From Caballeronia insecticola (GTDB lineage: Bacteria > Pseudomonadota > Gammaproteobacteria > Burkholderiales > Burkholderiaceae): DNA of 64,000 bases. Where the stretch lies: NCBI RefSeq assembly GCF_000402035.1, contig NC_021295.1, positions 124,001 to 188,000 of the forward strand, written 5' to 3'. This document shows, piece by piece, positions 1 through 64,000 of this stretch. Position numbers and translations under genes: made by a program. Numbering within the stretch: position 1 is the first letter of the stretch; each line of letters begins with the position of its first letter. A model generated the notes under the pieces. That model made no database searches. It worked only from the letters and a program-made list of their open reading frames with translations, and was not told where the DNA came from.

Positions 1-52
1 TTGACGCCCGAGCGTCACCGCGCCGTAGTCAGCCGACGCGATGCCCACATAG

Positions 53-280
53 GCTTGTCTGCCGAACTCGCGTCCGTCCTTTTCTCGTCTGCCGGCCATC
101 CTGGATCGCGAAATCTATGCATCGGCCGCGCTTGTCGGCGCGAGCGCGCAGGTTCTATTCTCCTACGCGCACTGGACGCAATGGTGGACGCCATGGTTGG
201 CCACTTTCCTGTGCGTCGCCATTCGGCTCGCTTCGCTTCGTTTCGGCTGGGGCTTGCCGGTGTCTCGTCGAAGGCGCTAG
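53..280 (+). pseudogene. C-terminal relic of a UPF0126/TRIC-type membrane protein
   Basis: The frame starting just after a stop at 50-52 reads ILDREIYASAALVGASAQ, then LATFLCVAIRLASLRFGWGLP and a tag stop at 278-280. The REIYA..A motif followed by a hydrophobic helix and a LRLAALRFGWxLP ending is how I remember the C-terminal repeat of the YicG/UPF0126 (TRIC channel) family, whose members are about 200 residues. Only about 60 residues are recognisable, and stops at 2-4, 26-28 and 50-52 close the frame upstream, so no intact gene can exist here. It is a decayed tail, possibly left by a rearrangement. Family identity is from memory of the motif. Confidence 0.45.
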
Positions 281-326
281 TGTGATTTGCGACGACGAAT
301 AAGGCGTGCCGCGGCATACAAGCGCT

Positions 327-464
327 TCAGTCGATGTCCACCCGATCTCGGTGCGCATCGGGATCCTGTTGCCTCTGCAGGTCCACGGCGACGTCGATGC
401 TCATGTCCTCCTGGCCTCCCACCATTCTGCGTTCGCCCGGGTCGACGAAGACGTCAACCGTCTT
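327..464 (-). pseudogene. C-terminal relic of 4-hydroxy-2-oxovalerate aldolase
   Basis: Read on the minus strand this stretch gives KTVDVFVDPGERRMVGGQ followed by EDMSIDVAVDL and a stop at 327-329. The C-terminus of DmpG/MhpE/BphI-type aldolases reads KTLDILVELGHRRMVGGQ then EDMIVDVALDL, so the match is nearly residue for residue across about 30 positions. The parent enzyme (about 340 residues) cleaves 4-hydroxy-2-oxovalerate to pyruvate and an aldehyde at the end of aromatic meta-cleavage pathways. No upstream part of the gene is visible in the reading frame (stop-free but non-homologous beyond K at 462-464), so this is a deletion remnant. It suggests an aromatic catabolic cluster once lay here. 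Confidence 0.6.
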
Positions 465-526
465 GCTTCTTGTGATCGGTAAGTGAGGGTTGTCGAGCAT
501 CACTGATTGGCGTTATCGTTGCCGCC

Positions 527-1150
527 ATGACAAAGGAACGCAAAAACCAAAGAGAAATTCAGAAGGAGGCGACTCGACAGCGCATCCTTTCAACGGCGCT
601 TGAATTGTTCGTTTCGCGCGGCTACGTGGTAACTACGGTCGATGACATTGCCGCCGCCGCCAAGACCACGCGCGTCACTTTCTATTCTCACTTCGAGTCG
701 CGCCGCGAACTGATGCGCGCTTTGATTCACGAACTCGACGGCATCCTTGAGCGGCGTGAGGAACCCGGGCGCAACTCCACCGCGAGCCTGCTAGTGGCGG
801 TGGTACGCGAGGGCTCACGCGAAAAACTCGGTGGCTGGCTGCGTGACCAGGCCGCGCGCTGGCCGTTGATTAAACCCTATGTGCTGGCGGCAACCGAGGC
901 TTCCGCTGTCGATGCTGAAATGCGTGCGCTCCTTCGCGGCTGGATTGAAGAGGTGGTGGCAGACATTCGCGAGGGTCTGGATGCAGCCAACCGCTATGAG
1001 CCGAACACGCGGCATTTCCGCGGCGAACTGGCATTTGTCGCGCTCGACCAAACCGCGCTCTCATGGATGCGCGGGGATCTGGATCTGACCGCCGAACCGG
1101 CCCTCGAGGTACTGACCGAATTGTGGTGGAAATTGCTAGGCGCACCTTGA
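527..1150 (+). CDS. TetR/AcrR-family transcriptional regulator
   Basis: The protein has 207 residues, normal for TetR. Residues about 14-60 form the DNA-binding domain, with the typical helix-turn-helix text ILSTALELFVSRGY, TTVDDIAAAAKTTRVTFYSH and the FYxHFxSRxEL element. The C-terminal two thirds is the variable ligand-binding helical bundle. The gene lies 95 bp upstream of the P450 gene on the same strand, and a perfect 19-bp inverted repeat sits in that gap, so it is a plausible local repressor of the P450-ferredoxin-reductase operon. The ligand cannot be read from sequence. The ATG start has only a weak ribosome-binding site. Confidence 0.85.
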   Translation: MTKERKNQREIQKEATRQRILSTALELFVSRGYVVTTVDDIAAAAKTTRVTFYSHFESRRELMRALIHELDGILERREEPGRNSTASLLVAVVREGSREKLGGWLRDQAARWPLIKPYVLAATEASAVDAEMRALLRGWIEEVVADIREGLDAANRYEPNTRHFRGELAFVALDQTALSWMRGDLDLTAEPALEVLTELWWKLLGAP

Positions 1151-1181
1151 TTCGGGGATTACCCTATCAAGGTGCGTTTTG

Positions 1182-1200
1182 GCTTTACACGATGTAAAGC
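1182..1200. promoter_or_regulatory. Perfect palindrome, candidate TetR operator
   Basis: GCTTTACA-CGA-TGTAAAGC is an exact 8-bp inverted repeat with a 3-bp centre. It lies between the TetR gene and the P450 GTG start, 45 bp before the latter. TetR-family repressors bind palindromes of this size overlapping the promoter they control; that this one is the binding site of the adjacent regulator is inference. Confidence 0.5.
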
Positions 1201-1245
1201 GAAATACATACTCCATGCCATGATCAACGACGTGGAGCATGGCCT

Positions 1246-2421
1246 GTGACTAGCGTCCCCCAATCCGGCATCGACCTTTGGGCCGACGATGTGCTCGTCG
1301 ATCCCTACCCGGCCTACCGGGCATTGCGCGAGCTCGGCGAAGTCGTCTATCTCACGCACTCGAAACTCTACGCCCTGACCGGCTACGACGTTATCAAGGA
1401 CGCGCTGGCCGACCCGACGCGCTTTTCTTCCGCTCAGGGCGTCGGCTTCAACGACGGCGTGAACCACGCGTTGCAGGGAACCTCGCTTGCTTCCGATCCG
1501 CCAGAGCACACCCAGTTGCGCGCCGCACTTTCCGAGAACCTCACGCCACGGGCACTGCGTGGTCTAGGCGAGCAGATCAAGGCCAATGCGCAGGCACTTG
1601 TGGCTCACCTGGTCGAGCAGCAGTCCTTTGATGCGATCGACGACATCGCCCGGCGCTTTCCGATCGGTGTTGTCGCCGACCTTGTCGGCTTCCAGGGTGA
1701 CGCCAGGGCGAATATGCTCCGCTGGGGGCAGGCCGCGATGGAAGTTATCGGGCCGATGAATCGGCGCACAGCAGAGAATTTCCCGATTGCGGGCGAACTT
1801 TACGGCTACTGCTCGCAGATCACTCAGGACGCGCTCACCCCCGGCTCCGTAGGCTGGGGTGTCTTCGAGGCGGAGAGGAAAGGGATCGTCCCTGAAGGCG
1901 CCGCCCGCCACATCATTCACCAATATCTAGGCGCTGGCCTTGATACGACACTTGCCGCGATCGGCAACACCGTCGCTCTCTTCGGGCGCTTTCCGGAAGA
2001 GTTTGCGAAAGTTCGTGACGATCTCTCGCTCGTTCCTTCGGCCTTCAACGAGGTGCTGCGTTATTACTCACCGGTCCATGTGTGGAGCCGCGTTGCGACG
2101 CAAGAGGTGAAGGTGGGGAACGTGAAGATCCCGGACGGCTCGCGTATTGCGATCATTCTGGGAGCAGGCAACCACGACGCGCGCCATTATAGGGACCCTG
2201 AAGTCTTCGACGTTACGCGCAACCCGATAGACCATCTGTCCTTCGGCTATGGCCCGCATGGATGCGCCGGTCAAGGCCTTGCTCGCATGGAGGGTGCAGC
2301 GATCATCGAGGCGCTTGCAACTCAAATCAAATCGTTTCGCATCGGCGAAGTCGCTCGCGCGCCGAGCAATGTCACGGTGTCGTTCGACACAGTTCCTGTC
2401 CTGGAGTTGGAGGCCGTATGA
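1246..2421 (+). CDS. Cytochrome P450, class I bacterial
   Basis: This 391-residue soluble P450 has all hallmark elements: I-helix GAGLDTT (229-235), the K-helix ExxR at E269-R272, and the heme loop FGYGPHGCAGQ with cysteine ligand C340. The 'GLDTT' I-helix and overall style resemble CYP199A-type para-substituted benzoate oxidases, but the substrate is not established by sequence. It would hydroxylate or O-dealkylate a small, probably aromatic, molecule using electrons passed from the reductase and ferredoxin encoded immediately downstream; the stop overlaps the ferredoxin ATG (ATGA). GTG is the start: the nearby in-frame-looking ATG upstream runs into a stop, and a GGAG-like site precedes the GTG. 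Confidence 0.92.
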   Translation: MTSVPQSGIDLWADDVLVDPYPAYRALRELGEVVYLTHSKLYALTGYDVIKDALADPTRFSSAQGVGFNDGVNHALQGTSLASDPPEHTQLRAALSENLTPRALRGLGEQIKANAQALVAHLVEQQSFDAIDDIARRFPIGVVADLVGFQGDARANMLRWGQAAMEVIGPMNRRTAENFPIAGELYGYCSQITQDALTPGSVGWGVFEAERKGIVPEGAARHIIHQYLGAGLDTTLAAIGNTVALFGRFPEEFAKVRDDLSLVPSAFNEVLRYYSPVHVWSRVATQEVKVGNVKIPDGSRIAIILGAGNHDARHYRDPEVFDVTRNPIDHLSFGYGPHGCAGQGLARMEGAAIIEALATQIKSFRIGEVARAPSNVTVSFDTVPVLELEAV

Positions 2422-2624
2422 TCAAACTGATTCTTGATCGCCCTCGTTGCGAAGGACACGGTCTGTGCGAAGAGGTGGCCGCACAGCTTCTTCACATCGA
2501 CGACGAAGGCTATGCCGCCATCGATGTGAACGAGATCAGTGAGGCGGTCCTGGCGACCGCTCAGGCTGCGGCGCGCGTCTGCCCGGTAGCCGCGCTCAAG
2601 CTCGTCGATGACGAGGCGACTTAA
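2418..2624 (+). CDS. 3Fe-4S type ferredoxin
   Basis: A 68-residue ferredoxin with CEGHGLC near the N-terminus (C11, C17) and a single C-terminal CP (C55). This three-cysteine pattern is that of the P450-associated 3Fe-4S ferredoxins (FdxE/HaPuxC-like), not of 2Fe-2S plant-type or 2[4Fe-4S] proteins. It overlaps the P450 stop by four bases and its own stop overlaps the reductase start, so the three proteins are translationally coupled. Role: one-electron carrier between the flavoprotein and the P450 heme. Confidence 0.88.
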   Translation: MIKLILDRPRCEGHGLCEEVAAQLLHIDDEGYAAIDVNEISEAVLATAQAAARVCPVAALKLVDDEAT

Positions 2625-3769
2625 TGAGCATCCTTCGAGATTCCCTACGCGATATCGTAGTGGTGGGCAGTGGCATCGCGGGTTTGACCGCTTGCGACAC
2701 GCTTCGCGCCGAAGGTTTCGATGGCCGAATCACGGTAATCGGCGACGAAGCGGTTGCGCCGTACAGCCGTCCTGCCTTGTCCAAGGCCATGCTACGCGAC
2801 GAGGATGATCTAACCTCGCACTTGTTGCCAGAGGCGACGCACGGGGCGATCGAACGGCGCGGCATCGCTGCCGTTGGTCTCGACGTGGATCGGCAGCGCG
2901 TGCGGCTCGCGGACGGCGATGAAGTGCCGTACGACGCGCTGATTATCTCCACCGGCACGCGAGCCAGACGTCTAACCCCTGGTAGTCGTAGCGACGAATA
3001 CACCGTGCGCACGCTCGCCGATGCATTGGCGCTGCGGGCACGACTCGCTTCGAGGCCTTCGGTCGTAGTGGTGGGCGGTGGTCCGCTCGGCATGGAGATC
3101 GCATCCGGCGCAATCGGGGCGGGATGTGCAACGACGCTCGTCGCCAAAGGCACGCCGCTCGCTGCGCATCTCGGCGCATTGCTCGCGGCGCGGTTTCACG
3201 ATGCTGCTGTTGCGCAGGGCCTCAAGATTGTCGCCACTGACTCCGCGAAGCTTGTGATGCGCGACGGTGCATCCGTGGTGGCGCTTGGCGACGGCACGGT
3301 GATCGAAGCGCAGGTGATCGTCTCCGCTGTCGGCGACGCCCCCAACGTCGAGTGGCTCGCCACCACCGGGTTACTTACTGGCGGCGCGCTCGTGGTGGAC
3401 CGGCGCGGCTTGGTTCGCCCGAACATTGCGGCCGTAGGAGACGTCGCTGCGTTCCCGCACGCGGGGCGCGTCGCACGTGTTCCGCTGTGGACGAGTGCCA
3501 TCGATCAAGCGAAAGTGGCCGCCGCCGCGCTCCTCAGGCTGGATGCTCCCGAACTCGCGTTCCAGCAGTACTTCTGGACAGAGGCTTTTGGTATCTCTCT
3601 AAAGGCCATTGGACCAACACCGGTTGCGGGTGAGGCGGAAATCGTGGAAGGCACCGGCGAGCAGGGGTTGCTTCGCTGGCGGCAAGCGGACGGTAGGGCG
3701 ACTGCCGTTGCGCTTGACTATCGCGTTCCGATCCCGAAGCTGCGTCGCGTGACTACGTGCAGCGTGTAG
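2624..3769 (+). CDS. FAD-dependent ferredoxin reductase
   Basis: The 381-residue protein has two Rossmann dinucleotide folds: an N-terminal FAD site (VVVGSGIAGLTA, residues about 12-23) and a central NAD(P)H site (VVVVGGGPLGMEIA). A second FAD contact appears as AAVGDVAAFPH. This is the putidaredoxin-reductase/rubredoxin-reductase layout, slightly shorter than the usual 400-410. Start ATG overlaps the ferredoxin stop (TAATG). It completes the electron-transfer chain for the P450. The downstream 230 bp to the next gene is AT-rich and shows no gene. Confidence 0.9.
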   Translation: MSILRDSLRDIVVVGSGIAGLTACDTLRAEGFDGRITVIGDEAVAPYSRPALSKAMLRDEDDLTSHLLPEATHGAIERRGIAAVGLDVDRQRVRLADGDEVPYDALIISTGTRARRLTPGSRSDEYTVRTLADALALRARLASRPSVVVVGGGPLGMEIASGAIGAGCATTLVAKGTPLAAHLGALLAARFHDAAVAQGLKIVATDSAKLVMRDGASVVALGDGTVIEAQVIVSAVGDAPNVEWLATTGLLTGGALVVDRRGLVRPNIAAVGDVAAFPHAGRVARVPLWTSAIDQAKVAAAALLRLDAPELAFQQYFWTEAFGISLKAIGPTPVAGEAEIVEGTGEQGLLRWRQADGRATAVALDYRVPIPKLRRVTTCSV

Positions 3770-3989
3770 CCGGCAGGCATTGGCGATAAATTCTCGAAGA
3801 TTTAAATAAAGCAACACGTAATTACATAGTCGTACAAAACATTCCGAATCGACTTTCGACCGATAGCTTCCTCTTTTGGCCCATGAATTGGCATAACAAA
3901 GAACATTGTTTTTATCAGATCGGAGAGATTGTTTTGAGTGAGATGACCGTTTCTACTGTTGATGGCGTGCATCGCGCCCCATCGCCTAC

Positions 3990-3995
3990 AGGAGG
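3990..3995 (+). promoter_or_regulatory. Ribosome-binding site fixing the start at 4001
   Basis: AGGAGG lies five bases before the ATG at 4001. In-frame TTG (3959) and ATG (3962) codons upstream have no such site, so the shorter 354-residue product is preferred. Confidence 0.7.
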
Positions 3996-4000
3996 CGTAC

Positions 4001-5065
4001 ATGTGTGTTAAACACAGTCAGGGTGCTCTCGAACCCTTGCCGCCTTTTACGTCCCTCATCCTTGATCCTCCCAAAGACGAAGGCGTCAATCCAACCCGTG
4101 TCAATACTGTGCTCGGCCCTGTCGATGCCCGGCAGCTTGGCATCACGCTGTTCAGCGAATCGCTGCTGTGCGTGCTGCCCGGAGCTCAGTATGCGTACGA
4201 CATCAGGATTGATCGCGCCGAAGTGTTCGACGTGATAGCCGCCAAACTAACGGCGTTCAAGTCGGCAGGCGGGGGCACGATCGTCGATGCGACTGGCATG
4301 TTCCAAGGGCGCGATCTGCGCCTGTACGAAGCGCTGTCCCGTGCCACCGGCGTTCATATCGTCGCTTCCACGGGCCAAGGGCCGGAGTTCATGTTGGGCG
4401 GATATTTTCTGACGCCGCAGACCAATCCTCCCACGCCCTGGCCGGCCAGCAAGTTCGCCGAGTTGTTCGGGCGAGAGGTGAATGAAGGCATGGTGGTTCC
4501 TCGCCGGGAGCGACGTGCTCCGGCCGGAATGGTCGTCACGGCGGTCTCCCACAGCGGCATGACGCCTACCGATAGCAGCCTGGTGCGCGGGGCAGCACGT
4601 GCCGGGGAAACCTACGGGGTGCCCGTGTTGGTCCGTTGCGGCGCCGACGCCGTGGCCGACATGCAACTGGCCATCGACGAAGCTCTCGCGCCGGAACGCA
4701 TTGTCATGGGCGGAATGGATCGCCGTGACGCCGTTGTCAACGGCTGGCCCATGGTCGTGGCGCGCGCGGGTGCCCGGGTGGGCATCGACCACATTGGTTC
4801 GAGCGACGCGCTCTACGTCAGCGATTCTGAACGGGTGGCATTGATCGTCGAAGTGATCAACGCAGGCTATGCCGATCGAATTCTTCTGTCGGCCAGTGCC
4901 ACCGGGGTGGCATTCGGTGAACCTGGTAACGACATTCCCTACAGCGATGTGCTGACGAAGTTCGTGCCCATGCTCCAAGCGGCAGGGGTTTCCCAGGAGC
5001 ACATCGCACAGTTGCTGATCACGAACACCGCGCATCTGCTGAGCGTAAACGGGGAAGTCAAATGA
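4001..5065 (+). CDS. Phosphotriesterase-family pseudoenzyme (metal site lost)
   Basis: A 354-residue member of the phosphotriesterase (PTE) amidohydrolase family, clearly paralogous to the next gene: both share TRVNTVLG near the start, VHIVAST and a similar beta/alpha-barrel order. Every metal ligand is replaced here. The HxH pair is S52/S54 (LFSESLL), the bridging lysine is T180 (AGMVVTAVS), the strand 5 histidine is R212, the strand 6 histidine is G238 and the strand 8 aspartate is about A300. A metal-dependent hydrolase activity is therefore unlikely. Its ATGA overlap with the intact paralogue suggests it is made in equal amounts and may form a heteromer, a scaffold or a ligand sensor. It carries a 30-residue N-terminal extension absent from the paralogue. 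Confidence 0.85.
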   Translation: MCVKHSQGALEPLPPFTSLILDPPKDEGVNPTRVNTVLGPVDARQLGITLFSESLLCVLPGAQYAYDIRIDRAEVFDVIAAKLTAFKSAGGGTIVDATGMFQGRDLRLYEALSRATGVHIVASTGQGPEFMLGGYFLTPQTNPPTPWPASKFAELFGREVNEGMVVPRRERRAPAGMVVTAVSHSGMTPTDSSLVRGAARAGETYGVPVLVRCGADAVADMQLAIDEALAPERIVMGGMDRRDAVVNGWPMVVARAGARVGIDHIGSSDALYVSDSERVALIVEVINAGYADRILLSASATGVAFGEPGNDIPYSDVLTKFVPMLQAAGVSQEHIAQLLITNTAHLLSVNGEVK

Positions 5066-6039
5066 CACGTGTGAATACGGTATTGGGCACGATCGCGGCT
5101 TCGGAGCTCGGGTTTGTCGCAATTCATGAGCATATCGGCTACGGCATGCCGGGTTGCGAACTCGACAGCAAGTGGTGGAAGACGCCGGAACAGCGCTATG
5201 AAGAGACGGTGCCGAAGCTGCGCCAGTTTCACGAGAACACGAAGCCGTGGGGTGCCGCGACCTTCGTGGAAGCCACCGGTATCTGCAATGGTCGCGATAT
5301 CGACTATTACAAGTCCCTGTCCGACAAGACGGGCGTGCACATTGTCGCCAGCACGGGTTTTGTTGGTGGCGACACGGCATTGCCGTTCTTCGAGCGTGCG
5401 AGCGTCGAGTATCTGACCGACCAGTTCGTCCATGAGATCAGCGTCGGTATCGGTGACACCGGCGCCAAGGCCGGGATCATCAAGGTCGGCGTCAGTCGTG
5501 GCTTCAAGATGAAGGAGCTCGACCTGCGCATCTATCGCGCCGCGGCACGTGCCTCGCGGATCACCGGCGCGCCGATCTTCACTCATCTCGCGGTCGACTC
5601 CTCGCCGGCGTTGAATATCTTTGCCGAAGAGGGACTGCCTTGCCACAGGGTGTTGTTCGGACATGCCGATGATGGCGTGAGTCAGGGCTTGATCAACGAG
5701 AAAGCCCTTCTGGATGCGGGCGCGCGGATCGGCTTCGATACCTTCGGCTACGACCTCGAATTGCCCGACCCGCCTTTCTGGGGCCGCCACCGTCAGGAGC
5801 GTCTCCAGCACTTCCTGAGATTCCTCAACAGTGGCTTGGTCAAGCAGGTCCTTGCATCGGCGGATGCGAACTGCTCACCGCTGGGCTGGCCTGGCGTGAA
5901 AGGCCACACGGTGAATTATCTGTTCGAGCAGCTCATACCGGATCTGCACGCCGAAGGTATCGAAGACGCGCTCATCGACCAGTTGTTCGTTCGTAACACG
6001 GCCGAGTTTCTGACTCTGACGCCGATCTCCAATCAGTGA
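5062..6039 (+). CDS. Phosphotriesterase-family metal-dependent hydrolase
   Basis: A 325-residue (beta/alpha)8 amidohydrolase of the phosphotriesterase family. The binuclear centre is complete: H22 and H24 (IHEHIGYG), K141 as the carboxylated bridging lysine (AGIIKVGVS), H175 (PIFTHL), H201 (LFGHADD) and D268 (LASADAN). Family members hydrolyse lactones, esters or phosphotriesters; the true substrate is unknown. The start overlaps the stop of the metal-less paralogue by four bases. Context among an FAD monooxygenase and three further hydrolases points to a catabolic ester or lactone intermediate rather than a pesticide phosphotriester; that is inference. Confidence 0.9.
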   Translation: MTRVNTVLGTIAASELGFVAIHEHIGYGMPGCELDSKWWKTPEQRYEETVPKLRQFHENTKPWGAATFVEATGICNGRDIDYYKSLSDKTGVHIVASTGFVGGDTALPFFERASVEYLTDQFVHEISVGIGDTGAKAGIIKVGVSRGFKMKELDLRIYRAAARASRITGAPIFTHLAVDSSPALNIFAEEGLPCHRVLFGHADDGVSQGLINEKALLDAGARIGFDTFGYDLELPDPPFWGRHRQERLQHFLRFLNSGLVKQVLASADANCSPLGWPGVKGHTVNYLFEQLIPDLHAEGIEDALIDQLFVRNTAEFLTLTPISNQ

Positions 6040-6065
6040 CACGAACCCGATCAAAGAGACGCATC

Positions 6066-7184
6066 ATGACATCGAGCACTTTGAAGGATCTGAATATCGC
6101 CGTTATCGGCGCCGGGTACGCCGGTGCGACCGCAGCGCTGGCGCTCAGCCAACTGGGCGCGACGGTCACGGTGTACGAGCAGGCGCAGGAGATCAAGGAA
6201 GTCGGGGCGGGGATTGGACTGCGTCCCTCCACGATGGACCAGTTCCGCAAGCTCGGCATCTTCGACCGTATCGCCGCCGTGACCTCGCCGAGCGACTGCT
6301 TTGAGATTCTGAGCGCTCACGGTCAGCGGATCGCGATGGAGGAATGGCCCGAAAAACAGGCCTTCGGTGCCAGCACGCATTTCGTGCACCGTGGCGACTT
6401 CATCGAGACGTTGCTGGGCACGCTTCCCGCAGGCATGGTGAAGCTGGACCACCGTCTCAGCCGAATCACCAGCAACGGCGACGGCGCGACAGCGATCTTC
6501 GAAAACGGCGTGACGGTGAACGCCGATCTGATCGTCGGCGCCGACGGCATCCGCTCGCAGGTGCGCAAGCATCTGTTCGGCGACCACCCCCCCGTATTTG
6601 CCGGCGAACACGCCTATCGCGCGGTCATCCCGGCGGCGGATACGTTCGGCCTGGTGGCCGACGGCAACCTTCGCATGTACGTAGGGCACGGCACCAAGAT
6701 CTATCTGTTGCCGCTCCACCATCGCAACGAGGTGTCGTTCGATGTCACTTGTCTTGCGACCGACTCCACGCCGGCGCCCGCCGTCAGCAAGACCGAGTTG
6801 ATGAACGTGGTGGCGGGTTTCGATGCGCAGTTGAAGGCCATCGCAGAGGGGCTCGACATGAGCAAGGTGAACCTGCGAGCCGTCTATGACATCGACCCGG
6901 TTCCCCTCTGGCATTCCAGATCGGTGGTGCTGATCGGCGATGCGGCTCATGCGATGCTGCACCACCAGGGGCAGGGTGCGAACTCGGCCGTCCTGGATGC
7001 CGGTGCGCTTGCCGAGAAACTCCGGGAGGCCGATTCGATTGCCGAAGCACTTGCGCAATTCCAGGCGAGCCGCAAGCCGGTCACCGATGAACTGCAGCGC
7101 CTGTCGCGCCAGGGTTGGAGCGAAGACGAGGTCCAGAGTGTCTTTCCCAACCAGCATCAGGGCGAGATCGCCGCAAGGAGCTAA
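6066..7184 (+). CDS. FAD-dependent aromatic-type monooxygenase
   Basis: The 372-residue group A flavoprotein monooxygenase (salicylate/6-hydroxynicotinate hydroxylase style) shows the N-terminal GAGYAGATAAL Rossmann motif, the DG motif in GADGIRSQVRK and the GD motif GDAAHAMLHHQGQGAN. It uses NAD(P)H and O2 to hydroxylate a substrate, usually an aromatic ring, often with decarboxylation. An in-frame GTG at 6036 overlaps the previous stop, but the ATG at 6066 places the FAD motif at the normal distance from the N-terminus. It is the only oxygenase in this operon and probably performs the ring-activating or Baeyer-Villiger-like step before the hydrolases. Confidence 0.88.
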   Translation: MTSSTLKDLNIAVIGAGYAGATAALALSQLGATVTVYEQAQEIKEVGAGIGLRPSTMDQFRKLGIFDRIAAVTSPSDCFEILSAHGQRIAMEEWPEKQAFGASTHFVHRGDFIETLLGTLPAGMVKLDHRLSRITSNGDGATAIFENGVTVNADLIVGADGIRSQVRKHLFGDHPPVFAGEHAYRAVIPAADTFGLVADGNLRMYVGHGTKIYLLPLHHRNEVSFDVTCLATDSTPAPAVSKTELMNVVAGFDAQLKAIAEGLDMSKVNLRAVYDIDPVPLWHSRSVVLIGDAAHAMLHHQGQGANSAVLDAGALAEKLREADSIAEALAQFQASRKPVTDELQRLSRQGWSEDEVQSVFPNQHQGEIAARS

Positions 7185-7187
7185 ATC

Positions 7188-8129
7188 ATGGCACTCCATC
7201 CTGCAGTTGCCGCGTTCATCGCTTCGCTGCCGCCTCCGCCGCCGGGACCGCTCGATCCTCAGGCCATGCGCGCGGCGGACGAGAGCCACGTTCCTCCGCC
7301 GGAGAAGCGGCTTCCCGTGCACTCCGTGTTCGACCGGAACCTGTCCACGTCTGCCGGTGAAATTCCCGTGCGCATCTACAAGCCGACGGCCGCGGGCGTC
7401 CATCCGGTGCTGGTTTATTTCCACGGTGGCGCGTTCTTTCTTGGCAGCCTCGATACCCACGATCATGTTGCGCGCGCGCTGGCCGACGCCACGCAGTCTG
7501 TCGTCGTTTCGGTCGGCTATCGGCTCGCTCCCGAGCATGCGTATCCAGCGGGCCTGAACGACTGCTACGCCGTGGTCCGGTGGATAGAACAGCATGGTCG
7601 CGGCCCGAGCGAGGACATCGGCTGGGACGGCCGCACCCTGGTCGTGGCCGGTGACAGTTCAGGCGCCAACTTCGCGGCTGCGGTCGCCACGATGGCCGTC
7701 GACGCGGGTCTGACATGTATTACGCATCAGGTGCTCTATTACCCGTCGCTCGATCTCGACTTCAATGTCGAGCGTTACGCGTCGCTGAAGAGCAACGCCG
7801 TCGGCAATGGACTGGAAACCGCAATGCTGAAGCCATTCAATGCGTTCTACCTCGATAGCGGTGCGAACCCCGCTGACCCGCTCGTGTCGCCCATCAAGCG
7901 ACAGGATCTTTCCGGGCTGCCGCCGGCACTCATCGTCACGGCGGAATGCGATCCTCTTCGTGACGAAGGCGAGTTGTATGGTCAGAAGCTGGAGCAGGCA
8001 GGCGTTCCTGCCACGATCCGCCGCTACGAATCGGCTGCGCATGGATTTGTCCAGCACTTCTCCTGGCTGCCCGAGTTCCAAGGTGTGTTCGCCGAGACCG
8101 CTGACTTCATCAGGAATGTAAAGCGATGA
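7188..8129 (+). CDS. Alpha/beta hydrolase, HSL (GDSAG) esterase family
   Basis: The 313-residue protein has the hormone-sensitive-lipase family oxyanion motif HGGAFFLG (about 79-86), the nucleophile elbow GDSSGANFA, an acid in DPLRDEGE and the histidine of SAAHGFVQ. It should cleave short-chain carboxylic esters in the cytoplasm; no signal peptide is present. Only 3 bp separates it from the monooxygenase and its stop overlaps the next ATG, so it is co-translated with the pathway. Confidence 0.9.
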   Translation: MALHPAVAAFIASLPPPPPGPLDPQAMRAADESHVPPPEKRLPVHSVFDRNLSTSAGEIPVRIYKPTAAGVHPVLVYFHGGAFFLGSLDTHDHVARALADATQSVVVSVGYRLAPEHAYPAGLNDCYAVVRWIEQHGRGPSEDIGWDGRTLVVAGDSSGANFAAAVATMAVDAGLTCITHQVLYYPSLDLDFNVERYASLKSNAVGNGLETAMLKPFNAFYLDSGANPADPLVSPIKRQDLSGLPPALIVTAECDPLRDEGELYGQKLEQAGVPATIRRYESAAHGFVQHFSWLPEFQGVFAETADFIRNVKR

Positions 8130-9061
8130 GCACGGTCGATATCCAGCCACTGTTTTCGCAGTGGGGGAGGTTCGGCCTCTACAGCTTTTTCATCGACGGA
8201 AGCGAGCCGGCGATTGTCGATACCGGCATCGCCGCATCGCCGGCGGAAGGCATTGCACCAGCCCTGAGGAAATTGGGGCGGCGCATCGAAGATGTGCGCT
8301 GGATTCTTCTTACACACGGTCACATCGATCACATCGGCGGGGCGCACGCATTATGGGAGCTGACTGGCCGCAAAGCCAAGGTCGTCATCCACGAGGCAGA
8401 TGCACCGTTCCTGCGTTCACGCCGAACCCATGTCGAAGAATATCTGGCAGCGCGTGGCCGATATATCGACGATCCGGAAGGGGAGGCGAAGCTCACGGCG
8501 GCCTGTGAGGTCGCCATTTCCGGCGAGATGGAACCGCATCAGGTGGTTCGCCATGGCGACAAGTTATCGCTTGGGCCGGACGTGACGATCACGGTGCACT
8601 CCGTGCCGGGTCACACGGCAGGTTCGGTGGCGTATGTAGTGGAAGGGCAGGGCGATGTCTTCGTCGGCGATGCCGTGCAGATTCACGGTGCAGCCAACGG
8701 ATTTCCGAGTTATGCCGATCCGGATGCGTATCGCGCCAGCCTGTTGCACCTTCGCGACCACGTCAGACCGAACCGCCTGTTTCTCGGCCATCCCTATCGC
8801 AGCCAGGGTGCGGAGTCGCCGGGCGTGGTGCTGGACCGCAAACAGGCAGCGGCCAGCATTCAGGAAAGCCTCGGCATCGAGGCGAGGGTGCGCGCCGCCA
8901 CTGAGCAATTCGGCCTCGACGGCACGGCTGTTGCCACGGCTCCCTGTTCGCCCTTTTGCTGTATCGCGCATCACTTGCGCTACGACGGCGACCCGACCCT
9001 GGAACCCTCGCCATTCTTTACCACGATGCACGGTTACTTTCACAAGGGCTATCGCTCATGA
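8126..9061 (+). CDS. Metallo-beta-lactamase-fold hydrolase
   Basis: A 311-residue MBL-fold protein. The zinc motif THGHIDHIGG (HxHxDH) is followed by a further histidine in PGHTAGS and an aspartate in FVGDAVQ, giving a full dinuclear site, with a late histidine in LGHPYRS. Family members include glyoxalase II-like thioesterases and lactonases. The C-terminal region (residues about 230-311) extends beyond the core fold and has a CSPFCC cysteine cluster. Overlaps both neighbours by four bases. Precise substrate unknown. Confidence 0.87.
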   Translation: MSTVDIQPLFSQWGRFGLYSFFIDGSEPAIVDTGIAASPAEGIAPALRKLGRRIEDVRWILLTHGHIDHIGGAHALWELTGRKAKVVIHEADAPFLRSRRTHVEEYLAARGRYIDDPEGEAKLTAACEVAISGEMEPHQVVRHGDKLSLGPDVTITVHSVPGHTAGSVAYVVEGQGDVFVGDAVQIHGAANGFPSYADPDAYRASLLHLRDHVRPNRLFLGHPYRSQGAESPGVVLDRKQAAASIQESLGIEARVRAATEQFGLDGTAVATAPCSPFCCIAHHLRYDGDPTLEPSPFFTTMHGYFHKGYRS

Positions 9062-10743
9062 TGGTTGTACACAAAGATTTGCGCGTGCCGATGCGCGACG
9101 GCATTCATCTGGCGGCCGACGCCTACCATGCGCCGGGCGATATGCCGCGTCCGGCGCTGGTCGCGCTAAGCCCTTACGGCAAGGAGTTGCAGGCGCTTGC
9201 GCTCTCCATTCCTCCTCAGAAGCGTCCTTCTCCGTTGTGGGACGGATGCATCGAGGCGGGCGACATCGCGCGCGTGGTGAAGGAGGGCTACGTACACGTG
9301 ATCGGCGACGTACGCGGCTCCGGCGCTTCAGAGGGCGAGCACATCGGCAACTACAACGCCGGCGGCGTTCCACTGGGGCAGGATGCCTACGATTTCATCG
9401 AGTGGGTCGCCGCGCAGCCATGGTGCAACGGCGTGGTCGGGATGATCGGAATTTCCTACTTCGGCTCGATGCAGATCTTCGCTGCGGCCGAACGGCCTCC
9501 GCATCTCAAGGCAATTTTCGTCAGCGGCGGGCACTTCGATTTTTATGAAACGACCTATCACGGCGGTGTCATGTGGTTCATGCCGCGTGCCGCACGAGAG
9601 GGCCGTGGCGGCGACTCGGGCTGGGCTTTCACGCAGCGGCACAAGTCTCGCATGCTGGCGACCTGCTCCGAGGAGGAAATCAAGCGGCGCGTGGCCGAGC
9701 GACTAGCCGACCCCGACGTGGCGGCCTGGCCCAACCTCGTGCATCTGCTGAATTATCCGATTCACCACGAGTCCTGGTTCGACATCGTCATGAATCATCT
9801 CGATGGCGAGTGGTACGAAGAGCAGAACCCGATCAATTTGGCCAGAAACATCGATATCCCCGTGTACTTGCAGATCAACCAGGGCCGCGGCTGGACCGTA
9901 GACGGAACGATCGAGCTCTTCGATGTGCTGAAAGGCCCGAAGAAACTGGAGATCGGACCCTATCCGCCGATGCAGACACGCCCCTGGATCGATGACCACG
10001 ACACCATGTTCCGCTGGTACGACTACTGGCTGAAGGGCATCGACAACGGGATCATGGACGAGGCAGCGGTGAAGGTGCATGTCGAAGGCAGCCGCACATG
10101 GATGACGGCCGATCATTGGCCCGTCACGCCAGTCGAATACAGGCCATTGTACTTGCGTACCCGTGGCAAGCTGGCGTTCGAGCCGGAGCCCCTGCACATG
10201 GAGCACGCGCATCCGGAAGGCTTTTATCAGGCGCCACTGACTATCGTGGACAAGGTCGAGAAGCTGATGTGGTCCACGGAACCGTTCCAGGCCGCGACAT
10301 CGGTCCATGGCGTGGGCGCTGCGCATCTCCATGTAGCCATTGACCAGGACGATACGAATCTGATCCTGCGCGTGTGGGACGAGGCGCCGACCGGCAAACG
10401 CCAGCTTGTCACGACAGGCTTCCTCAAGGCATCGCATCGCGAACTCGATGAACGATCCAGCGAAGGCAACCCATATCACCCACACACACGCAGTGTGCCT
10501 GTCGATCCCGGCGTGATCAATGAATACGTCGTGCGGCTCTACCCCTTCGCGAATGAATTCAAGGCCGGCCACAAGCTGGTCGTCGAGCTCATGTGCAACG
10601 AGCCGCTGGTGGACGAGCACAATTCGCTGTTGCCGCCCGATGCATTTCATCTCCCTGTTGGACGGGCAGTGACGCACACGATCTATCGGGATGCGACGCA
10701 TCTGTCGCGGCTCGTGCTGCCGTTTGCGTCAGCCCGAACTTAA
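9058..10743 (+). CDS. CocE/NonD-type serine hydrolase (X-Pro dipeptidyl-peptidase S15 family)
   Basis: At 561 residues this matches CocE-like acylhydrolases. It begins with the typical RVPMRDGIHLAADAY strand, then VHVIGDVRGSGASEGE, the nucleophile motif GMIGISYFGSMQ (GxSxxG), an alpha cap, and a C-terminal jelly-roll domain (from about residue 330). Relatives hydrolyse cocaine, glutaryl-7-ACA or other bulky esters and amides. The chosen ATG overlaps the preceding stop; translation reads MMVVHKDLRV. It is the third serine/metal hydrolase after the monooxygenase and probably acts on a different ester or amide bond of the same compound. Confidence 0.9.
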   Translation: MMVVHKDLRVPMRDGIHLAADAYHAPGDMPRPALVALSPYGKELQALALSIPPQKRPSPLWDGCIEAGDIARVVKEGYVHVIGDVRGSGASEGEHIGNYNAGGVPLGQDAYDFIEWVAAQPWCNGVVGMIGISYFGSMQIFAAAERPPHLKAIFVSGGHFDFYETTYHGGVMWFMPRAAREGRGGDSGWAFTQRHKSRMLATCSEEEIKRRVAERLADPDVAAWPNLVHLLNYPIHHESWFDIVMNHLDGEWYEEQNPINLARNIDIPVYLQINQGRGWTVDGTIELFDVLKGPKKLEIGPYPPMQTRPWIDDHDTMFRWYDYWLKGIDNGIMDEAAVKVHVEGSRTWMTADHWPVTPVEYRPLYLRTRGKLAFEPEPLHMEHAHPEGFYQAPLTIVDKVEKLMWSTEPFQAATSVHGVGAAHLHVAIDQDDTNLILRVWDEAPTGKRQLVTTGFLKASHRELDERSSEGNPYHPHTRSVPVDPGVINEYVVRLYPFANEFKAGHKLVVELMCNEPLVDEHNSLLPPDAFHLPVGRAVTHTIYRDATHLSRLVLPFASART

Positions 10744-10805
10744 GCGAAGGTTTGCTGGCGCACGAGGATACAGCCGCTTTCTCGCCAGCCCGGCCGTAAC
10801 CGAAA

Positions 10806-10842
10806 GGGTCCCATGCGCACTTGTCCGAGTGCGAAGAGACCC
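10806..10842. other. Imperfect hairpin between hydrolase operon and porin gene
   Basis: GGGTC ... GACCC encloses GCGCAC ... GTGCG, so the DNA can fold into a two-part stem of about 10 pairs. It lies 64 bp after the CocE-type gene and 150 bp before the porin gene, with no T-run. It may be an mRNA processing or attenuation element rather than a classical terminator. The rest of the 248-bp gap shows no gene. Confidence 0.25.
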
Positions 10843-10991
10843 GGTTTGAAGCCGGATCACGATATCCGACCCACTGCATCACGAAGGCGTCCGTCGCTCC
10901 GTCAAGAATCGATTGGGCGAGCGTTAAGGGAAGATGTTTCAGCGAATGGATTCATAAAAATTAAGTAGTCCGACTATATTCAGGAGACAGA

Positions 10992-11987
10992 ATGAAAAAG
11001 GGGATCGATTTTCAAAGCAGGATGCGGCGATCCATAAGAGTCGTTGTTGGAGCGACCCTCGCTGCGATGTCATGTTGGGGGCAGGCATCGACGTATCAGC
11101 CGGCGGGCATCGATCTCGGCGCGACCACGTTCAATGATGCGTTCGGCAGTACGGAGCCGGGCTGGACGTCGATCCAGCTCTTGCAGTACAAGCACAACAC
11201 CCGGTTCTATACCAACACCGGCGCGCAAAGCTCCGTCTTCAAGGACGCGCAACTCAATGCGTTCGTGTGGATGCCGCAGATGGTCTACACGTCGCCGATT
11301 CGCGTCCTGGGGGGCGCACTCGGGTTCACGGCGATGCTGCCGGTTACGTCGTTGAACGCACACTCGACTGAATTCAATCCTTATGCGCCGACGCTGACCG
11401 CGCGTTCGGGCTTCGGCGACATTACGTTCGGCCCGTTTTTGCAGATGGCGCCCGTGATCAGCGAAGGTCGTCCAGTCTTCGTGCAGCGTTTCGAGTTCGA
11501 TGTGATCGCGCCAACCGGCGCCTACGATCCGAACAAGCTCGTCAATCCGAGTTCGGGCTTCTGGTCGCTGAACCCGTACTGGTCGGTGACCGTTTTGCCT
11601 ACGCCGAAGACGGAAGTGTCGGTGCGCATGCACTACCTGTACAACTTGAAGAACACCAATCCGGGAATCAACAATCCGTTTGAAGTCCCGGGCATGGTGA
11701 ACTTTCAGGCCGGTCAGGCAGTGTGGGCCAACTTTGCAGCTTCTTACAAGGTCTTGCCGCACCTCAATGTCGGCCTGAACGGCTTCTGGTTCCGCCAGAT
11801 CACGGATGACCGTGTCAACGGGGCAAGCCAGGCTGCCGCCCGCACGACGAACCTGTCGCTGGGCCCCGGCGCTGAGTGGACGATCGATCGCAATAACTTC
11901 GTATTCGCGAATCTGTATTTCCCGGTGGTGGAGCGCAACACCTACTCCGGCACTCACGTGAACCTGCGCTGGATTCATGCGTTCTGA
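10992..11987 (+). CDS. MetA-type outer-membrane channel (Phenol_MetA_deg family)
   Basis: The 331-residue protein starts with a cleavable signal peptide (basic MKKGIDFQSRMRRS, hydrophobic VVVGATLAAMSCWG, then QAS). The rest is alternating amphipathic beta-strands ending in an aromatic residue (LRWIHAF), typical of an outer-membrane beta-barrel. The text YKHNTRF, FEFDVIAPTGAYDPNKLVN and NPYWSVT is characteristic of the SphA/MetA family that sits beside aromatic degradation genes and admits hydrophobic substrates. GGAG lies 8 bases upstream. Together with the next MFS gene it gives the operon an outer- and inner-membrane uptake route. Confidence 0.88.
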   Translation: MKKGIDFQSRMRRSIRVVVGATLAAMSCWGQASTYQPAGIDLGATTFNDAFGSTEPGWTSIQLLQYKHNTRFYTNTGAQSSVFKDAQLNAFVWMPQMVYTSPIRVLGGALGFTAMLPVTSLNAHSTEFNPYAPTLTARSGFGDITFGPFLQMAPVISEGRPVFVQRFEFDVIAPTGAYDPNKLVNPSSGFWSLNPYWSVTVLPTPKTEVSVRMHYLYNLKNTNPGINNPFEVPGMVNFQAGQAVWANFAASYKVLPHLNVGLNGFWFRQITDDRVNGASQAAARTTNLSLGPGAEWTIDRNNFVFANLYFPVVERNTYSGTHVNLRWIHAF

Positions 11988-12000
11988 CTCGGAGACCACC

Positions 12001-13194
12001 ATGCAGAAGGTACTCGACTTATCTCGAATCGAAAGTGCTCCAGGAATAGTGACGCTGATGATTTCCCACTGTGCAGGCATGCTGGATCTGGTCGCACTGC
12101 CGTTGTGGGTCGGTACGTTGATCGCCCATTACCGGTTCAATCCTCAACAGGCAGGCACGCTGCCGACGCTGTTTCTGATCGGAGCATCATTGTCCAGCGT
12201 AGTGTGTGCCTCTCGTGTCAACCGCGTGAACGCAAAGCTGACTGTGGTGACCGGCTTTGCTCTTGCGGCTCTGGCATTTGCGCTGTGCTTCCGCCAAACG
12301 AGCATGGGCACGCTGGTGCCCCTGCACTTTGCCGGTGGCCTCGCGGTTGGAGCCGCGTTGAGCGCTACGCACGGTACGATCGGGCATGCACTCAATCCTC
12401 ATCGTGTATTTGCATGGGCCGGGCTGGCCATTGGCCTATTCGGTATCGTCTTTCTCGGCGGAACGCCAGGCGTACTAGCGAGGTTCGGAGGGGCAACGCT
12501 GTTTATCGTTTTTGCTGGAGTCATGGGGATAGCGGCCGTGGCGGCACTGCTGTTCTTCCCGCGTCCGAGCCGGCGGATTGTGGCGGATCGCGACGGATCT
12601 CCCGTGAGCGTGCAGCCGCTGGCCCGGGCGGTCTGGTATTCGATTGCCGGAATCGCATTGCTCGCGATGACTCAGGCCATGACATTGAGCTTCTACGAGC
12701 GAATCGGCATGTCACGCGGATTCGGCCGCGAACTGGTGACGCTGGCGCTGGTGATCTACGGCATCGTCACGCTTTTTCCGGCGCCGTTGGCGGGTTTGCT
12801 CGAAAAGCGGATCAAGGCGACAACAGTCATTTCGATCGGACCGATCATGCAGGCTGTGTGCGCCATGATCGTGACGCACACCTCGACTTACTCGTTGTTC
12901 GCGGCGTCAGGAGCGCTGATGGCATTCACGATTCTGTTCACGCACACCTATGCCTTCGGCCTGCTTGCGCGACTCGATGTTACCGGGCGGGCGGTGGCCG
13001 CAACGCCAGCAATGCTTATGGTAGGCGCTGCAATCGCTCCTTTCCTCGGCGGGACGCTAGTCGAATTTATCGGTTTCAGTGCGATTGGCTATGCTGCCAT
13101 CGTCCTCGTAGCAATGGAACTGGTGTTGTTCAATTTGACGCGTCGGGCTGTGCGGGGTGGATCATCGGTCGAACAGGTTCCGGCGGCGATTTAG
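12001..13194 (+). CDS. MFS transporter
   Basis: A 397-residue polytopic protein with about 12 hydrophobic segments and no soluble domain. It is rich in MFS-like glycine helices (AGGLAVGAALSATHG, GLAIGLFGIVFLGGTPG). The start ATG is 13 bp after the porin stop, with a GGAGA site; a longer in-frame start would overlap the porin gene. As the last gene of the hydrolase operon it probably imports the pathway substrate or exports an inhibitory intermediate. No substrate can be assigned. Confidence 0.82.
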   Translation: MQKVLDLSRIESAPGIVTLMISHCAGMLDLVALPLWVGTLIAHYRFNPQQAGTLPTLFLIGASLSSVVCASRVNRVNAKLTVVTGFALAALAFALCFRQTSMGTLVPLHFAGGLAVGAALSATHGTIGHALNPHRVFAWAGLAIGLFGIVFLGGTPGVLARFGGATLFIVFAGVMGIAAVAALLFFPRPSRRIVADRDGSPVSVQPLARAVWYSIAGIALLAMTQAMTLSFYERIGMSRGFGRELVTLALVIYGIVTLFPAPLAGLLEKRIKATTVISIGPIMQAVCAMIVTHTSTYSLFAASGALMAFTILFTHTYAFGLLARLDVTGRAVAATPAMLMVGAAIAPFLGGTLVEFIGFSAIGYAAIVLVAMELVLFNLTRRAVRGGSSVEQVPAAI

Positions 13195-13508
13195 CCACGC
13201 GTCCAATTTGTGGAGTGAATGTCCGGCGTTCAAAATTCGCTGGCAAGATGTTCACTCCCAATCCTATTCATGCTCGACGAGACCGTTCTAGTTACCATTA
13301 TAGAAATTCGCCTGGACACCTTTTCGCGAACGGGGGCGCAGTAGATTGGGGTGAACGTCTGTAGCGAGGAGATCGTGTGCAGGCCGGCGCGCCCCTTGAA
13401 CGACTGTTGCACACCGAGAGCTGCCCAAGGTGTGCTAGTCGGCCGACCGGTCGCTGAGAGTCGTGTACCGAAGTTGGCGCGGCGGTCGCATTCACCCGGC
13501 GACGCACG
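13195..13508. other. Interval without a recognisable gene
   Basis: About 310 bp between the MFS stop and the mobile-element mosaic. A minus-strand frame runs through it as a continuation of the chimeric transposase, but the residues are non-homologous and codon use is poor. I see no gene, terminator or repeat I can support. Confidence 0.4.
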
Positions 13509-14123
13509 TACTGCGTACTTCGGTTTTCCGTGTGCGCGCAGGTACTTCGACAGCGCCTCGAAATAGCTGAAGGTCAACTCGGTCGCGGTGAAGTGCAGCG
13601 TCATCAGCCGTCCGGCGGCGTCATCGATGAACACCAGCAGCGTGCATTGCGGCGCTCGCTCTTCAAACCAGTGATGTTCGCTGCCGTCGATCTGAATCAG
13701 CTCACCCAGGCACGCGCGCCGATCACGCGGCTGGTGAAGGCTGGGCGGGCGCTGCTTGCGGGGAACCCAGAGTCCTGCGGCCGTCATCAACGTTCGCACG
13801 ATCTCGACAGCCCGTCTGATGCCGTGGCACTCCCGCAACTTCTCGCACGCCAGGATGGGTCCGAAGTTTGATTTCACGAAGGGCCGGACGAACTGGGCCG
13901 CGATGAGTCGCACGTTGTGACCAAGGCGTGCCAGCACACGGGCCCAGTGATGTGCGCTGCCACAGGCTTCCATGACGACACGGCTTGCAGGCCGGTTGAA
14001 GAAGAACGGCACGAGCTGCGCGCGTTTGAGTACCTTGCTGTGAATCGCGCCGGTATCAGGCTCGACATAGTGAATCTGGAAATCGCGCTTGGCCAGGTCG
14101 ATGGCAATGATCGCGGGTTCCAT
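13509..14123 (-). mobile_element. Chimeric transposase relic: IS110 N-terminus joined to ISNCY-type fragment
   Basis: One open minus-strand frame joins two unrelated transposases. The first 86 residues (14123 to about 13866) are the DEDD domain start of an IS110 transposase: AIIAIDLAKRDFQIHYVEPD, VVMEACGSAHHWAR and QFVRPFVKSN. At that point, exactly where IS110 proteins continue to the catalytic D of NDYIDAEAI, the frame switches to an ISNCY-type integrase: VRTLMTAAGLWVPRKQRPP, LGELIQIDGSEHHWFEE and LLVFIDDAAGRLMTLHF, ending near LRAHGKPKYAV. Neither catalytic domain is complete, so the product is not a functional transposase. The frame stays open to 13230 without homology. Confidence 0.75.
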
Positions 14124-14248
14124 CCGGTTCTCCTTGACGGCGGACTGCCGAACCAACAATGTCGCACGCTAACGAGCAGCACCTACGGCGTCTGGCTGCC
14201 CGCTTGAGGCGGGAGGCGACCATTCCATCTACTTGGCAGAACGCGAGA

Positions 14249-14266
14249 TTGAACTTGGGACCTACA
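14249..14266 (+). repeat. 18-bp motif shared with 37655-37672
   Basis: TTGAACTTGGGACCTACA occurs here and, in the same orientation, at 37655. Similarity continues weakly for about 30 bp downstream (an A-rich stretch, then TAATT and TTTATGT). Both copies lie at the edge of insertion-sequence debris, so this is probably a terminal segment of the same or related mobile element. Confidence 0.5.
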
Positions 14267-14451
14267 AACAAAAAGTCGCTAATTCCTTTATGTCAACACC
14301 AAACGATAATTGCATATGCGTTGTCGCGCGCCGCAAAGAATCTGCATAACGTGTTCGGAGTTTGCACTATCTTGCGCGTCCGCCCGCAGTCAGTACCCCT
14401 GCGCCAGCAGGAACATCTGACGGTCCGACGCCTTCGCTGTGCTTCTTCCGT

Positions 14452-14565
14452 GAAATGCGACTCGGTCACCTTGGTGACTTGATGAGTGATTGCCGTCACG
14501 TTGCCGGCGGGGTCGAGCATCGGCGCGTTGATCGCAACGCACCAATGCGACTCGTACCCATCGCA
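14452..14565 (-). pseudogene. PAS-domain relic of a signalling protein
   Basis: The minus strand reads CDGYESHWCVAINAPMLDP and then AGNVTAITHQVTKVTESHF. This matches the end of a PAS/PAC module (W.pvNaPVLDaxGxVxxIiHrVeDVTE) found in hybrid histidine kinases and PAS-containing regulators. Only about 38 residues are recognisable and no kinase or output domain is adjacent, so it is a fragment. The remainder of 14160-14611 shows no gene. Confidence 0.4.
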
Positions 14566-14611
14566 GGATTTACGAGGTCGTAGCGCCGGCCTGGCACGGC
14601 GCTCAGTCGCC

Positions 14612-15517
14612 TCATTCTTTGAGTCGCGCGGCTTCCGGTCCACAAAGTGTGTCCACGAGATCAACAAGATGCCGGTTGCCCACCAGTGTCCCTTTGCGAA
14701 AGCAGACGCGGTGATGACGGGCGGCCCAAGGGTCTGTCAACTTCACGACGGTGACATTTCCCTGCTGGCGTTCGCTTATCGCGGATTGCGGCACAATGCT
14801 GATGCCGGCGCCCGACCCAACCAGTCGCATCACCGCGTCGAAACTCGCGACTTGCACCCGTACGTCGAGGCGGCCGCCAAGGGCCGCAGCCTGACTCATG
14901 AGGTAGGTGTGAAGCGCCGATCCATTTTGCTGGCATATCCACGGCTCGCCGAAACACTCGGTGAAGCGCACGGCGCTGCGCCGGCTGAGCCGGCTACCTG
15001 ACGGCACCACCACGACGAACCGATCTTCGCGATAGGGCAGGAACTCGAGATCGGGATGGTCGGAATCGACCGCCACCACACCGAGGTCGGCGCGACCCTG
15101 CAATACCGCCACGATGATGTCGGTTCCGAGCCGCTCTTCCAGTGTGATGCGAACTGACGGATGTGCAGCGAAGAAGCGGGCGAGGTCGTCGGGGAGATAG
15201 AAGTTGACGACATTGTTGTTCGCGAACAAGGTCAGATGCGTCGTCAACCCGAGGGCATAGGGCGAGAGATCCGCGTGCATCTGCTCGAGCCGGGCCACAC
15301 AATGTCGCACGTGTTCGAGCATCACGTTACCGGCCGCGGTCAGGGCAACTCCCCGCGCCTGCCGCACGAAAAGGGCGACGCCCAATGCCTCTTCCAGTTT
15401 CTTCAGCCGAAGACTGGCGGATGACGGGGCGAGATGAACACGGGCTGCGCCACGCGAAAGACTGCCCTCTTCGGCGATGGCGAGGAACGTTCGCAAATCA
15501 ACCAGATCGTAGTGCAT
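14612..15517 (-). CDS. LysR-family transcriptional regulator
   Basis: The 301-residue protein has the N-terminal winged helix-turn-helix (LRTFLAIAEEGSLSRGAARVH, then LKKLEEALGVALFVRQ) and a C-terminal periplasmic-binding-like effector domain from about residue 90. It is divergently oriented to the MFS-amidase-cupin operon, the classical LysR arrangement, so it probably regulates that operon. Its effector is unknown. An alternative target is the hydrolase operon upstream, but IS debris lies between them. Confidence 0.88.
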   Translation of the reverse strand: MHYDLVDLRTFLAIAEEGSLSRGAARVHLAPSSASLRLKKLEEALGVALFVRQARGVALTAAGNVMLEHVRHCVARLEQMHADLSPYALGLTTHLTLFANNNVVNFYLPDDLARFFAAHPSVRITLEERLGTDIIVAVLQGRADLGVVAVDSDHPDLEFLPYREDRFVVVVPSGSRLSRRSAVRFTECFGEPWICQQNGSALHTYLMSQAAALGGRLDVRVQVASFDAVMRLVGSGAGISIVPQSAISERQQGNVTVVKLTDPWAARHHRVCFRKGTLVGNRHLVDLVDTLCGPEAARLKE

Positions 15518-15563
15518 TGTTTTCGTACTTGACGAATCGTGAAAGGTAGTGCGGGTGCCGAAT

Positions 15564-15579
15564 CCCGCTCTAAAGCGGG
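15564..15579. other. Short perfect hairpin in the divergent promoter region
   Basis: CCCGCT-CTAA-AGCGGG is a 6-bp stem with a 4-nt loop, 47 bp upstream of the LysR start. No T-run follows. It may be a small regulatory stem; function unproven. Confidence 0.3.
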
Positions 15580-15781
15580 CTTCATTGTAGGAGAGGTTTC
15601 GCGTATCGCAAAACCTTCCGTTGCGAAAACTCGATTGTTATTGGGCGCGGTGAGGTCGAAACTCAAGTCCACGCCGTCAAATTCGATTATCCGACGCGAG
15701 TTGGCGCGAGAAGGCGACAAACTCGAAACGCGCGTATCCGGATCCAAACCAGGACGAGCCGATTCAGTCAAAACACGCTGA

Positions 15782-15802
15782 CTTTCGACTTTTGATCGAA
15801 AG
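15782..15802. promoter_or_regulatory. Palindromic candidate operator before the MFS-amidase operon
   Basis: CTTTCGA-N7-TCGAAAG is a perfect inverted repeat 46 bp upstream of the MFS start. Its 21-bp span and position near the promoter make it a good regulator-binding candidate; LysR boxes (T-N11-A) are looser, so another protein could bind. The rest of the 331-bp divergent region (15518-15848) shows no gene. Confidence 0.45.
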
Positions 15803-15848
15803 AGTAACGCAGCATCCAGACGGTCTGGTCATCAATTAGAGGTATCGA

Positions 15849-17180
15849 ATGCCTGCTCACCACATGTCCGCCACCGAGATGGCAGAGCGTCATACGCTAA
15901 GAAAAATATCATGGCGCATTATCCCGTTCTTGCTCATTTGCTACATGATGGCGATTATCGACAGAGGGAATGTCGGAATGGCATCGTTGCAGATGAATGC
16001 CGATCTCGGACTTACGGCTCAGGCGTTTGGCTTTGGAAGTAGTCTGTTTTTTATTTCCAACTTCGCTTGCGAAGTTCCGAGCAGTTTAGCGCTCAAGCGC
16101 TTTGGCGCACGCAAGTGGATTGCGCGAATCATGCTTACCTGGGGGGCTGTCACGCTGCTTACGGCCTGGATTACCTCAGCAAATATGTTCTATCTGGCGA
16201 GGTTTCTTCTAGGGGCCGCTGAAGCCGGCTTTTTCCCCGGCGTGCTGCTCTACCTCACCTATTGGATTCCGCGGCAGTATCGCGGATGGACCGGCGCCAT
16301 CTTTATGGCCGGTATCCCGGTTTCCAACGTCATTGGCTCTCCGATATCTGCAGCACTGCTGCAAATGGACGGGACGCTTGGACTTCGCGGCTGGCATTGG
16401 CTCTTCATTCTCGAAGGTGTCACGACAATATCGCTCGGCTTGGCGTGCCTTGTCTGGCTCGTCGACAAACCCAAGGAAGCGAAGTGGCTCTTGCCGGCTG
16501 AGAACGCCTGGCTGGAAGAAAAATTTGCTTTCGAGACCAAGGCTGTCAAGCAGGTTGCTCCGGAAACGCATTGGAAAACCATGCTGAACAGGCACATACT
16601 ATGCCTCGCTCTCGTCGATGCCAGCTCGACCGGCGCCAGCGTTACTCTGGCGGTATGGCAGCCGCAGTTGCTCAAATCGCTGGGCTTGACGGTGAGTCAG
16701 ACCGGGATTTTGAACGCGATACCTTACGCTCTCGGCGTGGTGGCGATGATCTTCTGGGGACGCCGATCGGACCGCCGAAAGGAGCGCTTCTGGCACACGG
16801 TTATTCCTATTGGACTCATTGCAGCAGGAAGTGTCGCGATCTGTTTCTCCCATTCGCTATACACAATCATGATTGGACTTTCCTGTGTCATGGTTGGCGC
16901 ATATTCAGAAAAACCTACGTTTTGGGCACTTGCCTCGTCGGTGCTCTCGAATCGAGTGGCCGCTGTCGGATTGGCAACGATAAATGCGGTGTCGATCCTG
17001 GTCGGCGGAGGTCTCATGGTTTCTGTCTACGGATGGATCAAGCAGGCGACGGGGAGTTACGCTTTGTCGATGCTCCCTTTCGCCGGTTTGGCCGCGGTGA
17101 GTATCGTCGCTCTAATGTTTGTCCACCGAGGTACGACGCCAGACAGCGCCTATGTTTCCTCTCAAGCGGCTGAGGCGTGA
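15849..17180 (+). CDS. MFS transporter, anion:cation symporter (ACS) type
   Basis: This 443-residue, 12-helix protein shows ACS-family traits: an N-terminal RIIPFLLICYMMAIIDRGNVG helix with the conserved DR-N, FGARKWIARIMLTWG after helix 2-3, and a TYWIPRQYRG segment before helix 5. ACS members import organic anions such as hexuronates, phthalate, tartrate or allantoate-like compounds. It heads an operon with an amidase and a cupin, so a carboxylated amide or similar nitrogen compound is a likely cargo; that is inference. Confidence 0.87.
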   Translation: MPAHHMSATEMAERHTLRKISWRIIPFLLICYMMAIIDRGNVGMASLQMNADLGLTAQAFGFGSSLFFISNFACEVPSSLALKRFGARKWIARIMLTWGAVTLLTAWITSANMFYLARFLLGAAEAGFFPGVLLYLTYWIPRQYRGWTGAIFMAGIPVSNVIGSPISAALLQMDGTLGLRGWHWLFILEGVTTISLGLACLVWLVDKPKEAKWLLPAENAWLEEKFAFETKAVKQVAPETHWKTMLNRHILCLALVDASSTGASVTLAVWQPQLLKSLGLTVSQTGILNAIPYALGVVAMIFWGRRSDRRKERFWHTVIPIGLIAAGSVAICFSHSLYTIMIGLSCVMVGAYSEKPTFWALASSVLSNRVAAVGLATINAVSILVGGGLMVSVYGWIKQATGSYALSMLPFAGLAAVSIVALMFVHRGTTPDSAYVSSQAAEA

Positions 17181-17234
17181 AGTCGTTATTTTCAACCGGG
17201 CGCGTAGTCCATGAAGTGGTGAAAGGGAAAAAGC

Positions 17235-18506
17235 ATGATTGCTGTGCCGAAGCATCGTAGTGATGCAAGAAAGAATAATCTCCTGCAGCAAGGGCTTTCA
17301 GGCGCCTTTGTTAGCGACGGGTTCAAGTCGTTGCCGTATGTTCCGACAGTGAAATCGCGTTTGCTCGGTGGCTTGCGACTCGCCGTAAAAGACGTATTTC
17401 AAGTTCAGGGCCTACGAACGGGAGCCGGCAATCCCGAGTGGCACAAAGAACAGGCCAAATCCGGCTATACGGCATTTGCCGTCGATGCGTTGCTCGGCGC
17501 AGGGGCCGAGTGGATAGGGAAAACCGTTACGGATGAACTCGCTTTTAGTCTGGCGGGAACTAACCTCCACTATGGCACGCCGATCAACCCTGCGTGTCCC
17601 GATCGACTACCCGGTGGGTCTTCCTCGGGATCGGCGGTTGCAGTTGCGGCAGGACATGCCGACATCGGTCTGGCAACGGATTGCGGCGGTTCGGCGCGAT
17701 TGCCCGGAAGCTACTGCGGAGTCTGGGGCATGCGCCCGTCGCAAGGGCTGGTCGGCGGGGTTTCCGGATTCGCACTGGCACCGAGCTTCGACACCGTGGG
17801 ATGGTTTGCACGCACGGGCGAAGTAATGGAGCATGTTCTCGATGTTTTGTCTCCCGATAAACCGGGAGTGGAAAGTTGCGAGTGGCTCGGATCGTCTGAC
17901 GCGAGCGATGTATGTGATCCGCGAGTCCGGCACGCATACAACGATCTGATTCGAACTCTGAAAGATGAGGCTCCGGTGAACTGGTTGCCTCGCGGCGCCT
18001 TGCCCCTGAAGGACTGGGCTGTTGCTCATCGAACAATGCAGGGCGCAGAAATCTGGTCCCAACACGGTGAGTGGGTCAAGTGTAGGGGACAGGCTTTGGC
18101 GCCTTTCATACGAGAAAGGTTTGCCGCGATTTCCAGACTGAATTTTGCCGATGTTCGAGAGGCCGATCGGCTTCGACATCGCGCCCGATCCGAAATGGCG
18201 TCAATGCTTGGCGAAAAGGGCGTCTTGATCGTGCCCACCACACCCGATATTGCGCCATTGCTCGGTTCGACCGCGGAGGCACTCGTCGACATCCGCGAAC
18301 GCTCGCATCAGTTGCTGGCTCCTGCCGGGCTGGCAGGTTTGCCGCAAGTGACTTTGCCGTGGACGACGGTGAACAATGCGCCGGTAGGCTTGTCGGTTAT
18401 CGGTGGCCGGGGGTTCGACCGGCAGGTGTTGCGCGCTGCAATAAGGCTGGAAGAAATCATCCGTGGTCGACAGGGTGAGTCCGACGCGCGAAGGTTGAAT
18501 GATTAG
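17235..18506 (+). CDS. Amidase signature-family amidohydrolase
   Basis: The 423-residue enzyme has the Ser-cisSer-Lys triad of the amidase signature family: K52 in LAVKDVF, the GGSSSGS loop (127-133) with the cis-serine, and nucleophile S153 in DCGGSARLPGSY. It is shorter than the 460-500 typical of GatA-like enzymes, with a compact C-terminal part ending in the usual GLPQVTLPW segment. It hydrolyses a carboxamide to acid and ammonia. It follows the transporter by 54 bp and precedes a cupin by 14 bp. It might also supply the amidase step missing from the nitrile hydratase island 4 kb downstream, but nothing in the sequence proves that link. Confidence 0.9.
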   Translation: MIAVPKHRSDARKNNLLQQGLSGAFVSDGFKSLPYVPTVKSRLLGGLRLAVKDVFQVQGLRTGAGNPEWHKEQAKSGYTAFAVDALLGAGAEWIGKTVTDELAFSLAGTNLHYGTPINPACPDRLPGGSSSGSAVAVAAGHADIGLATDCGGSARLPGSYCGVWGMRPSQGLVGGVSGFALAPSFDTVGWFARTGEVMEHVLDVLSPDKPGVESCEWLGSSDASDVCDPRVRHAYNDLIRTLKDEAPVNWLPRGALPLKDWAVAHRTMQGAEIWSQHGEWVKCRGQALAPFIRERFAAISRLNFADVREADRLRHRARSEMASMLGEKGVLIVPTTPDIAPLLGSTAEALVDIRERSHQLLAPAGLAGLPQVTLPWTTVNNAPVGLSVIGGRGFDRQVLRAAIRLEEIIRGRQGESDARRLND

Positions 18507-18520
18507 TCAAGGAGTCGAAC

Positions 18521-18889
18521 ATGAAATCCAGTGAGAATCGCGTTGAATCCGACGCAGTCGCGCCCGGTCAATATAAGACTGATCATAAGAAGCGATTGGT
18601 GGAAACGCCGACGTTTCGTGTAACTGAGTTCCAGGCAAGTGCCGGTCAAGAGAGCCCGTGGCATTTTCATACTCAGATTTCGGATCTTTTCTATGTCGTC
18701 GACGGACGCATGGAAGTGCTGCTGGCGAGTCCGAGCGAGCTTGTCGAACTTGGTTCTGGACAGTGCTATCAAGTTGCCGCCGGTCGAACGCATAAATTCC
18801 GCGTGATTGGAAGTGAGAAGGTGAGTTATCTGCTCGTTCAGGGTGTGGGTGAGTTCGATTTCATCCCGGTAAAAGTGGACGAAAAATAG
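18521..18889 (+). CDS. Small cupin-domain protein
   Basis: A 122-residue single-domain cupin. The motif SPWHFHTQISDLFYVVDGRME gives the H-x-H and downstream E/D side chains of cupin motif 1, and GQCYQVAAGRTHKFR carries the motif 2 histidine, so a metal site is plausible. AAGG-type Shine-Dalgarno sequence precedes the ATG. It closes the MFS-amidase operon and may be a small isomerase/dioxygenase-like enzyme or a ligand-binding accessory; no reaction can be assigned. Confidence 0.8.
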   Translation: MKSSENRVESDAVAPGQYKTDHKKRLVETPTFRVTEFQASAGQESPWHFHTQISDLFYVVDGRMEVLLASPSELVELGSGQCYQVAAGRTHKFRVIGSEKVSYLLVQGVGEFDFIPVKVDEK

Positions 18890-18972
18890 TTCGGTCGAGA
18901 CCGCACGAGTACAGCGCAGGCTTCGGCCGTTCGCCGCTGGCAAGCGCTATCGAATCAGGCCAGTTTCCGCCC

Positions 18973-19908
18973 ATGACCCTGCAGCAACTTCGAGATTTCA
19001 CGGCGATCGTGGCCCACGGTGGAGTGCGGGCTGCGGCTCGCGAACTGGGCGTCTCCCAGGCCGGACTCACGAAGAGCGTTGCTCGACTTGAGGAAGCAAC
19101 GCAAGCCGAACTTTTTCTGCGCACATCTCGCGGAATCACCCTCACTGCCGTCGGCGAGACACTGTTGCAACATGCATTGGCCATCCTTCGCGAGTGCGAT
19201 CGGGCCGAGTCGAGCTTGATCCAGTTGAGGGGCGATCTGGCAGGCAAAGTCGAGCTTGGGGTCTCGCCGGTCGCGTCACTGCATCTGCTGCCGGCGGTCA
19301 CTGCGGAGTTTTTGCGCCGGTATCCTCTGGGCCAACTCAGCGTAGTCCAGGGGATGTCGCATTCGCTGGTACCGATGATCCGCTCGGGTCATCTGGACGT
19401 CGCGGTATCGTCGCTGCCCGATGCGTTCGATACGACCGGCCTCAACACGATACCGCTCTTTCCTACCGAACCTGTGGTCGTCGGACGCAAGAGCCATCCG
19501 CTTGCCAACAGCCGTTCGGTGAATGACTTGCTCGATTGCCATTGGATGGAGAGCGGAATGACGGATCGATTCGGCGCGCCCGGCAGCAGCGTCGGCGCGA
19601 TGTTCTCGGAGGCAGGATTCGGTAAGCCGAGGATCGCCGTCGTTTGCGACTCTTTGTCAGACACCATATTGCTCGTAACGAAGAGCGATCTTCTGTCGGT
19701 ACTGCCCGCGGCGATCTTTACTCAGAACTTCCTGCAGTCCGGGCTGGTTGTCCTGCCGATCGAGAGACCGCTCAAAACTTTCCCCACCGCGGTCATTCAT
19801 CGGGCAACGCCGCCTCTCTCGCCTCTCGCCGTGAGCCTGGTCGGGATGCTGGTTTCCTACGCGAAAATCAGGACCAAGGTGGGAAGCCTGCCGGCGAACA
19901 AGTCCTGA
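18973..19908 (+). CDS. LysR-family transcriptional regulator
   Basis: The 311-residue protein shows an N-terminal HTH (LRDFTAIVAHGGVRAAARELG, SQAGLTKSVARLEE) and an effector domain beginning at about residue 92 (GKVELGVSPVASLHLLPAV). The text resembles the TsaR/CatR-like group that prefers aromatic or sulfonated ligands, but that is a weak guess. It runs in the same direction as the amidase operon, 83 bp after the cupin, and is convergent with the APC permease gene. Confidence 0.88.
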   Translation: MTLQQLRDFTAIVAHGGVRAAARELGVSQAGLTKSVARLEEATQAELFLRTSRGITLTAVGETLLQHALAILRECDRAESSLIQLRGDLAGKVELGVSPVASLHLLPAVTAEFLRRYPLGQLSVVQGMSHSLVPMIRSGHLDVAVSSLPDAFDTTGLNTIPLFPTEPVVVGRKSHPLANSRSVNDLLDCHWMESGMTDRFGAPGSSVGAMFSEAGFGKPRIAVVCDSLSDTILLVTKSDLLSVLPAAIFTQNFLQSGLVVLPIERPLKTFPTAVIHRATPPLSPLAVSLVGMLVSYAKIRTKVGSLPANKS

Positions 19909-19923
19909 TCGACGGCGAATCGA

Positions 19924-21267
19924 TCAAGACGACTTGGGTTGCAAGTGACGTTGCGTGTAATCGCGTCGACGGCCTGCGATGACAACATAGATGACGGCAG
20001 CCGAAAACAGCATGCCCTCCACGATGAGCAAGTGGCGCGGCAGGCCCGACAGGAGCGAATAGACCTGTCCCGCCATGCAGGCTAATGCCGCTGCAATGCA
20101 CGGATACAAGAGCACGGGCTTGAGGTGGAAAGGCGCATTCGCATACTCGGTCGGGTACTTTCTCGGTAGGAACGCGCATGCTGCGATGGGAATCATATTG
20201 ACGGTCAGCAAAGCGCCGAAGCCGAGACGAGCGATGTCGACGACCGTGATACCGCTTGCGATGACGGCAATGCCGAGCCCATAAAAGAAAATCAGGCAGA
20301 AATGCGGGGTCCCGAAACGCGTACTGACTGTTCCGAAACGTTTGGGCAGCCAGCCATCCTCGCAGGCCACGATCAGCCCCTTCGTAATCCATTGGAAGAC
20401 ACCGTTGAGTGTCGCGCCTATCGAAACGATTGCGCCCGCGATGGTGAAGTACAAATAAAACCCGTGCGACATGATGCTTTGTGCGACGTACGTGAGCGGC
20501 TTGTTGGCAACGTCGGAGACGGGCAAAACGCTGGCGGCTACCAACGCAATGATCACGTAGAGGATGGTCACGCCCAGTGTGCCGAAAATGAGTACGATAG
20601 GCAGGTCGCGCGCGGGCCGCTTCATCTCGCCGCCGAGTTCCGCGACGGTGACGGCGCCAAAGCTCGAATAGGCAACCAGCCCGACCGCCTGCAACAAGCC
20701 GTTCGTGCCGTTGGGCAGCAATGCGCTCTTGTGCGCAAAGCTCGCTATGTCCACCGCTGATATGCCCCAGAAGACAAAGACGGCCAAGCCGGAAAGTTTG
20801 ATCACGACTAGCCATCGTTGCAGTGCGGCGGCGGATCTTAGCCCGGCAACGTTGATCATGAAGAAGAACGTCAGAATGGCAAAGGCGGTCCATCGAACCG
20901 GCAAATCGGGGAACACGCCCTGAGCATACTGCGCGAAGGAAAGGGCGAACAACGCGATGGTCACCTTCGACATGAGAACACCAAGCTCGAAGAGGAAGCC
21001 CCATCTCGGTCCGAGCAGTAGCGACGAGTACCGATATCCCGCACCGGTGGTCGGCATGGCCGAGCACAACTGAGCCATTGGAATGACGTTGATGCAGTTC
21101 GCAATGCCGGCGATCAGAAACGCGAGCGTCACGCCCTTTCCGGTCAGACCGATACCCGGTCCCATGAGCACCAGAACACCCGGTCCGATAGTCAGGCCGA
21201 CGGTGAGCGCGAGCACATCGGTGAGTCCGAGTACCTTCTTTAATTTTGCTTCCTCATTGCTTGCCAA
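19924..21267 (-). CDS. APC-family amino acid/amine permease
   Basis: The 447-residue protein has about 12 transmembrane helices and the APC signature near the N-terminus (LALTVGLTIGPGVLVLMGPG), plus a conserved VAYSSFGAVTVAELGGEMKRP segment in helix 6-7. Starts at TTG, supported by an AAGGAG site six bases upstream; no ATG is better placed. It would import an amino acid, gamma-glutamyl compound or polyamine with protons. It is co-oriented with the amidotransferase gene upstream (125 bp apart). Confidence 0.85.
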   Translation of the reverse strand: MASNEEAKLKKVLGLTDVLALTVGLTIGPGVLVLMGPGIGLTGKGVTLAFLIAGIANCINVIPMAQLCSAMPTTGAGYRYSSLLLGPRWGFLFELGVLMSKVTIALFALSFAQYAQGVFPDLPVRWTAFAILTFFFMINVAGLRSAAALQRWLVVIKLSGLAVFVFWGISAVDIASFAHKSALLPNGTNGLLQAVGLVAYSSFGAVTVAELGGEMKRPARDLPIVLIFGTLGVTILYVIIALVAASVLPVSDVANKPLTYVAQSIMSHGFYLYFTIAGAIVSIGATLNGVFQWITKGLIVACEDGWLPKRFGTVSTRFGTPHFCLIFFYGLGIAVIASGITVVDIARLGFGALLTVNMIPIAACAFLPRKYPTEYANAPFHLKPVLLYPCIAAALACMAGQVYSLLSGLPRHLLIVEGMLFSAAVIYVVIAGRRRDYTQRHLQPKSS

Positions 21268-21392
21268 TTTTGTCTCCTTTGTTTCTCAAACTTCGCGATG
21301 CGTTTCCCGCATTCACGTTGTGCAGACTTCCCTGAAGAGCGACGATTGATGGCAATACGGCTTGTCCCTCAGCGTCGAGTCGCGTCACGAAT

Positions 21393-22151
21393 TCAGGGGA
21401 GGGTGAGCGTGTCTCCGGCGCGTGTCGCCGGGCGACCGAGGGCCTGTTCGACAAACCGGGTCAGAAGCGCCTTCGCCTCTGCCGTCGACGTGATCTGTGC
21501 CAGCAACGCGTCGGGATCTCCACCTTCCTCGCGGACGCTGTCAGCGTGCAATCTGACGATTGCCGCGCAGATCTCCCGATCGAACTCCGGATGGAATTGC
21601 GCGGAAATCGCCTGGCGGCCGTAGCGGATGATCTGGTGCGGATCGTGATCGGATGCGGCCAGCACTCTGGCGCCGGGCGGTACGTCAATGACGCTCTGCA
21701 AGTGCGTCAGATGCGCCGCGAATCGCGCCGGCATACCCGTCAAGAGCGGATCGGCCGCGGCAGAGTCGAGCAAGCGGATTTCCTGACATCCGATCTCCTG
21801 ACCGGCGGGGTGATAGCCCACGCGTCCGCCCAAAGCGTGAGCCATGAGCTGGTGGCCGTAGCACACGCCGAACAACGGCATCTCGACCGTCATCGCGTCC
21901 CGAATCCACTGCGCTGTCGTCTCGCTCCAGAGAAGCCGGTCCGTCACCATGGCGAACGATCCGGTAATGATGGCGGCGCGTGCGGGATCGGGAGAAGGCA
22001 AGACCTCGCCTTCGAAGACGCGAACGATTTCGAGGTTTTCCAAGTCAAGATCGAGCGCACTGCAAAACCACGAGGGGTAGTCACCGACCTCCTTGCGAAT
22101 CTTGTCGGGCGCCGTGCCCGCCTGTATCAAAACAATGGGTTTGTTAGTCAT
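21393..22151 (-). CDS. Class I glutamine amidotransferase-like protein
   Basis: A stand-alone GATase of 252 residues from the preferred ATG (MTNKPIVLIQ). It has the nucleophile elbow FGVCYGHQLMAHALGG with the catalytic Cys, and the His-Glu pair in SAQFHPEFD. Relatives annotated as GMP synthase-like or gamma-glutamyl hydrolases occur in amine and nitrogen-scavenging clusters. No synthase domain is attached. Beside an APC permease, it could hydrolyse an imported gamma-glutamyl amide; that is inference. A TTG 48 bp further upstream is in frame but would add a non-conserved leader. Confidence 0.82.
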   Translation of the reverse strand: MTNKPIVLIQAGTAPDKIRKEVGDYPSWFCSALDLDLENLEIVRVFEGEVLPSPDPARAAIITGSFAMVTDRLLWSETTAQWIRDAMTVEMPLFGVCYGHQLMAHALGGRVGYHPAGQEIGCQEIRLLDSAAADPLLTGMPARFAAHLTHLQSVIDVPPGARVLAASDHDPHQIIRYGRQAISAQFHPEFDREICAAIVRLHADSVREEGGDPDALLAQITSTAEAKALLTRFVEQALGRPATRAGDTLTLP

Positions 22152-22559
22152 CTCAACGGATTTCCTCGTCTCGTCCCTCGGGGTCAGGACCACGTCCAAG
22201 CGCTTCCTCGAACGGAGAATCGCATAGAGAAACAGGCCCGGGAAGACGCTTTTGGCTATCGTGTTCGCTTCCGGTTATCACGCGGGTCGAATGCGCACGC
22301 AAGGCGATTCCGGGAAAGTGAGGCAGCCGCGCGATCGATAACAGAGCATCCGCTGCACTCTCGCGATGCCTCTCGCGCACCTTAATGCGTCATCACTGCA
22401 ACGGTGTTCATGTCCGTCCGTTGCGGTTTGGAAGAAAACGGTCATTGGGTCGAACGCGTCGCGCCAAGTATCGAACGATTGCGGCCATGCACAGGAAATC
22501 GGAACAGAAGTCGCTAAAGGAAATGCCTACTCAATCGATGCACGCGAAGGAACATTCCC
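22152..22559. other. Intergenic region upstream of the nitrile hydratase island
   Basis: About 400 bp with no convincing gene. I looked for a cobalamin riboswitch B12 box, a strong terminator or a clear -35/-10 pair and found none that I can support. It presumably contains the promoters of the divergent amidotransferase and the nitrile hydratase operon. Confidence 0.4.
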
Positions 22560-23528
22560 ATGCGACCCGCCAGAATTCCCGCCACCGTCGTCACCGGTTT
22601 CCTCGGAGCAGGCAAGACCACGCTTGTCAATCATCTGATCGAATCGACGCGGCCGATGCAGATCGGCATCATCGTCAACGAGTTCGGCGAAGTCGGCATC
22701 GATGGCCAGTTGATCGTCGCCGACGAGCGCGCCGTGATCGAGATCAACAACGGCTGCGTTTGCTGCACGGTCCGAACGGACCTCGTTGCCAGCGTGCGCG
22801 ACATGTTGATGCGCTTCGGCGATCGACTGGAGCGCCTCGTCATCGAGACGTCCGGCCTGGCCGATCCCGCGCCCGTCCTGCAGACCTTTCTTGCCGATCC
22901 CGTCGTACGCGAACGCGTGGAGCTCGAATCGGTCGTCGCCGTTGTCGATGCAATGCATGTGCACGCTCAACTTCATGACGACATTGCGCGCGAGCAGATC
23001 GTCTTCGCCGACCGCATTCTCATCAACAAGACAGATCTCGTCTCGGCCGATGCGCTCGCTGCGCTCGTCGGCGAGATGACGGGCCTCAATCCGACTGCGC
23101 GCATCGACTTCGCACAGCGTTCGGCCATCGACGTGCAGACGCTGTTCGGCATGCACACCTTCTCGGTCGACAACCTGCTCGCAATCGAGCCGGGCCTGCT
23201 CGAGGAAGACGGCCACGAACACGAGCACGATGACAGCATCGCGTCATGCGCGATCGTCGTGCCGGGCGCAATCGACGCGACGCGCTTCAATCGATGGGTC
23301 AATCAGCTCGTGCAGACGCAGGGGGAGCAGCTTCTGCGCATGAAGGGCGTGCTCAACATGCACGACGAACCGCGACGTCTGCATTTTCATAGCGTGCATA
23401 TGCTGCTCGACACGAAGTTCGGCCGCGCATGGATGCGCGATGAAACGCGCGAAAATCGTTTCGTGATGATCGGCAGGAATATCGACGCTACGCACATGCG
23501 CGATGGTCTCCTGAGTTGCATGAACTGA
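22560..23528 (+). CDS. COG0523 GTPase metallochaperone (nitrile hydratase P47K-like activator)
   Basis: The 322-residue G3E-family GTPase has the P-loop GFLGAGKTTLVNHL, the invariant metal-binding CxCC as GCVCCTVR, the guanine-specificity NKTD as INKTDLV, and a His-rich linker GHEHEHDD before a C-terminal CobW_C domain. Members deliver zinc or cobalt; P47K is the homologue needed to activate iron-type nitrile hydratase. Here it heads an operon encoding a cobalt-type enzyme, so it is probably the cobalt insertase. GAAGGA lies about ten bases before the ATG. Confidence 0.9.
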   Translation: MRPARIPATVVTGFLGAGKTTLVNHLIESTRPMQIGIIVNEFGEVGIDGQLIVADERAVIEINNGCVCCTVRTDLVASVRDMLMRFGDRLERLVIETSGLADPAPVLQTFLADPVVRERVELESVVAVVDAMHVHAQLHDDIAREQIVFADRILINKTDLVSADALAALVGEMTGLNPTARIDFAQRSAIDVQTLFGMHTFSVDNLLAIEPGLLEEDGHEHEHDDSIASCAIVVPGAIDATRFNRWVNQLVQTQGEQLLRMKGVLNMHDEPRRLHFHSVHMLLDTKFGRAWMRDETRENRFVMIGRNIDATHMRDGLLSCMN

Positions 23529-23561
23529 AGTTTTCTATCATTTTTTTCGAGGAGCGTGCGC

Positions 23562-24065
23562 ATGAAAAAGCCCGAGGCATACACATTTAGCATCGGCGTA
23601 CTGGCCGTCGTCGATACATGGTTGACCGGCACGATCTTTCCGGTTCCCGTCTGGGTCACGTTCATCGCCTGGGCGTCGTTCTTCGTGCTCGGAGGCGGAC
23701 GCGCGGGTCTCGTCAAGAGCGTGGCGTCGAATCTCACGGGCCTCTTGATCGCCTCGCTGACGTTGCTTTGCATCTCGACGACGAGCGGCAGCGCGATTGC
23801 GGTCGCAGTGCTCGTGGGCATCGGCAGCGCAGCGATGGTGCAGGCCTCGAAGATCAGGCTGCTCGATGTGTTGCCCGCCATCGTGTGGGGCTTCGCTTCG
23901 ACGGTCGGCACGATGGTCGCGACCGGCAAGGCCATCACCACGGCGGGGATCGCCAATCCGGCGCTGGTCGCCGCCGCCGCGCTCGTGACAGGCGCTGTGT
24001 TCGGCTTCGTATCCGAGGTTGTGGGCGAGGCGTTGCAATACAAACGCGAGCACGGGCTCGGATGA
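23562..24065 (+). CDS. DUF1097-family small membrane protein
   Basis: The 167-residue protein is almost entirely hydrophobic, with about five predicted helices (for example FSIGVLAVVDTWLTGTIFPV and LTGLLIASLTLLCISTT). It fits the DUF1097 family of unknown function. The ATG at 23562 is preferred because AGGAG sits seven bases before it; a GTG at 23556 would be too close to that site. Being inserted between the metallochaperone and the beta subunit, it may move nitrile, amide or metal across the inner membrane. No channel or transporter motif is decisive. Confidence 0.7.
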   Translation: MKKPEAYTFSIGVLAVVDTWLTGTIFPVPVWVTFIAWASFFVLGGGRAGLVKSVASNLTGLLIASLTLLCISTTSGSAIAVAVLVGIGSAAMVQASKIRLLDVLPAIVWGFASTVGTMVATGKAITTAGIANPALVAAAALVTGAVFGFVSEVVGEALQYKREHGLG

Positions 24066-24093
24066 CATCGGTTCACTTCAAGCGGAGCATATC

Positions 24094-24837
24094 GTGAAGC
24101 TACAACATCATCTCGGCGGCATTGAGAACCTGGGGCCGGTCAGCACCGAAAAGCGCGTGTTCGTCGAGCCTTGGGAGAAGCGCATCTTCGGCATTCATAC
24201 CGTCATGATGGCGGAGAGCGCGCATCTGTCGGACGCGCTGCATCGCTATCCGATGGATACGTTGCCGACCGCATTCAAGAGCGACTGGACGTGGGCGTCG
24301 CTGCGTACGGGCGCGGAAGACATGCAGCCGTTCGAGTACTTCAAATATCGCTACTACGAGAAATGGCTCGGCGGCATCGCGCAGTTCTTCGTCGATCAAG
24401 GCTATATCTCGGCGCAGGAACTCGCCGATAAAACCGCTCACTACGGCGCGCAACCGGATGCGCCGTTGCCCGTACGTCCCAATGCCGAACTGGCCGAGCA
24501 GATCGATGCGTATTTGCAAAACGGCGATTCCGGCTATCACGCGCTCGATGGCGCAGCGCAATTCAGCGCAGGCGATGCCGTGCGTATCACCGATCCGGAC
24601 GCCGTGGATCACACGCGTCTGCCCGGCTATTTGCGCAACAAGACCGGCGTGGTCGATCTGGTCTATCCCGGCGCGTTCTCGTATTTCGTCTCGACGGGCG
24701 TGGACGGCATCGGCGCGCCGATGCCCGTCTATCGCATCGCCTTCGATGCCGCATCCATCTGGGGCGCCGGCAAGAGCGAAGCCAACACGACCATTTACGC
24801 CGACTTGTACGAAGCCTACGTGTTGCACGCCGCCTGA
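24094..24837 (+). CDS. nthB: Nitrile hydratase beta subunit
   Basis: The 247-residue subunit begins with the canonical MKLQHHLGGIENLGPVS and contains EKRIFGIHTVMM, FKYRYYEKWLGG and the C-terminal SH3-like barrel with DHTRLPGYLRNKTGVVD and GAFSYFVSTGVDG. The conserved arginines that contact the oxidised cysteines of the alpha subunit are present (RYRY-type helix and the TRLPGYLR strand). GTG start with GGAG seven bases upstream. Beta before alpha is the gene order of cobalt-type enzymes such as those of Rhodococcus J1. Hydrates nitriles to amides in the cytoplasm. Confidence 0.95.
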   Translation: MKLQHHLGGIENLGPVSTEKRVFVEPWEKRIFGIHTVMMAESAHLSDALHRYPMDTLPTAFKSDWTWASLRTGAEDMQPFEYFKYRYYEKWLGGIAQFFVDQGYISAQELADKTAHYGAQPDAPLPVRPNAELAEQIDAYLQNGDSGYHALDGAAQFSAGDAVRITDPDAVDHTRLPGYLRNKTGVVDLVYPGAFSYFVSTGVDGIGAPMPVYRIAFDAASIWGAGKSEANTTIYADLYEAYVLHAA

Positions 24838-24856
24838 ATCCGAACACGAGCCAATC

Positions 24857-25480
24857 ATGACAAATCTCTTCGAATTTCCCGACGACCGCGAGGCATCGAG
24901 CGCCGCAAAAGTGCGCGCCCTTGAAGCCTTGCTGATCGAAAAAGGCGTGATCGCCACCGACTCCGTCGATGTCGTGCTCAAACACTTCGAGACGATGGCC
25001 GGCCCGTTCAATGGCGCGAAGATCGTCGCCCGCGCGTGGATCGATCCCGAATTCGGGAAGCGTCTCGTCGCGGATACGCCGGGAGCCATCGCCGAACTCT
25101 CGTTGCCGCTCGGCATGACGGGTGCGGAAGGCGAGCATATGGCCGCTGTCGCCAACGATGCGAACGTGCACAACCTGATCATCTGCACGCTGTGCTCGTG
25201 CTATCCGTGGCCTGTGCTCGGCCTGCCGCCGTATTGGTACAAGGACCCGGTGTTCCGCGCGCGCGGTGTGCGCGAACCGCGTGCCGTGTTGCAGGAATTC
25301 GGCGTACACGTGCCTACCGACAAGGAAGTGAAAGTGTGGGACAGCAGCGCGCAGATCCGCTGGTTCGTGGTGCCCGAGCGGCCCGCGAACACGGAACATT
25401 TGAGCGAGGAGGAACTGGCCGCGCTCGTTACGCCCGAGTCGATGATGGGCGTCGCGCTCATCGAAGCGCCCACGGCCTGA
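24857..25480 (+). CDS. nthA: Nitrile hydratase alpha subunit, cobalt type
   Basis: The 207-residue subunit carries the metal-claw motif ICTLCSCYPWP: C110, C113 and C115 with S114 are the ligands, of which C113 and C115 are normally oxidised to sulfinate and sulfenate. Threonine at 111 (CTLCSC) marks the cobalt type; iron-type enzymes have serine (CSLCSC). Other conserved text includes ALEALLIEKGVI and WIDPEFGKRL. The next genes encode the activator and a cobalt transporter, in full agreement. Confidence 0.96.
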   Translation: MTNLFEFPDDREASSAAKVRALEALLIEKGVIATDSVDVVLKHFETMAGPFNGAKIVARAWIDPEFGKRLVADTPGAIAELSLPLGMTGAEGEHMAAVANDANVHNLIICTLCSCYPWPVLGLPPYWYKDPVFRARGVREPRAVLQEFGVHVPTDKEVKVWDSSAQIRWFVVPERPANTEHLSEEELAALVTPESMMGVALIEAPTA

Positions 25481-25490
25481 GGAGCGCGTC

Positions 25491-25826
25491 ATGTTCACGC
25501 GTTTCGAGGAATATGCGGCCGCGTCGATGCTCGGTGCGCCGGACTCGCCGCCGCGTCTGGACGGCAAGTTGTTCTTCACCAATCGATGGGAGCGCGACGT
25601 GTTCGGCCTGGCGCTATCGCTGTCGAAAGCGGGCTGCTTCGAATGGGAAGACTTTCGCCAGAGTCTGATCGCGTCGATCGCGAAATGGGAGGCGATCGAT
25701 TGTGCGAATCAACCGCGCTGGGACTACTACGAACGCTTTCTCGAAGCGCTGCTGAATGTGGTCGAAACGAGCGGCGTGCTGTCGCGCGCTGAAATGGAAA
25801 CAATCGTGACGGCGCGCAGGCGCTGA
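25491..25826 (+). CDS. Nitrile hydratase activator, P14K/NhlE-type
   Basis: A 111-residue protein resembling the N-terminal part of the beta subunit: PRLDGKLFFTNRWERDVFGLALSLS, WEDFRQSLI and WDYYERFLEALLNVV. This is the self-subunit-swapping chaperone that brings the cobalt-loaded alpha subunit into the alpha2beta2 enzyme. It starts 10 bp after the alpha gene with a GAGG site. Its presence together with a P47K-like GTPase is unusual because these are normally associated with cobalt- and iron-type operons respectively. Confidence 0.9.
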   Translation: MFTRFEEYAAASMLGAPDSPPRLDGKLFFTNRWERDVFGLALSLSKAGCFEWEDFRQSLIASIAKWEAIDCANQPRWDYYERFLEALLNVVETSGVLSRAEMETIVTARRR

Positions 25827-25852
25827 TCAATCAACATTCGCAGAGGTACCTT

Positions 25853-26062
25853 ATGAATCAAGCCGTTCTCCATCCTGTCGAATCTTTCGAGCCGATTCCG
25901 TTGCGCGAACTGCTGCCGTGGATGATCTTTGGCGGATTGCTGATGCTTCTCGCCCTGTATTTCGTCGGCGCGGAACAGGGCGCAACGTCGATCGTGCCGG
26001 GCATGGCCGTCCACGAATTCGTGCATGACGGACGCCACTTGCTGGGCTTTCCGTGCCACTGA
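25853..26062 (+). CDS. cbtB: Cobalt transporter subunit CbtB
   Basis: This 69-residue single-span protein has one transmembrane helix (LLPWMIFGGLLMLLALYFVG) and a C-terminal metal-binding tail HEFVHDGRHLLGFPCH, the hallmark of CbtB. It is the small partner of CbtA in a cobalt uptake system usually found under cobalamin control. Here it is the fifth gene of the nitrile hydratase operon, so the cell co-produces its own cobalt importer with the cobalt enzyme. Confidence 0.9.
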   Translation: MNQAVLHPVESFEPIPLRELLPWMIFGGLLMLLALYFVGAEQGATSIVPGMAVHEFVHDGRHLLGFPCH

Positions 26063-26075
26063 CGAGGAGACGATC

Positions 26076-26846
26076 ATGGTCGGAAAACTCCTGATGCGCG
26101 GCATGCTCGTGGGCGTCGTCGCGGGGCTTTTGGCGTTCTGCTTCGCGCGGATGGCGGGCGAACCGCAGATCGAGCGCGCGATTGCTTTCGAAGCGCACGA
26201 AGCACATGAACACGCTCATGCGGGCAATGCGCCCGAACCCGAAATCGTCAACCGGGAAACGCAGGCGGGAGCGGGGTTGCTGACCGGCGTGCTCGCGTAC
26301 GGCGCGGCGTTCGGCGGCCTGTTTGCGCTTGCCTTCGCCTATGCGTGGGGACGCGCGGGCAGCACGGGCGCGCGGCCTCTTGCGGGCTGGCTGGCCCTCG
26401 CCGCATTCATCGCGCTGGTCGCCCTGCCGACGCTCAAGTATCCGGCGAATCCGCCATCGGTCGGCGTGCCGGAGACCATCGGTGCGCGAACGGCGCTTTA
26501 TTTTCTGTGCATCGGCATTTCTGTCGCGATTACACTGATGTCGATAACACTGCGCAACGCCGCCTCGCGCACGTTGGGCGACACCAATGCCACGCTTGCA
26601 GGCTTGCTGGCCTTCGCCGTCATGGCGGCTGCAATGCTCGCGCTGCTGCCGGATATCGACGAAGTGCCGGCCGAGTTCCCCGCCACGCTGCTATGGAAGT
26701 TCCGGGTGGCGTCGATCGGCATGCAGGCGATCATCTGGACGGTCGTCGGCGCGGCATTCGGTCCCGTGGCGGAACGCGTCGCGCTCCCGGGCGCAGCGCG
26801 CGTGCGCCCGGCGATACGTATCGACACGCCCGTTCGTCATTCATGA
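26076..26846 (+). CDS. cbtA: Cobalt transporter subunit CbtA
   Basis: The 256-residue integral membrane protein has about five to six helices. After helix 1 (GMLVGVVAGLLAFCFARMAG) comes the conserved GEPQIERAIAFE and a His-rich loop EAHEAHEHAHAG, then QAGAGLLTGVLAYGAAFGGLF. These are diagnostic for CbtA. The ATG at 26076 is 13 bp after cbtB with GAGGAG upstream; a longer in-frame start would overlap cbtB. It forms the membrane permease with CbtB. Confidence 0.92.
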   Translation: MVGKLLMRGMLVGVVAGLLAFCFARMAGEPQIERAIAFEAHEAHEHAHAGNAPEPEIVNRETQAGAGLLTGVLAYGAAFGGLFALAFAYAWGRAGSTGARPLAGWLALAAFIALVALPTLKYPANPPSVGVPETIGARTALYFLCIGISVAITLMSITLRNAASRTLGDTNATLAGLLAFAVMAAAMLALLPDIDEVPAEFPATLLWKFRVASIGMQAIIWTVVGAAFGPVAERVALPGAARVRPAIRIDTPVRHS

Positions 26847-26880
26847 CCCTGCTCGTTTTCAGAGGACCCGGATACCCGCG

Positions 26881-27867
26881 ATGAAACGCATCAAGATCGG
26901 CATGCTCGTCTTTCCTGGCTTCCAGTTGCTCGACATCGCCGGCCCCAAGGATGCGTTCGCCGAAGTGAAGGTCCTGAGCAAGGGAGAGTGCGAGTACGAC
27001 ATGATGACCGTGGGCACAACGCGAGGCACCGTGCAATCGTCGAGCGGACTGACCACGGTGCCGGACCGCACGATCTTCGATACGTGTCCGGAGTTCGACA
27101 CTATCATCGTGCCGGGCGGCCTCGGCATATTCGACGCCTTCGACGATCCGGCGCTGAGCGACTGGCTGCGTGTCCAGCATCGGCAGTGCCGCCGCGTATC
27201 GGCCATCTGCAATGGGCTGTTCGCGCTCGGCTCGGCGGGGCTGCTCGACAACAAGACGGTGACGACACACTGGATGGACGTGCCGCGCCTGGCCAGCACG
27301 TTTCCGAAGGCGCGCATCGAGCCGGATCAAATCTTCGTGCGCGACGGCAGGATCTACACGACGGCGGGTGTCACGGCGGGCATCGACCTGTCGCTTGCGA
27401 TGATCGAAGACGACTTCGGGCGGCAGATGGCGCTCGATGTCGCCAAGTATCTGATCGTCTATCTCCGGCGCGCGGGCGGGCAGTCGCAGTTCAGTCCGCT
27501 GCTGGAAACCCAGGCCTCGCCGGGCTCGCAAACGGTCGAGGTGCAGCAGTACATGCTCGAAAATTTGCATGTCGGTCATACCGTGGCATCGCTTGCCGAG
27601 CATGTGCATATGAGTGCACGCAACCTCTCGCGCATCTTCTCGAAGGACTGCGGCATCACGCCAATGACATTCCTTGCCAATGCGCGGATCGACGCAGCGC
27701 GGCGCTATCTCGAGGCCACGGAACTTCCGCTTCGGGAGATTGCGCGCCGCTGCGGTTTCGACGATACCGATGGGTTTCGCCGTACGTTCCTGCGCCGATT
27801 GCAAATCAATCCTGCGGAGTATCGGGACCGGTTCAGATCAAAGACGATGCATGAGAAGGTGGGGTAA
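26881..27867 (+). CDS. GlxA-type AraC regulator (DJ-1/PfpI + HTH)
   Basis: The 328-residue protein has an N-terminal DJ-1/PfpI domain (KIGMLVFPGFQLLDIAGPKDA, the elbow cysteine in SAICNGLFALG) and a C-terminal AraC double helix-turn-helix from about residue 225 (VASLAEHVHMSARNLSRIF, REIARRCGFDDTDGFRR). GlxA-type proteins sense small nitrogenous metabolites. It is 34 bp downstream of cbtA and co-oriented, so it is the likely regulator of the nitrile hydratase operon. The DJ-1 fold is shared with isonitrile hydratase; whether it has activity is unknown. Confidence 0.88.
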   Translation: MKRIKIGMLVFPGFQLLDIAGPKDAFAEVKVLSKGECEYDMMTVGTTRGTVQSSSGLTTVPDRTIFDTCPEFDTIIVPGGLGIFDAFDDPALSDWLRVQHRQCRRVSAICNGLFALGSAGLLDNKTVTTHWMDVPRLASTFPKARIEPDQIFVRDGRIYTTAGVTAGIDLSLAMIEDDFGRQMALDVAKYLIVYLRRAGGQSQFSPLLETQASPGSQTVEVQQYMLENLHVGHTVASLAEHVHMSARNLSRIFSKDCGITPMTFLANARIDAARRYLEATELPLREIARRCGFDDTDGFRRTFLRRLQINPAEYRDRFRSKTMHEKVG

Positions 27868-28090
27868 TCGTCGGATGGTCGAAACCACATGGGATTTCAA
27901 TCCGGCGAGTGCAAGCAAGAAGGCGATCGTAGCCCCGTTTGAGTCAGCAACGCTCGCCTTTGACCGTTGATGCCGCCCTCCAGCGGACATCGACCGCTGA
28001 TCGCTTACCCGATGGGAAAAGGAACGCAAGGCCGCAGAATGTCTGCATGCGCGGCACCGGAAGGAAGTCCTGATCCATTGTAATGCGATG

Positions 28091-28113
28091 GTCCCCAAAT
28101 TCCATTTGGGGAC
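28091..28113. terminator. Strong hairpin between convergent operons
   Basis: GTCCCCAAAT-TCC-ATTTGGGGAC is a perfect 10-bp stem with a 3-nt loop. It lies between the GlxA-type gene (ending 27867) and the convergent binding-protein gene (ending 28187). A bidirectional terminator is the simplest reading, although no clear T-run follows. The rest of 27868-28186 shows no gene. Confidence 0.5.
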
Positions 28114-28186
28114 CGCTTGCGACTGGCGACTCTGGATCGCACACGGCAGTTAGACCGATCGGCCGCAACTGCCGGGCTATTTCAGT

Positions 28187-28957
28187 TCAACTGCCATAAG
28201 GATCGAACTGAAAATACTTTGCGGCGAGCTGTTTATAGGTGCCATCGGCGAGCATGTCGGCGAGAGCCTTGTCGATCTTTGTCTTCAGTTCGACATCGGA
28301 TTTTCGGATGCCGATGCCCGCACCATTGCTCGCATAGACATTGCTTCCTGTGAACTTGAAATCGACGCCTTGGGGTGTGCGCAAGAATCCATACTCGCCG
28401 ACGGCTGCATCGGTGAAGCAGCTATCGAGCCGCCCCGCGGCCAGGTCCGCGAACACCTGATCGAAGTTCGGATAGGAAACCACGCGCGCTCCGGCCGGCG
28501 CCCAATGTTCCTTTGCATAGGATTCGGGAACCGTCCCCTGCTGGACACCAACCGATTTGCCTTTCAGCGATTCCGCAGTGGGTTCGAGACTTGTGTCCTT
28601 GCGCACGATGAGCTTGTTCGGCGTCTTGTACAGCCTCGACGTGAAATCGATCACTTGTTTGCGTTTGTCGGTGATGGACATGGAAGCGAGAATGGCATCG
28701 AACTTCTTGGCCTGAAGCGCAGGAATCATCCCGTCGAAGTCGTTCTGCACCCACTCGCATTTCGCGTGAATGCGCTTGCAGATTTCGGTCCCGAGATCGA
28801 TATCGAATCCGACCAGCTTGCCGCTGGCATCGCGCGAAGAGAACGGAGGATGCGAGGGATCCACGCCGTATCGAAGCGTCGACCAGTCCTGCGCACCCGC
28901 GTGCGATGAAACGAAAGCCGCCGCGCAAACGAGCAGCGCCGACATGAATCTTTTCAT
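28187..28957 (-). CDS. Amino-acid ABC transporter periplasmic binding protein
   Basis: The 256-residue precursor has a signal peptide (MKRFMSALLVCAAAFVSSHA, cut before QDW) and the family 3 solute-binding fold: LRYGVDPSHPPFSSRDASGK, GFDIDLGTEICKRIHAKCEW, DFDGMIPALQAKKFDAIL and SLKGKSVGVQQGT. Family 3 proteins bind polar amino acids, opines or related cations such as lysine, arginine and ornithine. First gene of a binding protein-ATPase-permease-permease set read leftwards. Confidence 0.92.
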   Translation of the reverse strand: MKRFMSALLVCAAAFVSSHAGAQDWSTLRYGVDPSHPPFSSRDASGKLVGFDIDLGTEICKRIHAKCEWVQNDFDGMIPALQAKKFDAILASMSITDKRKQVIDFTSRLYKTPNKLIVRKDTSLEPTAESLKGKSVGVQQGTVPESYAKEHWAPAGARVVSYPNFDQVFADLAAGRLDSCFTDAAVGEYGFLRTPQGVDFKFTGSNVYASNGAGIGIRKSDVELKTKIDKALADMLADGTYKQLAAKYFQFDPYGS

Positions 28958-29005
28958 TGTGCGAATCTCCGACTGATGATCTGGTTGCTGAAAAGGAGAG
29001 AAAGC

Positions 29006-29803
29006 TTATGCCGCAGAGAGAAACCTTCGAAGGCGGTTGCTCGCGGAGTGTGTGAACAGGTCGGCTGGCTTTCCCTGTTCTTCGATTCGTCCCTCATGCA
29101 GAAAAATGACTTCGCTGGAGACGTTTCGGGCGAAGTTCATTTCGTGCGTCACCACGATCATTGTCCGTCCTTCCGCTGCGAGCTTCTGCATGACTTTCAA
29201 TACCTCGGACACGAGTTCGGGATCGAGCGCCGAAGTTGGCTCATCGAAAAGCAGCACGTCGGGATCCATCGTCAATGCGCGCGCAATCGCCACGCGCTGT
29301 CGCTGTCCGCCCGACAGATGCGCCGGGTAGCGGTTCGCGACATTGGCCCCTAGACCGACTTTATCGAGGTTCGCCCTGCCTTGTTCTTCGGCTTCGCGCC
29401 GACTGAGTCCGAGAACGTGTATCGGCGCATGAATCACGTTGTCGAGCACCGTCATGTGCGGCCATAAATTGAAGTGCTGAAACACCATCGCGAGCCTTGC
29501 GCGAATGCGCCGCAACTGAGTTTTATCGACGGGGCGCAACGTTCCGGTCTTGTCGCGCTTCAGGCGTATTTCCGTCTGATTGACGAATATGCGGCCCGCC
29601 AATGGATGTTCGAGCAGATTCATGCAGCGCAACAGCGTGCTCTTTCCCGAGCCCGACGATCCGAGGACGCTGATGACGTCGCCGGCGCACGCACTGAGAG
29701 ACACGCCCTTGAGCACTTCATGCGCGCCGAAGCGCTTGTGAAGGTCATCGACGGCGACCTTTGCGGGCAGGCGCGATGGATCAGTCGAAACGAGGTTAGT
29801 CAT
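29006..29803 (-). CDS. Amino-acid ABC transporter ATP-binding protein
   Basis: The 265-residue ATPase is of the HisP/ArtP/GlnQ class: Walker [11 protein letters not shown]-loop in [11 protein letters not shown], signature [15 protein letters not shown], Walker [12 protein letters not shown] with the catalytic glutamate, and switch histidine in VVTHEM. Overlaps the adjacent permease by eight bases. It energises import of the substrate caught by the binding protein. Confidence 0.94.
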
Positions 29804-30509
29804 TTTGCGGTTTCAGGTAAGCAAGCCAACGATTCTCGGCCTGGCGAAAGAGCCAGACCAGCGCAAAGGTGATCGCCGAATAGAGCAGGAAAGCAATGCC
29901 GAACGCAGCGAAGGATTGATAGGTCGCGGAATTCACATCGCGGGCGACTTTCAGCAAATCCGGCACGGTTGCGGCGAATGCGACCGAAGTCGAATGGAAA
30001 ACCAGAATGACTTCATTGCTGTAACTCGGAAGCGATCGCCGCAGCGCCGAGGGAAGAATGACGTGCAGATAGAGCTGAAGTCTCGACATTCCCGCAGCCA
30101 GTCCCGCTTCGATTTCTCCGGCGGGCGTCGCCCTGATTGCGCCGGCGAAAATCTCGGTCGTGTAGGCGCATGTGTTCAACACGAACACGAGCAGCGAACA
30201 ATGCATTCCGTCGCGGAAGAAGGCATTGGTCAGCTCGTGGTTGCGGATGACATTGAGGCTGAAGACACCCGTATAGCAGAGCAGGAGCTGAACGAATAAC
30301 GGCGTGCCGCGAAACAGATAGGTGTAGAGCCAGACCGCGCGCGCCACGAGGCGATTTTCGGCGTTTCGCGCGACGGCCATCGGCACCGCCAGCGCGGAAC
30401 CGAGCACAACGGAGAATACGAGCAACCAGATCGTGATGATCAGGCCGGTGAACTGATAGCCATCGGTGTAAAGGTAATTGCGCCAGTACTCGCGGAAGAC
30501 GTCGATCAT
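29796..30509 (-). CDS. Amino-acid ABC transporter permease (HisM type)
   Basis: A 237-residue inner-membrane permease starting [14 protein letters not shown]. It has about five helices and the BPD_transp_1 EAA loop ([25 protein letters not shown]), as well as the [11 protein letters not shown] motif typical of the HisMQ family. Start overlaps the stop of the other permease by four bases; longer in-frame extensions lie inside that gene in another frame and are not credible. Confidence 0.92.
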
Positions 30510-31201
30510 ACGTTCACCTTGCGCACGCCGTGGTCGTAACGATTCTGGAGATGACGCAGCACAACGTTGGATGCCGTCGTGATCAGCAGATAAACGAGTG
30601 CGGCCACGCCGATGAAGAAGAAGTAATGTGTGGTGGTCTTCCCCGCGTCCTGTGCGGCTTTGACGACATCGGAGAGTCCGATGATCGACACGAGCGCCGT
30701 GGACTTGACGATCACCTGCCAGTTGTTTCCGATCGCCGGCAACGCAAAGCGCATCATCTGCGGAAACAGAATGTGTGCGAGGACATGGCCGAACGACATG
30801 CCAAACGACGTGCCCGACTCCAGTTGTCCGCGCGGAATGGCCAGGAATGCGCCGCGAAACGTCTCGGTGAAGTACGCGCCGTGTATCAGACCCAGCACGA
30901 TCACGCCGGCGGCAAAAGGCTTGATATCGATTTGTGTCCAGTGCAAACGCTCGGTCATGCCGTTCAGCAGAATCTGGATGCTGTAATAGAGCAGCAACAT
31001 GAGCACGAGATCCGGTGCGCCGCGCACGATCGTCGTGTAGAGGCGGGCGAGGTTGGCGACCCATCGGCTGCCGAACAGTTTCGCGGATGCACCGAGCAAG
31101 CCGATCGCGAAGGCCAGGGCCAGCGAGCAGATCGCCAGCTGCACGGTTTGCAGCGCGCCTCCCAGAACGAGCGTGCCATATCCGTCGAGTAAAGAATTCA
31201 T
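30506..31201 (-). CDS. Amino-acid ABC transporter permease (HisQ type)
   Basis: The second permease is 231 residues from the preferred ATG (MNSLLDGYGTLVLGG), chosen because GGGGA lies nine bases upstream and longer starts add a non-conserved leader. The helices include VQLAICSLALAFAIGLLG, RGAPDLVLMLLLYY, and the EAA loop QLESGTSFGMSFGHVLAHILFP. It forms the transmembrane pore with the neighbouring permease. It is divergent from the AstE/AspA-type gene; both could be controlled from the 214-bp gap. Confidence 0.92.
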   Translation of the reverse strand: MNSLLDGYGTLVLGGALQTVQLAICSLALAFAIGLLGASAKLFGSRWVANLARLYTTIVRGAPDLVLMLLLYYSIQILLNGMTERLHWTQIDIKPFAAGVIVLGLIHGAYFTETFRGAFLAIPRGQLESGTSFGMSFGHVLAHILFPQMMRFALPAIGNNWQVIVKSTALVSIIGLSDVVKAAQDAGKTTTHYFFFIGVAALVYLLITTASNVVLRHLQNRYDHGVRKVNV

Positions 31202-31304
31202 GGACAACATCCCCACTGCCGTGATGCGGTTGACAAGACGACGCGTTTGCATCGCGCATCCGATAGGGCGCATTTGAGCGCAAGCCGATTTTTGTGTCAA
31301 TTAA

Positions 31305-31321
31305 GTTCCGATAAGTGGATC
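31305..31321. promoter_or_regulatory. Candidate IclR operator, site 1
   Basis: GTTCC-N7-GGATC lies between the permease gene and the AstE/AspA-type gene. A second copy of the same pattern, GTTCC-N7-GGTAC, is at 33506. The matched spacing, in the only two divergent promoter regions flanking the IclR gene, supports a shared regulator. Consensus GTTCC-N7-GGWWC is proposed from these two sites only. Confidence 0.4.
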
Positions 31322-31415
31322 TACATATAACCGTAAAACGAAACTAAAAATCGTGGGGTGTAGAATTGGGACACGCTACCGGAGCCTCGGGCGTCAACAG
31401 GAAAAGGAGTCGAAC

Positions 31416-32498
31416 GTGTTACTCGAGCGGACACCGTTACCCGCCGCGACGATCGGTACGCGGCATGAAGTCGTCAGCCTGACTTTCGGACCGCCGGAAG
31501 CGGACATGAAGGTTTATCTGCAGGCATCGCTTCATGCCGACGAGACGCCCGCCATGCTCACGGCGCACGTGCTGCGCGACGAACTTCGGGCGCTCAAAGC
31601 GGCCGGCAAGCTAAACGCGGCCATCACGCTCGTCCCGGTGGCGAATCCGATCGGTCTGAGTCAGCACCTCCTCGGCCAGTTCTTCGGGTGCTTCGATCTG
31701 AATAGCGCCGCGAACTTCAACCGCGGCATCGCGCGTCCCACGGATGTCTGCGCGCGTCTGGAAGGCCGTCTGGGCAGCGACGCAATCGCGAACAGACGCG
31801 CGATCAAGGACGCGATGCGTAGCGCGCTCGATGCAGCGAACCCGGCGACGGAATTCGAGGCGCTGCGCTCGACCTTGCTCAAGCTGTCATGCGATGCCGA
31901 CATCGTTCTCGACATTCACTGTTCGCTGGAGGCCGTCGTCCACGTCTATACCGACGCGGCCGCTTGGCCGCGCGTCGAGCCGCTCGCACGTCATCTGCAA
32001 TCGAAGGCGCAGATGCTGTTCGACGGCGCGGACCTCGGTCTCTTCATCGACTGGACGCGCCTGGCATGGGCGGACGTGAAGGCACATTTCGGCGACCGGT
32101 ATCCGGTTGGCGAGGGCGCGGTCGCCACCATCATCGAATGCGCGGGCGAGCGCGATGTGTCTTACGAGTCGGCGCGCCGCTACGCGCAGGCAATCGTCGC
32201 CTATCTGGTCGATCAGGGGGCGATCGGCGGCACGCCCGCGGTTCCGCCCGCGCTGCGCCATCCGGAGACGCGACTATCGGAAAGCGAGCATTTCCACGCC
32301 GCGACGAGCGGCATCGTGGTGTATCGGGCGAAGATCGGCGACGTCGTGGAGATCGGCGACGCCATCTGCGATATCGTCGACCCGATCAGCGGCGCAACGG
32401 CCACTCTCCGAAGCCGCACGAGAGGCATGTTCTACATGCGGCGCGCGATCCGCTTCGTCACCGCGGGCGCGGAGATCGGGCGCGTGACGGGCGGCTGA
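31416..32498 (+). CDS. Succinylglutamate desuccinylase/aspartoacylase-family deacylase
   Basis: The 360-residue M14-type zinc enzyme has the metal motif in QASLHADETPAM (H and E), the third ligand histidine in VLDIHCSLEA, and the catalytic glutamate in IIECAGERD. A C-terminal beta domain (from about 280, SGIVVYRAKIGDVVE) resembles a lipoyl-like hammerhead. It removes an acyl group from an N-acyl amino acid or a related amide. GTG start with AAGGAG. It lies between the amino-acid transporter and the IclR gene, so a transported N-acylated amino acid or similar is the probable substrate. Confidence 0.88.
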   Translation: MLLERTPLPAATIGTRHEVVSLTFGPPEADMKVYLQASLHADETPAMLTAHVLRDELRALKAAGKLNAAITLVPVANPIGLSQHLLGQFFGCFDLNSAANFNRGIARPTDVCARLEGRLGSDAIANRRAIKDAMRSALDAANPATEFEALRSTLLKLSCDADIVLDIHCSLEAVVHVYTDAAAWPRVEPLARHLQSKAQMLFDGADLGLFIDWTRLAWADVKAHFGDRYPVGEGAVATIIECAGERDVSYESARRYAQAIVAYLVDQGAIGGTPAVPPALRHPETRLSESEHFHAATSGIVVYRAKIGDVVEIGDAICDIVDPISGATATLRSRTRGMFYMRRAIRFVTAGAEIGRVTGG

Positions 32499-33347
32499 TC
32501 AGGAGCGTTTGCGGCGCGCCGCCCTGGTATCGGCATCGTCCTCGGCGGTGTCGCCGCCGTCGATCACGCTGAGAATCCGGGTGATCCGCAGCGCCGCTGC
32601 CTGCAAGGTCGGCACGAGCAAGGTGATGTCGTCGAGCGACTTGCGCGCTTTGGGCGCGGAAATGCTCAGGCACGCGATCAGGCGGCCGTGCGGGCCTGAG
32701 ATCGGCACCGCGGCGCCGACCACGCCGATCGCGAATTCGGAATCGTTGGTCGCGTAGCCGTTCTTGCGCACGAGGTCGATTTCAAGCCGCAGCCGGTCGG
32801 GATCGACGATCGTGTAGGGCGTGATCGGCTCCCACGGCCCGCTCAGCAGATAGGCGTCGAGCTGCTTCTTCTCCATGTTGGCGAGAAACACGCGGCCGCT
32901 CGACGTGCAATGCGCGGGCGCGCGATGCCCCTTCTGGAAATTGAGCGTCAACGGCGAATTGCCGATCGCGCTGTCGATATACACCACTTCCGAGCCGCGC
33001 ATCACACCGAGACTCACGGTTTCGTCGGTGCGTCGCGAGAGTTCCATCAGCAGCGCGTGAATCGGGCCGTGCGAGGTGGAGGCCGCGAGGATATTGGTCG
33101 CGAGTTCGAGCAGGCGCGGGCCGACCTGATAGCGGCCGCGCTCGATGCCGTGTTCCAGAAAGCCGAATTCCTCGAGATTGCTGACCAGCCGATGCGCGGT
33201 CGTCTTCGGAATGCCGAGCGCGGCGATGATGTCGGCCGTCGTCACGCGGCCTACCTGAGCGGCCATCTCGATGATGTGGAACGCGCGCTCGGTGGGAGAG
33301 ACCTCCGGTTCGGGCGTATCGGCGACGGGGTTGTCTTCCTTGCGCAT
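32499..33347 (-). CDS. IclR-family transcriptional regulator
   Basis: A 282-residue IclR protein. The N-terminal winged helix (FHIIEMAAQVGRVTTADIIA, LGIPKTTAHRLVSNLEEFG) is followed by the effector domain (GPRLLELATNIL, TSSGRVFLANM, GYATNDSEFAIGVVGAAVPI). It is encoded tail-to-tail with the deacylase (adjacent stops) and divergent from the class V aminotransferase 322 bp away. Likely controls the whole transport/catabolism cluster. A 14-residue basic tail after LSVIDGGD is unusual for the family. Confidence 0.9.
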   Translation of the reverse strand: MRKEDNPVADTPEPEVSPTERAFHIIEMAAQVGRVTTADIIAALGIPKTTAHRLVSNLEEFGFLEHGIERGRYQVGPRLLELATNILAASTSHGPIHALLMELSRRTDETVSLGVMRGSEVVYIDSAIGNSPLTLNFQKGHRAPAHCTSSGRVFLANMEKKQLDAYLLSGPWEPITPYTIVDPDRLRLEIDLVRKNGYATNDSEFAIGVVGAAVPISGPHGRLIACLSISAPKARKSLDDITLLVPTLQAAALRITRILSVIDGGDTAEDDADTRAARRKRS

Positions 33348-33505
33348 GTCTGCTGATTCGTCTCGCTTGATGGGCCGTCTTCCGCGCGCGTCGTGGCGGA
33401 GTCGACGAAAAGTGGATGCCTAGGATACTCGATTACCGGCACGCGTCCGACGATCCGCACGAGCGTCCACCGCACACGACGTCAGTCTAGCACTCGCTTA
33501 ATTAT

Positions 33506-33522
33506 GTTCCTAAAAACGGTAC
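33506..33522. promoter_or_regulatory. Candidate IclR operator, site 2
   Basis: GTTCC-N7-GGTAC lies 28 bp upstream of the -35 box of the aminotransferase promoter, in the region divergent to the IclR gene. Same half-site pattern and spacing as the copy at 31305. Confidence 0.4.
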
Positions 33523-33549
33523 TTGGTATTACCACTAATCGGAATTTAT

Positions 33550-33578
33550 TTGACATCGCCTTCTGGTGAACGTTTAAT
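33550..33578 (+). promoter_or_regulatory. Sigma-70-like promoter of the aminotransferase gene
   Basis: TTGACA, 17 bp spacer, TTTAAT. The perfect -35 box and optimal spacing make this one of the clearest promoters in the window. It would give a leader of about 85 nt before the ATG at 33670. Otherwise the region 33348-33669 shows no gene. Confidence 0.55.
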
Positions 33579-33669
33579 GCCTTCACGATTTCGGCAATCC
33601 CGGCCGCACCGGATCCATCGAATCGCTCCCGCAAGCCGTGCTGAAGAAAACCGAAGTGAGACATCGCCC

Positions 33670-34845
33670 ATGATTCCGACTGAAAAGCTCAGCGCCGTCC
33701 GTGAACAGTTTCCCGTCACCAGGCGTCAGCTGTATCTCGATTCCGCTCACCAGACGCCGCTTGCGATGAGCGTGCGCGACGCGCTCGCGTCGTTCCTCAC
33801 GGAAGGCTTCGAAACGGCGGGACCGAAACCCGTCTGGCTGCGCCGCGTCGAGGAAACGCGCGTGAGCGTCGCCAGGTTCTTCAATGCCGCGCCGTCCGAG
33901 ATCGCATTCACCAAGAATACGTCCGAAGGGCTCAACATCGCGGCGAACGCGGTGCCGCTGGAGGCGGGCGACAACGTCGTGCTGATCGAAGGCGATCATC
34001 CGAACAACGCGTACGCATGGCTCAATCTGAAGCGCAATGGCGTCGAGGTCCGCTTCGCTCCGCTGCCGGACGACGAGATCGCCACGGCGACGACCTTCGA
34101 GCCCTACATCGACGCGCGCACGAAAGTCGTGTCGCTCTCGCATGTCACTTTTCACGCGGGCCAGGTCCACGATCTGATGGGCATCGGCAAGCTGTGCAAG
34201 GAACGCGGCATCTATCTCGTCGTCGACGCAATGCAGTCGGTCGGTGTGATTCCGCTCGACGTGAAGGCACTGAACATCTCGGTGCTGGCAGCGGGCACGC
34301 ACAAGGGTCTGCTGGTGCCGCAAGGGCTCGGCGTGCTGTACATCGCCGACGGTCTCGACGAACTGCAACCCGCCTATCTGGCGATGTCGAGCATGGCGAA
34401 TCCGCCTGCCGACTACGTCGCGCGTCCCGACGACATGGCCGTGCGCAAAGACGCGTTGCGCTTCGAATTCGGCAACGTCAATCTGCCGGACGTGCATGCG
34501 CTGTCGGCGGCGATCGATCTGATCCAGAGCGTCGGCGTCGCGGCGATCCAGAAACACGTGCTCGCGCTCGGCGATCTGCTGCTCGAAGGGCTCGATGCGC
34601 TGGGCGTGAGCGTCGTCGGTCCGCGCGAGCGTGGCTGGCGCAATCACATCTACGTGCTGCAACTGCCGGTCGAGACGTGGGCGGATTACTTCGCCCGCAA
34701 CGACGTGCGCGTGTCGCCGGAGCGCGGCGGCATCCGCGTGTCGCTGGCGATGTTCAATACCGTCGACGACATCGAACGGCTGATCGGCGTGATTCGCGCG
34801 GGACTGAAGACGAATGCGTTCGCCGCGATCGCGCACATCGACTGA
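33670..34845 (+). CDS. Class V aminotransferase (PLP-dependent)
   Basis: The 391-residue fold-type I PLP enzyme is of the cysteine desulfurase/kynureninase/isopenicillin-N-epimerase class. Seen are FTKNTSEGLNIAANAVP (phosphate contact), VDAMQSVGV (PLP aspartate) and the Schiff-base lysine in AAGTHKGLLVPQG. A C-terminal small domain ends at FAAIAHID. The mobile cysteine loop of a true desulfurase is not evident, so an amino-acid epimerase, lyase or transaminase role is more likely. Followed 78 bp later by a solute-binding protein gene. Confidence 0.87.
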   Translation: MIPTEKLSAVREQFPVTRRQLYLDSAHQTPLAMSVRDALASFLTEGFETAGPKPVWLRRVEETRVSVARFFNAAPSEIAFTKNTSEGLNIAANAVPLEAGDNVVLIEGDHPNNAYAWLNLKRNGVEVRFAPLPDDEIATATTFEPYIDARTKVVSLSHVTFHAGQVHDLMGIGKLCKERGIYLVVDAMQSVGVIPLDVKALNISVLAAGTHKGLLVPQGLGVLYIADGLDELQPAYLAMSSMANPPADYVARPDDMAVRKDALRFEFGNVNLPDVHALSAAIDLIQSVGVAAIQKHVLALGDLLLEGLDALGVSVVGPRERGWRNHIYVLQLPVETWADYFARNDVRVSPERGGIRVSLAMFNTVDDIERLIGVIRAGLKTNAFAAIAHID

Positions 34846-34923
34846 AAGGGCCGGTGCACGTCCGCGGCGATCCGATCCACTGACGACTCGTCGAGCACGA
34901 GACAGGAAAGCGGGAGAACTCGA

Positions 34924-35840
34924 ATGAAACGAACACTTGCGAACCGGTTGATCGCGGGCGTCTTGTTCGGCGCGGCATGTCTTGGCGGGGTTCACGAGGG
35001 TCGCGCAGGCCGCCGAGGATCATCTGCAGACCGTGAAGCAGCGCGGCACGCTGCTGTGCGGCACGGACAACACGACACCGGGCATGGGTTATCTAAATAC
35101 GAAGACCGGCAAGATGGAGGGCATGGACGTCGACATGTGCCGCGCCGTCGCCGCGGCGGTGCTCGGCGATGCGGACAAGGTGCAGTTCGTCGTCGTCACG
35201 GACAAGAGCCGCTTCAACGCGCTGCGCACCGGCCAGGCCGACGTCGTGTTCGCGCATACGACCGTGAACGCGACGCGTGCGTCGGCGGTCGGCATCACCT
35301 TTCTGCCCGCCAATTTCTTCGACGGAAACGGCGTGCTCGTCAAGGCGGCGCTCAAGGCGCGGCATATCGGCGATCTGAACGGCGCGACGATCTGCACGAC
35401 GCAAGGCTCCGGCACCGAAGTGCTGTGGTCCGGCTACATCAAGGCGCACGGCTGGAGGCCGTCGAGCAAGGTGCTGACATACCAGGACACCGACAAGCTG
35501 TTCGCGGCGCTGACGTCGGGCCGCTGCGACGTCATGAGCACCGACAAATCCGCGCTCGCCGGATGGAAAGGCAATGCGCCCGATCCGAAAGCCTTCGACA
35601 TCCTGCCGGAAACGCTCGACAAATCGCCGCTCGCCGGCTTCGTATCGAGCGGCGATCCGAAGTGGGCCGCGGCGCTGTCGTGGATCGTCTATGCGACTTT
35701 CGAGGCGGAAGACGAGGGCATCACGTCGAAGAATCTCGACACCTTCCTGAAGACGCAGGATCCGTACATCGCGAAGTTTCTCGGCGTGAACGGGTCGCTC
35801 GGACAGGACTTCGGCATGCGGCCGGATTTCGTCCAGAAGG
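34924..35840 (+). pseudogene. Broken amino-acid ABC binding protein (frameshift + 3' truncation)
   Basis: The gene is disrupted twice. The signal peptide MKRTLANRLIAGVLFGAAC is in one frame, but the mature part (AGFTRVAQAAEDHLQTVKQR onwards) is in the next; removing one base near 34979-34983 (tgtcttggcgg) would restore a normal precursor ACLAGFTRVAQAAED. The mature fold is a family 3 binding protein (GTLLCGTDNTTPGMGY, GKMEGMDVDMCRAVAAA, GATICTTQGSGTEV). At about 35840, after FGMRPDFVQKV, it runs into an IS3 transposase fragment and loses its last residues. Unless the frameshift is a sequencing error, no functional product is expected. Confidence 0.85.
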
Positions 35841-36282
35841 TTATCTGTCGCCGATCATTGACTGCTTCGATGGGCTTGTGATCAGTTGGTCGATCGGTAC
35901 GCGACCAGACGCCGAGCTTGTGAACACGATGCTCGATGCTGCCATCGAAGCAATGGGTAGTAGCAACAGCCGACCTGTGGTCCATTCAGATCGCGGTGCG
36001 CATTATCGCTGGCCAGGCTGGCTTACTCGAATACGTGAGGCCAATCTGATTCGTTCAATGTCGCGCAAGGGATGCTCGCCCGACAACGCGGCGTGCGAAA
36101 GCTTCTTTGGACGGCTGAAAACGGAACTGTTTTACTGTCGGGACTGGCAGGCCATCAGCACCGACCGATTCATTGAGATCGTTGACTTGTACATTCGCTG
36201 GTACAACGAGAAACGGATCAAGATCTCGCTCGGCGCACTCAGTCCGATTGAATACCGGGAAAGTCTCGGGCTGACGACATAG
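35841..36282 (+). mobile_element. IS3-family OrfB transposase, C-terminal fragment
   Basis: The reading frame gives GYLSPIIDCFDGLVISWSIG, VVHSDRGAHYRW (second catalytic D) and NAACESFFGRLKTE (catalytic E) and ends YIRWYNEKRIKISLGALSP, the usual tail of IS3-family integrase transposases (IS150/IS407-like). About 145 residues remain; the N-terminal half with the first D is missing, so it is inactive. It interrupts the binding-protein gene. A C/A-rich stretch follows the stop and may hold the IS end. Confidence 0.85.
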
Positions 36283-36394
36283 ACCAGTCCAAGAATTCCA
36301 CCGCACCCCCAAACACGACATAATGAAATGGCCAGCCCGATCTCAGCGAATATCCTACGATGAGAGGTTCGATCTAACGTAGATGGAGGGTGAC

Positions 36395-37420
36395 ATGAAC
36401 GAGGTCACGCTGATCGGCATCGATCTTGGCAAGCATGTGTTTCACGTTCACGGGCAGGATGCGAGGGGCCATGCGATCTTTCGCAAGAAGCTTTCGCGTC
36501 AGCAGTTGCTTTCCTTCTTCAGCAATCTCAAAGCCGTTACTGTCGTCATGGAAGCTTGTGCTGGTTCGCACTGGCTAGCACGCAAGCTGAACGCGATGGG
36601 GCACGTAAGCAAGCTGATTTCGCCGCAATACGTGCGGCCGTTTGTGAAGAGCAATAAGAATGACTACATTGATGCTGAGGCGATCTGTGAAGCCGCATCC
36701 CGACCAGCAATGCGCTTCGTCGAGCCTCGAACGGAAGCCCAGCAACTTCTAGCCGCACTACATCGAACGCGTGAAGGTTTGGTAACGGAGCGTACGGCCA
36801 CCATCAATCGAATTCACGGTATCTTGCTCGAATTTGGCGTCGTGGTGCCAATGTCCAAAGTAACCTTGCGTCGTTTGCCTGATGTCATCGCGCTCAATGA
36901 TCTCCCGTCGAGGCTTCTCCAAATCATTCAACGACTGCACGAACACTATAAATATCTTGACGCCCAAGTTGTCGAAATCGAGAAGGAACTGGTCGCGCAG
37001 CTTCGTGAGGACGAAAACGCCGCTCGATTGCTTTCGGTTCCGGGGATCGGCACTATCACGGCAAGCTTGCTCGCATCTGAGATCGGAAGCATCACACAGT
37101 ATGCGTGTGGAAGAAATTTTGCCGCGTCGATCGGACTAGTCCCACGTCAGAAAAGCACGGGCGGACGAACGACCTTATGCGGCATCAGCAAACGCGGTGA
37201 CAAACATCTGCGCCGTCTGCTCGTGCAAGGCGCGCGTGCTGTCATACAGCGCGCGCAAAAACGTAACGACAGGCTTGGAGATTGGATTCGTTCGATGTTG
37301 ATTCGACGACACTCGAATGTGGTTGCATGCGCGCTTGCCAACAAGCTTGCTCGGATCGCTTGGGCCGTTCTCACGAAGCATACGGAATATCAAGGTTCGT
37401 TGTTGGTTCACAAGAGTTGA
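36395..37420 (+). CDS. IS110-family transposase, apparently intact
   Basis: A 341-residue IS110-family DEDD recombinase. N-terminal RuvC-like part: LIGIDLGKHVFHVHG, VVMEACAGSHWLARKL and KNDYIDAEAICEAA. C-terminal Transposase_20 domain: ARLLSVPGIGTITASLLASE, FAASIGLVPRQKSTGG, GDKHLRRLLVQGARAV. GGAGGG six bases before the ATG at 36395 supports this start. No stop or frameshift, so it could be active. IS110 elements usually lack terminal inverted repeats; limits are probably near 36320 and 37450 but are not visible. Confidence 0.92.
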   Translation: MNEVTLIGIDLGKHVFHVHGQDARGHAIFRKKLSRQQLLSFFSNLKAVTVVMEACAGSHWLARKLNAMGHVSKLISPQYVRPFVKSNKNDYIDAEAICEAASRPAMRFVEPRTEAQQLLAALHRTREGLVTERTATINRIHGILLEFGVVVPMSKVTLRRLPDVIALNDLPSRLLQIIQRLHEHYKYLDAQVVEIEKELVAQLREDENAARLLSVPGIGTITASLLASEIGSITQYACGRNFAASIGLVPRQKSTGGRTTLCGISKRGDKHLRRLLVQGARAVIQRAQKRNDRLGDWIRSMLIRRHSNVVACALANKLARIAWAVLTKHTEYQGSLLVHKS

Positions 37421-37654
37421 GATTTTGCTAACCAGGTTTTGCGACTGCTGGAGTTTGATGGCCAACGGCTCAGCGACCGGACGAATAACCTGACAAGTTC
37501 TACAGCTCATAAGCAGCTGCCGACATTATGAGGTTCGACCGGTGCGGTTTTCATCTCGGAACAACGGACGAGCGTCCGGCACGATTCCGGATAGATTTGC
37601 GCAAGCCACACACTGTCAAAACCAGAGGTTGCAAAATTCGGGCTGGCCATAGAT
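37421..37654. other. Intergenic debris, no gene recognised
   Basis: Between the IS110 gene and the repeat at 37655. A minus-strand frame here ([14 protein letters not shown]) might be transposase-derived, but I cannot place it in a family. No promoter, hairpin or RNA gene is supported. Confidence 0.35.
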
Positions 37655-37672
37655 TTGAACTTGGGACCTACA
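37655..37672 (+). repeat. 18-bp motif shared with 14249-14266
   Basis: TTGAACTTGGGACCTACA, identical to the copy at 14249 and in the same orientation, with a similar A/T-rich follow-on of about 30 bp. It lies between the intact IS110 and the IS3 OrfA relic. Likely an IS end segment. Confidence 0.5.
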
Positions 37673-37824
37673 TAATAAAAATTGATAATTAAGTTTATGT
37701 AAAATGAAACGACGTGGCCGCGTGTAGGCTTCAGTCTCTGAAGCGACGGCGCGTTGCGCTGACCAGCAATCCTTAGTTCGTCGATGAAGGACGCAAAAGG
37801 TCGCTTCCGCAAGCGGCCACTGGA

Positions 37825-38008
37825 AAAGCCTTCGCGTACGCCCTTGTCAATTTCGTCGCGTTTGACCCCATCCAGCAGCGTTTGCGGCACACAGCCAATC
37901 TTTGGCGCGATGGATTCGACCGCAGCCCACAGCGACGGATATTCGCCTCGATGCTCCTGCACCATGCGCACCGCGCGCTCGCGCATCTCAGGTGAACGTC
38001 TTGTTCAT
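37825..38008 (-). mobile_element. IS3-family OrfA relic (frameshifted, truncated)
   Basis: On the minus strand [20 protein letters not shown] then [12 protein letters not shown] and [19 protein letters not shown] match the OrfA helix-turn-helix of common IS3 elements. Upstream, MNKTFT is followed by a stop because two bases are missing before the PEM codons. Homology ends after KGVREG and the frame continues into unrelated sequence. The fragment may come from the same element family as the OrfB piece at 35841, but it has the opposite orientation. Confidence 0.8.
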
Positions 38009-38060
38009 GACATCATTCTCTCGCGAATTGGTGCATCCTCAAAACCCGGGGCGATTCGGA

Positions 38061-38237
38061 ATAATAATGCGTGAATAGCAACACAGTAAAACCAATGACC
38101 CAGCTTGCAACAAGGTTTGATGCAAGGGTGCCGAGCGGCAACATCGGGCGCTTCGGATCTAGGTAGACACTTAGGAGCCAACGCACCAACGACCCGATGC
38201 CTCCGCCTACCGCGATCGCGATGATCGACCCGTACAC
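38061..38237 (-). pseudogene. crcB: crcB (fluoride channel) N-terminal fragment
   Basis: The minus-strand frame from a GTG reads YGSIIAIAVGGGIGSLVRWL, then LPLGTLASNLVASWVIGFTVLLF. This is the first half of a Fluc/CrcB fluoride channel (GGGxGSxxRW and GTLxxNLxGSFxxG motifs). Only about 59 of some 125 residues remain; at about 38060 it meets the IS3 OrfA relic. Fluc works as a dimer of complete subunits, so this is non-functional. I see no fluoride riboswitch upstream. Confidence 0.7.
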
Positions 38238-38384
38238 GACAATTCCCGATGCTAAACACGCCGGGATTGCGTGCGCTGGCGTGGTCTTGAGCCTCCCCGC
38301 GCCACGCGACGTTGGACTTCGATGCAGTTTCCAGCATGAGATCGGGTTGCCGGCGTCTTGTGTGACGCACATGCGCACAGGATT

Positions 38385-38447
38385 TTGCGGGTCGCGATTG
38401 AGCGTTTTTTCGGCAAGTTGAAAGACGAAGTGGCATTTCGAAGTTGA
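38385..38447 (+). mobile_element. Possible transposase C-terminal scrap
   Basis: A short plus-strand frame reads LRVAIERFFGKLKDEVAFRS and stops at 38445-38447. The ERFFGKLK core is typical of DDE transposase C-termini, but only 20 residues are present and the family is uncertain. The remainder of 38238-38642 shows no gene. Confidence 0.3.
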
Positions 38448-38642
38448 AGACAGCATTCGCGCGATCCTCGGTCCCGACAGAGCACGACTTTCGCGTCCCG
38501 GCAATCGAAATTTCAATGATGCAAGACTTCGGTCTTTTTCGCGCCAGACGTGCCGAGATAACGAATCAACTCTGCTAAAATTGTAAGCTTCGAATGGGTA
38601 CGTCCCCGCCGAATTGCCTTACAGATAACCAAGCGTTGAGTA

Positions 38643-41273
38643 ATGAGAAGACCGCTGCCTGACTCAGACGTCGCAGTTGCGATGGAAATTTTGAAATCGC
38701 TTTTGCCAGGACGAGTCAGCGTCGACCCGTTGGCAGCCGCCCGAGATATCGCGGCACGACGCGTGGTGAACCTCCATGGAGGCATTCCCTTCTACATTCG
38801 TCCGGAATGGGAAGGCGCTGAAGCGCTCTCGCGCATGCACCAGCGCTCTCTGCATATGCATGCCTTCATTGGCGATCTGGTGTGCGCATACGAGCAACAA
38901 CGTCAAAGAGACTGGTTACTGAGCGCGCTTGAACTGGTCGAGGACTGGAGCAGCCGGTTCGAGTATCCTCGGGACGCTCGATCAATGGCGTTTCATGATG
39001 AGACGGTCGCTCGCCGTCTTGGCTATTGGCTGCGCTTATACTTTTCGCTTCGGGCGGCCGGTGAGCAAGCGCTTGCCGATCGCATGTGGCAGAAAATCAA
39101 CGACATTGTTTGGATTCTGAATCAGGATAATTTTCATGCCGGTTTGAACAACCACGGCATGTTTCAGGATCTGGCATTGCTGTATTTTTGCGTCTGCACA
39201 CCGGACGCGGAGAACATACAAGCAAAATCCCTGAAACGCCTGAGCGATTACTTCTTTCAGTCTGTTTGCCGTGATGGTGTTCACAAGGAACACTCTCCTG
39301 CTTACCACTATCTTGTCGCGGACAATATTTACCGACATAGGTCGCTAATCGAGCGGCTGGACCCGACAAACGCACAGGCTCTGAGCGAGCTGACCGGGAA
39401 GATGGGCCGTTTCGGCCTGAACATTCTTACCCCGGACCTGCAATATCCGCCGCTCGGCGATACCCAGCCCGTTGCTCCCCCTTCCAATTACCATAAGGTG
39501 TTTGGACTTCAGTACACGACTCCCGATAGCGCCGCCTTCTTCTTCGATGGTGGCTTCGCGGTTCTGAGAGACGATCCGGAAAAACGCGAGCAACAAACCT
39601 ATGCCGTCATGTGCGCGGGCCATCATGGCGACTACCATAAGCATCAGGATGACCTGTCTGTCTTGTTGTACGCCGGCGAATGGATTCTCTACGAGAGCGG
39701 CCCGTACGGCTACGACTACGCACATCCGTTGTCCAAGCATGGCTACTCGGCCGCGGCGCACAGCACGCTGATGCTCGATGATTTGCAACCGTCCGCTGAG
39801 ACAGGGCGAGTTGCGCTGGAAGAATCGAGGGAAACGCGGCAGTTCGTTCAGGTCAAGGGAAGAAACGCGAGGTATCCGGGCGTCGACCATGAGCGTGTCA
39901 TGACCGTGCATCGCTCGAAGCCGCTCGTGGATATTGCAGACAAGGTCAGCAGCGATGCGCCGCACGGAATGTCTTTGTTGTGGCAGCTGGCTCCGGGTCT
40001 TAAGGCGGTGACGGTCGCCAATGAAGTCCATCTACTGAAGGAAAATATCAAGGTTGCCAAGATATCTGTTCAGTCCGATGCGCCTGTCGAGTTGACGCTG
40101 GGACATGGGGATCAAACCCCTGCTGGCTATGTCTTTCCGCGACTTGGCGAAGCAAAGGAAACAACTGTCCTGAAGGTTGCGGCCGGAAAGATTTCATCGT
40201 GGCAGTGCCGGACTTCTATTGCGTTCCCCGCGCGCTCTGCGAAAGGGATCAATTTCCCGTTTGAGACCATTCCGGGTGATTGGCCGATCCAGTATTTGTT
40301 TGAGCCGCAAGAGAACAGTGACGCTCTGTTCGTGGTGTTTCCGGCTTTGGCTCCGGAGTTCGAATACCGAATCAACTATCACAGGGTGTTGCGTGGCGCC
40401 CCGGTCAATCAGCTTTTCGTGTTGGACGACTTCGGTCCGCAAGGATCGTATCTGATTGCATCGAATGGAAAGCTTGAACTTGCTGAAGCCGTGTGCGCGC
40501 TGATCGAAAGCTTCCGGGTCAAACTGGGCATCGAGAAGAGCAAAGTCATTTTCCTCGGCTCATCGAAGGGAGGTGCGTCTGCGTTGTACTTTGCGAACCG
40601 GCTGGGATATGGCCATGTACTCACTGGAGCGCCACAAACCCGGATCGGACACTTCCTTTTGCGCCAGGATCTTGAAAACGGTCCTCGGCTGGCAAACTAC
40701 ATGATGCCCGGCGAAGATAGCGAAGAAAAACTCGACAAGCTAATCTTCGACTTGCCCTTTAACCGTGACGTGAGTTGCCGCATTCATGTTGGCAGAGGCG
40801 ACCATCATTATGAGAGCCATGCTCTGCCGTACGCCGAACACATCCGAACACAGGGTGGCTGTGTTGAGGTGGACGTTGGCGAATACTCCGAACATAGCGA
40901 CCTCGGAAAACATTTCCCGCTCTTCATCGAAAACAAGCTTCGAAACATCTTCGGAATCAAGATGCGGCGGTATTTTCCGGGCCCCGCCCCCACTCTGACG
41001 GTGTCAGCTTGGCGGGAGGGAGACGAAGTCGTAAGTCAGATCACGCTGCCCGAAGGGTGGTCGAGCGAACCGGTTGAATACGCATTCTATCTTCTGGTCA
41101 ACGACGAGAAGAAAGCGGTACGCTGGTACGACGAGTCTCCAACTGTACGATTCGCATGGCCGCATGATATCGATTTGCAAGACGCAAGCGTGAGAGGCTT
41201 CGCGCGCGAGATAGGAAGCCCCGATTACAAGCTAGCCACCACGACTAAGATTGAAATGGCGTTGCTGACCTGA
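38643..41273 (+). CDS. Heparinase II/III-like lyase fused to an alpha/beta-hydrolase domain
   Basis: This 876-residue protein joins two enzymes. Residues about 1-310 form the alpha-toroid with GLNNHGMFQD (N169, N170, H171) and the catalytic-type EHSPAYH (216-222); residues 310-540 form the beta-sandwich with HKHQDD (333-338), the heparinase II/III metal/His region. Residues about 555-775 are an alpha/beta hydrolase: VLDDFG, then the nucleophile elbow FLGSSKGGAS (S641), and a histidine in SEHSDLGKHF. A beta tail follows. No signal peptide is obvious. It is the only plus-strand gene at the end of the capsule locus, so depolymerising and de-esterifying the capsule chain is the natural hypothesis. 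Confidence 0.85.
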   Translation: MRRPLPDSDVAVAMEILKSLLPGRVSVDPLAAARDIAARRVVNLHGGIPFYIRPEWEGAEALSRMHQRSLHMHAFIGDLVCAYEQQRQRDWLLSALELVEDWSSRFEYPRDARSMAFHDETVARRLGYWLRLYFSLRAAGEQALADRMWQKINDIVWILNQDNFHAGLNNHGMFQDLALLYFCVCTPDAENIQAKSLKRLSDYFFQSVCRDGVHKEHSPAYHYLVADNIYRHRSLIERLDPTNAQALSELTGKMGRFGLNILTPDLQYPPLGDTQPVAPPSNYHKVFGLQYTTPDSAAFFFDGGFAVLRDDPEKREQQTYAVMCAGHHGDYHKHQDDLSVLLYAGEWILYESGPYGYDYAHPLSKHGYSAAAHSTLMLDDLQPSAETGRVALEESRETRQFVQVKGRNARYPGVDHERVMTVHRSKPLVDIADKVSSDAPHGMSLLWQLAPGLKAVTVANEVHLLKENIKVAKISVQSDAPVELTLGHGDQTPAGYVFPRLGEAKETTVLKVAAGKISSWQCRTSIAFPARSAKGINFPFETIPGDWPIQYLFEPQENSDALFVVFPALAPEFEYRINYHRVLRGAPVNQLFVLDDFGPQGSYLIASNGKLELAEAVCALIESFRVKLGIEKSKVIFLGSSKGGASALYFANRLGYGHVLTGAPQTRIGHFLLRQDLENGPRLANYMMPGEDSEEKLDKLIFDLPFNRDVSCRIHVGRGDHHYESHALPYAEHIRTQGGCVEVDVGEYSEHSDLGKHFPLFIENKLRNIFGIKMRRYFPGPAPTLTVSAWREGDEVVSQITLPEGWSSEPVEYAFYLLVNDEKKAVRWYDESPTVRFAWPHDIDLQDASVRGFAREIGSPDYKLATTTKIEMALLT

Positions 41274-41455
41274 CCGCATTTCGATAATTCTAGCGAGACG
41301 CGGTCCCCTCAAGGCCGCGTAGCCAGCGGGCAGATACCCTTTTCCTGCTTCAGCCTTTAGCGTGAGTGAGCCTGGTGGCGTCCGAAACCTCACCTGCACA
41401 CGTAGCACTTCCACGCGCACAAACCAACCCGCTTAACGACGCCCAGAGAGCCTTC

Positions 41456-42343
41456 TCACTCAGATGCGAGAACGGTCGCCGGTTCAAAACCCGCTCTTCT
41501 CTTCCACGTTTCCCTCCCGATCCCTCCATGCTTGTATCCGCCATAGACCAGCAAAGGGGAATTGTCTCCTCCCAGGAAAGGGAAACTCTTCTTATAGATA
41601 CTCTCGACCACGTAGGAATGGAGCAATTGCATCACCCCATCTTTCAAGTAGTCGTAATGCCCCAAAAAGAGCGCATAGATGAAAAGATCACCCAGCCTTC
41701 GAAGGTGAGCATAGGCAAATAGTCGAGAGCCCACAACGACGTCCCCTTGGCGGTACCCCTCGGAGGGCTGGAAGACTCCAAGCCAGATATCCCAGTGCCT
41801 GTTGCACTTGGGCGCTTTGAAATCAAATCTGGCGGTCGGGTAACCACCGAGTTCTTCAATGCTTTTGAAATAATGCGAAGACATCTCTCCCTGAGCTCTG
41901 ACAGCTGTCGAAGTGTTAACCAGATGAATATCAGGCACCCTCGAGGATCTGTCGAAAAACGCGCAGTAGTAGCCTTCGCGCGCGGCTCTGTTGATTTGCC
42001 TGCGCCAGTTTCCCTTCTGAACCGAAGACAAATACTCGTTATAGCCTTCAAGACTTCCATACTTCTCGAAATCGAATACGGCCGGGATGTTCTGCTCGCT
42101 TACCTCTGATTTTGCATCGCGGAGATTCAAATTGATAAGCTGTTTCAGATACTTGCCGGCATATGATTCAACACTATGCTTGCATCGACATTGATCGTCC
42201 GTGTGCATGGAGACTGCATGTGTCAGTGGGATGGAATTAAGCTCGCCGGTTTCCATACTATTATCCTGATTACCTATATTCAAAAGATTCGGTAAGGCAT
42301 TGCTTGCGAAGTGTTCTGAAACACCCCCTTCCGAAGCATCCAT
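41456..42343 (-). CDS. Conserved hypothetical protein (GNAT-like fold possible)
   Basis: I do not recognise a named family. The 295-residue protein has lower GC and different codon use from its neighbours. Segments such as IPAVFDFEKYGSLEGYNEYL, CAFFDRSSRVPDIHLVNTST and MSSHYFKSIEELGGYP followed by GDVVVGSRLFAYAHLRRLGD resemble acyltransferase-like proteins seen in exopolysaccharide loci. The C-terminus (RAGFEPATVLASE) looks like read-through into non-coding DNA and may not be native. Start ATG overlaps the stop of the acetyltransferase gene, so it belongs to the capsule transcript. The 182 bp between its end and the lyase gene shows nothing clear. Confidence 0.6.
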   Translation of the reverse strand: MDASEGGVSEHFASNALPNLLNIGNQDNSMETGELNSIPLTHAVSMHTDDQCRCKHSVESYAGKYLKQLINLNLRDAKSEVSEQNIPAVFDFEKYGSLEGYNEYLSSVQKGNWRRQINRAAREGYYCAFFDRSSRVPDIHLVNTSTAVRAQGEMSSHYFKSIEELGGYPTARFDFKAPKCNRHWDIWLGVFQPSEGYRQGDVVVGSRLFAYAHLRRLGDLFIYALFLGHYDYLKDGVMQLLHSYVVESIYKKSFPFLGGDNSPLLVYGGYKHGGIGRETWKRRAGFEPATVLASE

Positions 42344-43047
42344 CACTTCTCCGCCCCCACAGCCAACCGCATACGCACCGATTCAAGTTGCGCGGGAAGA
42401 AAACGGGACCGCGATCGCTTGCGCGGCAACTCGACAAAGCCGAGTCGCCGGTAAAGCGCCATAGCGCGCGTGTTGCTCACAAGCGCGTCCAGCACGACCT
42501 CTCGTTCACTGGGCACCAGGCCGCGCGTGCTCGCGCTCGCGCCGCGCAGCGCCTGCTCGAACAGCATCGAAAACACGCCGCAACCCCGCGTGTCGGCGCG
42601 CGTCGCGCAATGTGCAACAAGCGTTTGTGTGCGCCTGGGCTTCGGCAATTCCGTTTCTAGCACCAGGCCACGCACTAACATCGGCACCGCACGCAGCGGA
42701 CCGAAATAACGCAGCAGCGTCCAAACAATGTGAAGATCGTCAGCGGCGACGCGTCGACCATCGTGCGCGGCAAGCACCGCCATCATTTCGCCTTGCGCAT
42801 CGACGGCCACTTCGTGGCGCCGCCATGAAAAGCGACCCTGAGACAGCGCAAACGCGTGCTTGAGAAACTCCGTGCATTGCTCGGCTCGCAAGCCAAGAAA
42901 GAACTCGAACTCGTGCTTGCCTGAAGCAAAGACGAGCGACGCGCATGCGGCCGCGTCGGTCGCCCTTGCTGGCCGGATCGTCAAGCTACGCAGGCGCTCG
43001 CTCGCCCCATCAGTTCCTTTATGAACCGCACCCGAACTCATCGTCAT
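42343..43047 (-). CDS. GNAT-family N-acetyltransferase
   Basis: The 234-residue protein has the GNAT fold: TIRPARATDAAACASLVFAS (strand 1), HEVAVDAQGEMMAVLAAHD, the acetyl-CoA pyrophosphate loop in TRADTRGCGVFSMLFEQAL, and ALVSNTRAMALYRRLGFVE at the C-terminus. It may acetylate an amino sugar of the capsule repeat or its precursor. Lies 58 bp after the processive glycosyltransferase gene on the same strand. Confidence 0.83.
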   Translation of the reverse strand: MTMSSGAVHKGTDGASERLRSLTIRPARATDAAACASLVFASGKHEFEFFLGLRAEQCTEFLKHAFALSQGRFSWRRHEVAVDAQGEMMAVLAAHDGRRVAADDLHIVWTLLRYFGPLRAVPMLVRGLVLETELPKPRRTQTLVAHCATRADTRGCGVFSMLFEQALRGASASTRGLVPSEREVVLDALVSNTRAMALYRRLGFVELPRKRSRSRFLPAQLESVRMRLAVGAEK

Positions 43048-43105
43048 CGCTTGTTTCTACCCACAGCAGCGCACATGCATTGCACATCGTGCAAATTCGA
43101 GAATC

Positions 43106-44587
43106 TCAAGCTCGCGCTCCCCTATGCGTCCGCATTTCGAGCCACGACCAGTACAACGCCATTCCAAAGCCCACACACACAGTGACATTGAGAGGAATCA
43201 GAAAATAGTTTGATTTCAGAAACCCGATTCCGATTGCAACCGCCGAATAGAGAAATGTGAACACCTCCCCCGCCAGCAGTACAAAATTGATTGGCGGAAC
43301 GGCTGTCCGAGACGCGTCCTTGCCCTTCGGCGTGGTGTGAAAATCGCCGTACACACCAAACAATGCGCGTAGGCCGCCGACAAAGTAGTACCACGCCATC
43401 GGCAGAAACATCGCGACGTAGCGATAGGTGTCCCATAGATCCTTCACGATGTTGGGCTTGGCATCGAACCTTGCGCCTCGCCGGGCACCGAAGGCATTCT
43501 CCAAACTCCAAAGCACCACAAGCCCAAAAAACGCAAGCGCGCCCCAACGCATATAGGCACCGTCGAATCGTACTAGACCGGTTATCGGCAGGCTCAGCAA
43601 GATCAGCACATAAATGGACGCGAGAAGCACCGAAGAGAACATTACGGAGAGCGCATGCATGCGCTTCATCAGCGGCATACGCTGGAGCAGCATCTGACCG
43701 ACGTGCTTGAATCCACTGTGAATGAGCCCACGCCCCCAACGCTCGCGCTGAATCCGAAATGCGCTGATCGTTTCCGGCAACACCGACATGGACACCACAT
43801 CGCGCAGATATGCGTACTTCCACTCGCCGAATTGCGCACGATACCCGAGGTCGACGTCCTCGGTTACCGTCGACGCGTTCCATCCGCCCAACGCATCGAC
43901 ACAGGCTTTGCGCCAGACGCACGAGCTGCCGCTGAGTGAGGCCATGTCGCCGTCCTCGCTCAAGCCAACGGTCACGTATTGCTGATGCCCCATCTCCATC
44001 GCCTGGAAGCGAGTGAGAAACGACACGTCGCGGTTCTCATAGCCAATGCCGGTCTGCAGAAAGCCCAGCTTCTCATCCTTGAAACAGGGAATGCATTTCA
44101 TTAGAAAATCAGCGGGCGGCACAAAATCTGCATCGAAGATCGCAAAGAATTCACCATGAGATTGCTGAATTCCGTTCACCAGATTTCCAGCCTTGTAGCC
44201 TGTGCGGTCGCGCCGCCTGATAAGGCGAATATCGATGCCCTGCATCGCGTAAGCATCGCTCCTTTGCCGTGCAAGCTCGGTAGTTCCGTCGGTCGAGTCG
44301 TCGAGAACAAGAAACTGGAGAAGACCTGCGGGATACCGCAACCGGCAGGCCGCATCGATCAGCCGCTCCACCACCGCCGATTCGTTATAGATCGGCAGCA
44401 GCACGCTCACGGCCGGCCAAAAATCGGCTTCCGCTTCCCTAGAGGAATGCGCGAGTTCCGTCAATTTGCGCCGTTCCACTTTTCGCGAGATGAAAAACAC
44501 CCGAAACTCGAGCAGCACGTACAACGCAAAATAAGCAACTACGATGAGGAAGACAGACTGGCAAAGCCAGGAAAGCAAGGCGATCAT
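43106..44587 (-). CDS. Processive GT2 polysaccharide synthase (cellulose/mannan-synthase-like)
   Basis: The 493-residue membrane glycosyltransferase has the full D, DxD, TED, QxxRW set: VLDDSTDGT, FDADFVPP, VTEDVDLGYRAQ and QRERWGRG. One hydrophobic helix leads (LCQSVFLIVVAYFALYVLL) and about four follow the catalytic domain. This layout matches CslA/mannan and related synthases that couple polymerisation to membrane passage. It may make a beta-linked backbone or side chain. In an ABC-exported capsule locus a processive synthase is unusual and might support a second polymer. Confidence 0.88.
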   Translation of the reverse strand: MIALLSWLCQSVFLIVVAYFALYVLLEFRVFFISRKVERRKLTELAHSSREAEADFWPAVSVLLPIYNESAVVERLIDAACRLRYPAGLLQFLVLDDSTDGTTELARQRSDAYAMQGIDIRLIRRRDRTGYKAGNLVNGIQQSHGEFFAIFDADFVPPADFLMKCIPCFKDEKLGFLQTGIGYENRDVSFLTRFQAMEMGHQQYVTVGLSEDGDMASLSGSSCVWRKACVDALGGWNASTVTEDVDLGYRAQFGEWKYAYLRDVVSMSVLPETISAFRIQRERWGRGLIHSGFKHVGQMLLQRMPLMKRMHALSVMFSSVLLASIYVLILLSLPITGLVRFDGAYMRWGALAFFGLVVLWSLENAFGARRGARFDAKPNIVKDLWDTYRYVAMFLPMAWYYFVGGLRALFGVYGDFHTTPKGKDASRTAVPPINFVLLAGEVFTFLYSAVAIGIGFLKSNYFLIPLNVTVCVGFGMALYWSWLEMRTHRGARA

Positions 44588-44599
44588 CTGACCGTCACC

Positions 44600-45685
44600 T
44601 CAAAGCTTTACGACTGCGCAAATCTGCTCCAGTCGATGGGCCCACGTATGGTGCTCCCGCACGTATCTGGCGCCTGCCTCCGCACGATCCAGATCCTCTT
44701 GCGAAGGGCCGTGACGCAAGCGCGCGAACAGGTCGCGCGTTTCCTCATCACCGGTCACAACATGACAATAGTCGCGGAAATGACGATCGACCGCGCGGCT
44801 CGGGTTGGTTACGGCGATGCCGCCGCACGCCAGAATCTCGAGCAGGCGGCGCGAGAACATGGTTTCGGAACTGGTGACCGAGTTCACGTTGATCGACACC
44901 AGGTGCGACTTGTATACGTTTGCCGTTTCGCGGTGGGCCACCTTGCCGTGCAGGCGCATCTGACCTGTCTTCGGGAAGCGAAACTCGAACCGGTGAGACA
45001 GTCTGTCGTGATTCCGATCGAACACATTGACCGGAAAATCGTTGCGTTCGCAACTTTCGAAGATCATATCGAGGAAGCAGCGTCGCTCGTTCAGAATGCG
45101 TCGATAGTAGCTGCCCGTGAAGCACACCTCGTTACGGCTGAAGTGGAAACCCGTGAAGCTGTGAAACGCCGGCTGGAAGGGCATGATCAGCGTATCGACC
45201 GGCACGTGTTTCGGCAGTTGCTGGCGATAGCGATCGAGACACGCTTCATCCGTGGTGAAAACGTAATCGAACGCCTTGGCGACATCGATGAATGCATCGA
45301 AGAAAGGACCGTCGTCCTTGTTCCAGAACACGGTCGGAATTCCGGCCTGCTTCGCGCACTGCACGAGTTTGAAAATGGCCGTGGGCCGGGTCAGGCGAAG
45401 CAGCTTCGACTGCTTGGCGAGTTCATAGCGCCAGCTACCGTCCACTCCGTGAAACGCCGACTCCACCAGAACCAGGTCCGGCCTCCACTGGTGGATCACC
45501 TCGCGGTAATTCGCAGGCGTCATCGCGCGCACGCGGCATTCCGCGGACAAACAGTCGGCCGTGAAATAGTCGGTGACGAGCGCGATCTTCAAACGACCGA
45601 AGCGCCCGGCTCGTTCCGCGTCCTCCGACACCTTCGGATAATCGTAGACGAAAGAACCCAGCTTTCTGATAACCCTACCGACCAT
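44600..45685 (-). CDS. CgeB-like GT-B glycosyltransferase
   Basis: The 361-residue protein resembles the CgeB family: KIALVTDYFTADCLSAEC, PDLVLVESAFHGVDGSW, GIPTVFWNKDDGPFF, FDYVFTTDEAC and NVNSVTSSETMFSRRLLEIL. It is clearly paralogous to the N-terminal third of the 1522-residue protein in this locus (VESAWRGQDDSW, VFTTDMDC, ITVNTVKQSQTMFARR). Probable sugar transfer in the capsule pathway; specificity unknown. Confidence 0.8.
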   Translation of the reverse strand: MVGRVIRKLGSFVYDYPKVSEDAERAGRFGRLKIALVTDYFTADCLSAECRVRAMTPANYREVIHQWRPDLVLVESAFHGVDGSWRYELAKQSKLLRLTRPTAIFKLVQCAKQAGIPTVFWNKDDGPFFDAFIDVAKAFDYVFTTDEACLDRYRQQLPKHVPVDTLIMPFQPAFHSFTGFHFSRNEVCFTGSYYRRILNERRCFLDMIFESCERNDFPVNVFDRNHDRLSHRFEFRFPKTGQMRLHGKVAHRETANVYKSHLVSINVNSVTSSETMFSRRLLEILACGGIAVTNPSRAVDRHFRDYCHVVTGDEETRDLFARLRHGPSQEDLDRAEAGARYVREHHTWAHRLEQICAVVKL

Positions 45686-45690
45686 TTCTC

Positions 45691-46989
45691 TTACCTCGCA
45701 CTGTCAGGCAGTGCTTCAGTCACAAAATCGCGCCAGCAACGGTGCGTAGCAGCGTATTGCTTCGCACGTTCGCCGACCGCTTTCAGCGTTGCACCGTCGC
45801 CCAATGCAGTTTCGATCACCCGCGCGAGATCAGCGGCATCACCAGCCTTGAAGAACCATCCGGCAGGATGGGCACCCATTTCATCGCGGAAAACCGGCAA
45901 GTCTGGAACAATGACCGGCTTCCCCATGGCCATCGCTTCAACAAGCTTGATGGGCGGCACGATCTCGCAAACCTTGAACGGCTTGCGTGGAATACATACC
46001 AGCGCGCAGCGGCCAAGCGTCGCCTGCGCCTGCTGCGGCGGCATGCGTCCAAGAAAGCGGATGCAGTCCGACAAGCCCAGGCGGCGCACTTGTTCTTCGA
46101 GCGCCCCACGGGCTTCGCCGTCGCCGATGATGTCGACATTCGGCCGCGCGCCCCGCACTCGCAACTGAGCCACCGCATCGATCAGCGTGTCGAGGCCTTC
46201 ATAACCAACCAACGAACCCGCGTAGCCAATCGTGTCCAGCTCGACTTCTTCCGGGGACAGCAAAGCGAATCGCTCGGGCTCCACGCAGTTCGGCAACAGG
46301 AACATACGGTTCCGATCGATTCCCCAACGCTCGCGCGCAAAGCGTCCCAGTTGCTCTGAAATGACGAAGAGCCGATCCGCATTCGACGCGACGAGCCCTT
46401 CCAGTTCCAGACCTTGCTTGAATCCATGGTGGTGCTCGTAATGCGGCATGCGCGAGATACGCGTCAGCTCCCATAGCCCGCGCATCTCGTACTGAAAGGG
46501 AATTCCCAGTTGCCGCGCCGCCAGCAGTGCGGGAAGCGCGTTGACGTGGTTGGACGCGGCGTGGATCACGGAAACACGGCGCTGCGTGGCTTCATGAACC
46601 ACGGATTGCGCGCCTTGCAAGGCGTACTGCAGCACGGGCCGCAAATTGGACGGCGACTTTACGTGCCGATAAGGTACGCCGCCGACGGACGTTTCCGTGC
46701 CATCGGCGTCAGCCAACCGATCGCGGCGATCCCACGGATAACCCGGACGGGTCATCACGTGTACTTCAGGACCAATCGAGCGAAGCGCGCGCACGACTTC
46801 ATGCGTGCGCGTCGTATAGCCGCTCACGTGATAAGGCAGTGAGCTGGCCGCCACATACAGCATGCTGCCGGGCACCGGATGATAAGGCGTCACGCCAGCA
46901 GGCCGACCGATCCGGCGTTCGAGCGCCCGGGTCGCAAGCAATCGATTGAGCGCCAACCAGGGCTGGCCCAGCCACTTCAGCACGGCCAT
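45691..46989 (-). CDS. GT4-family glycosyltransferase
   Basis: This 432-residue enzyme (ATG at 46989 chosen; GGAGG precedes it and the upstream stop is one base away) has the GT-B fold with an N-terminal acceptor domain (HVSGYTTRTHEVVRALRSIG) and a C-terminal donor domain: IGYAGSLVGYEGLDTLIDAV, NVDIIGDGEARGALEEQV, and the EX7E-type segment in PPIKLVEAMAMGKPVIVPD. Retaining transfer of a nucleotide-sugar to the growing chain is likely. Confidence 0.9.
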   Translation of the reverse strand: MAVLKWLGQPWLALNRLLATRALERRIGRPAGVTPYHPVPGSMLYVAASSLPYHVSGYTTRTHEVVRALRSIGPEVHVMTRPGYPWDRRDRLADADGTETSVGGVPYRHVKSPSNLRPVLQYALQGAQSVVHEATQRRVSVIHAASNHVNALPALLAARQLGIPFQYEMRGLWELTRISRMPHYEHHHGFKQGLELEGLVASNADRLFVISEQLGRFARERWGIDRNRMFLLPNCVEPERFALLSPEEVELDTIGYAGSLVGYEGLDTLIDAVAQLRVRGARPNVDIIGDGEARGALEEQVRRLGLSDCIRFLGRMPPQQAQATLGRCALVCIPRKPFKVCEIVPPIKLVEAMAMGKPVIVPDLPVFRDEMGAHPAGWFFKAGDAADLARVIETALGDGATLKAVGERAKQYAATHRCWRDFVTEALPDSAR

Positions 46990-46990
46990 C

Positions 46991-47959
46991 TCAGCGGCCT
47001 CCTCCAACGACTTCAGGCAGCTCGGCATGCGCGAGATCAACCGTGCGCGCCGTGGCAATCTTTCCTCGCGAATGCAGATCGAGGAAATCGGCGGTCGTAA
47101 TGACGTCGTAGTCCTTGGTCAATTGCGCCATCAACTTCCGATAGCCTTCGACCCGATGATCGTCGCGGTATGCCCCATAGCCCTTTTCGTCCCAATACAG
47201 CAGGGACCAGGAATGGAGCAGGAACACCGAAAAGTCCGGACCACCGCTCAATGTATTGAGCAGAAGCTTGCCCCACCACGGACGAAACCTGAAATAGCTC
47301 GACTCGGGATAAGTCAGGCGCGCCCACCACTCGTCCTTGCCGATCTTCGGCAGGATGCGCTTTTCCGTCATCGGCACTTCGACGATACCGTTCGACCAGA
47401 CGTAAGGCGCATTCGTCGGTTCGGCGTAGAGGCTCTGGCGCGCATACACCGCGCACATCGAATTGTTGAAGGACAGCGGAATGCCGACGCTCTTGAGCGC
47501 GCGTATCGTGCTGGCATTCCAGCGAAAAGAGCCGGCGCGAAAAGCCAGGATGTTCTTGCCCGTGACCTCGGTGATCAGATTTCCGAAGTGCCGCAGAACG
47601 AATTCGGCGCGCGCGTCATCCTTGTACTGATTCATGTACTCCGGACGCGTGTCGAGCCCGTGCTGCCCCCAAAAATCCTTGGGCAAGTATTCGGGATGGG
47701 TATGCAACTGCACATCCTGTCCAGCGGCATCGAGCCAGCGCACGACGTCGAGCGACTCCGCCAGTTGACCGTAAGCACCGCACAGATCCACGAAGAACAC
47801 GTGCTTGGCGCCGAACTCGTCGCCGATGGCACACATCTCGCGCACGCCGGCCGTCCCGTTCTCATGCTCTCCCCACATGAGACGCCTCACGTGATCTTCC
47901 GATGCGCGCTTGGGCAGCGCCTCGGTATCGACGGTAACTAATGCATAACGATTCGGCAT
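46991..47959 (-). CDS. Polysaccharide deacetylase-family protein (copy 1)
   Basis: A 322-residue NodB-like protein of the WalW type. It opens with YALVTVDTEALPKRA (catalytic/metal aspartate) and has the metal motif HTHPEYLPKDFW and AFRAGSFRWNASTIRAL, which carries the conserved R. Strong similarity to the next gene upstream (copy 2) along the whole length shows a tandem duplication. Probably de-N-acetylates capsule amino sugars or their lipid-linked precursor; cytoplasmic (no signal peptide). Confidence 0.85.
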   Translation of the reverse strand: MPNRYALVTVDTEALPKRASEDHVRRLMWGEHENGTAGVREMCAIGDEFGAKHVFFVDLCGAYGQLAESLDVVRWLDAAGQDVQLHTHPEYLPKDFWGQHGLDTRPEYMNQYKDDARAEFVLRHFGNLITEVTGKNILAFRAGSFRWNASTIRALKSVGIPLSFNNSMCAVYARQSLYAEPTNAPYVWSNGIVEVPMTEKRILPKIGKDEWWARLTYPESSYFRFRPWWGKLLLNTLSGGPDFSVFLLHSWSLLYWDEKGYGAYRDDHRVEGYRKLMAQLTKDYDVITTADFLDLHSRGKIATARTVDLAHAELPEVVGGGR

Positions 47960-48033
47960 CGCTTCTACAGCCTCTTATTCAGTTGAGCCTTGCCCCCGGC
48001 AACGCGCAATGGGTTCTTGGCAAACATCTTCGA

Positions 48034-48987
48034 TCAAGTCGTCTTCATTGAGTCCGCTCGGGCCAGATCCACCGACGGCTGAACTCGAAACTTTCCGCGT
48101 GCGTGCAAATCCGCAAGCTCCGTCGACGTGATGACGTCATAGTCCAGCGATACGCGCGCCAGCAGCCGCCGATAACCCTCCAGCCTCTGCTCATCCACAT
48201 AGGTCGCATGCCGCTTCTCATTCCAGTGAAGGAACGACCACGAATGCAACAGAAGAACCGCAAAACCCGGCCCCGGCGACAGAAACGACGGCAGAGCACG
48301 GAAGCGCCGGGTCTGGAACGGAAAATAGCTCGATTCCGGATAGGTCAGGCTGGCCCACCGTGCCGGCCGGTCTGCGGCAGGCGCGATCCATTTTTCCGTG
48401 ACCGGCACCTCGACAACATCGTTCGACCAGGCGTATGGGCGGTTGGTCGGCAAGCCGAACGTGGAGCGCCCGGCCTCATACGCCCGCATCGAATTGTTGA
48501 ACGAGAAAGGGATATCCGCTGTCTTGAGTGCGCGTATGAAGTCGCCATTCCAGCGAAAGGATCCTGCCCTGCAGGCCATCACGCGCTTACCGGTTACCTC
48601 GCGCAGTTGACCACCGAAATGCTTGAGCAGGAAGACCGCCCGATCCTCGCCGACATACTCGTTGATATACGCCGGCGCCGCATCGAGTCCGTGCTCCGAC
48701 CAAAAGCTTTTCGGCAATGTCTCCGGGTGCAAATGAAGTTGCACGTCCTGACCCGCTGCGTCCAGCCATCTGACCACCTCGCGCATGTCGTCCGGATAGC
48801 GCGTGGTGGCGCACATGTCGACAAAGAACGTGTGCCGAACATTGAACTCGGCGCCGATCGAACACATCTCCCGTACACCCGCGGTACCCGTTGCATGCTG
48901 GCCCCAGATGAGGCGCCGGACGTGATCGGCCTCCGCCCTTTTGGGCAGTGCTTCAGTGTCGACCGTCAGCAACGCATACCGTCTCAT
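48034..48987 (-). CDS. Polysaccharide deacetylase-family protein (copy 2)
   Basis: A 317-residue paralogue of the preceding protein: YALLTVDTEALPKRAEADHV, QLHLHPETLPKSFW, CRAGSFRWNGDFIRALK and NDVVEVPVTEKW. The motif H-T-H-P of copy 1 is H-L-H-P here, keeping both histidines. Divergence is moderate, so the duplication is not recent and the copies probably act on different positions or sugars. 74 bp separates the pair. Confidence 0.85.
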   Translation of the reverse strand: MRRYALLTVDTEALPKRAEADHVRRLIWGQHATGTAGVREMCSIGAEFNVRHTFFVDMCATTRYPDDMREVVRWLDAAGQDVQLHLHPETLPKSFWSEHGLDAAPAYINEYVGEDRAVFLLKHFGGQLREVTGKRVMACRAGSFRWNGDFIRALKTADIPFSFNNSMRAYEAGRSTFGLPTNRPYAWSNDVVEVPVTEKWIAPAADRPARWASLTYPESSYFPFQTRRFRALPSFLSPGPGFAVLLLHSWSFLHWNEKRHATYVDEQRLEGYRRLLARVSLDYDVITSTELADLHARGKFRVQPSVDLARADSMKTT

Positions 48988-49112
48988 AGCAGCGGCGCGC
49001 GGGATATCGCCGGCCCACGGCGGATCACGGCGCGGTAACGACGAGCCGCACCCTGAGACAGCAATCTCCGCAATGTTGCAGCATCGTCATCCGTAGCACA
49101 TTGAGCTTGCAT

Positions 49113-50546
49113 TTACTCGGATCGTTCGATCAGATCGGCAAACTGCTGGACGTTCATGCGCGGCGACACGTTCAGCCGCTTGACTACGTGAACGTCCTTG
49201 CCTGGATTCGGGTGTGCCAGTCCTTTCTCGGTGGTATAGAAATATCGATAGCCGACTTCAACCAGTACGTCGACGACGCTGTCGGTGTACTGTCCAAAGG
49301 GGAAGCAGAAATGGCGCGAATCATCCACCAGCGCGCGGCACTGCGCAGCGTCCGCGGCCACTGTCTGCGCATCGAAGGTGACCAGATTGGAGCGGTGTTC
49401 CTCGTCGCGCGAATGCATGTTATGCGTATGGGCCGCATATTCGTATACATCGCTCTGCGCAGCCATTTCCTCCCGGGAAACGTATTGCAGCACATCGGGT
49501 TCCAGCACTTGCACCGGCTTCTCCGGCTGCTTTCCGGTGATCAGGAAAACGACCGCCGTGCACCCATAGCGCTTGAGGATTTCATAGCAATACCGGGCGA
49601 CGCTGAGATGACCGTCATCGAAGGTGATCAGAACCCGCTTTCCTGCCGGTCGAGGATCACGGCCGGTCATGTAGTTCTCGAACTCAGCCAACGTCATCGA
49701 CTCATAGCCGTTTTCATGCATCCAGGCCATTTGAGCTTCGAAGCTCTCGACGGTATTGGTGACCGTGCCGTTCTTGAAGCGGCTGCCTTCCTTGAGATCG
49801 CTCGGCAAATGATGATGGTAGGTAATGATCGGCAAGCCGCGCGACACTGAATTCTCCTTCACGACCTTGAATGAAAACTGCCCACAGTACTGTATCTTGC
49901 GCATCGCTGCCTTCCTTCCACTGAGGTTTTCCTTGGCAGCCTGGGAATCGATATAACTATTCAAGGGCGATTCGGACGAGAAGTAACGCGACATATACTG
50001 AGGCTTACCCAGAAATGCACGCGCAATCAGTGTCGCGCCGTCGATGCCCGGACGAATCTGCGTCAGCGTAAGACCCGCATCCTGCACGAGTAGCTTGAGC
50101 CCCAGCGGCTTGAAGTTCCAGAGGCTGCCGGAAACTCCCGGTTCGAGCTGCGAGGTGGAACCGATCAGGTATCCGCCGGGTTTCAGCACCCGTGCGATTT
50201 CCTTCATGACAGCATCGGGCGAGCGAACGCTCTCGAGCGACTGATGCGAATACACCAGGTCAGCGGAAGCATCGCCCAGCGGAATGGTGGATCCATCCCA
50301 TGGCTTGAAGGGTAAGTCCGCTGCCCGCTTGGCGGCGGAATCCTCGAAATCAATGCCGATCCATTCGATCTCACCGTTGATCGCCCGAAACTGCTGAAAC
50401 GACTTTCCCGGCCCGCAACCCAGATCGACCACGCTCAAAGGCCCCGCATTGGAGAGAACCTCTCTCACGTAATGCATATCGGAACCCTGCGACGCGTCGT
50501 CCGGCAGCAGTTTGATCAGCTCGTCATACTCGTTGCGTATATTCAT
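49113..50546 (-). CDS. SAM methyltransferase fused to NodB-type deacetylase
   Basis: From the preferred ATG (MNIRNEYDELIKLLP; AGGT upstream, one base after the previous stop) the protein has 477 residues. Residues about 1-200 are a class I SAM methyltransferase (VVDLGCGPGKSFQQF, IGIDFED, LVYSHQSLESV, RVLKPGGYLIG). Residues about 240-477 are a NodB deacetylase with motif 1 TFDDGHLSVA, motif 2 HTHNMHSRD and a late FCFPFGQY. No signal peptide. The fusion suggests methylation and de-N-acetylation of the same residue. An in-frame ATG 27 bp upstream would overlap the previous gene. Confidence 0.85.
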   Translation of the reverse strand: MNIRNEYDELIKLLPDDASQGSDMHYVREVLSNAGPLSVVDLGCGPGKSFQQFRAINGEIEWIGIDFEDSAAKRAADLPFKPWDGSTIPLGDASADLVYSHQSLESVRSPDAVMKEIARVLKPGGYLIGSTSQLEPGVSGSLWNFKPLGLKLLVQDAGLTLTQIRPGIDGATLIARAFLGKPQYMSRYFSSESPLNSYIDSQAAKENLSGRKAAMRKIQYCGQFSFKVVKENSVSRGLPIITYHHHLPSDLKEGSRFKNGTVTNTVESFEAQMAWMHENGYESMTLAEFENYMTGRDPRPAGKRVLITFDDGHLSVARYCYEILKRYGCTAVVFLITGKQPEKPVQVLEPDVLQYVSREEMAAQSDVYEYAAHTHNMHSRDEEHRSNLVTFDAQTVAADAAQCRALVDDSRHFCFPFGQYTDSVVDVLVEVGYRYFYTTEKGLAHPNPGKDVHVVKRLNVSPRMNVQQFADLIERSE

Positions 50547-50547
50547 C

Positions 50548-53500
50548 TTACCTGGCGTCATTCTTTTGCCCAACGGCTACATCATTCGTGATCTGCACAG
50601 AATCTTCGAACAGTCCTTGTTCACGAAGGCTAAGTCGTACGGAGTCGAAGCTATAGCGGCTTGCCACGCTCTTCAAGCGAGCAGCGGCGCTGCTTCGTAG
50701 CGACACGTTCGTCGCAAGCTCACGCAGAAGCGCCAGAGCCTGCTCTTGTGTATCGGCAAACAACGGATAATCCTCACCCAACACCGACTTGAATACCGCG
50801 CTCGGCGCAAGAATCACCGGAACACCAAGACTCGCATACTCGAGAACCTTGGTCGAAAGCTCCAGTGTGTCACGCTCGAATGCCGGATCACGAAACGCCC
50901 AGCTTGCGTGCATATCCTGCAATTGACGCATGAGACCATTCCGGTCGACGACGCCATGCCATTGCAGACCCTCTCCAGAATTCAGTCGCGCCTGCACCAG
51001 CGGATGAAAGCCAGGATCGTCGGCGGGATTATGAATCTTGTCGCCGAACACATGCAGTTCCGCGTCCGGTACGCTGGCACGCAGCTGAGCATGCGCGTCG
51101 AACAGTTCCTTGATACCCCAGCGCGGCGCGAACTTGCCCGCGTAGCAATAACGGAACTGCGCTGCGCTATCTGCGACGGCGACATCCCGCGCTGCCATAG
51201 CCGGAATCATCGGCGGCAGCAGTTTGATGCGTTCCATTGCCTGCGGGAATAGGCTGGAAAAATAGCGCTGCATCTGCGGCGTCTGGCAAAGAACATATTG
51301 GCTCGCCGAGACGATCTGCGAAATCTTTTGCCGAGTCTCGTCGTCCAGAAGTTCGGCTTGCTGCGGAATGTCGGTCAGATAGGCCCAGATCCGTCCGGCA
51401 AGACGCGGAGACTGCGCCGCGCGGCTGCATACTTCCAGACCACGCAGGATGAACGCATTGAACGGACGTTCGCCATCCAGCGCCTCGAGCCATGCGACAG
51501 CAGCCTCTTGCGACAAGCCTCTCGATTCCGCGACTTCCGGTTCGATCAGCCGCACGGATGGCGTGAGATCGAGCAGACGCGAAATGACCTGCGTGCGCTG
51601 AATCCTCGCTTTGAGCACCAGCGAGACACGCGCACCGCCGATGCCGCCTAGCACCTCCGCCAGCGACGCCGCCCAGGTGGCCGACCCGTCCATGATGTTG
51701 AGGTTCACGTCGCCGTACAGCGCAACTTCCATCGGGTAAGCATCGCGCGCACTCAGACGTTGAGACGCAATCGCGCACACCTCGTCGGCCTTCCGGGGAT
51801 CGAACAAAGCGAGTTCTTGCCCGATTGTCCGGTCGTAGTTCGATTGAGCGCGCACACGCGCTGCAGCGGCTCGCGAGATCGCCTCGAAATCAGCGGGATG
51901 ATTGACGAGACGGCGCACGCCGTCCGCAATGCCGGCGGCATCTTCGGGCTCGGCAAGAATTCCGCAAGTCTCGTCGACAAAATCCGGAATGGCCGCCACT
52001 CGATTAGTGATGGGGACGAGACCGGACGCCATCGCCTCGTCGCGCGAGACACCTTGGGAGTCCATCCGCGAAGGAACGAGGAAAACGCCGTAGTCGCGAT
52101 GCAAAGCGGAGATTTCGCTCTGCGTCAGGAAGCCTTGCGACAGCTCGATATTCGGGTATTGGCGCAAAGGCTCGACGGTTTGTTCGAAGAACGGTCCGTC
52201 GCCCACGATGCGAATGCGCAGTTGATCGAAGAAGGGCTCTTTCGCGAGATCTTCGATCGCCCGTACCGTCAGGTCGTTTGCATACACCGGCGATGCGAAC
52301 GGTCGGATCGACAGCAGCTTGAATCGCTGGGCCGGGTCTTTCGGCACGTACTTGAACAAATCGCCGTTCACAAAATTGTGGACGACCGCGAAGCTGCCGA
52401 CTTCCGCCACGGAAAGACGCAGGTCGGACAGCACTTCCATCGCCTGCTTGTCGGAGATGAACACGACACTCAGATTCGGATGCCGCAGCGTCAGGATTTC
52501 ACGCCACATCGACATGCGCGCGTCGGCATCCCGCCTTGCGCCGTTGCGCGCCTCGTCGGTGGCATGGTTCATCGCCCGACGCCACCAGGGTTGCGCTTCC
52601 GCTCCATGCGCCCAGATCACGACGCACGCGCGATCCAGATGCTCGCGTACCGTATCCCATATCTGACGGTCGATGATATGCACCGCCAGATTCTCATAGA
52701 CGCCGTCTGCCAGGCTGCGTTCGAGCTGGCCGATTCCGGTTTCGATGACGTCCACGTTCTCGAACTCGCGAAAACGTCCGCGCCCCGACGGCGTGATGCG
52801 CATGACCTCGGCAGGCGAGCCCGACCGGTTATAAGCCTTCACTCGCGCATGAACGAAGCCATAGCGGTATAGATCATCGTAGCTGGCATATTGCCGGCTT
52901 ACGAGCAATTGCCGCGAAGACGGCAACAGGTCGCGCTCCGGACCCGGCGCTTCGAGGAAGGCCACACGACCCAGGCTGGCCTGTCCTTGTCCCTGGATAC
53001 GCAGGCCCAGGCGAATCGAGGCCGTGCCGGCCGGCAAGGAAACCGATTCGCGCGCGCCCAGCGGATGCATGAAATGCGAGATCTTCTGGCCGTCTGCGTC
53101 CAGGAAAACGAACACCAGCCTCAGATCGACTTGCGCATCGCCCTCGGCGACGAAGCCAAATTCCTGCGTCGTTGTCACTTCCGCGACGGCGAGCTTGCGC
53201 GACAGGTACACATACTTGTGCGCATCCGCCGGCAGCGTGCTCTTCAGCTCCACCTGCCGCTCGGTGCCCAGGCTCAGCTTCAGGTGATGATCGATAGACT
53301 TCGGCAGCAAACGGAACCACGCCGCGGCCTCCAGCGCCATTTTCTCGTCAACCTTCAGTGCCCTCACACGCTGCGCACGAGGTTGCATATCCTCATTCAA
53401 GCTGACGCCGATGCGCTGGATATCTTCGGCATCGACGGCGGCAGGCACTGCGTTGCTTGCGGCGCCGAACGCGCAATAGCTGAATGCGTCGACCGAAACG

Positions 53501-55116
53501 ATAGCGCCCGATGAAACCTGCGCGTCCTCCAGCGATACCGATGCTTGCTCCGCCCACGACTGCAGAAGCTGCGGCTTGAGCAAACTGCGGCGCACTGCCG
53601 CTCGCTCCACCGGCACATACTCCTGGGCAAGATCCGCGTTCCCGATCGATCCATCGCTGTTCATCGCGTGGAATGCGCCCTTCGTCACGCCGTCGCCGGT
53701 TGCGAATGCCGTCGCGAGCGCCATGTCGCTCACATAATGTCGACCGTAGTAGTCGACGCTCGACATGGGCGCAACATAGTCGAATTCCGTGACGCGCGAC
53801 CAGGCCGCCTTACGGTCACTCAAAACCTCGACACCCGTTTCACCCGTGATGCTTTTCGGAGCGATCAGGATACGTGCGGCCTGCGGCCACGATTGCCTTT
53901 TCATTGCTTCTATCGCCACGCAAGCCTCTTGCTGCGAAGAGACCTCGGCGAGCATCGCGACGCGCGGCGCGTTGCTGTTCACCGTGCGCGCAAGCACCTT
54001 GCCGGCGATGTACGCCAGCCGCTGCGTATAGGTATGCTCGGCGAGCACCTTGCGCAAGGCCTGCAAACGCAGCTTGCGATAGGCGAGATCGTCGTCGACC
54101 AGCGGCGCGAGCCGTCGCTCCAATTCCGCAGGACTGTCGGAAGCGATCACCAGGTCGCCGAAGAGCTGTCTCAGGCCCTTCGAAAAGTTGCTGACCACTA
54201 CGGTATTGCACACCATCAGGTCCAGCGCACGGCGGGCGAACATGGTCTGCGACTGCTTGACCGTGTTCACGGTGATCCCGTAGCGATAGCCCTTATAACC
54301 CTTATCCATTTCCGTATACGGAAGCGTTCCGCGAATCTCGCTCTGGAACTCTTCCGGGAACACGAAGTCGTGCGGCAAAGGCCTGTTGCCGTTGCGGTCG
54401 TAGATATCCACCCATTTCAGCTTGCGCGCCACGCCGATCAATGTGCGGAAATCGGCCTGACGCTCGAGATAGCGGGGATACCACGAGCCTGCGAACGAAA
54501 AGCCCTCGCGACGCTCCACCGTGGCCAACGGGTTATGCATTGCCGGCTGCGCCGCGAAAGGCAGCAGATACACGCGCTCGTGCCCGAGCGCGCGCTTGTA
54601 CTTCGCGATGCAATCCATGTCGGTCGTGAACACATGATCCACTTGACGCGCCACAGGCATGAAGCGCGAAAAATGAACCGGATCTTCCTTGCACCACAGC
54701 AAGGTGGGCACGCCGTTGTCCTTGGCCCATTTCAGCAACTGACGAAACTCGTCCGACGGGTCGCTGACCTTGTTGACCCATGAATCGTCCTGACCGCGCC
54801 AAGCCGACTCGACGAACAGGATATCGGGCCCGAAGCCCGTGATCTGTTCTTCCCAGCGGCTCGCCGACAGCGGCAGCAACTGGCATTCCGACTCGAAACC
54901 ATGATGAGTAAAATCATCCATCACCGCGGCGATCTTCAATTGCTTGAGGACGACCGGACGCTCACGCTCGACCATACGGCGCTCGCACAGCTTGATGTTG
55001 GCTTCGAAATACTGTTTGCCCAATAGCACCGCAAGTTGCTCGTATAGCTCAGCGGCGGTCTTGTAATTGCCGCGCAGATAGGCGCTTTCAGCGTCACGTA
55101 CCAAGGATTTTTGCAT
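50548..55116 (-). CDS. Giant three-module glycosyltransferase (CgeB-like + GT4 + GT4)
   Basis: The 1522-residue protein starts at MQKSLVRDAESAYLRGNYKT (GAGGG just upstream; longer starts overlap wecC). After a short TPR-like helix, residues about 60-370 are a CgeB-type GT-B module. A poorly conserved linker with a beta-rich part (LRLVFVFLDADGQKISHFM) spans to about 750. Residues about 770-1130 are a GT4 module (FLVPSRMDSQGVSRDEAMA, EX7E-like) and about 1150-1500 a second GT4 module (RYCYAGKFAPRWGIKEL, STKVLEYASLGVPVILAPS). Such multi-module capsule enzymes assemble a repeat unit. It is the longest gene in the window. Confidence 0.88.
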   Translation of the reverse strand: MQKSLVRDAESAYLRGNYKTAAELYEQLAVLLGKQYFEANIKLCERRMVERERPVVLKQLKIAAVMDDFTHHGFESECQLLPLSASRWEEQITGFGPDILFVESAWRGQDDSWVNKVSDPSDEFRQLLKWAKDNGVPTLLWCKEDPVHFSRFMPVARQVDHVFTTDMDCIAKYKRALGHERVYLLPFAAQPAMHNPLATVERREGFSFAGSWYPRYLERQADFRTLIGVARKLKWVDIYDRNGNRPLPHDFVFPEEFQSEIRGTLPYTEMDKGYKGYRYGITVNTVKQSQTMFARRALDLMVCNTVVVSNFSKGLRQLFGDLVIASDSPAELERRLAPLVDDDLAYRKLRLQALRKVLAEHTYTQRLAYIAGKVLARTVNSNAPRVAMLAEVSSQQEACVAIEAMKRQSWPQAARILIAPKSITGETGVEVLSDRKAAWSRVTEFDYVAPMSSVDYYGRHYVSDMALATAFATGDGVTKGAFHAMNSDGSIGNADLAQEYVPVERAAVRRSLLKPQLLQSWAEQASVSLEDAQVSSGAIVSVDAFSYCAFGAASNAVPAAVDAEDIQRIGVSLNEDMQPRAQRVRALKVDEKMALEAAAWFRLLPKSIDHHLKLSLGTERQVELKSTLPADAHKYVYLSRKLAVAEVTTTQEFGFVAEGDAQVDLRLVFVFLDADGQKISHFMHPLGARESVSLPAGTASIRLGLRIQGQGQASLGRVAFLEAPGPERDLLPSSRQLLVSRQYASYDDLYRYGFVHARVKAYNRSGSPAEVMRITPSGRGRFREFENVDVIETGIGQLERSLADGVYENLAVHIIDRQIWDTVREHLDRACVVIWAHGAEAQPWWRRAMNHATDEARNGARRDADARMSMWREILTLRHPNLSVVFISDKQAMEVLSDLRLSVAEVGSFAVVHNFVNGDLFKYVPKDPAQRFKLLSIRPFASPVYANDLTVRAIEDLAKEPFFDQLRIRIVGDGPFFEQTVEPLRQYPNIELSQGFLTQSEISALHRDYGVFLVPSRMDSQGVSRDEAMASGLVPITNRVAAIPDFVDETCGILAEPEDAAGIADGVRRLVNHPADFEAISRAAAARVRAQSNYDRTIGQELALFDPRKADEVCAIASQRLSARDAYPMEVALYGDVNLNIMDGSATWAASLAEVLGGIGGARVSLVLKARIQRTQVISRLLDLTPSVRLIEPEVAESRGLSQEAAVAWLEALDGERPFNAFILRGLEVCSRAAQSPRLAGRIWAYLTDIPQQAELLDDETRQKISQIVSASQYVLCQTPQMQRYFSSLFPQAMERIKLLPPMIPAMAARDVAVADSAAQFRYCYAGKFAPRWGIKELFDAHAQLRASVPDAELHVFGDKIHNPADDPGFHPLVQARLNSGEGLQWHGVVDRNGLMRQLQDMHASWAFRDPAFERDTLELSTKVLEYASLGVPVILAPSAVFKSVLGEDYPLFADTQEQALALLRELATNVSLRSSAAARLKSVASRYSFDSVRLSLREQGLFEDSVQITNDVAVGQKNDAR

Positions 55117-55141
55117 TGCCCTCACTCCGACATCGACCGAC

Positions 55142-56404
55142 TCAAGCCGCGAAGAGCCCCACGACATCAACGGCGCTCACGTGCTGGCGAATCTGCTCGA
55201 CCGCTACCAGGAACGGCTGGTGCTTGACAAGCACACACAGCACGTCGGCTTCCGCAAGCGCGGTTTCAAGCGAAACGAGGGTCATGCCGTCGGTCAGACG
55301 CACCGGCAGCTGCTCGATGTTCGGCTCGACTGCCAGCACCTGGCAGCCCACCTTCATGATCTGCTTTGCCACTTCGAGTGCGGGACTCTCGCGGAGGTCG
55401 TCGATGTTCGGCTTGAACGCCAGGCCCAGACAAGCGACCTTCACATCGAACATGCGAGCATTCGGCCTTTGCGATAACACATCCGCAATCGCCGCCTTGA
55501 TTTTTTCAACGACCCACACCGGCTTGTAATCGTTGACCTCGCGGGCCGTACGAACCATGCGCGCGACGTCCGGCGCCGAATCGACGATGAACCACGGGTC
55601 GACCGCAATGCAGTGACCACCCACGCCCGCTGCCGGCTGAAGAATATTCACGCGCGGGTGACGGTTCGCAAGGCGGATCAATTCCCAGACGTTGATGCCG
55701 AGTTGATCGCAAATCAGCGAGAGCTCATTCGCAAATGCAATGCTCACATCACGGGAGCTGTTCTCGGTCAGCTTGCACATTTCCGCGGTGCGCGAATCCG
55801 TCGTGATCAGTTCGCCTTCGACGAAGACCCGGTAGAGTTCGGTTGCCTTAGCGGAAGCCCTGTGCGTCATGCCGCCGATCACGCGGTCGTTGGCGACCAG
55901 TTCGTGCACCACGCGACCCGGCAGCACTCGTTCGGGGCAGTAGGCAATCTGGATATCCGCGTCTTCGTTCGCCTGCGGCGGGAAGCTCAGATCCGGACGC
56001 GCGTCGGCCAGCCATTGCGCGAGCTTCTCGGTCGTCCCGACCGGCGAGGTGCTTTCGAGCACGACCAAGTTACCGCGTCGCAGAACCGGAGCGATCGATC
56101 GGGCAGCCGCTTCGACATAGCTGAGATCGGGCTTGTGACCCTCGGTGAACGGAGTAGGCACGGCGATCAGGAATGCATCGGCCTCCTGCGGCGACGTCGT
56201 CGCGACGAGATAACCCTCGGTCACGGCGGCATGCACCAGGATGTCGAGTTCGGGCTCGACGATATGGATCTTGCCTTGATTGATCGTATCGACAGCGTGC
56301 TTGCTGACATCGACACCAATCACCTTCTTCTTGCGCGAAGCGAACAGCGTGGCGGTGGGCAGACCAATATACCCAAGGCCGATCATTGAAATCGTAGTGA
56401 ACAC
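55142..56404 (-). CDS. wecC: UDP-N-acetyl-D-mannosamine dehydrogenase
   Basis: The 420-residue UDP-sugar dehydrogenase has the NAD site MIGLGYIGLPTATLFA, the substrate loop IAYCPERVLPGRVV, and the catalytic cysteine in PAAGVGGHCIAVDPWF (HCIxVDPWF is typical of the ManNAc rather than the glucose enzyme). It oxidises UDP-ManNAc to UDP-ManNAcA with two NAD+. It is 16 bp from wecB, making the pair a complete supply route for ManNAcA. Confidence 0.92.
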   Translation of the reverse strand: MFTTISMIGLGYIGLPTATLFASRKKKVIGVDVSKHAVDTINQGKIHIVEPELDILVHAAVTEGYLVATTSPQEADAFLIAVPTPFTEGHKPDLSYVEAAARSIAPVLRRGNLVVLESTSPVGTTEKLAQWLADARPDLSFPPQANEDADIQIAYCPERVLPGRVVHELVANDRVIGGMTHRASAKATELYRVFVEGELITTDSRTAEMCKLTENSSRDVSIAFANELSLICDQLGINVWELIRLANRHPRVNILQPAAGVGGHCIAVDPWFIVDSAPDVARMVRTAREVNDYKPVWVVEKIKAAIADVLSQRPNARMFDVKVACLGLAFKPNIDDLRESPALEVAKQIMKVGCQVLAVEPNIEQLPVRLTDGMTLVSLETALAEADVLCVLVKHQPFLVAVEQIRQHVSAVDVVGLFAA

Positions 56405-56420
56405 CGTAACCTCGTTTTTC

Positions 56421-57542
56421 TTAGTGATTTTTCTTCAAAATATCGACAATCCGCGACGCAGCACGTCCGTCCCCAAACGGGTTGTGGGCGCGCGACATCG
56501 CTTGATAAGCAGCTTCGTCGTCCAGCAGGCGGTTCGCTTCGTCGGCGATGACCCGACTATCGGTGCCTACCAGCTTGACGGTTCCCGCATCGACCGCTTC
56601 CGGACGCTCGGTGGTGTCACGCATGACGAGTACCGGCTTGCCGAGGGACGGCGCTTCTTCCTGAACACCGCCGGAATCCGTGATCAACAACGCACTCCGG
56701 TCCATCAAATAAACAAAGGGCAGATAGTCCTGCGGCTCGATAAGATGCACATCGGGCACACCGGAGAGAATCCGGCGAACGGGCTCTTGGACATTCGGAT
56801 TCAAATGCACCGGATAGACGATCTGCACATCTCCACGCGAAGCGATTTCGCGCAAACCAAGGCAGATTTGCTCGAAACCCGCACCAAAATTTTCGCGGCG
56901 ATGGCCGGTAACGAGCACCATGCGCTTCGCTGGATCAAGAAAATCGAAGCGCTGTGCGAGACTCGTTCGCAAGCTCTCGTCCTGACGTACCCGGTCGACG
57001 ACATTCAACAGCGCGTCGATCACCGTGTTGCCCGTGACGTGGATCGAGCTATCAGCCACACCTTCGCGAAGCAGATTCAGACGAGCCTGCTCAGTCGGCG
57101 CAAAGTGAACGTCGGCAATGACGCCTACCTGACGGCGATTCATTTCTTCGGGCCACGGCGAATACTTGTGATTCGTGCGCAAACCGGCTTCCACATGTCC
57201 GACCTGGACCTTCGCATAATAGGCCGCGAGGCTGGCGGCGAGCGTCGTCGTCGTGTCGCCGTGGACCAGGATCAGGTCGGGAAGCCAGTCCTTGAAAACG
57301 TCGCGCATGCCCAGCACCACCTTGCTGGTAATGTCGGAGAGGTCCTGTCCCGGCGCCATCAGATTCAGATCGAAGTCAGGCTTGATCTCGAAGATGTCCA
57401 GCACCTGATCGAGCATCTGTCGATGTTGCGCGGTCACGCACACCTTGACATCGAGACCGCCGTCGGCGGCCAAGGCCTTGACGACAGGAGCCGTCTTGAT
57501 CGCCTCGGGGCGAGTGCCGAAGACGGTAAGGATTTTTTTCAT
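56421..57542 (-). CDS. wecB: UDP-N-acetylglucosamine 2-epimerase (non-hydrolysing)
   Basis: The 373-residue enzyme shows [50 protein letters not shown] and [20 protein letters not shown], the invariant blocks of WecB. It interconverts UDP-GlcNAc and UDP-ManNAc. Three bases separate it from the preceding coiled-coil gene; wecC follows. Confidence 0.94.
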
Positions 57543-57545
57543 GAT

Positions 57546-60029
57546 TTATTGGCTTTCAAAACGCGCGGAGATCAGACAGGCGCCCTTTTCCAATCGGCGC
57601 TCACTAACCTGACAGGAAAAACCGGTGGCTTCGAGATCGGTTTGCCAGAGTTTGGCGATGCGTTGCTCGTCTTCCCGCATGTAGTCGTCGAGCAGGAAAT
57701 CGATCGACGCGCGCGGGAAGAATTGCTTCATCAATGGCGCCGCCGGATAGCGCGCCAGCTTTCCGACGGAAGCCGGCGGTCCATCGACGATCACCAGAAT
57801 CGACAATGTCCGCGCATGCAGGCTGCGGCTCAGCGATTCGAGCGCCGCGTCGCAGTCGTAATACGAGTACTGCGCGCCATCGGCCGCCGTCCACATGCGC
57901 AGCGGCGTCAAGCGCAGATCGACGCTGTTGGCCACGCCCATGGCTTGAAGATGGCTCAGGGTTTGCGCGTGATACGACGGGAGATGTTCGAACGACGTGA
58001 AGGCCGTCGGATTCTCGCCGTGCGACTGATTGCGCGCCTTCTGAACCAGCGTCTTCGTGACGACCGCCGTCGAAATGCCGGAACCGAACTCGACAATCAG
58101 GTCGTAGTGCTTCTTCTCGATCAGTTGCACGAGATACAGCGCGAAGTCCGGACTGATGGGCCAGGTACTGTTTTCAGGGTTCACGATCGGCAGTTCGCCG
58201 TTCGCGTAGTAACCCTGCAAGCCGATCAGCGCCTGCATCTGACGGTTCGCATTAGTCGTTTCTTCTTTCACCACGGTGCGCAGTTGCCGTTCGATCTGTG
58301 CGGCGGAGGGGTTCATCTGCTTGATGAAACCATTCGCGACCTCGTGCTGTTGCCCCAGAATCGAGCCGAACAGATCCACTTGTCGAACGAGCAGTTCCGC
58401 CTGCTCGTTACGCACTTTCGACAGCGCATCCACGTCTTTCTGCAAAGCCGTTTCGCGCTTCGACAGCGCCGCGCACTGCTGCTCCCATTGCTCTCGCAGC
58501 CGGTCGATTTCTTCGATCTGACGCCGCTGGTGTTCGACCAGCACGTCTTTCCCTTCATGGGAGTGGGTCAATTCCTGGACGCGGGATTGCAGCGCTTCGA
58601 ATTGTTCAGCCAGAACGGCGCGCGCCCCCTCGGTTTGAGCGCGAAGGCGCTCGGTTTCGTCGATATCGTGCTTTTGTTGCGCGATCAGCGCGTCTCGCTC
58701 TTCGCTCACGCGCGACAAGACCTGCACCTCGCCATGCAATGCCTCGATGCGCTCGCTGAGCTCCTGACGCACCTCTTCGTCCTGCGTGGCGGCATGCTCC
58801 AGCACGGCGATGCGCGCGCGCTGTTCGAGCAGCAGCGTTTCTTGCTCCGCGTTCTCGCGCGCCTGGGTTTCGCTGAGCTGAGCGAGACCGGCACGATCAC
58901 GCATAAGCATCTCGTGCTCGCGAAGCAGCGCCTCGTGCGACTGGCTCACGCGGAGCAACTGCGCCCTTTCGGTCGCCAGCTCAGCGCTTTGTGTCGCCAG
59001 TTCGGCGCTTTGCTTCGTCAGTTCCGCGCTTCGCTTCTTCAGCTCGGCGTTTTGCTTCGCCAGTTCGGCACTTTGCGTTGTCAGTTCGGAGCCGAGCGCA
59101 AGGCGCGCCTGCTCCAGATCCGCATTTGCCTTGCGTACTTCGTCGAGTTGCTTGCGCTGCTGCTCCAGAAGCGCCTGCTGTTCCGTGCGCTCTTGCGTGA
59201 GACGCCGGAAGCTCTGCTCCAGCTCGCGACGGCGGGCCGCGTAGTCGTATTTCGACGCGACCTCGTGCGTGCGCTTACGCCGTGCATCCGCGCGAAGAAC
59301 GCCTACCTGGCGCTGTTCGGACTCGCTGAACTTCATTTCAGCTGGCAATGCATCCAGCAAGGCTTCGCCCTCTTCCGGACGGCCGGCCTCATGCTCGCGA
59401 AACGCCAGCCACTTGAGCCGGAACGGGCGCGGATCCAGCTCATATGCTTGCCGCGCATACCGCGCCGCGCTCTGGGCATCCGCGTTGACCAGCGTACGCG
59501 CGAGCATCGTCATAGCACTGGCTTTCACGCTCTCGGGCTGAGCGTGAAGCAGCGAATCTACCGCGGCATCGCCCCCCTCGCGGTACGCCGCGATCACCTT
59601 GTCGTAGCTCTTCCCGCCCAGCAACGCGGACGCTGCATACGGCTTCGTGTCGCGCCAGATGGACCACAGCTTGCCTGGCAAACCGAACAAGGCAACCGGG
59701 CCGGTCACGCCCTGCACCACCGCAGCGCCGAGCCGGTTCGAAAGAGAACGCTCGGCTTGCCGACGAAGCACGTCGTCGCGCGCTGCCAGCGACTTCTGGT
59801 AACGCAGGCTCTCCGCCGCGATCTCGGGAAAGCGGCTATCGTCGAGAACGAGCTTGAGTGCCCCGACCGGCTGCTTGATCTCCGGAGCCTTATGGTGACG
59901 CCGCTCCAGTTCCTCTTGCACGACATGGAGTTGTGCAAAGAGCAGCGCGTTCTCGCTACGCAGCGTCGTCATGTCGGACGCTTCGCTATCGGTCGAATCG
60001 GGGCCCTGCTTCAATGAAGTATTGCTCAT
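57546..60029 (-). CDS. Coiled-coil protein with C-terminal SAM-type domain
   Basis: I do not recognise a named family. The 827-residue protein has an N-terminal TPR-like stretch (SAARYARQAYELDPRPFRLK), then a long coiled coil (residues about 255-540) with heptads such as AKQNAEL, KKRSAEL, TKQSAEL, ATQSAEL. The last ~215 residues form a Rossmann-like domain (YDLIVEFGSGISTAVVTKTL, FEHLPSYHAQTL, ILVIVDGPPASVG) resembling FkbM-like or class I methyltransferases. It sits between the export gene kpsE and wecB. A scaffold or chain-length/terminal-modification enzyme analogous to WbdD-type coiled-coil methyltransferases is plausible but unproven. Confidence 0.75.
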   Translation of the reverse strand: MSNTSLKQGPDSTDSEASDMTTLRSENALLFAQLHVVQEELERRHHKAPEIKQPVGALKLVLDDSRFPEIAAESLRYQKSLAARDDVLRRQAERSLSNRLGAAVVQGVTGPVALFGLPGKLWSIWRDTKPYAASALLGGKSYDKVIAAYREGGDAAVDSLLHAQPESVKASAMTMLARTLVNADAQSAARYARQAYELDPRPFRLKWLAFREHEAGRPEEGEALLDALPAEMKFSESEQRQVGVLRADARRKRTHEVASKYDYAARRRELEQSFRRLTQERTEQQALLEQQRKQLDEVRKANADLEQARLALGSELTTQSAELAKQNAELKKRSAELTKQSAELATQSAELATERAQLLRVSQSHEALLREHEMLMRDRAGLAQLSETQARENAEQETLLLEQRARIAVLEHAATQDEEVRQELSERIEALHGEVQVLSRVSEERDALIAQQKHDIDETERLRAQTEGARAVLAEQFEALQSRVQELTHSHEGKDVLVEHQRRQIEEIDRLREQWEQQCAALSKRETALQKDVDALSKVRNEQAELLVRQVDLFGSILGQQHEVANGFIKQMNPSAAQIERQLRTVVKEETTNANRQMQALIGLQGYYANGELPIVNPENSTWPISPDFALYLVQLIEKKHYDLIVEFGSGISTAVVTKTLVQKARNQSHGENPTAFTSFEHLPSYHAQTLSHLQAMGVANSVDLRLTPLRMWTAADGAQYSYYDCDAALESLSRSLHARTLSILVIVDGPPASVGKLARYPAAPLMKQFFPRASIDFLLDDYMREDEQRIAKLWQTDLEATGFSCQVSERRLEKGACLISARFESQ
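58974..59078 (-). repeat. Five 21-bp tandem repeats inside the coiled-coil gene
   Basis: Consecutive 21-bp units begin at 58974, 58995, 59016, 59037 and 59058, with a partial sixth to about 59096. They share the pattern CGCCAGTTCGGCGCTTTGC and encode the heptad xQSAELx. Because 21 is a multiple of three, unit gain or loss would change coiled-coil length without breaking the frame. Confidence 0.7.
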
Positions 60030-60048
60030 TTGTCTGCCTTAGAACCGG

Positions 60049-61200
60049 TCATTCCACGTGATCCAGCACGATGCTCTCGAGCAACTTCAGAATCCCGGCG
60101 ATCATCAACGTGAGAAGAAGCGTGACGATGACGCTATAAAGCCGTCGCGGCTGCATCGAGAATTCAGGCATCGTCGGCGACTGCAGCACCGACACCTTCT
60201 CCAAAAGCCGCAACGAATCGGCACGGCCTCTTTCGAGTCCGAGCAAGGCGGACTTGTAGAGATCCTCGCTGAGGCTCACCTGCATTTTCAGACGTTGAAA
60301 CTGCTCGACGGACGCATTCAATGTCTTCCCGGCCGGCCGTGCGAGCTTCGCGTTCTCTTCCGCGATCTGCCGATCGATCGCGCTCATCGCCTGCTTGAGC
60401 AGCACGATGTTGGGATGGTTCGGATCCAGCGACTTGGGCAAGGTTGCGAGTTGCGTCTGCAGTTGCGCGCGCTGGGCCTGAAGACTGGCCACGATCGTGC
60501 CAATGCTCTGCGCAGTATCCGAAGGCGAGAACATGCTTTCCTTGTCCTGGTAAGCAAGCAGAGCCTGACTTGCTTTCTGGAAGCGGTCCTGGGCATCTTC
60601 GACCTGATTAGTCAGAAAGCTGATCTGAGCCTCGGCCATCTGGTGGCCCAGCAGGTTCATGTATTGCTCGCCGTTCTGAACGAGCATGGCCGCGATCGCG
60701 TGGGCGAGCTTCGGGTCATAAGCCTGAACCGTGATACGCAGAACACCGGCGTATTCGTCATATTCGACATCGACGCGCGACAGGTAATAGCGATAGAACC
60801 ATTCGATAGACGCGTTCCTGAACCACATCCGCGAGACGAAGTCATGCCGCGAATCGCTGAAATGGCTTCTCAGATCGAGCTGGGCGTCGAGCTTCTTGAG
60901 CATGTCGACCGAAAGCAGATAGTCGCGCAGCAGCAATTGATCGGCGCGGTTGAGGGGACTCCCGCCCGTGCCCGACACGAGACCGCTCAAATCCAGAGCA
61001 GGCATGCTCGCCGAGTCTGTCTTGCGGATGATCAGGTTCGCTTCCGACACGTACCGATCCGAAGCGAAGAAAATCCAATAGATCGTCGTGAGCAGGCCCA
61101 GCAAGAACACGAGCTGAATCAGACGGCGGAATATCCGTGTAGGCAGCCTGTTCTGATACGCATGCTCCAGCGTTTCTTTCGTAATCTGAATGTCAGTCAT
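60049..61200 (-). CDS. kpsE: Capsule export inner-membrane protein, KpsE/WcbD type
   Basis: The 383-residue polysaccharide co-polymerase has one helix near the N-terminus (about 27-46, IQLVFLLGLLTTIYWIFFA), a long periplasmic coiled-coil region, and a C-terminal helix (about 355-373, SVIVTLLLTLMIAGILKLL). The text VSEANLIIRKTDS and PTMPEFSMQPRRLYSVIV is typical of the KpsE/WzcN group. It bridges the ABC transporter to the outer-membrane channel. One base from kpsT. Confidence 0.9.
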   Translation of the reverse strand: MTDIQITKETLEHAYQNRLPTRIFRRLIQLVFLLGLLTTIYWIFFASDRYVSEANLIIRKTDSASMPALDLSGLVSGTGGSPLNRADQLLLRDYLLSVDMLKKLDAQLDLRSHFSDSRHDFVSRMWFRNASIEWFYRYYLSRVDVEYDEYAGVLRITVQAYDPKLAHAIAAMLVQNGEQYMNLLGHQMAEAQISFLTNQVEDAQDRFQKASQALLAYQDKESMFSPSDTAQSIGTIVASLQAQRAQLQTQLATLPKSLDPNHPNIVLLKQAMSAIDRQIAEENAKLARPAGKTLNASVEQFQRLKMQVSLSEDLYKSALLGLERGRADSLRLLEKVSVLQSPTMPEFSMQPRRLYSVIVTLLLTLMIAGILKLLESIVLDHVE

Positions 61201-61201
61201 G

Positions 61202-61858
61202 TTAAAGCGATTCTTGATAAGCCTTGAGAGCGTCGTCGAGTTGTTCGAACCAGTGCGCCTTGCCGTTGTGAATCCAGATGCCCGATTCGCAAAACTGCCT
61301 AAGCGTCGTCTCGTCGTGCGACACCATGATCAGACCCGCACGGTCGACCATCGAACGAAAAGCCGCGGCGGCTTTCTTTCGAAATGCGGCATCGCCGGTC
61401 GCCGTGACTTCGTCCGAGATATAGATATCGAACTCGAACGCCAGCGACAGTGCGAATTGCAGTCGCGCACGCATACCCGACGAATAGGTTTTCACCGGCT
61501 CGTCGAAGGCGTCCTTGAGTTCGGAGAAGTCCTTAATGAACTCCAGACGATCAGCGAGATCGTCCTGGTGCCCGTGAACGCGGCACACGAATTTCGCGTT
61601 CTGCCGACCGCTCAATGTTCCTTCCAGGCCGCCTTGCCCGACCGGCCATGACACGACGCACTCGCGCCGCACGCTTCCGCGCGTCGGCTGGTCCGCGCCG
61701 CCGATCAAACGCAGCAGTGTCGATTTACCCGCTCCGTTGTGCCCGATCAAGCCGACATTTCGCTTGGGCGGGATCGTTACATCTACCCCGCGCAGTACCC
61801 ATCGGCCAGCGCCATGTTCAGTCCGATAGCGCTTGTACACGTCCTGAATGACGATCAT
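61202..61858 (-). CDS. kpsT: Capsule export ABC transporter ATPase, KpsT type
   Basis: The 218-residue ATPase has the polysaccharide-exporter pattern: VGLIGHNGAGKSTLLRLIGG (Walker A), KTYSSGMRARLQFAL (signature YSSGM), ISDEVTATGD as Walker B (aspartate-glutamate kept) and VSHDE (switch His). It is short and lacks the C-terminal O-antigen-binding domain of Wzt, as expected for group 2-type KpsT. Overlaps kpsM by four bases. Start ATG at 61858; longer frames overlap the permease gene. Confidence 0.94.
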   Translation of the reverse strand: MIVIQDVYKRYRTEHGAGRWVLRGVDVTIPPKRNVGLIGHNGAGKSTLLRLIGGADQPTRGSVRRECVVSWPVGQGGLEGTLSGRQNAKFVCRVHGHQDDLADRLEFIKDFSELKDAFDEPVKTYSSGMRARLQFALSLAFEFDIYISDEVTATGDAAFRKKAAAAFRSMVDRAGLIMVSHDETTLRQFCESGIWIHNGKAHWFEQLDDALKAYQESL

Positions 61859-62658
61859 TGCATCACCAGTTGACGGGCAAAACGGCGATACAAGGCAAGG
61901 CCGAGGAACACACTCCCGCCAGCCCATGCATAGAGATAACTGAGGCTGATACCCTGCATGACGTGATACTCGGTTCCGAATCCCTGGCGCACCAGTTCGA
62001 GTCCGTGCGCGATCGGATTGATGAGCAGCCATCCCTGATACGGTTGAGGTACGGTCGAGAGCGAGACGAGCGTGCCCGAGATCAGATATAGCGGCATCAT
62101 CATCATCTTCAGGATGTGCTCGGTTTCCGGAACCAACGCCATGAGAACCGACGTGACCAGTCCATAACCGACGCCGAACAACCACAACCCCAGAAGCGCG
62201 GCGAGAACGATCAAAGGATCGTGCGGCAGTGCGTCGCGTCCGCACAGTGCAGCGACGCAAAGAAGAGCGACGGACACGATCATCATCAAGAAAGCCTCGA
62301 GCGCGCCGCGCATGAGCGCCACGTCGAAGGGCTTGACTTGTCGATAAGCGAAGAGCGGCTGATTTGATTCAACGGCGTACATAACCTGAATACCCGTGCG
62401 TCGATACATGAAGAACGCCAACATGCCGACGATGGTCCAGACAGCCGCATCGATGCCGGCAATGGTCCGCACGCGAATCACCGTATAGACGAAGGTGATG
62501 AAGCCGATGTGCATGGCCGGTTCCATCAGCAGCCAGAACCACGCTGCCCGCATGTCGAACAATCGGTCCAGGGCTTCCCGCAAGAAAAGGGCGCGCCAGA
62601 CGTCGAAGGTGACCGCGTACGGACTCCGCGACCTGGAACGTATTTCTAAAGACGTCAT
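61855..62658 (-). CDS. kpsM: Capsule export ABC transporter permease, KpsM type
   Basis: A 267-residue ABC-2 permease with about six helices (FWLLMEPAMHIGFITFVYTV, LIVLAALLGLWLFGVGYGL, YLISGTLVSLSTVPQPYQGW). The WLLMEP and PYQGWLLINPIAHGLE blocks are characteristic of KpsM. It translocates the lipid-linked capsule chain with KpsT. The 155 bp up to kpsD shows no gene and may hold a promoter. Confidence 0.92.
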   Translation of the reverse strand: MTSLEIRSRSRSPYAVTFDVWRALFLREALDRLFDMRAAWFWLLMEPAMHIGFITFVYTVIRVRTIAGIDAAVWTIVGMLAFFMYRRTGIQVMYAVESNQPLFAYRQVKPFDVALMRGALEAFLMMIVSVALLCVAALCGRDALPHDPLIVLAALLGLWLFGVGYGLVTSVLMALVPETEHILKMMMMPLYLISGTLVSLSTVPQPYQGWLLINPIAHGLELVRQGFGTEYHVMQGISLSYLYAWAGGSVFLGLALYRRFARQLVMQ

Positions 62659-62813
62659 CTGAACTTCAAAGTGTCTGAAAACGAATGAAGGAAACCCGCC
62701 GAAGACGAGGGCCGCCGAGACAAGCCGGGCGATCGAACATGCGCGACTGGAGATGCCACCTCAGCCAGCGAGGCAGCCATGTATGCTCGACGACCCGAGA
62801 ATCTTGTCGCTGG

Positions 62814-63989
62814 TTAGTCGAGCGCCTTGTTCAACGTTACGCTCGGTGCTGCAACCGAGATGACCAGTCTCAAGAACTTGTTGAACTCGGCCTCGGGCGA
62901 ATTCGCGACGTAGATAACGTCGCGATCCTGAATCGCGAAATTTTGAGTAACGAAGAAAGAAGAAGGATCGCGCAGATCGACTTGATAGACGACCGGGACC
63001 GTGCCTTTCGCTACCTGGCCGTCAACCAGTCCGGCTTTCTCAAAGCGGAAGATGAACACGCCTCGCGCGTCGGCGCGATTGTCGATCAACCCTCCGGCGC
63101 GTGCTAATGCCTGCGCCAGCGAAATTCCCTGTGCTTCGAGCGGCATTTCGTCGTTCTTGCCCGTTGCCCCGAGCACGGAGAAACTCTCGGGCTGGAACAA
63201 GGCTGTCACAACATCGCCCGGTTCGAGTCGAACGTTCTGCCGCGGATCGCGAATGACCGAACCAAGCGCCATGGTCGACGTGACCTTTCCGCGCGTCAGT
63301 TGAACAGCAACGCGGCTGACCGCTTCTTTCACACCGCCTCCGGCCGCGATTGCATCGAGAAGGCGTTCGCCCTTCGGCGTCAACGGCAGTTGCAGACTAT
63401 TGGTCACTTCTCCAACCACGGTCACGCTGGCGCTGTTGTTCTTGACAACCTGGACCATAACCTGGGGATTATTGGCCTTGCCTTTCAGGCGCTGCGTGAT
63501 ATCCGCCTCGATCTCCTGAGTGTCGCGCCCTTCCACGGTTATGCGCCCCGCAAAAGGCATCGTGATCGTTCCGGCGGCGGAAACCATTTGCTGAGGAAAC
63601 GTGACAGCCGTGGAGACACCCGCCGTGGCAGGCTTGGTCGGGTCCAGCATGCCCGAGCCGAACAGCATGGCCGGCGGCGACTCCCAAACCGAAACATCGA
63701 GCACGTCGCCCGGACCGATTACATAGTGATTCGCCGCGTTGCCGGCAAATACATCCGAGAACCGGCCCAAGGTTTTTCCAGCGGCCAGTTTCCTGGTCAG
63801 CGTGTCATTGACGTCGATTAGCTGGATGCCCTGGATTCGGCTTTCCTTCGGCAATTCCATGACTTGCTCGCGGCTGGCGCCACTGGAAGAAATCCAGCCC
63901 GGCATGGTTCCGCAGCCAGTCAAAGCCAGGCACAACGCGGCAATCCTCGAATAGCCGCCCAGCTTCGACACATGCTTTTCCACTTTCAT
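62814..63989 (-). CDS. kpsD: Capsule export outer-membrane lipoprotein, Wza/KpsD (WcbC) type
   Basis: The 391-residue protein starts with a lipobox (LCLALTGC, cysteine at about residue 26), then the Poly_export domain (NHYVIGPGDVLDVSVWESP, AGTITMPFAGRITVEGRDTQ, KANNPQVMVQVVKNNSASVT) and SLBB repeats (TPKGERLLDAIAAGG, LAQALARAGGLIDNR). It forms the channel through the outer membrane and is the first gene of the leftward capsule transcript in this window; its upstream region is cut near the window edge. Confidence 0.93.
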   Translation of the reverse strand: MKVEKHVSKLGGYSRIAALCLALTGCGTMPGWISSSGASREQVMELPKESRIQGIQLIDVNDTLTRKLAAGKTLGRFSDVFAGNAANHYVIGPGDVLDVSVWESPPAMLFGSGMLDPTKPATAGVSTAVTFPQQMVSAAGTITMPFAGRITVEGRDTQEIEADITQRLKGKANNPQVMVQVVKNNSASVTVVGEVTNSLQLPLTPKGERLLDAIAAGGGVKEAVSRVAVQLTRGKVTSTMALGSVIRDPRQNVRLEPGDVVTALFQPESFSVLGATGKNDEMPLEAQGISLAQALARAGGLIDNRADARGVFIFRFEKAGLVDGQVAKGTVPVVYQVDLRDPSSFFVTQNFAIQDRDVIYVANSPEAEFNKFLRLVISVAAPSVTLNKALD

Positions 63990-64000
63990 TTGAACTTGCA

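What the first reader, a model, noticed from the sequence alone, without database searches (positions are those of the whole stretch)
4001..6039. Phosphotriesterase pseudoenzyme translationally coupled to its intact paralogue
Sequence shows: two adjacent PTE-family proteins overlap by ATGA. In the second, all six metal ligands are present (H22, H24, K141, H175, H201, D268). In the first, the aligned positions are S52, S54, T180, R212, G238 and about A300, so every ligand is lost while the fold text is kept. Known: PTE-family enzymes are dimers. Inference: the inactive copy may be an obligate partner, allosteric subunit or ligand sensor, an arrangement I do not recall in this family.
Basis: partly seen in the sequence, partly recalled or inferred. 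Interest (0 to 1): 0.72.

Follow-up and report, generated by a model that had tools for sequence, protein, structure and literature searches.

The report
Metal-less enzyme twin beside active one
A soil bacterium carries, side by side, a normal metal-dependent hydrolase and a look-alike that has lost every metal-binding residue; the look-alike is not a dying copy but a conserved protein found next to its working twin in each genome we could inspect, most likely as a helper subunit.

The parts
4001..5065 (+). A: ligand-less phosphotriesterase-family protein (354 aa)
3990..3995 (+). AGGAGG, likely ribosome-binding site of A
   Evidence: read from the sequence; GGAG or GGAGG-like sites precede A in the other loci printed, least clearly in L010 and L006
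4001..4096 (+). N-terminal tail of A (residues 1-32), absent from B; invariant Cys2 and His5
   Evidence: C and H in 118 of 118 rows that reach the N-terminus, of 120 rows; residues 1-30 pLDDT under 50
4373..4441 (+). Loop 3 of A (residues 125-147), longer than in B; 16 of 23 residues invariant
   Evidence: residues 134-142 pLDDT under 50 in the monomer model
5062..5065 (+). ATGA start/stop overlap of B and A
   Evidence: -4 in 8 of 9 loci, -1 in L009
5062..6039 (+). B: phosphotriesterase-family protein with all six metal ligands (325 aa)
   Evidence: PF02126 151.6 bits; ligands kept in 120 of 120 listed homologues
6066..7184 (+). FAD-dependent monooxygenase, next in the operon
   Evidence: PF01494; conserved behind B in 9 of 9 loci
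7188..8129 (+). alpha/beta hydrolase (hormone-sensitive-lipase type)
   Evidence: PF07859; 9 of 9 loci
8126..9061 (+). metallo-beta-lactamase-fold hydrolase
   Evidence: PF00753; 9 of 9 loci
9058..10743 (+). CocE/NonD-type hydrolase
   Evidence: TIGR00976 over its cut-off; 9 of 9 loci
1246..3769 (+). cytochrome P450, small ferredoxin and ferredoxin reductase, 231 bases upstream of A
   Evidence: a similar order upstream of A in L003-L007, not in L008 or L010

Best explanation
A is a pseudoenzyme of the phosphotriesterase family that works as a non-catalytic partner of its active paralogue B. Shown: A has the (beta/alpha)8 fold, has lost all six ligands, is conserved in that state across Pseudomonadota, is under purifying selection, and is encoded next to B in all 10 genomes inspected. 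Inferred: the two pair through the family's usual dimer face into an A-B heterodimer, in which A's enlarged, nearly invariant loop 3 and its conserved tail shape or cover the groove that leads to B's metal site, so that A stabilises B, sets its substrate range or gates access. B would hydrolyse an intermediate made by the P450 and/or FAD monooxygenase of the same gene cluster; the substrate is unknown.
For: Ligand loss in 120 of 120 listed homologues of A against full retention in 120 of 120 of B. A-B adjacent in 10 of 10 genomes; in two genera 8 of 202 genomes carry A and each has B next to it, with no lone A or B. 9 of 120 listed B clusters have the same longest-contig length as one of 125 listed A clusters. 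A and B distance matrices agree over 18 pairs (r = 0.68, 0 of 5000 permutations as high). dN/dS 0.125 for A, 0.048 for B, against 0.139 (alpha/beta hydrolase) and 0.147 (ferredoxin reductase), means over 10 pairs of 5 close genomes. The most conserved part of A is loop 3: 16 of 23 invariant against 65 of 295 elsewhere (Fisher p = 4.7e-6, segment chosen after seeing the profile), and six of nine residues at 134-142 are invariant although the monomer model leaves them unordered. Passages of PMC3468530 and PMC7084321 say that lactonases of this family are homodimers, that the interface lies near the active site, and that a groove at the interface joins the two active sites.
Against: No complex was predicted or measured. 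The ATGA overlap is not special: HSL-MBL and MBL-CocE are also -4 in 9 of 9 loci. Distance agreement is expected from shared descent alone. Disorder in the model may reflect the thin alignment (loop 3 of A is missing from B rows). That loop 3 of A corresponds to the groove residues Tyr97/Ile98 of SsoPox is from recall of the family, not from an alignment made here. B reaches actinobacteria and Kluyvera where I saw no A, so B may work without A there. A also keeps conserved pocket residues (T180, R212, D240, H264) that would fit an independent binding or catalytic role.
Confidence: 0.55

Rival explanations
1. A is a binding protein or sensor: its emptied pocket holds a pathway metabolite or an anion, with R212 and H264 at the mouth of the barrel, and it acts on its own or on B.
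For: Pocket-side positions are conserved in a new pattern: T180 120 of 120, R212 110 of 120, H264 119 of 120, D240 119 of 119, S299 114 of 120. Losing the lysine and the aspartate together with the histidines removes the anionic ligands along with the metals.
Against: The six former ligand positions themselves are only average or poorly conserved for this protein (percentiles 0.49-0.89 of site entropy). No DNA-binding or signalling domain in A.
Confidence: 0.2
2. A is a metal-free enzyme that catalyses a different step of the same pathway with new residues.
For: Invariant polar residues E129, Q140, N142, E159, N161, E170, R171, R172, T180 and the tail Cys2/His5; the segment 123-176 is the most conserved part.
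Against: No known metal-free member of this family is among the solved relatives listed; A evolves 2.17 times faster than B.
Confidence: 0.13
3. A helps B to fold or to load and carboxylate its binuclear metal centre, without staying bound; the tail Cys2/His5 could carry the metal.
For: Invariant Cys2 and His5 in a tail that B lacks (118 of 118 rows that reach it).
Against: Phosphotriesterases expressed on their own in E. coli are active (recalled), so a dedicated helper is not generally needed.
Confidence: 0.09
4. A is a decaying duplicate with no function.
For: Faster than B (dN/dS 0.125 against 0.048).
Against: Open reading frame in all loci, low dN/dS, 81 of 318 barrel residues invariant in 120 rows, a long separate branch from B.
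Confidence: 0.03

Closest known systems
Bacterial phosphotriesterase / OpdA (PF02126)
   Different: A has none of the six ligands. Neither protein reaches NCBIfam's curated cut-off for organophosphate hydrolase, E. coli-type phosphotriesterase homology protein or phospho-furanose lactonase.
Phosphotriesterase-like lactonases (SsoPox, SisLac, GkaP)
   Same: B's best PDB matches are of this kind (GkaP-type chains such as 4h9v and 3tn4, E 8e-34 to 2e-33). Homodimers with the interface near the active site (PMC3468530, passages).
   Different: B has Thr227 (121 of 121 rows) where the lactonases keep an arginine at the end of beta7 (position recalled; visible as FDRFG in 3tn4). A is ligand-less.
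Catalytically dead paralogue activators: trypanosome AdoMetDC prozyme and deoxyhypusine synthase
   Same: A dead paralogue conserved beside an active one; PMC5201418 and PMC3663545 (search listings only) report activation through heteromers.
   Different: Other folds, eukaryotes, and activation there is measured; here nothing is measured.
Pseudo-dihydroorotase (pDHO) of Pseudomonas aspartate transcarbamoylase
   Same: An inactive chain of the wider amidohydrolase superfamily needed for its partner's activity (PMC7053772, abstract and passages).
   Different: pDHO's partner is a different enzyme (transcarbamoylase), not its own active paralogue, and it is not of the phosphotriesterase family.

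Membership tests
Phosphotriesterase family PF02126 (A) | Profile match over the curated cut-off and (beta/alpha)8 barrel | tested here: met
Phosphotriesterase family, catalytic members (A) | HxH, Lys (or Glu), His, His, Asp binuclear metal ligands | tested here: not met
   S52, S54, V179, R212, G238, S299; none native in 120 of 120 listed homologues
Phosphotriesterase family, catalytic members (B) | HxH, Lys, His, His, Asp binuclear metal ligands | tested here: met
   kept in the window and in 120 of 120 listed homologues
Phosphotriesterase-like lactonase (B) | Active-site arginine at the end of beta7 (position recalled) | tested here: not met
   Thr227 in 121 of 121 rows
Phosphotriesterase-like lactonase (B) | Lactone hydrolysis | not testable with these tools
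   no assay
Dead-paralogue partner (prozyme-like) | Paralogue conserved without catalytic residues | tested here: met
Dead-paralogue partner (prozyme-like) | Occurs only together with the active paralogue | tested here: inconclusive
   A with adjacent B in 10 of 10 genomes and 8 of 8 carriers among 202 genomes; genomes outside Pseudomonadota could not be searched
Dead-paralogue partner (prozyme-like) | Physical heteromer | not testable with these tools
   structure tool takes one chain; no complex prediction
Dead-paralogue partner (prozyme-like) | Activation or stabilisation of the active paralogue | not testable with these tools
   no assay

The most novel reading that the evidence does not exclude
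A and B form one composite active site: the invariant loop 3 of A and its Cys2/His5 tail reach across the dimer groove and take part in binding or turning over the substrate at B's metal centre, so that a homodimeric family has evolved an obligate half-dead heterodimer with one working site whose pocket is built from both chains.
Probability: 0.2. Interest if true: 0.75.

Novelty: new variant of a known kind. Interest (0 to 1): 0.6.

Why it matters
Phosphotriesterases are a model family for enzyme evolution and dimer-coupled loop dynamics (PMC7608688 passages: the two chains of one enzyme can drift apart in conformation). A natural pair in which one chain has lost the metal site and is kept beside the other would show in genes what that work infers from dynamics, and would make testable what the dimer is for, since one site can be studied with a natural dead partner. 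It also means that databases which call such proteins 'phosphotriesterase' mislabel a non-catalytic family.

Tried and rejected
Decaying pseudogene: rejected. Substitute metal ligands in A: no replacing set found; Asp at the H201 position in 45 of 120 homologues is one lone carboxylate. ATGA overlap as evidence for a complex: dropped after the control. Conservation of the former metal site as evidence for a new active site: not borne out for the six positions. Recent tandem duplication: not supported, A and B are about 30% identical and sit on long branches (2.14 and 1.87 changes per site) that join with weak support (81/63); the tree has warnings of long branches.

Led nowhere: scans of viral contigs with P0165 and the two alignments gave no relative; plasmid records hold only matches under 60% identity (9 for A, 13 for B); 392 genomes of a family that I took for Enterobacteriaceae from genome size and gene content held no B, so the Kluyvera case stayed open; order, phylum and family samples found A in 1 of 399, 1 of 398 and 3 of 299 genomes, the own genome counted in each, which only shows that the pair is rare; the third protein search, from the deepest A (P0111), gave 5 new A clusters and no actinobacterial one, but lists are cut at 120. 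A first model of A from A-family rows alone was poor (mean pLDDT 59.7) and was replaced by one that also used B rows. Neither B nor any complex was modelled. Foldseek searches of PDB and of the viral library were never run; only VIA-align was. The pathway's substrate: a paper search listed nothing that I could tie to this gene set. Precedent searches: searches returned 0 papers; searches listed no title on a ligand-less phosphotriesterase or such a pair; the library lacks most subscription journals.

Full report
What is there. The window lies in a 6.96 Mb genome. I take the genus to be Caballeronia, because the same-genus genomes G417, G400 and G406 match by contig coordinates the named loci L004, L005 and L006. 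At 4001-5065 and 5062-6039 lie two phosphotriesterase-family genes, A and B, overlapping by ATGA. Both match PF02126 over its cut-off; the genome has no third match. Behind them come an FAD monooxygenase, an alpha/beta hydrolase, a metallo-beta-lactamase-fold protein and a CocE-type hydrolase; in front, 231 bases away, a P450 with its ferredoxin and reductase. It reads as a catabolic gene cluster; the substrate is unknown.

Ligands. By alignment of A, B and 120 homologues of A, by a larger tree alignment and by profile-profile comparison (99.9% probability, 303 columns), B's H22, H24, K141, H175, H201 and D268 correspond to A's S52, S54, V179, R212, G238 and S299. A six-sequence alignment gives T180 in place of V179; neither can be a carboxylated lysine. 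In the 120 listed homologues of A (70-92% identical) the columns hold S93 G10 C9 A5 R2; S113 A5 C1; A75 C22 V10 S9 T3 R1; R110 Q5 K2 S2 A1; G66 D45 S7 E1; S114 G3 N2 C1, with one gap in the first, second and fifth columns. So no native ligand is left at any position in any of them, though 45 have Asp at the H201 position. In B, 120 of 120 listed homologues keep all six.

Not a relic. Mean dN/dS (Nei-Gojobori, 10 pairs of 5 close genomes) is 0.125 for A, 0.048 for B, 0.139 for the alpha/beta hydrolase, 0.147 for the ferredoxin reductase, 0.090 for the FAD monooxygenase, 0.072 for the metallo-beta-lactamase-fold protein and 0.063 for the CocE-type protein. A is thus held about as tightly as ordinary genes of the cluster, less tightly than B. 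Over 18 paired A and B the total tree distance of A is 2.17 times that of B. In a 38-row tree A and B form separate, fully supported groups on long branches (2.14 and 1.87); their sister relation has weak support (81/63) and the program warns of long branches. The loss is therefore old, older than the split of the Burkholderiales, Paracoccus and Marinobacter carriers named or, if the cluster moves between species, older than its spread.

Pairing. All 9 loci read in full (window, L003-L010) have B directly behind A: overlap of 4 bases in 8, of 1 base in L009. A tenth genome (G1481, L036/L043) shows the same -4 overlap. In the genus of the window 4 of 58 genomes, and in a second genus (G1415's; Paraburkholderia by matching coordinates of L003, L007 and L008) 4 of 144 genomes carry A; each has B adjacent and none of the 202 shows a lone B, although B scores E 2e-24 to 2e-27 with A as query and would have been listed (in one search at most 14 candidates a genome were scored). 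The 4 further Paraburkholderia genomes with a match have an unrelated single member (25-28% identity) with H, H, E, H, H, D. Against this: B is wider than A in my lists. Listed B names include Rhodococcus, Nocardioides, Microbacterium, Streptomyces, Modestobacter and Kluyvera, with no A named from these; the lists are capped at 120 and A evolves faster, so this is open, not a proof of B without A. The Kluyvera B (89% identical, 5.16 Mb contig) is the best candidate for a B without A.

Overlap control. The -4 overlap also holds for HSL-MBL and MBL-CocE in 9 of 9 loci. Translational coupling is real but ordinary here and does not single out A-B.

Where A is conserved. The six former ligand positions are average to poor for this protein (site-entropy percentiles 0.78, 0.49, 0.89, 0.59, 0.81, 0.51). 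The best conserved part is loop 3 (residues 125-147, enlarged relative to B): 16 of 23 invariant against 65 of 295 in the rest of residues 33-350, Fisher p 4.7e-6; the segment was chosen after seeing the profile. The matching stretch of B, 99-128, is not enriched (16 of 30 against 112 of 290, p 0.086). A also has a tail that B lacks, with Cys2 and His5 in 118 of 118 rows that reach it, and F16 and L19 in 120 of 120. Some inner positions are fixed in a new pattern: T180, D240, H264 and R212; D240 and H264 correspond to Asp233 and His254 of P. diminuta phosphotriesterase (numbering recalled). Passages of PMC3468530, PMC4323659 and PMC7084321 say that lactonases of this family are homodimers with a mainly hydrophobic interface near the active site and that a groove at the interface joins the two active sites; residues named along it include Tyr97 and Ile98, which by recall stand at the end of beta3, the root of loop 3. 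So the part of A kept most strictly lies, by homology, at the partner's side of the active-site groove. That is the main reason why I prefer a partner role to an independent enzyme or sensor.

Verdict. Ligand-less members are common in biology (review PMC10211241, passages only, does not mention amidohydrolases or phosphotriesterases), and dead paralogues that activate their twin are known elsewhere (PMC5201418, PMC3663545, listings only), as is an inactive amidohydrolase-fold subunit, pDHO (PMC7053772, abstract and passages). I found no report of it in this family. Hence: new variant of a known kind.

Noticed in passing
window 13230-14159 (- strand): An open frame whose start resembles an IS110-type transposase (by eye) and whose later part looks like another transposase; Pfam gave no match. 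Probably insertion-sequence remains at the edge of the catabolic cluster.
   Followed up: partly
L008:9068-9865 and L009:9124-9864: In these two loci a GntR/UTRA regulator gene lies just upstream of A, whereas in the window the regulator found is a TetR gene ahead of the P450; control of the A-B operon seems to have been swapped between lineages.
   Followed up: partly
window 4001-4015 (A residues 1-5): A begins Met-Cys-x-x-His with Cys and His invariant; after removal of Met this would leave a free N-terminal Cys with a nearby His, a possible metal-binding or reactive group.
   Followed up: no
L021, L023 (genome G761): A Pseudomonadota genome outside the class carries two phosphotriesterase-family genes about 1.4 kb apart; the one in L021 keeps the ligand motifs by eye, so close pairs in this family need not include a ligand-less member.
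   Followed up: partly
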